Shown here piece by piece: positions 1-22,364 of a stretch of DNA of 22,364 nucleotides (the stretch's first letter is position 1; every line of letters begins with the position of its first letter). The DNA comes from a virus. The notes beneath the pieces were generated by a model. The model made no database searches and was not told the DNA's origin. It saw nothing but the letters and a program-made list of their open reading frames with translations. Location of the stretch: IMG/VR virus record IMGVR_UViG_3300001450_000182, positions 6,482-28,845 of that record; one strand, given 5' to 3'. Position numbers and translations under genes: made by a program.

Positions 1-29
1 CAAGTTAGGTTATATATAGAGAGAATTAA

Positions 30-1583
30 ATGATAGTAGTAGAGAAATCAAAAGCAATAGCATTAAACTTAAAGAATCCTAACAGGGTATTAGATGTTAT
101 ACCTGATTCCAGACAACTAACGTTTAACAACCAGCAACTTGTTGTCACACCACATACAATACCTGCTTCCAGAGCATTACGTATGCTAGGATTTAAAGTA
201 CCCTCACCCATACTACATTATTACGATTGGTGTGGAGACTTTATCCCATATGAACATCAGAAAATGACATCAGCTTTTCTAACTATGAACGACAAAGCAT
301 TAGTACTCAATGAGATAGGTACAGGTAAAACACAATCAGCTCTGTGGGCATGTGATTATTTAATGCAGACAAAAGTTATTAAGAAAGTATTAATTATATC
401 ACCACTATCCACACTTGAGAGGGTATGGGGTGATGGTATCTTCATGGGGTTTCCACATAGACAGGCTGTTACACTACATGGAACTAGTGCTAGGAGAAAA
501 CAATTACTTAAGACTAATGCAGACTTCTTTATTATAAACCATGATGGGTTTGGAATTATATCTGAGGAGGCTAAGAATATGTTTGACCTCATCATAGTAG
601 ATGAGGCGGCTGTGTTACGTAACCCATCTACCAACAAGTTTAGGGTACTTAGAAAATATTTATCCCTGCACCCTAAGATAAAGTTATGGTTGATGACAGG
701 TACACCTACACCCAATGACCCAACAGACGCATGGGCACTAGCTAGATTAGTAGACAGTCCATATAACTCTAAGACTTTTACCTCATTTAGAGAGACAGTA
801 ATGATGAAGATAGGACAATGGAAATGGATACCAAGACCTGAATCAATAGAGATTGTAAAGCAAGTACTACATCCTGCTGTGCGATATAGCAGAGATGAGT
901 GTCTTGACCTACCTGATACTGTATTTCAGACTAGGAAAGTACCTCTTACTGTAGAACAAAAAGACCACCACGATAAAATGTTAAAGCATTATGTGACAGA
1001 ACTGGCACAGGAAGGCACGATAACAGCTGTCAATGAGGCAGTTAAACTACAGAAACTTGTGCAGATAAGTTGTGGTGTTGTGTACGGAGATGATGGTCAA
1101 CATATAGAATTAGATTGTGCACCTAGAGTTAACTTAGTTAAAGAAGTTATAGAAGAAGTAGGTGGCAAGGTAATAGTATTTGTTCCACTAACAGGAACAC
1201 TAAAGATGTTAGAGAGAATACTCTCAAAGCAATGGAGTGTTGGTGTAGTCAATGGTGCAGTTTCGGCTAATAAAAGAAACGAGATATTCCATAACTTCCA
1301 ACACACAAAAGACCCTCATGTCTTAGTAGCACACCCTGCAACTATGGCTCATGGTCTGACACTAACTTCTGCGAGCACTATCATATGGTACGGACCAGTG
1401 ACAAGCAACGAGCAATACGTTCAGGCGAATGGGAGAATAGAAAGGATAGGTAAAAAACACGTATCAAACATAGTACATATAGAGGCAACTGACCTTGAAC
1501 ATAAAATGTTTGAACGGCTAAAGAATAAACAGAAACTACAGGGTCTATTACTAGACCTAATTAAGGAGGGAACAATCGAATGA
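30..1583 (+). CDS. SNF2-type DEAD/H-box helicase (superfamily 2)
   Basis: A 517-aa ATP-dependent helicase or translocase of superfamily 2, SNF2/RapA-like, expected to remodel or unwind DNA during phage replication or recombination. The motifs appear in order: a Q-motif-like YEHQ (residues 74-77), Walker A GTGKT (97-101), Walker B box DEAA (191-194), motif III TGTP (223-226), motif V region AHGLTLT (440-446) and motif VI QANGRIERIGKK (465-476), which carries both arginine fingers. Both RecA-like lobes are therefore complete. The length is that of a minimal phage SNF2 protein without accessory domains. A purine-rich GAGAGA lies 6-12 nt before the ATG. The stop overlaps the next start (ATGA), so translation is probably coupled. 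The helicase class is clear; the exact role (fork restart, recombination or replication) is inferred from the neighbouring SSB and primase-helicase. Confidence 0.9.
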   Translation: MIVVEKSKAIALNLKNPNRVLDVIPDSRQLTFNNQQLVVTPHTIPASRALRMLGFKVPSPILHYYDWCGDFIPYEHQKMTSAFLTMNDKALVLNEIGTGKTQSALWACDYLMQTKVIKKVLIISPLSTLERVWGDGIFMGFPHRQAVTLHGTSARRKQLLKTNADFFIINHDGFGIISEEAKNMFDLIIVDEAAVLRNPSTNKFRVLRKYLSLHPKIKLWLMTGTPTPNDPTDAWALARLVDSPYNSKTFTSFRETVMMKIGQWKWIPRPESIEIVKQVLHPAVRYSRDECLDLPDTVFQTRKVPLTVEQKDHHDKMLKHYVTELAQEGTITAVNEAVKLQKLVQISCGVVYGDDGQHIELDCAPRVNLVKEVIEEVGGKVIVFVPLTGTLKMLERILSKQWSVGVVNGAVSANKRNEIFHNFQHTKDPHVLVAHPATMAHGLTLTSASTIIWYGPVTSNEQYVQANGRIERIGKKHVSNIVHIEATDLEHKMFERLKNKQKLQGLLLDLIKEGTIE

Positions 1584-1993
1584 CTATAAGAATAGTAACT
1601 GTAGATAAAGTTATATCTACATATATAAATTTTAGAAATCAGAAAGAGGCTATTGAATCTGAGTCTAAGGCAAAGGTCAAAGAGATAAAAGAACAGATGG
1701 CTAAGCTAGAGGCATGGCTAAAAGAAAAGGCAGACCAAGATGGTGTGGATTCTTTTAAGACAGCCAATGGTACAGCATTTCTAACGACCACTGACTTTGC
1801 ACAGGTAGCAGATTGGGACGCAACATTAGCTTTTATAAGAGAGAATGAGGCATTTGATTTGCTTGAGAAACGAGTTAGTAAGACAGCAGTACGTGGGTAT
1901 ATTGAGGCTGATAAGTCTGTACCAGCAGGTATAAACTATGGCACACGTATTGATATCAACGTTAGAAAACCCGTTGCTAAGGTGAGTGACTAA
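1580..1993 (+). CDS. Small coiled-coil phage protein of the replication block, unknown function
   Basis: A 137-aa protein. Residues about 14-55 are charged and heptad-like (many K/E, ending near EAWLKEKADQ), which predicts an N-terminal helical coiled coil. A compact domain follows: a FKTANGTAFL strand pair (59-68), the stretch VADWDATLAFI (76-86), ENEAFDLLEKRVSKTAV (88-104) and a C-terminal INYGTRIDINVRK strand (118-130). From memory, proteins with this coiled coil plus a WD..L.FI.EN..FDLLEKRVSK signature recur next to phage SSB and helicase genes, usually without an assigned function. The N-terminal coiled coil resembles Gam-type nuclease inhibitors in general form only, so I do not assign that role. 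The start is coupled to the helicase stop (ATGA), and AAGGAGG (1562-1568) lies 11 nt before the ATG. A DNA-metabolism role is inferred from position alone. Confidence 0.85.
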   Translation: MTIRIVTVDKVISTYINFRNQKEAIESESKAKVKEIKEQMAKLEAWLKEKADQDGVDSFKTANGTAFLTTTDFAQVADWDATLAFIRENEAFDLLEKRVSKTAVRGYIEADKSVPAGINYGTRIDINVRKPVAKVSD

Positions 1994-2670
1994 TGATTAG
2001 CTCAAGACTATCTATTAAAGATTCTCTCTTTCATATTGTGTCTCAGGATAAAACTGAAACACTTGAGCAAACAAGTCTAGACGTGGTAATCGTAGGTGCG
2101 AACCCTGGACTAGCTAAGCAATACTATGAAGGAGAATTTTCTGCTGATAGAGAGTCGTATACACCTGACTGTTATTCACTTGATGGTATAACACCTAATA
2201 AAAATAGTGCCCTAATTCAAAGTGATGTATGTGCACTGTGCCCTCAAAATTCATGGGGGTCTAGAGTTACACCACAAGGATTTAAAGTTAAAGCATGTTC
2301 CGATATTAAAAGACTTGCTATTACTTTTGCAGACAAACCTAAAGAAATTTATCTACTGCAAGTAACCCCTTCATCTTTGAAGAGTTTGAACGCATATCAA
2401 AAGACATTGTCTATGAGAGGTATTGCACCTGAGATTAGTAAGACAACACTGTCGTTTGATACTGAAGTTACATTCCCTAAACTTAAGTTTAAGTTTGGTG
2501 GTCTTGTTTCTAAAGACGCTCAATCATACGTCGATTCGATTATCGATTCAGACGTTGTAAAGATGGTGACAGGTGAACTTGCTGTGACAAATAAACCAAC
2601 TACTCCCGCAGAAGAATATGGATTCACTGAGGAAGTAGGATACACAATCAACAATAAGTCGGAGGACTAA
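1993..2670 (+). CDS. Four-cysteine phage protein, probable metal-binding, unknown function
   Basis: A 225-aa protein that begins on the last base of the previous stop (TAATG) behind an AAGGTGAG ribosome-binding site. Its only cysteines are C60, C80, C83 and C102, spaced C-x19-C-x2-C-x18-C. They sit in the conserved-looking segments VVIVGANPGLAKQYY (31-45), PDCYS (58-62), DVCALCPQNSWGS (78-90) and KACSDIKRLAI (100-110). Four cysteines with a central CxxC suggest one structural zinc or, less likely, an iron-sulphur cluster. The C-terminus (about 196-225) is polar and probably disordered. I recall the same CxxCP.N.WGS...KACSD arrangement in other phage replication modules, lying between a helicase-type gene and an SSB gene, but without an experimental function. 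The context points to a partner of ssDNA or the SSB; this is inference. Confidence 0.85.
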   Translation: MISSRLSIKDSLFHIVSQDKTETLEQTSLDVVIVGANPGLAKQYYEGEFSADRESYTPDCYSLDGITPNKNSALIQSDVCALCPQNSWGSRVTPQGFKVKACSDIKRLAITFADKPKEIYLLQVTPSSLKSLNAYQKTLSMRGIAPEISKTTLSFDTEVTFPKLKFKFGGLVSKDAQSYVDSIIDSDVVKMVTGELAVTNKPTTPAEEYGFTEEVGYTINNKSED

Positions 2671-2672
2671 AC

Positions 2673-3389
2673 ATGACAACAAAAATATTAACACCAAAAG
2701 GCATAGCTCACTACCCGTATATCAGTAAGCCTGATGAAGGCAGAGAGTATTCGGATGGTAAGTACAAAGTTAATCTATCTATACCTGCTGAAGAAGCTCA
2801 GCCTATAATCGAGCAAATCAATGCTGTATTACTTGCTGGTATCAAAGCTGAGAAAGATAAAAACCCTAACAAGAAAATAAAATCAGCTCCAATACCTTAT
2901 AGTAATGAAGTGGATGAAGACGGAAATGAAACAGGCAATGTTATTATTAAGTTTAAATCTAAATACAAACCATCTGTAGTGGACGCAAAGAACAACCTAA
3001 TGGTAGACCATAATATATATGGTGGCTCAGTGCTCAGAGTGGGTGGTGTGGTATCATTTTACAACTCAGCTATTGGTTGTGGTGTAACTATAAGACTCGG
3101 AGCTGTTCAGATTATTGAATACGTTGAGGGTAGTGCGGGTGGAAACTTTGGATTCGGTGAAGAAGAAGGCTTTACTTTCTCTTCCGATGAGTCGACAGAC
3201 ACACCTGGAGAAGTTGACATAAGTGTTAACGTTCCCGCTGCCGCTGCAGAAGTTGCACCAACAAAACCCAAAGCTAAACCTAAAGCTAAACCAGTACCAG
3301 TTGAAGAGCCTGCACCAGTTGCAGTAGCTACAGAAGGTAGTAGTCTAGCAGATGAGATAGCTGCATTAGTGGGAGGGACTGATGACTAA
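2673..3389 (+). CDS. DUF2815-like single-stranded DNA-binding protein
   Basis: A 238-aa protein resembling the DUF2815 / T7 gp2.5-type OB-fold ssDNA-binding family. It would coat and protect single strands and contact replication enzymes. Family-like features are TPKGIAHYPYISKPD (7-21), the DGKYKVNLSIP strand (28-38), VIIKFKSKYKPSVVD (90-104), NIYGGSVLRVGGVVSFYN (114-131) and a glycine-rich GCGVTIRLGAVQIIEY strand (135-150). After the core comes an acidic G/E/F segment (154-180), then a flexible linker with KPKAKPKAKP (198-207) and a tail ending in GGTDD. An acidic C-terminal tail is the usual partner-docking element of SSB proteins. A strong GGAGG at 2661-2665 precedes the ATG by 7 nt. The last 8 nt overlap the next gene. 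Other phage recombination-type ssDNA-binding proteins are possible but less likely. Confidence 0.75.
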   Translation: MTTKILTPKGIAHYPYISKPDEGREYSDGKYKVNLSIPAEEAQPIIEQINAVLLAGIKAEKDKNPNKKIKSAPIPYSNEVDEDGNETGNVIIKFKSKYKPSVVDAKNNLMVDHNIYGGSVLRVGGVVSFYNSAIGCGVTIRLGAVQIIEYVEGSAGGNFGFGEEEGFTFSSDESTDTPGEVDISVNVPAAAAEVAPTKPKAKPKAKPVPVEEPAPVAVATEGSSLADEIAALVGGTDD

Positions 3390-3663
3390 ACCTCTTCCAT
3401 TAGACTTTAAAAAAGTGGAAGCTCTTAGAAAACATATGTTACTTACAACAAGTAACATAGCTGTGTTACTTGAAGTATCTCGTATGACATATTATGGATG
3501 GGTCAAAGGGAAACCTACTCGTAAAAATAATGAAGATAGAGTGAGAGTTACATTGAGAAAGCTATTGAAAGCTATGGAGGGTGGATGGCCTATGCCTGAA
3601 ATCATTGCACTAGAGCAGAAAAATAGATTCAAAAGGCTTCTTGAGCTTTTAGATAAAAAATAA
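3382..3663 (+). CDS. Small helix-turn-helix DNA-binding protein
   Basis: A 93-aa protein with a Cro/C1-type helix-turn-helix at about residues 22-43: an NIAVLLEVS helix, a short turn, then the RMTYYGWVKG recognition helix. A basic stretch follows (KGKPTRKNNEDRVRVTLRK, 42-60), then an amphipathic C-terminal helix rich in K/L (80-93). It probably binds DNA as a small phage regulator or as an accessory to replication. The start lies inside the SSB gene (8-nt overlap) behind a GGGAGGG ribosome-binding site at 3371-3377, so expression is tied to the SSB. It is followed by a 79-nt leader with a hairpin, which would be a natural operator or control region. Repressor, activator and origin-binding roles cannot be separated from the sequence. 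Confidence 0.8.
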   Translation: MTKPLPLDFKKVEALRKHMLLTTSNIAVLLEVSRMTYYGWVKGKPTRKNNEDRVRVTLRKLLKAMEGGWPMPEIIALEQKNRFKRLLELLDKK

Positions 3664-3742
3664 TAGTATAAATAATACGGGTGGTTAAGATTAGTTGTTT
3701 TCTCCTAGCCACCTTAATGAGTAATCGAGGGGAGAGTATATC
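3664..3742 (+). promoter_or_regulatory. Leader with hairpin and possible promoter before the primase-helicase
   Basis: This is the only sizeable gap in the plus-strand block. An A/T-rich element TATAAATAAT (3667-3676) could serve as a -10 box, but no good -35 box is spaced to it. An imperfect inverted repeat, GGTGGTTA (3680-3687) with TAGCCACC (3706-3713), makes an 8-bp stem with one G-U pair and an 18-nt loop. No T-run follows, so it does not look like a standard intrinsic terminator. The 3' part of the loop contains TCTCC (3701-3705), which is complementary to GGAGA (3731-3735) inside the ribosome-binding site of the next gene. It may therefore act in translation control or as a target for the preceding HTH protein; both are inferences. 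Confidence 0.35.
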
Positions 3743-6598
3743 ATGAATATGTTGGAATTTTTCCAGCAAGTATTACCGACAGAGGGATTCTATGTTACTA
3801 CAGTTATTAATACTGATGGCAGAAAGCAAGGATTTTTTAAGACAGTAGACGAGCTGGCACAAGTATGCGAAAGATTAGATAAGACTAAGAACAATACTTA
3901 CTTTGCTATATCTGCATTCAAACAGAAGGGTAACAGGAAGCAAGACAACGTACGAGCTACTAAAGTTATAGCTATAGACGTAGACTGTGGACCTACTAAA
4001 CCCTATCCATCTTGGAAAGAAGGGCTATCAGCACTGGGTAAATTTGTAGATGAGATGGGCTTACCTAAGCCTATGATTATACACTCAGGTAATGGACTGC
4101 ATGTGTACTGGTTACTAGAAAAAGAACTACCTCCTGAAGATTGGAGACCCCTAGCTGAAGCTATGAAGCAAGCAGCTATAGATAAAGAATTTAAAATTGA
4201 CGCAGGACTTACAGCAAACAGTGCACTAGTACTAAGACCTATAGGCACACACAATCCAAAGAACGGGAATGAAGTTAAACTATTAGTACCATCTAAACCT
4301 ATTGACAACATGGTGATACAAGACTGTCTATCGTATTACTACCGTCGAGATGTACGGTCAGACAGTAGTTCATTACAGGACAACTCGTTGCTGTCTAATT
4401 TAGCTAGTAACCAAGAACATCAACCAGCTATAGGCTCTATTGTTGCTACTAAGTGTAAGCAAATAGAGTGGGCTATGGCTAATCAGGACAAGGTAGACGA
4501 GCCATTATGGTACAGCATGATAGGAGTAGCTGCATTTTGTACTGACCCTGAGAAGACAGCTATAGAGTGGTCTAAAGGACACAGCAGATATAATGAAAGA
4601 GCAACCATAGACAAACTTGTTCAGTGGAGAGAGTCGGCTTCGGGCCCGGCAACCTGTTCGAAGTTTGAAACAGACAGACCCACTGGATGTAAGGGCTGTA
4701 AATACAAAGGTAAGATAGGCTCACCAGCTAGGCTGGGAGTACAATACCAAGAGACTCCTGTAATTAAGGAAGCTCCTGATACACTAGCTAACTCAGTACC
4801 CATGCCTAAACCTTTTAAAAGAACTAAAGAGGGTATAAAGCTAACCCTAGATGACACAGATATAGACGTGTGTAAGTTTGATATATACCCTGTAGCTTAT
4901 GGGTATGATGAATCATTAGGATACGAGACAGTAAGGTATCATTGGAATAGACCTCACATGGGGTGGCAAGAACTTGTGTTAAGGCAAGCTCATCTCACTG
5001 ATGGAAGCCGTGAGTTTCCTAGTGCTATAGCAGACCAAGGTATTGTATTGTACAATAAGAAACAAACGGAGTACTTCCAGCTTATGTTAAGAACTTACAT
5101 GGATGAACTAAGACAGATTCGGACAATGACTAACTTGTATTCTACTATGGGTTGGAAGGAACATAACAAATCATTTATCTTAGGTAACACTATACTAAGG
5201 CGTAAGGATGATGGGTCAGTTACAGAGGAGAAGATTAACCTAGCTTCAGTTGTATCCAAGAGCAGTACAGATATGTTCAGTACTAAGGGCTCACTGCAAC
5301 AGTGGGTTAACCTGACTTCTGTATTAGAGAAAGCTAATCTTAAATCACATATGTTTGTACTAGGTGTAGGATTTTCAGCACCTCTATATAATTTTACTGG
5401 ACTTAAAGGATTGACAGTATCACTGTATGGACCAACGGGCGGTGGTAAAACACTGGCTCAGTACTGGGCACAGTCTATATATGGCAACCCTGACAAGCTA
5501 CACTTTGCTGCCAAGTACACACAGAACAGTTTGTTCTCACGTCTTGGTACATACGCTAACCTACCGCTTACTATAGATGAAGTAACTATGATGAATGATA
5601 AAGAGGTCGGAGACTTCTGTTACTGGGTATCCCAAGGTAGAGATAAAGCTAGACTTAATCGTAACTCAGAAGAACGTGACGCTAAATCATGGGCTACACC
5701 TGTCATAGTATCTACCAACAAGTCTCTACAAAGTAAGCTAATTGCTTCTGGTTTAGATACAGACGCACAGATGGCTAGACTATTAGAAGTAACAGTCCCT
5801 TCATCAGCTGTGTTTACTAGAGATACTAATGTAGGTAAAAAGATTTACGATGCAATCCATACTAACTATGGTGAAGCTGGTAAGGTATTCATTAAGAAGT
5901 TACTTGAGATGGGGGAAGAAGGAATCCAGTCTGCTATAGCAGAAGCCACAGCTAACTTCCATAAGAAATACAAAGCTAAGTTTAGTGGTGAAGAAAGATA
6001 CTGGGAGCAAGCAATCATACTATCTGATTTATCTATGAGCCTTGCTAAAGATTGGGGTCTAATAGACTTTGAGTATGAGCAGTCTACTGAGTGGGTACTT
6101 GCTCAGATAGGAGCTATCCGTAGGTCAGTACAAGAGAATCAAGTAGACGCATTTGATTTAGTTGCAGAGTACATGGCTGACTCAGCTGATACATCTGTTA
6201 CTGTCATGCATACCATAGGTCAGAAATCACAGCCTGATTTCTCTAGGATACCAAGAGGAGATATAAGAATAAGATTAGATGTATATCGTAAGTCTGCATT
6301 AGAACAGTTTGATAAAGGCACAATGATGGTAGACCGAACTCACTTTAGGAAGTGGTTGTCTGTGCGTGGTGCTGACTACAAGACATTCAAACAGGAACTT
6401 GTTGATGAGAACGTGGTCGCTACTCCTAGGTCGGAGAAAGCGTCACTAGGTAAAGACACTCCAGTTAAATTAGCACAGCAGTATGTGATTGGATTTAATC
6501 TAACTCACCCTAGATTTCAAAGCCTGTTAGAAAATGCTGATGTAGAAGCAGATGACCTATCATACGGACAATTACAGGTGATTGACAAAAAACCATAG
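3743..6598 (+). CDS. Bifunctional primase-helicase: archaeo-eukaryotic (PrimPol) primase plus DUF927-type SF3-like helicase
   Basis: A 951-aa replication protein. The N-terminal half (about 1-200) matches archaeo-eukaryotic primases: the catalytic acidic pair in IAIDVD (D79 and D81), the nucleotide-binding SGNGLH (115-120) and a third motif around LRPIGTHNPKNG (164-175). It would synthesise primers. A middle segment has C305, C316 and C319, a probable zinc-binding knuckle (GCKGCKYKG). The C-terminal half is a DUF927-like hexameric helicase ATPase: Walker A GPTGGGKT (563-570), Walker B LTIDE (609-613, D612/E613) and sensor-1 STN (657-659). This is the usual domain order for phage and mobile-element replicative primase-helicases, which stand in for DnaG plus DnaB. 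An AGGGGAGAG ribosome-binding site (3728-3736) lies 6 nt before the ATG; a second in-frame ATG at 3749 is an alternative start. The protein is full length with no missing key residue seen. Confidence 0.88.
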   Translation: MNMLEFFQQVLPTEGFYVTTVINTDGRKQGFFKTVDELAQVCERLDKTKNNTYFAISAFKQKGNRKQDNVRATKVIAIDVDCGPTKPYPSWKEGLSALGKFVDEMGLPKPMIIHSGNGLHVYWLLEKELPPEDWRPLAEAMKQAAIDKEFKIDAGLTANSALVLRPIGTHNPKNGNEVKLLVPSKPIDNMVIQDCLSYYYRRDVRSDSSSLQDNSLLSNLASNQEHQPAIGSIVATKCKQIEWAMANQDKVDEPLWYSMIGVAAFCTDPEKTAIEWSKGHSRYNERATIDKLVQWRESASGPATCSKFETDRPTGCKGCKYKGKIGSPARLGVQYQETPVIKEAPDTLANSVPMPKPFKRTKEGIKLTLDDTDIDVCKFDIYPVAYGYDESLGYETVRYHWNRPHMGWQELVLRQAHLTDGSREFPSAIADQGIVLYNKKQTEYFQLMLRTYMDELRQIRTMTNLYSTMGWKEHNKSFILGNTILRRKDDGSVTEEKINLASVVSKSSTDMFSTKGSLQQWVNLTSVLEKANLKSHMFVLGVGFSAPLYNFTGLKGLTVSLYGPTGGGKTLAQYWAQSIYGNPDKLHFAAKYTQNSLFSRLGTYANLPLTIDEVTMMNDKEVGDFCYWVSQGRDKARLNRNSEERDAKSWATPVIVSTNKSLQSKLIASGLDTDAQMARLLEVTVPSSAVFTRDTNVGKKIYDAIHTNYGEAGKVFIKKLLEMGEEGIQSAIAEATANFHKKYKAKFSGEERYWEQAIILSDLSMSLAKDWGLIDFEYEQSTEWVLAQIGAIRRSVQENQVDAFDLVAEYMADSADTSVTVMHTIGQKSQPDFSRIPRGDIRIRLDVYRKSALEQFDKGTMMVDRTHFRKWLSVRGADYKTFKQELVDENVVATPRSEKASLGKDTPVKLAQQYVIGFNLTHPRFQSLLENADVEADDLSYGQLQVIDKKP

Positions 6599-6620
6599 GC
6601 CTAACAGCCTCGAGAAGGCC
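6598..6620. terminator. Short hairpin in the convergent gap, possible weak terminator
   Basis: GGCCT (6598-6602) and AGGCC (6616-6620) are inverted copies that flank a 13-nt loop. Inside them, GCCT (6607-6610) with AGGC (6616-6619) gives a competing 4-bp hairpin. The structure sits at the end of the primase-helicase, where plus- and minus-strand transcription meet. Neither side has a clear T-run, so a standard intrinsic terminator is not shown. The remaining gap to 6661 is slightly richer in G+C than its surroundings and shows no tRNA arms or ORF. Confidence 0.3.
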
Positions 6621-6661
6621 AGCAATTAAACGTTGGGGTACTCTAGGCTACGGAAAATTAA

Positions 6662-9600
6662 CTACTCTAAGTCATCACTGTCTAAACCGTAGGCTTCCAT
6701 CATACGCCTTATTTCTAATTTATCTTGTCTTGCTGAGTATTTTAAAAGTTCTTTACTAACAGGTTGAGTAAATGCTTGGTATGCTCTTCTAACTTTAGTA
6801 CCAAAGTTTCTAATCTCAAGTCCTGTGCCTTCAGCATTGTCATTAAACTCTTCTACATTTCTTAGTACTCTGTTCATTTCTTCATTGTCATTGTCTATTT
6901 GAGCTCTTACCATTTGGTTTACATATCTTGTAGAAAGTTCTTTTCTATAAGCATCTCTTTGTTTTACCATCCTTACAATATCGTAAGTATATGTAGACCT
7001 AGCTGGGTAAAAATTTAATGCTCTCATAATTATTTCTGAAGTAGTTACATCATGGGTTATAATTTTTCCGTCAGAGTTAGTAATCTTACCATCCTTATAA
7101 AAAATGCCTGCTTCTACGAGACCTTTAATTCCACTTAAAGGTGCTTTTCTAAAAACTTTTTCAAAGCTTGTGTCTTCTAGCAGACCTGCTGCTTCAGGAA
7201 TTTGCCTTAATGTTCCTGTTATAAGTCCATATATACCCTTTACAGCTGAATAGACAGGCCCAGCAAAGTTTTCTGTTTCACGTTTGAAATTTGCTCCTGC
7301 TTTAAAAGACCCCGTTAGTGGTATTAAATCACTAAAGCCTAATCGTGTAGATACTGTACCTCCAAGATAGTAATCTGTAATACCTCTTTGTAAAATTATA
7401 GGAGATATGCCTAAACTTTCTGCTATATCATCTATTTCTTTTTCTATAGGTTGTAGTTTAATCTCAAGTTTTTGAACTAATGTATCTATTAAATCTCCAA
7501 AGTCTTCAGAGAACGGTATGCCTTTCATTCCAGTAAATAAAATTAATAGTCCTATCATAGCTATTTGTTCTTTAGGAGCTAAGCTTGCCATAAGTTGTAT
7601 AGTAATAATTACAAATTGTTTATACATAAAGATGTATTGAAAAAACCTACCACGAGCCATTTTTGGTCTGTTGTACATTCCATATTCACCTTGCGATTTA
7701 TTTACCGCATCGGTAGCAAATAGTATTGAATTTTGTTTAGCATCTTCTACACTTTGTCCTGCGTCTAATAGTTTTTTTTGTTGTAGTCTATAAGCTGCTA
7801 AGAATGTAGCTCTTCTATTAAGCTGTTCCGTGTAAGAAAATATAGACATCCAAGTTCTGATTGCTGCTGCTACTCTTGGATTGGCTTGTAGCCCGCCTCT
7901 AGCAGAACCTACTAATGCATTAAATTGAGCTGCTTGTAAAACTCCTTGTGCTGTAGCTACTTCTAAAGCATCTGCTTCATTTTGAGTTATGTTATGTTTT
8001 TTCTGCAGTGCTTTGCTAGCTTTAACTTTTCGCACATAATCAATATTAGATAATGCAGTTTTTTCAGTTCTTATTGAAGACTTTACTTGTTGTGTTAAAT
8101 CACTCATGTTAGCTACAGCTGTTGTCATTTCTTTTGCTGCGTTTACTAAACCAAAGCCGCCGCCAAAACCGCTTTTTGAATTGTAGGTTGCTAAGTAAGG
8201 TATACTATGTGTTATCATAGATACCATATTTATTGCCCCTGTAGCAAATGACCCACCTAACTGCGTTACAACAGTTGCTAGTTTTAAAACAGTGCCAGGT
8301 GTTTTACCTAATATTTCATCTTCAGTATTTACATCTATGTTTGCAGCGTCTGCGTAAAATTGTTGTAATTCAGCTGCGTCTCTTCTATAAACTTCACCTA
8401 TACCTAATGTTTGTTTTAACTCAGACTTTCTATTAAATCCTTTTCCTTTATATATACGAACAGTATTATTAGCTGCTTTGTCTCTCATATGAAGATATTT
8501 ATATGCATACCTGTCATATAAACTTTGTGCTTCAAGTAATCTATTTATGTTTCCTTGTTTTTCAGCAAGTTCCATTTTGTCACGCAACTGTTTTAATTTT
8601 CTATCATCGCCTCTCCACATTTTAGTGTCTAACATAATAGAATCAACTTTATACATATAGAAAGCTTTACCTGCTCTATGTGTTTCAGTTTCTAAATGTT
8701 GAGATATTTTTTGAATAACATTAGTATCCCAACCTTCTACGTTAGCTCTCTCTAAATAACTTCTAGCTTTCTTGCCTTGGTCTGCAAGAGCTAACACAAG
8801 TTTCTTTCTACCCGCTGGTGCTATAGGAATACCTAATCTTTTTAAAACATTATCTACTTCGTTTAAACTAATTTGATTTGCAGTAAGAGGAGCTACGTTT
8901 GGAGCAATAGATGACTCAGCTCTAAGAGTTACTTCTTGCATTACTCCTGTTCCATCATCAAGCTTAAACGATTGTAAGTTACCAAATTGTTCTTCTAATC
9001 TATCTCTTATTTCATCTGCACTTTTAAAGCTATCGACTTGGTAATACGGTAGTGAGGTCTTAAAGTGTGCAGGTATTTCAACTCGATTACCAGTTCTATC
9101 ATAAGCATTGATTTGTACTTGATATGCTCCTTCTCTATTAAAAGGTACATAGCCACCCATTATTGTACGTTTAGCGTTTGCTTCTGCATTTTGATTTCTT
9201 ATATCTAAATCAAACATATCTTGTATGCCGTCAGTTATTTTATATGCAGACTTAGTAAGACTGTTTGTGTTACCTGCGTCAGGATTGTTGTACAATTTAT
9301 TTAGTCTTTCTAATCCTTGAACTATACTATCTAAATTTTCTATGTTTTTAAATTGTTGTGTTTCATTTGTTACATCTTTACCTGCTTTCCAATCAGCTAC
9401 TTTTAAATCTTTATGTAGAGCACGGTTAATTTGTGCTATAAATTCTATAGCTTTATCAGAATTTGGGTACTCTATACCACTATCAGTTTCTACTGCGTCC
9501 TCTAAGTATATTTTTTTATACTCTTCCATAATATCTTTAATGGTTTGTAAGTCTAAATCTGTAGGTAACTGATTATCTACGCCAGCAAAAGTTTTAAAAT

Positions 9601-12600
9601 TTTCTATAGTATCTTTTCGTTGTTGTACTGTTGCTTGTAAGTTTGCTTCTAGCACATCTACAGCCGCTTGGTTAACAGCATTACGTTGTTCCATATATAC
9701 TTTATATACGTTATCAGTAATAGAAAAACTTGGTCTGTATAAACCACCTGGAACTCCTAAGTCTCCTTCTAACTCTACAGGTAATCCTTCCATAAATTGT
9801 TGTCGTGACACTATACCAATTTGTGCAAGTTCTGCTAATGCATTAGGATTAATTATAAGTTCGCCCTCTCCATTATACGCAGTTAAATCTTTTGCATTTC
9901 TAATCTTAGCAGCGTCTAGTTGTCTAAGTTTGTATATAGCAGCATAGGCTAATAACTCACCTGCTTGTTGTCGTTCTTGTTCAGTTGAACGAGTAGCCAA
10001 AATACCAGAGCCGTGGGTAAATTTTGTTAACTCAGCATACTCTTGTTGTAATCTTCTTACTCTACCAGTTTGGTCTTGGAATATTCTAAATATATATGAT
10101 AGTCCTTCACTACGAGTAGCTTTGTTATCTAATGATTGAAGCGTTTCTTTAAGTATCTGTGTAAACGTTTGTGGATTTCTTTCTGATTTTTTTAACCCTT
10201 TAATTTTTTTAGTAGCTTTATCTACATAGTCTTGAACTTTTTTTACAGCGTTTGAATCCGCATTAGTAATTCTATTGTATGTTTGAGATAAACTAGCATG
10301 AAGTTTAGTCATTAAGTTAGTTGAATTTTGAGCTGCGTAATAACGTCCTCTAGCACCATAATCATTTAACTCTAATAAATTTGCTTGTATCTGAGGAACT
10401 GACACTACACCAAAGTTTCCTCTAGATATATTTCTACGTGATTGTTTTATTAGATACTCTTCCATCCCTTCCATAGAACCAGGGTTAAATATTCTTCCCA
10501 GAAAACTTCCTACTCCATTCCAAATTTTTCCTATAGTTGTAGTTTCTACTGCATGAACTGCATGGTCAGCTAGTACTTCTTCTATAGCTTCATGAAACTC
10601 CATACCACTTACTATGTTCATATCTGCTGATAGTTTTATGTTTGGGTCTTCTCTATAAGCTGCTCTTAAGATGGCGTTCAATCTAGCTTTAGGCATAAAT
10701 GCTGAGAAGCCAAAGTGACCTAAAGTTTCATGGCCAATTACAAACCTAACTGAATCTTCAGTCATAGCATAGTCACTAAATATAATAATCTGGTCTCCTA
10801 TTGAATACCCTATAGCAGGAGTTGTATCAAAATCTCCATCAGGTCTTCCTTCATTAGCTAGTTTATATAGCTTAGGATTATTGTCTTTTAAATCCTGAAC
10901 ATTTTTAACTATGGTAACTGTAGGTTTTATCTTAAGTTTCTTTAGAAGTTGGTTTACAATTAATTTAATCTTACCCTGCGGTATAGGAGCTCCTATTTCT
11001 TTATCAGTGTCAAATCTTTTTAGTCTTCCTTTTGGATTATCATCTAATAAATGGTTAGGGCTTGGCATAGTTTTAGACTTAATTTTACCTACTTTTAGTT
11101 TTGCAACTTTGTTAGCTCTAATTCTATCTTGTTGGATTTTTTTATCTGCATCAGTTTGTTCTACTGTAATAGGTCTTATAAAACCATCTGCATCTTTAAG
11201 GTATTTTAAATCTCCTGTACCGTTATCTTTAAAGTAATCTTTAATTTGTTCGTTTGTTCCGTTACCTCTGTCTCTGTCTAGTTCATAATTTATATCAACT
11301 TTGTCGCGTAAATCTATAAGTTCTTTAATTTTTCCACTGCTTAAAGATTTACCTTTAGAATATCCTTTTTTAATCTTGTCTAAAATGTTTTCAAACTTTT
11401 CTTCCATAGATATATCTTTGTTAGTACCTGGTAGCGTAGTACGCAGTCTATCTCCATCTGTTTCACCAGGTAAGCTTGGGTCAATAGCTCCGTATTGAGA
11501 CAATCTTTCAGGTAAATTAATTATGTTTACCCCCTTACTTATTAAAGCTTCAAACAAACCTTGTTCTTCAGCAAAAGACACCCATCTTTTTTCTCTTTGC
11601 GGAGTTCCTTCTGGTTGGTTTATGTTAGCAGACTCAAGAGTTTTACCTTCTACTCCATACGCTATTATACTTTCTATAAATTTATCGTTTATTAAATCTT
11701 GTTGAGCGTCACTAAATTTACCAGTAGATATAGACAAGTATGTGGCTGCTGCTTTGTTAACATCTTTTGCCCCATCGAAATGAGCAAGCATTATAATGTC
11801 TTCTATTGCTTCTGTAGTTCGCTCGTTAGTATTCATAGCTCCTACATCTTCTTCTAATATTTGTTTAGAGATATCAAACAAAGCAGTTGGACCAAATGCA
11901 CTATCCTTTCTATCCATTTCTAGCATAGTATCTTTAGCGTTTAGATATATTTGTTCTGCTATTTGATAAGGGTTTCTTTTTTTCTTACTACCTAAAAGAC
12001 CTCCGTTAAATAGCTGTGTAAATTCTTCTTGTTGTTGTTCAGGCAACATAGTAAATTCAACTTGTGGATATAAAAATAATTTATTCCAAGCTTGTGTAAC
12101 ATTTTCAAACCCAGTGTTTACACTATCTTCCCCCGTTTGATTGGCTGATTGATTAGCTTGTTGACTGTCAATTTGCTCTCGAATTTCCCCAGCGGTGTCT
12201 TGGCTTTCGTCGCCTTGTAATACTTTTTCTGTCTCTTGCGTTTCTCCGACAGGCTCTTCAACCCTATTCTCTGTGGTAGTTGTGCTCCCTTGGGGGTCTC
12301 CTTGAGTAACAGATTCGCTATCTCCGGCTTGTTTTCTTTCAACCATTTCAGCTGGGCCTTGCTTTTTATCATTTTGTGCTACTCCTTTTTTTGGCATTGT
12401 TCTTATAGCAAAATCACTCATAGCTTCTACAGCATCATTGCCAAACGATACTATTAAACCACGTGCATCCTGTACAAATCTTTCGTGTTGTTCTTTTGTA
12501 CCATTAAGTTGTACAAAGTTAACTCCACCAGAAGGTATAGGTGTATATGATTCTGTAAGTTCTGCGTTATCTATTTCAGCTTGAGTATCTACACTGTTAA

Positions 12601-15250
12601 AACTTTCACTTAATTGATAAAGAACTTTCCCACCTACAATTTTACGGAACGCTGTTTCCTCACCTGCTTCTTGTTCTTTCTTTTCAGCGTCTTCTAAAAT
12701 TTTTGCGTTTCGTTTATTATCTTCATCTATTTGTTTTTGTTCGTTAACATTTTTATTTTCTTTTGTTTCAGCTACTGGTGTAGAATTTTTTATAGCCTTT
12801 TCTATAGCAATTAAATCATTGAGCACACTGTTTGTCTGTGCATTACTTACTACTTTTCCTTTAGTATCAAGCCATTTGCTAATCTTAGCTTGTGCTGATT
12901 TTAACTCATTAAGACTTAGTGCACTTAAAGCTTTACCTTTAGCTCCTTCAAGACCTGTAATTGTTTTAGCCGATTTAATTTTGTAAGTTATATTGTCAAC
13001 ATTGTTATTAAGATTATCGTTATCTGTTTGTTCTTGTTCTTTGTTTTTATTATTAATTATTTCTTTAAGTGCGTTTTCATTTTTCTTTTCTTGTTCAATT
13101 TTTAATTGTTCTGCTTCATATGCAGCTGCTATCCTTTCGTTTTCTGCTTTAATTTTAGCATTCTGAGCTTTCATTTTAGCATCGTTAAATTCTTTAAATC
13201 TAGCTTTTGCTTCTTCAATTTTTATAGGTTTTGATACTAACTCTTTGTTCTCGTTTAATACTGCAGATTCTGTGCTTCTTCCAAATTGATTAGTGCCGTC
13301 AGTATATTCATAATTATAATATGCTGTATCACTTAACCCTAGTGCACTTCCAGTACTTTTATCCGCAGTTGAGTTGTAGGATGTAATTAGTGCTTCTCTT
13401 CCACCAACAGTTACTATCTCTCCTATTGCAATAGCTGACGACTCTTCCCCCCTTCCTTCTTTAATTCTTTTACCACGAGATTTGCTAATAACAGGTTTCT
13501 TATCTAGGTCTGTTACTACTGGTTGTGTCCCTCTTCTTAAATCTTTGGTACGTACTACTGGGTCAACAGTTTCTTCTGCAACTTTTTTTCTTCTTGTTTC
13601 TAAAATTTTTTGTAATGCGTTTTGTATAGATGCTTCATCTACTTTAGGTTTATCTTCAGGTGTAATTACTTCAGGTGCAACTTCAGGTGCAACTTCAGGT
13701 GCAATCGCAGCTCCACTCATAGTTTTAGCAGTTGGTGTGCTATCACTTGGAGGTTTAGAAGGACCAACAGTTGGTCGTATAGGTTGTAAATCTGGGTTTC
13801 TATCAGAGTCTAGTATATTTATAGGAGCATTAGATTTAATACTAGCCGCTCCACCTAATGGACCACCAATAAAGAACCCTGCTGCAAACCCATTTATTAA
13901 TCTACGTCCAGTTTCAGCGTCACCTAATTGGTTTGTTGCACCTAATAGTAGACTTTCTTGTGCTAACTCAGTGCCACCTTCAAGTAAACCACCACCTAAA
14001 AATCCTCCTATTACTCTTCTTGCTAATTTAGGTTGTTTTGATTTTAGCCCTTTTGTTGGTAAACCAAAAACTTTAGCTGCTAAGAAAAACTCAGGAATGA
14101 CTTCAGAGATTGCGTAAGGAAAAGAACCTAAGAACGCAGTCATTCTATCGCCTACTCCTGTATCTCGTATCTCACCGTATATATCTGCTTGACCTAATTG
14201 TTGAGAACCAATAAGAGATGCACCGGCTGCAGAATCTATTACATTTCTTTTTCGGGCTACAGCTTTTATTTTTCTAGCACCTGCTAGTGCCATATCTTCA
14301 AGTACTTCTTTGCTTTCTCTTTTTGCAAGTTCTTTTCCAGTTAAAGCAACACCACCTGAAGTTACATAAAAAGCTTTTGGATTTTTAATTGCTAGAGCTG
14401 CACCTATACCCGACACTTCTTGTAATAATTTTTTTTCAGCTGGCGTAACTTTTTTACCTGCTAAGTATTTTTTAGATGCTTGCATTACACCTTTTTTAAA
14501 AGCTTCTTTTTGTAGCAATGCAGTTATAGCTCCACCAACTGTAGACAGTGGGTTTGCACCTGCTGCTGCACCTATTCCTGCACCTACTGCAGCTACAGTC
14601 ATAGATTCTAATATCATAGGTCCTTGTTGACCTAGGTTAGCTACAAACCAATCTACAAATCCGTCTTGGAAATACTCTCCTTCTTCATTTAACATCTCTC
14701 TTTGAAATGGTTGATTGTAGTATAATTCTTTAACTGCTTCGTCGACCCACTCTTGACCCGTCTCTTCTTTATCATAAAACTGTAACCCTCTACCAGTTAA
14801 TAGTTTTAAGTTACTTACACCTATATCAAAATTTTTACCAAACAAGGTTCCAAGACCAGGGTCTTTTATGTTCTTCATGTATTTACCATAAGCTTCAGGA
14901 GTAACTCGTTGCCAATCTTGTATATCTTTTGGTGTCTTAGCTCTTGGTCTATCTAAAAATTTTTCTGCTTCTAAAGCTGAGGTTGCGTCTTCTTTGTCAA
15001 ACATAGCACCGTTAACAAAAACTTTGTTAGCTGATGGGCTAAATAAAACTGAAGGTCCTGTTGGTATGTCTTCGTCTACAGCTGTTGAATAATCTCCTAG
15101 CTGTTCTGCAGCAATGAGTGCAGATTGAAATGCATCAGGAGTATTAGATGGAGCTGAGGGAGTTAGTGTAAATGGATTAGCATCAGGGTCTTCTGCTATA
15201 TTAGAGCTAAATGGATTACTCGATGTATCTAGTCCAACTTCATCAACCAC
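6662..15250 (-). CDS. Giant polyvalent internal virion protein with zinc metallopeptidase and LPD38-like C-terminus
   Basis: A 2862-aa protein, probably packaged in the capsid and ejected into the host with the DNA, in the position of T7 gp16 but over twice its 1318 aa. Visible regions: disordered start (1-60); hydrophobic Gly/Ala stretch (211-246); Gly-rich segment with EGGTELAQE (424-432), often seen in phage ejection proteins; an APEV repeat near 516-527; K/E/Q-rich coiled coil (about 675-755); polar linker (about 945-1050); a zincin-type peptidase with HETLGH (1507-1512), where H1507, E1508 and H1512 form the HExxH site and EE at 1557-1558 may give the third ligand; long helical regions; and a C-terminus from about 2316 with hydrophobic segments and GIPFSEDFGDLID (from 2577), resembling large-polyvalent-protein domain LPD38. 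The start is GTG, chosen because GAGGT lies 7 nt upstream. The peptidase may process virion or host proteins (inference). No lytic transglycosylase was recognised. Confidence 0.82.
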   Translation of the reverse strand: MVDEVGLDTSSNPFSSNIAEDPDANPFTLTPSAPSNTPDAFQSALIAAEQLGDYSTAVDEDIPTGPSVLFSPSANKVFVNGAMFDKEDATSALEAEKFLDRPRAKTPKDIQDWQRVTPEAYGKYMKNIKDPGLGTLFGKNFDIGVSNLKLLTGRGLQFYDKEETGQEWVDEAVKELYYNQPFQREMLNEEGEYFQDGFVDWFVANLGQQGPMILESMTVAAVGAGIGAAAGANPLSTVGGAITALLQKEAFKKGVMQASKKYLAGKKVTPAEKKLLQEVSGIGAALAIKNPKAFYVTSGGVALTGKELAKRESKEVLEDMALAGARKIKAVARKRNVIDSAAGASLIGSQQLGQADIYGEIRDTGVGDRMTAFLGSFPYAISEVIPEFFLAAKVFGLPTKGLKSKQPKLARRVIGGFLGGGLLEGGTELAQESLLLGATNQLGDAETGRRLINGFAAGFFIGGPLGGAASIKSNAPINILDSDRNPDLQPIRPTVGPSKPPSDSTPTAKTMSGAAIAPEVAPEVAPEVITPEDKPKVDEASIQNALQKILETRRKKVAEETVDPVVRTKDLRRGTQPVVTDLDKKPVISKSRGKRIKEGRGEESSAIAIGEIVTVGGREALITSYNSTADKSTGSALGLSDTAYYNYEYTDGTNQFGRSTESAVLNENKELVSKPIKIEEAKARFKEFNDAKMKAQNAKIKAENERIAAAYEAEQLKIEQEKKNENALKEIINNKNKEQEQTDNDNLNNNVDNITYKIKSAKTITGLEGAKGKALSALSLNELKSAQAKISKWLDTKGKVVSNAQTNSVLNDLIAIEKAIKNSTPVAETKENKNVNEQKQIDEDNKRNAKILEDAEKKEQEAGEETAFRKIVGGKVLYQLSESFNSVDTQAEIDNAELTESYTPIPSGGVNFVQLNGTKEQHERFVQDARGLIVSFGNDAVEAMSDFAIRTMPKKGVAQNDKKQGPAEMVERKQAGDSESVTQGDPQGSTTTTENRVEEPVGETQETEKVLQGDESQDTAGEIREQIDSQQANQSANQTGEDSVNTGFENVTQAWNKLFLYPQVEFTMLPEQQQEEFTQLFNGGLLGSKKKRNPYQIAEQIYLNAKDTMLEMDRKDSAFGPTALFDISKQILEEDVGAMNTNERTTEAIEDIIMLAHFDGAKDVNKAAATYLSISTGKFSDAQQDLINDKFIESIIAYGVEGKTLESANINQPEGTPQREKRWVSFAEEQGLFEALISKGVNIINLPERLSQYGAIDPSLPGETDGDRLRTTLPGTNKDISMEEKFENILDKIKKGYSKGKSLSSGKIKELIDLRDKVDINYELDRDRGNGTNEQIKDYFKDNGTGDLKYLKDADGFIRPITVEQTDADKKIQQDRIRANKVAKLKVGKIKSKTMPSPNHLLDDNPKGRLKRFDTDKEIGAPIPQGKIKLIVNQLLKKLKIKPTVTIVKNVQDLKDNNPKLYKLANEGRPDGDFDTTPAIGYSIGDQIIIFSDYAMTEDSVRFVIGHETLGHFGFSAFMPKARLNAILRAAYREDPNIKLSADMNIVSGMEFHEAIEEVLADHAVHAVETTTIGKIWNGVGSFLGRIFNPGSMEGMEEYLIKQSRRNISRGNFGVVSVPQIQANLLELNDYGARGRYYAAQNSTNLMTKLHASLSQTYNRITNADSNAVKKVQDYVDKATKKIKGLKKSERNPQTFTQILKETLQSLDNKATRSEGLSYIFRIFQDQTGRVRRLQQEYAELTKFTHGSGILATRSTEQERQQAGELLAYAAIYKLRQLDAAKIRNAKDLTAYNGEGELIINPNALAELAQIGIVSRQQFMEGLPVELEGDLGVPGGLYRPSFSITDNVYKVYMEQRNAVNQAAVDVLEANLQATVQQRKDTIENFKTFAGVDNQLPTDLDLQTIKDIMEEYKKIYLEDAVETDSGIEYPNSDKAIEFIAQINRALHKDLKVADWKAGKDVTNETQQFKNIENLDSIVQGLERLNKLYNNPDAGNTNSLTKSAYKITDGIQDMFDLDIRNQNAEANAKRTIMGGYVPFNREGAYQVQINAYDRTGNRVEIPAHFKTSLPYYQVDSFKSADEIRDRLEEQFGNLQSFKLDDGTGVMQEVTLRAESSIAPNVAPLTANQISLNEVDNVLKRLGIPIAPAGRKKLVLALADQGKKARSYLERANVEGWDTNVIQKISQHLETETHRAGKAFYMYKVDSIMLDTKMWRGDDRKLKQLRDKMELAEKQGNINRLLEAQSLYDRYAYKYLHMRDKAANNTVRIYKGKGFNRKSELKQTLGIGEVYRRDAAELQQFYADAANIDVNTEDEILGKTPGTVLKLATVVTQLGGSFATGAINMVSMITHSIPYLATYNSKSGFGGGFGLVNAAKEMTTAVANMSDLTQQVKSSIRTEKTALSNIDYVRKVKASKALQKKHNITQNEADALEVATAQGVLQAAQFNALVGSARGGLQANPRVAAAIRTWMSIFSYTEQLNRRATFLAAYRLQQKKLLDAGQSVEDAKQNSILFATDAVNKSQGEYGMYNRPKMARGRFFQYIFMYKQFVIITIQLMASLAPKEQIAMIGLLILFTGMKGIPFSEDFGDLIDTLVQKLEIKLQPIEKEIDDIAESLGISPIILQRGITDYYLGGTVSTRLGFSDLIPLTGSFKAGANFKRETENFAGPVYSAVKGIYGLITGTLRQIPEAAGLLEDTSFEKVFRKAPLSGIKGLVEAGIFYKDGKITNSDGKIITHDVTTSEIIMRALNFYPARSTYTYDIVRMVKQRDAYRKELSTRYVNQMVRAQIDNDNEEMNRVLRNVEEFNDNAEGTGLEIRNFGTKVRRAYQAFTQPVSKELLKYSARQDKLEIRRMMEAYGLDSDDLE
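12118..12372 (-). CDS. Possible overprinted small gene nested inside the giant gene (84 aa, basic)
   Basis: An 84-aa frame on the same strand as the giant gene but in another reading frame, from ATG (12370-12372) to TAA (12118-12120). AAAGGAG (12382-12388) lies 9 nt before the ATG, a better ribosome-binding site than most genes here have. The product is strongly basic. Its first half, SKAQLKWLKENKPEIA (4-19) followed by ETPKGAQLPQRI (25-36), looks like the small phage proteins of the pattern SKAQ..W....P.IA....TP....LP.R that I recall as frequent but uncharacterised; the second half is Lys-rich. G+C counted over 12121-12360 is 114/240 (47.5%), against 19/60 and 17/60 in the next lines on either side, so the composition shift coincides with this frame. 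In the giant frame the same bases encode a low-complexity polar linker, which could tolerate a second frame. Expression is not shown. Confidence 0.5.
   Translation of the reverse strand: MIKSKAQLKWLKENKPEIANLLLKETPKGAQLPQRIGLKSLSEKRKRQKKYYKATKAKTPLGKFESKLTVNKLINQPIKRGKIV
13668..13703. repeat. Three tandem copies of a 12-bp unit
   Basis: The unit acttcaggtgca occurs three times head to tail with no mismatch. In the giant protein it encodes Ala-Pro-Glu-Val repeated three times (about residues 516-527), part of a proline-rich flexible linker between the Gly-rich N-terminal region and the rest of the protein. The copy number probably varies by slippage. Confidence 0.85.
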
Positions 15251-15264
15251 TATTTTAACCTCTA

Positions 15265-17055
15265 TTATTCTACTTTGGCAGCATTTTTGTAATCATTAGC
15301 GTTAGATTCTGTAACTAACTGGCCTGTTTGAGCATTCCTTACTGTCATTCTACTTGTTTCTTTTCCAGTAATGTCTGTTGTTTTTTCCTTTTGTACGGTG
15401 TAAACTATTCCAGCTCGAGTAAATGTAGCTGTAGTACCCAATGAGTCATAGACAACTTTAGAAGTATTAGTAAGGTAACCTTGTAAAATTTTCATTTCCT
15501 CTATTTTAAATTTAAACACGTTATCAACAGTTAGTTTTTTAATCTCAGCATCCATTTCTATTTTTGTCTGTTGTGTTTTCATATGTAACTCTGCTCTAAT
15601 CGATAGCTGTTTATTACGATATGATGGGTCAGCAACATTTCTAAACAGTTGAGTCATTTGACTTTCACTTAAATTTTGAGCCCTAGGGTCTATAACACCA
15701 TCTATTTCTAAACTAAAAGTTCCTGTTATATCTAGGTTTGGAATTACTCGTACATTTGTACCTGATGCGTCAGACCACAGTGCACTCATTCTTTCTGTAC
15801 GACCTACGCCTATATCCATACTTGCTTGTAGAACTGAAGCTTGTAATAACTGCACATCTGCATCTTTTACTTTAGCTTCTGCCTCGTAAACACCGTTTAT
15901 TAAGTTTTCAATTTCTGTTTCTTTAGCATAAAATATGTCCATTCGACCATTTTCTAATAAAATATCTAATAGTTTTGTTTCATAATTTATTTTTTTTCTT
16001 AACCTCTCTGCTTTTTTTGCTAAAATGTTTCTGTTTTCAATAGCTAATCTTACGTCCTTACCTAATTTAGTAGGGTTTTTTACATAAGCATCCGTTGGGT
16101 CTCCTTCAGTAACAAATTTTTTCTTGGCAAAGTCTTTTGCTGCATCTGTTTCTTTTTTAATATTTTCTTTATCTCCTCCTAAAATAACAAGACTCGACGC
16201 ACCTCCACTATCTGGTGTTGTGTTTCCAGTATTAGTTGTAGCTACCTCTGTATCTGCACCTGTAAATCTTTTTATTAAATCATCATCTAGTTTTTCTAAA
16301 GTGCTTCTTTCCTCTGTATCTGTAGCTGTAGCTGTGCTTGTATCTTTAGGTTTTTGATTACTATAGTTATTTTTATAGTTCAAACCTACTATTGCATCTT
16401 GCACGTCTGGGTTTAAATCATCAATAGAACCAATGTTTGTACCATCTTTTCGCAAACCTTTTTGATAAGGCATAGCATTCACATCATCAGAACTTGGAAT
16501 CCTAGGTAGGCCCATTCTATCTGTATATTCATTTCTTACTGTTTCGTCATCACTACGCATTGCTTCATATCCACGGCCACCAGGTAAATAATCCATTGTA
16601 TAATTAATTACTGAAGAATTGTTTCCAGGCCCTTTACTTCTTCTAAATTGGTCTTTTAAAGTTTTAAGGTTTTGTCGAAACATTTGTTCTCTTGGAGAGT
16701 TAATGTTTAATGCTTCACGGCTAGCATCTGGTGCTGCATACTTATCAAATTCTACCTGATTTATAGGATACTCTTTTTGTGGGCCAAATTTTAATTTATC
16801 TCTTTCTAAATTAGGATTTGGTCTTACGCCATATTCTGATAGGTTACTGCTTTCTAAATCTAAACCAGGTTTTGTTTTTAATGTATTGTCAGATTTAAGT
16901 TCATTTCTTACTTCTTGCCCTCTTTCTCTTTTTGAGTTTTGCATTTGCAAACGTGAAAGTTCATCTCTTATTGTTTGCTCAGTTGTTAACTGTTTTCGAA
17001 TACCTGTTGTTGCATTGTCTGGGTTAAACCCTAGAGCATTAGATAAAATAGACAT
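15265..17055 (-). CDS. Putative internal virion protein, helical (T7 gp15 position)
   Basis: A 596-aa protein of unknown family. The N-terminal 300 residues are polar and rich in N, R, D and P, with a low-complexity TSTATATDTEERS stretch (239-251) and a Gly/Thr-rich segment (265-295). Residues about 296-415 are strongly helical and charged (for instance NILAKKAERLRKKINYETK, 343-361), likely coiled coil. A second helical stretch (about 495-535) is followed by a small beta-rich C-terminal domain with VVYDSLGTTATFTRAGIVYTV. No enzyme motif, signal peptide or membrane segment is visible. It starts on the last base of the preceding stop (TAATG). It lies between a hydrophobic gp14-like protein and the giant gp16-like protein, so a role in the inner core or ejection channel is inferred from order, not homology. 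A tail or scaffold role is an alternative. Confidence 0.75.
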   Translation of the reverse strand: MSILSNALGFNPDNATTGIRKQLTTEQTIRDELSRLQMQNSKRERGQEVRNELKSDNTLKTKPGLDLESSNLSEYGVRPNPNLERDKLKFGPQKEYPINQVEFDKYAAPDASREALNINSPREQMFRQNLKTLKDQFRRSKGPGNNSSVINYTMDYLPGGRGYEAMRSDDETVRNEYTDRMGLPRIPSSDDVNAMPYQKGLRKDGTNIGSIDDLNPDVQDAIVGLNYKNNYSNQKPKDTSTATATDTEERSTLEKLDDDLIKRFTGADTEVATTNTGNTTPDSGGASSLVILGGDKENIKKETDAAKDFAKKKFVTEGDPTDAYVKNPTKLGKDVRLAIENRNILAKKAERLRKKINYETKLLDILLENGRMDIFYAKETEIENLINGVYEAEAKVKDADVQLLQASVLQASMDIGVGRTERMSALWSDASGTNVRVIPNLDITGTFSLEIDGVIDPRAQNLSESQMTQLFRNVADPSYRNKQLSIRAELHMKTQQTKIEMDAEIKKLTVDNVFKFKIEEMKILQGYLTNTSKVVYDSLGTTATFTRAGIVYTVQKEKTTDITGKETSRMTVRNAQTGQLVTESNANDYKNAAKVE

Positions 17056-18308
17056 TATGTTATAAGCCCCGCTCCGTAAGATTGGTTGCCCCCAATCGCT
17101 TTTTGTAATTCATCCTCTTCTGCAGGTTGAGCTTTTTTCTCGCCTGATACTGGTGTCATAACTAGCCCAGCTAAATTTTGAGCTATTTGAGCTTCTTTTG
17201 CTTGTGCTGTTTCTATTCCTGCTTTGCTTGCTTCTCTTAAATCCTGTGATAATTGAGAAGTTTGTGTTAAATAATCAGTGCTAAAATTTGGCATGGAAGC
17301 ATAAGCATTTTTAACAGCAGCGTCTCTTTGTGTTATACCCTCTTGTTGCCCAGCTGCATAAGCACTAGCTGCATCTCTTGACACACCATAATTTGCACGA
17401 GCCATATCACCACCAGTTACCGTTTTACCTTGAAGTTCTGCTTCTCTAAATGACTGTTTATTTGCACGAGCACCTAAAATTCTTGCTTTGTTTTCTCTGT
17501 CTAGTCCAAATTGAACTGGGTCAATATAACCTGCATCAACCATCAGTTGTTGAGCAAGCAAAAGTTGGTCATCGTATACTTGTTTATTAGATACCCTTAA
17601 CACTTCTAGCTCTTTTGCACGTGCGTCTACTAATTGTTTTTCTTCCGGGGTCATTGAAGGTAGTGCTTCTGGTGCAACCATTGAAGCCCCCATACTAATT
17701 GCTGCTTGCAAAGTTATGGTTGCTAGTCTGTCTGGGTCAGTAATTCTGTCTAATACTGCAGAACCAGTATTTTTTAAGGTTTCCATGAAACCTTCTTTAG
17801 TAGCATTTATAACGCCTTCTTCTCCCACTGTCTGTAAACTTGTTTTTACAAGTCCTGGAGTTGTTGTTGTTTCTACTCCTGCAGTCGCTCCATCAGTTAA
17901 TGTAAGCCCAGCTTCAGTACTACTTGTTCCTGCTGCAGCATCTGCGGCGGCGGCTGCTTCTGTTCCTGCGGAATATCCACCTAAAGCTCCACCTAGTCCA
18001 CCATATAATGCACCAGTACCTACATCTTGTCCTGTTACTGCTGCTGATACAGCACCTAAAGCTGCACCTGCCATAGCTGAACCTACTACAGTTCCTATAA
18101 TTTTACTTCCTACAGCTGTTGCAATAGCTGAAGATAGTCCTATTGAACTTGCAACAATCGGAGCTGCAAAAGGTATTGCTACCATAGCAACTATAGATAT
18201 TAGTTTTCCTATCCCACCTTTATGTACTGTGGGTTGAATTGGTGATATTAAAGTATGGTCGCTAGGACTTACCGAAACTATTAATGGGTTTATTCTTACA
18301 GTATCCAT
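17055..18308 (-). CDS. Putative internal virion / DNA ejection protein, Gly/Ala-rich hydrophobic (T7 gp14 position)
   Basis: A 417-aa protein with a long hydrophobic Gly/Ala-rich region at about residues 32-112 (two or three potential membrane-inserting helices, for example LISIVAMVAIPFAAPIVA, 36-53, and GLGGALGGYSAG, 104-115), then a poly-alanine tract (118-127), a Thr/Ser/Gly linker and a long, mostly helical polar C-terminus. This plan is typical of phage ejection proteins that are stored in the capsid and form part of a channel through the host envelope (T7 gp14, P22 ejection proteins). No catalytic motif is seen. A good GGAGGT ribosome-binding site lies 4 nt before the ATG, and the start directly abuts the preceding stop. 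The G+C-rich run near 17944-17955 is simply the alanine tract. The role is inferred from composition and position. Confidence 0.72.
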   Translation of the reverse strand: MDTVRINPLIVSVSPSDHTLISPIQPTVHKGGIGKLISIVAMVAIPFAAPIVASSIGLSSAIATAVGSKIIGTVVGSAMAGAALGAVSAAVTGQDVGTGALYGGLGGALGGYSAGTEAAAAADAAAGTSSTEAGLTLTDGATAGVETTTTPGLVKTSLQTVGEEGVINATKEGFMETLKNTGSAVLDRITDPDRLATITLQAAISMGASMVAPEALPSMTPEEKQLVDARAKELEVLRVSNKQVYDDQLLLAQQLMVDAGYIDPVQFGLDRENKARILGARANKQSFREAELQGKTVTGGDMARANYGVSRDAASAYAAGQQEGITQRDAAVKNAYASMPNFSTDYLTQTSQLSQDLREASKAGIETAQAKEAQIAQNLAGLVMTPVSGEKKAQPAEEDELQKAIGGNQSYGAGLIT

Positions 18309-18782
18309 CTAGACCTCCGTCAAGTCTTGTCGCATTTGAGTATAGGTCGGTTTAAATCCTACATCAGTTAAAATTCTTTCCATAGCAGGAGGTACTGAGC
18401 ATTCCATTTTAGTTACTCCGCATATACGAGCCCACCCACAAACGTGTTGCCAGAACATTTTTATCATATTCTTTAAATCTTTGCCACCTAATGCTACAAC
18501 ATTCATAGCTGTAAACCTTGGATAGTATATAAGTTCTAATACTAGAACTAACTTTACATCGGGTATTTCTGGTGTGTCATCTTTAACTGCAATTATATAC
18601 ATCTCTCCTTTTAAGGCACGAGTATATATATCTTCTATTTCCATTTCGCCTTGCATTTGTCTGTCGATACATTTTTCTAATAGTGGAATGCATTGACCCC
18701 AGTATTTATCTATAAGTTCTTTTGTAGAGAGAAGTTGTGGTGTGTATGTTGAATCAGTTGTATTTTTTATTTCATGAAGCAT
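18309..18782 (-). CDS. GNAT-like fold protein of the virion block (T7 gp13-like position)
   Basis: A 157-aa protein from the chosen start. The order of elements fits the GNAT acetyltransferase fold: LLEKCIDRQMQGEMEIEDI helices, an EMYIIAVKDD strand, KLVLVLELIYYP and FTAMNVVALGG strands (about 78-100), a KDLKNMIKMFWQHVCGWARICG helix and a VTKMECSVPPAMERILTDVGFK terminus, like the C-terminal strand-helix of GNAT proteins. The usual acetyl-CoA pyrophosphate loop (Q/RxxGxG/A) is not evident; LGGKD stands in its place, so it may not be an enzyme. Small GNAT-like proteins recur in podovirus virion blocks, and T7 gp13, an internal virion protein, occupies the same spot. The ATG at 18780-18782 has AGGA 8 nt upstream; an in-frame ATG at 18795-18797 would add five residues but lacks a ribosome-binding site. 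It overlaps the upstream gene by 11 nt. Confidence 0.62.
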   Translation of the reverse strand: MLHEIKNTTDSTYTPQLLSTKELIDKYWGQCIPLLEKCIDRQMQGEMEIEDIYTRALKGEMYIIAVKDDTPEIPDVKLVLVLELIYYPRFTAMNVVALGGKDLKNMIKMFWQHVCGWARICGVTKMECSVPPAMERILTDVGFKPTYTQMRQDLTEV

Positions 18783-19497
18783 CTGGTTTATCCTCATAGC
18801 TAGCTAACATCTTATCAAAGAAGTCTGTACCTTTAGCCATAACAACACTTTTAGGTATAACGTATTCTCCGCCTTCCATTTCAGCATTACTTACTCCAGC
18901 TACTTTAACTGGTATACCTCCATTATCATGAGATGGACCTTTTAAAATTCCCCCATCTTGCATTTCTTGCATAGGCTGGTTATTAGGCTGTGCACCAGCA
19001 GACAAAGATTTGGCTGCTATAAGTAAAGCAACTACTAATCCCTCATCATATTCTATTGGTAGTTCTTCTTCTGTAGCTAATCCTTTTTGTATAGCAAACT
19101 GTCTAATTTGCGGGTACATTTGAGGGTTTTGAATAACTGTCTTAGCAAGCTGTATAGCCATATTAAGGTCTTCCATAGTTATTTCACCTGCTTGTAAACC
19201 TGCTTCTATACCTAATTTAATTCTTGCTCCTATTTCAGGATTCTGAGTCATCATCTGATTAATTTCTGTATCTGCTCTAACACTATCTATAGGTCCTGAT
19301 TGTTGGGGGGCAGTTTGTATACCAGCTCTTTGAACCATACCACCTTCTTGATATGAAGTAGTATTCATAGGCTCAGCATTTACACTACTACCCATGTTTA
19401 ATATATTTTGTATTTTTTCTGGTAAATCTAAAGAAGTAGTAGAATCTTGATTTATACTTACTGTTGCACCTAGCATTGGGTTTATATTATCTGTCAT
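18772..19497 (-). CDS. Putative virion structural protein with GPSHxxGGI/EGGE motif
   Basis: A 241-aa protein. The N-terminal 75 residues are polar, with a Gly/Gln-rich patch (YQEGGMVQRAG, 49-59). The middle (about 76-170) is helical and contains IEAGLQAGEITMEDLNMAI (97-115) and a short hydrophobic VVALLIAAKSL (155-165). The C-terminus carries a distinctive pair, DGGILKGPSHDNGGIPV (181-197) and AEMEGGEYVIPKS (205-217). I recall this G.SH..GGI...(A/E)E.EGGEY pair in structural proteins of many phages, often in tape-measure or core-type proteins, with unknown function. It lies just before the internal virion genes, so it is probably a core or tail-connected component. AAGGAT lies 6 nt before the ATG, within the end of the upstream gene's stop region. 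It resembles no enzyme I know. Confidence 0.72.
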   Translation of the reverse strand: MTDNINPMLGATVSINQDSTTSLDLPEKIQNILNMGSSVNAEPMNTTSYQEGGMVQRAGIQTAPQQSGPIDSVRADTEINQMMTQNPEIGARIKLGIEAGLQAGEITMEDLNMAIQLAKTVIQNPQMYPQIRQFAIQKGLATEEELPIEYDEGLVVALLIAAKSLSAGAQPNNQPMQEMQDGGILKGPSHDNGGIPVKVAGVSNAEMEGGEYVIPKSVVMAKGTDFFDKMLASYEDKPDAS

Positions 19498-19500
19498 AAC

Positions 19501-19848
19501 TTATCCTTTTATTTGATTTATAAGAGCATTTAACACAGCTCTTGTATAAGCTAAATCATTAGCTAACTCTTGTACGTCTGTTAATAGTTTAGCATAATCT
19601 TCAAGGCTAACAACATCTTCATTACTTATAGTAAACCCTTTACCTTTTGCAGATATTTGTTGCATTCTTTGTATTGACATTTGACCTACAGTTATATCCC
19701 CTTTAGTTACTGATTTACTTATTCTATCATCTTCATTCCTAAAACCTGTAAGCAGCTCTATATTTTCTTTTACCGCTGCTATAAGTAAAGTTTGAGAATC
19801 TGTAATTCCTATAGGTACTTCTGGTATTGCTGTAAATCTATTACTCAT
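19501..19848 (-). CDS. Small tail-associated phage protein, unknown function
   Basis: A 115-aa protein. It begins with a short RFTAIPEVPIGITDSQ segment (4-19), then a helix TLLIAAVKENIELLTGFRNEDD (20-41), a small SVTKGDITV strand (46-54) and a C-terminal helical half with LEDYAKLLTDVQELANDLAYT (82-102). I recall near-identical patterns (RFT.IP.VP..G......L.A.KENIELLTG ... LEDY..L..DVQ.LANDL) in small proteins directly after the nozzle gene of other podoviruses. The function is not known, but position suggests a tail or connector accessory. The ATG overlaps the stop of the nozzle gene (ATGA), which predicts coupled translation and a fixed ratio to the nozzle. No signal peptide or membrane segment is present. 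Confidence 0.75.
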   Translation of the reverse strand: MSNRFTAIPEVPIGITDSQTLLIAAVKENIELLTGFRNEDDRISKSVTKGDITVGQMSIQRMQQISAKGKGFTISNEDVVSLEDYAKLLTDVQELANDLAYTRAVLNALINQIKG

Positions 19849-22217
19849 ATTCCGCTAAGTCCTAATGGTGTTTCTCCAATATGTATTGCTCTAACCCTTG
19901 CCGAACCTGATACAGCTACTTCAAATGTATCTGACCTATAACCAGAAGGCAACCTAAATATACTACTAGATGTTACAGTCCCTTGAAATATAAGAGCTTT
20001 ATCAGCAAACAGTTTAAATGTTATAGGTAAAGTTCCTGTAACTTCTACTAAATCTTTAGTTTGTCCATCTCCATTTATGGGGAATGCATTTAATGTACCG
20101 CTGTTTTCTTGCCTTACGCCACTAAGCACATAGTCAGTAGGTCCATTTAAACAACCAAGTTGTTGTGATGCAGTCCATACACTAGCATTAGACACAGCTA
20201 CAGAGTTGTTGTAATTAGTGTTAATAAGAGTTTCTGCACTAGTTACAGTATAGTCTGCTACAACTCTAGCAGCTCCCATATTTGAATATGATGGGATAGT
20301 AATAGTTTTTGATTTCCATTCCATAGGTGCTAATATTTGAGCCTTGTTATCCCACTGTAATATATCTGTAGAATTGTTGCTTACATAATATAAAACATTT
20401 GTTATAGAATCAGTATATGCTGCATTAAATTTGTAATTAATGGTTACAAAATTAGATACTTCTTGGCCAGCCTCAAAAATAAAAGACCCAGACTCATGAG
20501 ACCCAAAATATTTACCATCATAATAGTGTCCAACAAGAGTAGAGGGGTCTAAATAATTTCCCCATGTATCCCAGTCGTGTATTTGACTAGTAGGTATTGA
20601 CACACCACTCGATGGAGTATAACTAATTAATCCTGAATGCGATGCCCATACTATACCACTACCTAAAACTACTGCTGAATTTTTCGATAGACAAGGAAAC
20701 TTAGCATCTATACGGTTAGAAGACATTGACCCAGGGCTTTTACCTGATATTCGATATGGGTAATCTTCTGTAAGAACTACAGCAAAACCGCCTACTTCTT
20801 TTATTGCAACTATATTAGAGTTTATAGTTATTCTATATTTTTCAGGCCACGCATGTGGTTTATTAGGAAAGGAAAAACATACTTGATTATCAAAAAATCC
20901 TATAAGCATATTATTGTTTATACTTTGTATACCTTTCATAGTAGATTTTGGTTTGTCATAAAATTCAGAAGCTAAAATAGTAATAAGACCTGAAACTGAA
21001 AAATCATCTACAAAATTATAATTACTATCTCCCCAATATCTAGCTGTATCTGTTACATCTTCGGCAACGTCGTGACACAAAACACCGTCTGTATCTCCTG
21101 TAACACTAACGTTACTGCCAGTATCTGCATAAGTAAATGAGTACTTATCAATAACACTAACAACAATACCTCCTACAATATTAAACCCTCCACTATCTAT
21201 GGTAGTGCTTTTTATTTTAAACCTATCCCCTACAAGCATATTATGTGGGTGAGCAAGTATTACAGTAGATACATTGCTAGTTCTAGAGAAACTTACTGTA
21301 GAAGTAGTAAACCATAGAGTGTGCAATAAAAAATAATCTGATGCTGATGGTGATGAAACACTACGATACAGTCTTATACCCCTTACAAAATTGTTTCCAG
21401 AAGGTTTTGTACTAGGTAAATTTGTTAGTGTAACTGTCTGTCCTTCTTTTATGTACACTTCGTTTGAAGCTGGAGAAGGTATTGATTCCTCACCCCATGG
21501 CGTAATCCATGTGTATACATAAGTTCTAAGCTGTGTATTACCTGCCATATCAGCTCTACCACTAGTATTAGATGTTTTAGACACCGCATCACCAGGGCTG
21601 TAGAATTGAAAATCAGTAGCATTAAGGACAGTAACTTGTACGTTTGTAGCATTAAAAGCTTTAGCTTCATCCGAGCTTGCAAACTCACGAATAGTCACAA
21701 CATTACCTGTGCTTAAGTTATGTGTTCCTCCGTAAAATGTAGCCGTATTACCAGAGTCTCTTTCGTAATGAGTTGAACTAACTACAGAAAAAGATGTAGC
21801 CGTAGCTGTAGATACAGTTGTTGGTATATCCAATCCTAATTCATAATACCCGCTTGTTGATGGATATGGCTCAGAACCTGTTGTAGATATAGCATAATTA
21901 GAAACCTTTGGTACTCCGTCCCCTGTAAAATAAAATCGTTGCTCATTATCAGATGAGTCTGTGGCTGTAGCTATATCAACATCTGTAGCCCAGCTAAGCC
22001 ATACTAAAGCGTTTGTATCAGGATTTTTTAAAGCATGTAAAGTTTTTACATTACCAGTTCTTTCTGTACTATCTACAACAACTGGGGTTCTGTAAGGAAC
22101 TAAATCACCTGACGACAACTTTACATTAAGGGTTTCTTGTGCAGCACTTTGAGGTATTAACTCAGAAGATATTTTAGATACTTCTCCAATAAATTTATCT
22201 ATTTTAAATGCAGCCAT
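19845..22217 (-). CDS. Tail nozzle (tail tubular protein B) of T7 gp12 / P22 gp10 type
   Basis: A 790-aa protein, close to the 794 aa of T7 gp12. It would form the beta-propeller-like nozzle at the end of the short tail tube, closing the DNA channel. Evidence is a typical N-terminus (SKISSELIPQSAAQETLNV, 14-32, then LVPYRTPVVV), the repeated propeller-type strands, a GIRLYRS (279-285) with LLHTLW strand, the PYRISG segment followed by a KNSAVVLGSGIVWASHSGL hallmark of nozzle proteins (about 480-525), YYDGKYFGSH, and a C-terminal domain with IFRLPSGYRSDTFEVAVSG and VRAIHIGET, the RLPaGfR...E..vSG pattern seen near the end of this family. It is Ser/Thr/Asn/Val-rich, as expected for beta-sheet virion proteins. 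Only 1 nt separates it from the upstream gene; no strong ribosome-binding site is seen, so coupling is likely. Confidence 0.8.
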   Translation of the reverse strand: MAAFKIDKFIGEVSKISSELIPQSAAQETLNVKLSSGDLVPYRTPVVVDSTERTGNVKTLHALKNPDTNALVWLSWATDVDIATATDSSDNEQRFYFTGDGVPKVSNYAISTTGSEPYPSTSGYYELGLDIPTTVSTATATSFSVVSSTHYERDSGNTATFYGGTHNLSTGNVVTIREFASSDEAKAFNATNVQVTVLNATDFQFYSPGDAVSKTSNTSGRADMAGNTQLRTYVYTWITPWGEESIPSPASNEVYIKEGQTVTLTNLPSTKPSGNNFVRGIRLYRSVSSPSASDYFLLHTLWFTTSTVSFSRTSNVSTVILAHPHNMLVGDRFKIKSTTIDSGGFNIVGGIVVSVIDKYSFTYADTGSNVSVTGDTDGVLCHDVAEDVTDTARYWGDSNYNFVDDFSVSGLITILASEFYDKPKSTMKGIQSINNNMLIGFFDNQVCFSFPNKPHAWPEKYRITINSNIVAIKEVGGFAVVLTEDYPYRISGKSPGSMSSNRIDAKFPCLSKNSAVVLGSGIVWASHSGLISYTPSSGVSIPTSQIHDWDTWGNYLDPSTLVGHYYDGKYFGSHESGSFIFEAGQEVSNFVTINYKFNAAYTDSITNVLYYVSNNSTDILQWDNKAQILAPMEWKSKTITIPSYSNMGAARVVADYTVTSAETLINTNYNNSVAVSNASVWTASQQLGCLNGPTDYVLSGVRQENSGTLNAFPINGDGQTKDLVEVTGTLPITFKLFADKALIFQGTVTSSSIFRLPSGYRSDTFEVAVSGSARVRAIHIGETPLGLSGI

Positions 22218-22218
22218 A

Positions 22219-22364
22219 TTATTTTCTAGTTAAAGAGCCTCCAAAATATAATCCTATAATTGAAAATATTGTGTGTGATTGTAGGTTAGTTATAAAGATT
22301 GCGTTGCCTTCTCTCCATGTTGAAGTTTCATAGCTTGAGCCAAATATCCACCAACCTGAGTCTT
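22219..22364 (-). CDS. C-terminal end of an upstream virion-block gene (partial)
   Basis: The last 47 residues of a gene that begins beyond the window edge; only the stop TAA (22219-22221) and the open frame behind it are visible. The readable end contains WWIFGSSYETSTWREGNAI and finishes with IIGLYFGGSLTRK. It is too short to assign a family. It lies just upstream of the nozzle gene (1 nt before its ATG), the place where T7-like phages carry the tubular protein A (gp11) or a small structural gene, so a tail or neck component is plausible but not shown. Confidence 0.6.
   Translation of the reverse strand, partial: DSGWWIFGSSYETSTWREGNAIFITNLQSHTIFSIIGLYFGGSLTRK

Follow-up and report, generated by a model that had tools for sequence, protein, structure and literature searches.

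A conserved family of small phage genes nested out of frame in DarB-like giant genes and in other phage genes, with both readings apparently under selection

Overlapping genes are usually explained by the birth of a new reading frame over an old gene. Among the described phage systems, the embedded two-component spanins (e.g. lambda Rz1 inside Rz) likewise involve a small gene that lies within a larger one in another frame and has its own start. According to the part of PMC6139136 that was available, 182 such embedded systems are known, which are often missed by annotation; the embedded gene lies in the gene of its own partner, and no spanin family described in that part mixes embedded with overlapped or separated architectures. 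Small genes within larger phage genes are also represented by the single-gene lysis (sgl) genes of leviviruses, which are characterised in the accessible sections of PMC7693330 by rapid de novo evolution and a lack of mutual sequence similarity. DarB-like virion proteins are included in the polyvalent protein class described in PMC5512222, the main text of which does not contain the word 'overlapping'. In a literature search that had most subscription papers and preprints outside its scope, neither a description of the small-protein family reported here nor a nested gene in DarB-like or portal-adjacent genes was found, and no mention of phrog_1375 as a family identifier was encountered in the literature.

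The reading frame analysed here is located in a window (i.e. the whole stretch of DNA under study) of 22,364 nt, representing positions 6,482 to 28,845 of IMG/VR record IMGVR_UViG_3300001450_000182, and its 84-aa product belongs to the MPFKSEKQ/SKAQ small phage protein family. In contrast to the spanins, this family mixes separate, fused and nested genes, and the product does not resemble an o-spanin (Rz1-like protein), as its 84 aa include no cysteine and hence no lipobox. Whereas sgl genes occur in RNA phages and share no sequence similarity, nested MPFKSEKQ genes are found in DNA phages and are mutually homologous. The same N-terminal core and size class are seen in phrog_1375 and in free-standing MPFKSEKQ proteins (URG13095.1 and the product of FlowerPower gene 48). 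However, the latter are encoded by separate genes, while a second frame places constraints on the nested ones, and most members of the nested window family possess an extra C-terminal half that the free-standing proteins do not. The surrounding gene product resembles DarB-like polyvalent virion proteins in its C-terminal PHROGs matches and in a HExxGH motif.

The nested small gene (12118..12372, minus strand) starts with ATG and encodes a basic protein (24 K+R vs 5 D+E). It lies wholly within, and on the same strand as, the DarB-like/polyvalent giant gene (6662..15250, minus strand; 2862 aa with a GTG start), shifted by one base with respect to the codons of the latter. As described in the initial annotation, the small frame possesses its own AAAGGAG Shine-Dalgarno-like site (12382..12388, minus strand), which ends 9 nt before the ATG, and the giant frame encodes a polar linker across the shared bases (12116..12370, minus strand; residues 961-1045), which is acidic, with 20 D+E and 7 K+R among 83 residues. 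The giant matched phrog_11358 over its C-terminal part (7.7e-35) and phrog_10089, 'DarB-like antirestriction', over residues 2410-2845 (2.5e-14), and no effector domain (methylase or helicase) was matched above the Pfam cut-off. Its HETLGH motif (10715..10732, minus strand; residues 1507-1512) is zincin-like by pattern, an assignment made by eye and from the HEXXH-domain description in the available part of PMC5512222, with H, E, G and H being invariant across seven aligned giants. A 211-codon open frame antisense to the giant was also observed (13482-14117, plus strand). Elsewhere in the window, a 137-aa protein (1580-1993, plus strand) matched phrog_13900, 'minor head protein' (7e-27), and its gene adjoins DNA-metabolism genes (helicase, primase/helicase).

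Searches with the small protein yielded five viral loci when the single protein was used, 10 with a profile and 14 with a wider profile, and the C-terminal 1450 residues of the giant (7 rows) recovered 96 confirmed relatives, of which the best 80 were used. Using six-frame HMM searches, the small ORF was identified in 47 of 85 locus rows, corresponding to 43 distinct records (four rows repeat a record) and 37 unique sequences. All 47 ORFs were located on the strand of the giant, and in 46 rows the ORF lies within the longest (giant) ORF, with an offset of 1 every time, among nest-bearing giants that are down to 32% identical. The suggestion that the 84-aa frame is an overprinted gene was thereby strengthened, the same phase being found in 43 distinct records. 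The start codon is conserved as ATG, with GTG in L050 and L088, and 35 of the 37 unique relatives have a GGAG, GAGG or AGGA core no more than 18 nt from the start, the remaining two being L078, with only 3 nt of upstream sequence, and L068, where no core was found.

The small ORF is present in 35 of the 44 giants whose 5' end is intact, a proportion that is biased upward because the giants were gathered with a profile built from small-gene-carrying giants. This count omits 29 of the 38 rows without the ORF, in which the giant is 5'-cut (17) or not the longest frame (12), as well as four repeated records, seven ORF-bearing 5'-cut giants and the split giant L085; it includes L075, which is cut at the 3' end. 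The initial annotation had envisaged giants that lack the linker residues and lie next to a free-standing copy of the small gene. Nine giants without the small ORF were indeed identified (L046, L048, L056, L058, L063, L065, L066, L075 and L093), but no other copy was present in the seven of these that were searched as whole records, which may be fragments, suggesting that the small gene is dispensable somewhere. In a FastTree phylogeny of the C-terminal regions, the ORF was found throughout one large clade (30 of 30 sampled members) and was patchy in deeper branches; the sample was seeded with ORF-bearing giants, omits L075 and L093, and has L062, L076 and L082 labelled as ORF-less though their giants are 5'-cut. 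This distribution fits an old nest with losses, repeated gains being another possible account. No cultured phage with a nested copy was found, including in the searched regions of elemo (Flavobacterium), ctfjg026 and Panino (Maribacter).

Change in the two frames was compared, as had been proposed at the outset, with a result in favour of an overprinted gene. Across 666 pairs of the 37 sequences, substitutions were rarest at position 2 and commonest at position 3 of the small frame in every divergence bin, and 655 of the 658 pairs that could be binned (8 lay outside the bins) showed the small protein to be better conserved than the giant's translation of these bases. In 13 chosen pairs, positions 1, 2 and 3 of the giant frame exhibited 0.222, 0.137 and 0.087 substitutions per site in the overlap, compared with 0.134, 0.090 and 0.242 in a 900-codon segment of the giant whose start lies about 300 codons downstream of the overlap. 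This inversion of the codon-position pattern was observed in 11 of the 13 pairs (exceptions: L036-L092 and L040-L045; chi2 179.8, p 9e-40), the p value being too small since five pairs share members (three among the window, L016 and L017, and two with L021).

Random synonymous recoding of the small protein introduced a mean of 9.2 stops into the giant frame, and the openness of this frame was improbable at P<0.001 in 31 and at P<0.01 in 35 of the 37 sequences, with the short L050 and L085 giving about P 0.05. The third frame contained 197 stops in 2826 codons, and was open in one sequence and closed in 36. These patterns demonstrate, at the level of sequence comparison, that both readings are maintained by selection, and within the overlap it is the giant frame, and not the small frame, that appears to change like the passive one. 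On this basis, the 84-aa ORF is almost certainly a gene. The notion that the linker is newly created protein is plausible in so far as its changes look like side effects of those in the small frame, even though the giant reading is kept open and polar.

The base composition of the overlap was analysed in the same sequences. In the window, the reported G+C content of 47.5% was reproduced (0.475 in 12121-12360), whereas the adjoining 240-nt windows, at 0.317 and 0.350, are slightly above the 'about 30%' originally given. Mean overlap G+C across the relatives was 0.504 (range 0.333 to 0.591), compared with a mean flank value of 0.418. Recoding predicted an overlap G+C of 0.373 from the giant's own codon use and of 0.391 when stop avoidance was added; stop avoidance was thus rejected as the full cause of the increase. 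Third-position T in the overlap was 0.028, compared with 0.128 predicted with stop avoidance, indicating that T-first codons (Phe, Leu, Ser, Tyr, Cys and Trp) are also avoided in the giant frame. In three of the four G+C-rich phages (flank of at least 0.54), the difference between overlap and flank was gone or reversed (L050, 0.567/0.603; L085, 0.591/0.611; L088, 0.545/0.548), the fourth, L073, retaining an excess of 0.022 (0.569 vs 0.547). The A+T-rich L068 also runs against the trend (0.333 vs 0.348). The G+C jump, which had been read as a trace of inserted DNA, was therefore discarded as a mark of foreign origin, and looks like a reflection of double coding, the simplest account being that no overlap base is a third codon position in both frames.

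The family core, MPFKSEKQRRYLxANxPxIA, occurs in separate genes, at the N-terminus of longer proteins and in nested genes. An HMM derived from 35 unique non-nested members of <90 aa was run against the 28,008 ORFs of 88 loci and picked out every one of the 47 nested window-family ORFs, with E-values from 2.7e-19 to 1.1e-4 (the window) and the next match at 0.59; the free-standing genes had been gathered with a profile that included nested members, which represents a bias. Membership of a recurrent small-protein family, as claimed initially, was thus corroborated, though PHROGs alone provided only phrog_18036 (E=0.26) for the window protein and no direct match to phrog_1375, which was matched by the relatives L088 (7e-4) and L040 (2.8e-3). 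Against named phages, tblastn of the window protein returned nothing significant. With diverged members, it returned short ORFs in five named phages, every alignment starting at the first codon of the ORF; the E-values, of 0.02 to 1, are weak singly. These correspond to separate, unannotated genes in Prochlorococcus phage P-RSP2 (L109, 3501-3620), phage C75C1 (L110, 3001-3102) and Synechococcus phage S-CBS2 (L111, 3001-3108), a separate, annotated gene in phage 023Pt_psg01 (URG13095.1) and the separate gene 48 of Streptomyces phage FlowerPower.

Scanning viral contigs with a diverged-member profile produced at least 600 matching stretches, at least 457 of which contained relatives; the family is abundant and widespread among phages. 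Among the best 80 of these relatives, 49 were not nested, 30 lay in a longer sense frame and one in an antisense frame; 10 of the 49 form the N-terminus of proteins of 212-712 aa (L118, L127, L134, L138, L143, L171, L173, L182, L190 and L191). Exactly one full-length copy, nested or not, was present in 48 of 56 records searched whole, and none in the other eight; this count includes the weak L197 and L198 (E about 1e-6), the nesting of which was not checked, and excludes two 12-residue matches (E 0.003 and 0.008). The analysis thereby points to a gene that is common among phages, present in single copy and liable to be overlooked in annotation, as in P-RSP2, C75C1 and S-CBS2. ORF-less giants gave only weak HMM matches, none better than E 1.4, which were not accepted as members. 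A pattern scan of bacterial and archaeal genomes matched 219 stretches, none of which was confirmed as a relative, and the best Pfam match of the small protein (Uds1 family, 3.6e-4, seen for 2 of 40 members) was taken as chance.

The 30 sense nests were associated with distinct host genes: 14 are located in a gene for a protein of ~400 aa, 12 in a second giant family, two members of which (L142 and L160) match the unknown-function family phrog_32588, and three in DarB-like giants (L115, L159 and L163). The remaining one, L132, is in another phase within a surrounding frame of only 158 codons, and was taken as chance. Profile comparison of the three host families outside the nest revealed no similarity (probability <1%, E 0.24 to 0.31), with profiles that are thin at 3 to 7 rows each, and BLAST hits connecting the ~400-aa host with the second giant around the nest were dismissed as low-complexity. 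A second scan employed a DNA pattern with TTC at Phe3, the codon that a nest requires before AAR, and hence favours nests. Among the 80 loci listed of 120 matching stretches, 59 were nested, all in the same phase, 18 were not nested and three started longer proteins. The nearest known hosts of these 59 nests are the ~400-aa kind (53), the second giant (5) and the DarB-like giant (1), and at least nine of the nested records repeat the earlier set.

The use of a single phase is explained by the codon table, since a stop in the surrounding frame there needs T as the third base of a small-frame codon and a synonym ending in C is available for every codon that ends in T. Among positions with a T-ending synonym, a stop-making T (small-frame position 3 before AA, AG or GA) was found at 0 of 800 in the window family, compared with T at 79 of 955 elsewhere. 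The counts were likewise 0/142 for the ~400-aa host, 0/132 for the second giant family and 0/40 for other DarB-like giants, as opposed to 241/532 in non-nested relatives (48 members, first 45 codons). A Shine-Dalgarno core was absent before the nests in the ~400-aa host (0/14) and the second giant (0/12), and their leaders are A-rich. Homologues of the ~400-aa host occur in Flavobacterium elemo phages, and a Bacteroidota-type start is presumably used by these nests. The relatives of the ~400-aa host in elemo and ctfjg026 contain no nested ORF and have a shorter N-terminal tail.

The genomic setting of the family points to the head module. In both loci tested (L161 and L177), the ~400-aa host directly follows the portal gene (phrog_6547), and in L161 it precedes a virion structural gene (phrog_13704). 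For loci with a separate small gene, 17 were laid out, neighbours were scanned for 14 and the nearest upstream gene of at least 200 aa for 13; L132 and L149 were counted as separate despite a short other-phase or antisense frame across them. The portal gene was this nearest upstream gene in seven of the 13, adjacent in some and up to about 1 kb away in others, while the other six were represented by a major head protein, a tail fibre, the second giant (one each) and three genes without a family. A scaffolding gene lies downstream of the small gene in L186, and the downstream gene scanned in L259 had no family. Where the core starts a longer protein, the portal gene was immediately upstream in four of six tested loci, and a virion structural protein was encoded by the nearest upstream gene in the other two. 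These findings suggest a home position just after the portal gene, where the small gene may be separate, fused in frame or engulfed out of frame. For the window, a head-module association is carried over from other phages, as its host gene is not beside a portal gene.

AlphaFold2 predicted four helices in the small protein (residues 5-14, 16-25, 41-58 and 63-74; mean pLDDT 80, pTM 0.48). No solved fold matched in the PDB (best E=10), and the best BFVD matches (E=0.05) were uncharacterised 44-aa phage proteins; a function-bearing homologue was found in none of Pfam, PHROGs (unknown-function families only), PDB and BFVD. Position, size and charge tentatively suggest, at somewhat short of even odds, a role as an accessory protein of head morphogenesis, made with the virion proteins and binding either an acidic partner or DNA. 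Such binding would run through the two conserved N-terminal helices, with the scaffold, the portal or the giant itself as candidate acidic partner.

Taken together, we consider it about 90% probable, judging from comparative genomics, that the 84-aa frame is a genuine gene, that both readings are selected and that its family is nested in three host-gene families. The surrounding giant virion-type gene would supply the mRNA, on which translation of the small gene would begin internally, at its own Shine-Dalgarno sequence and ATG; the giant frame would decode the shared bases as a flexible acidic linker. Family members are often found as separate genes near a portal gene, and those in the three host-gene families are nested in the one phase in which stops can always be silently removed. 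The ORF is short, the giant linker is of low complexity and the window protein has no significant match in PHROGs or named-phage tblastn, all of which would also be expected of a chance open frame arising from the amino-acid composition of a polar linker. This explanation is given next to no credence, considering the conservation with an inverted codon-position pattern, the conserved start and ribosome-binding site, the homology to free-standing genes and the closed third frame in 36 of 37 sequences.

With regard to origin, one homologous microgene family has probably become nested repeatedly in unrelated virion genes, by engulfment or relocation and not by de novo overprinting, a reading that also covers the single silently clearable phase, the one copy per phage and the three states (separate, in-frame N-terminus and nest). 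In the portal-adjacent host, there is about an even chance that the nest arose in place, the post-portal gene having extended upstream across the small gene; in the giants, relocation of the small gene is needed. De novo birth of the small gene over an older giant, with its outside resemblance being secondary, would be consistent with the small frame being +1 to that of the giant, an arrangement that the Willis study, as reviewed in the part of PMC8227390 that was seen, identified as the most frequent among internal overlaps of de novo origin, and with the age of the nest in the giant clade. It is nevertheless very improbable, given that other phages contain non-nested homologues that share the N-terminus, that the family is also nested in other host genes, where independent births would not yield homologous proteins, and that the passive-like change in the overlap belongs to the giant frame. 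The small gene looks like the older, conserved partner, and the giant's reading like a by-product. Recent insertion of the small ORF as foreign DNA into the linker, visible as a composition jump, is unlikely, though less so than de novo birth. It would accommodate variable flanks (L015 has its upstream flank in common with the window and its downstream flank with L014), the existence of giants without the ORF and the G+C excess over flanks in most A+T-rich phages, L068 being an exception. However, this excess vanishes or reverses in three of four G+C-rich phages, and the presence of the ORF in all 30 sampled main-clade members means that it is not recent there. Moreover, comparison of giants with and without the ORF revealed replacement by unrelated residues and no clean insertion; the candidate empty site of L056 (compared with L196 and L115) was rejected, as its linker is replaced and not simply missing. 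The simple insertion put forward initially is not supported by these observations; the nest is old, and its origin by insertion is only a possibility. The separate, fused and nested homologues together allow the path into and out of overlap to be followed.

Two further observations concern the architecture of the giants. In L085, the giant is split into halves at 1566-4349 and 8336-14215, with the C-terminal half 4 kb further on and five ORFs in between. The N-terminal half, 927 aa long and 29-45% identical to the N-terminal parts of other giants in the alignments listed, contains the small ORF close to its end, in another frame. This split might hold a clue to how the giant was put together, or else be an assembly rearrangement. 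In L088 and L115, MORN-like repeats were noted by eye in the giant linker just before the nest and are absent in near relatives; their occurrence in the variable linker of some giants only suggests that this linker takes up modules.
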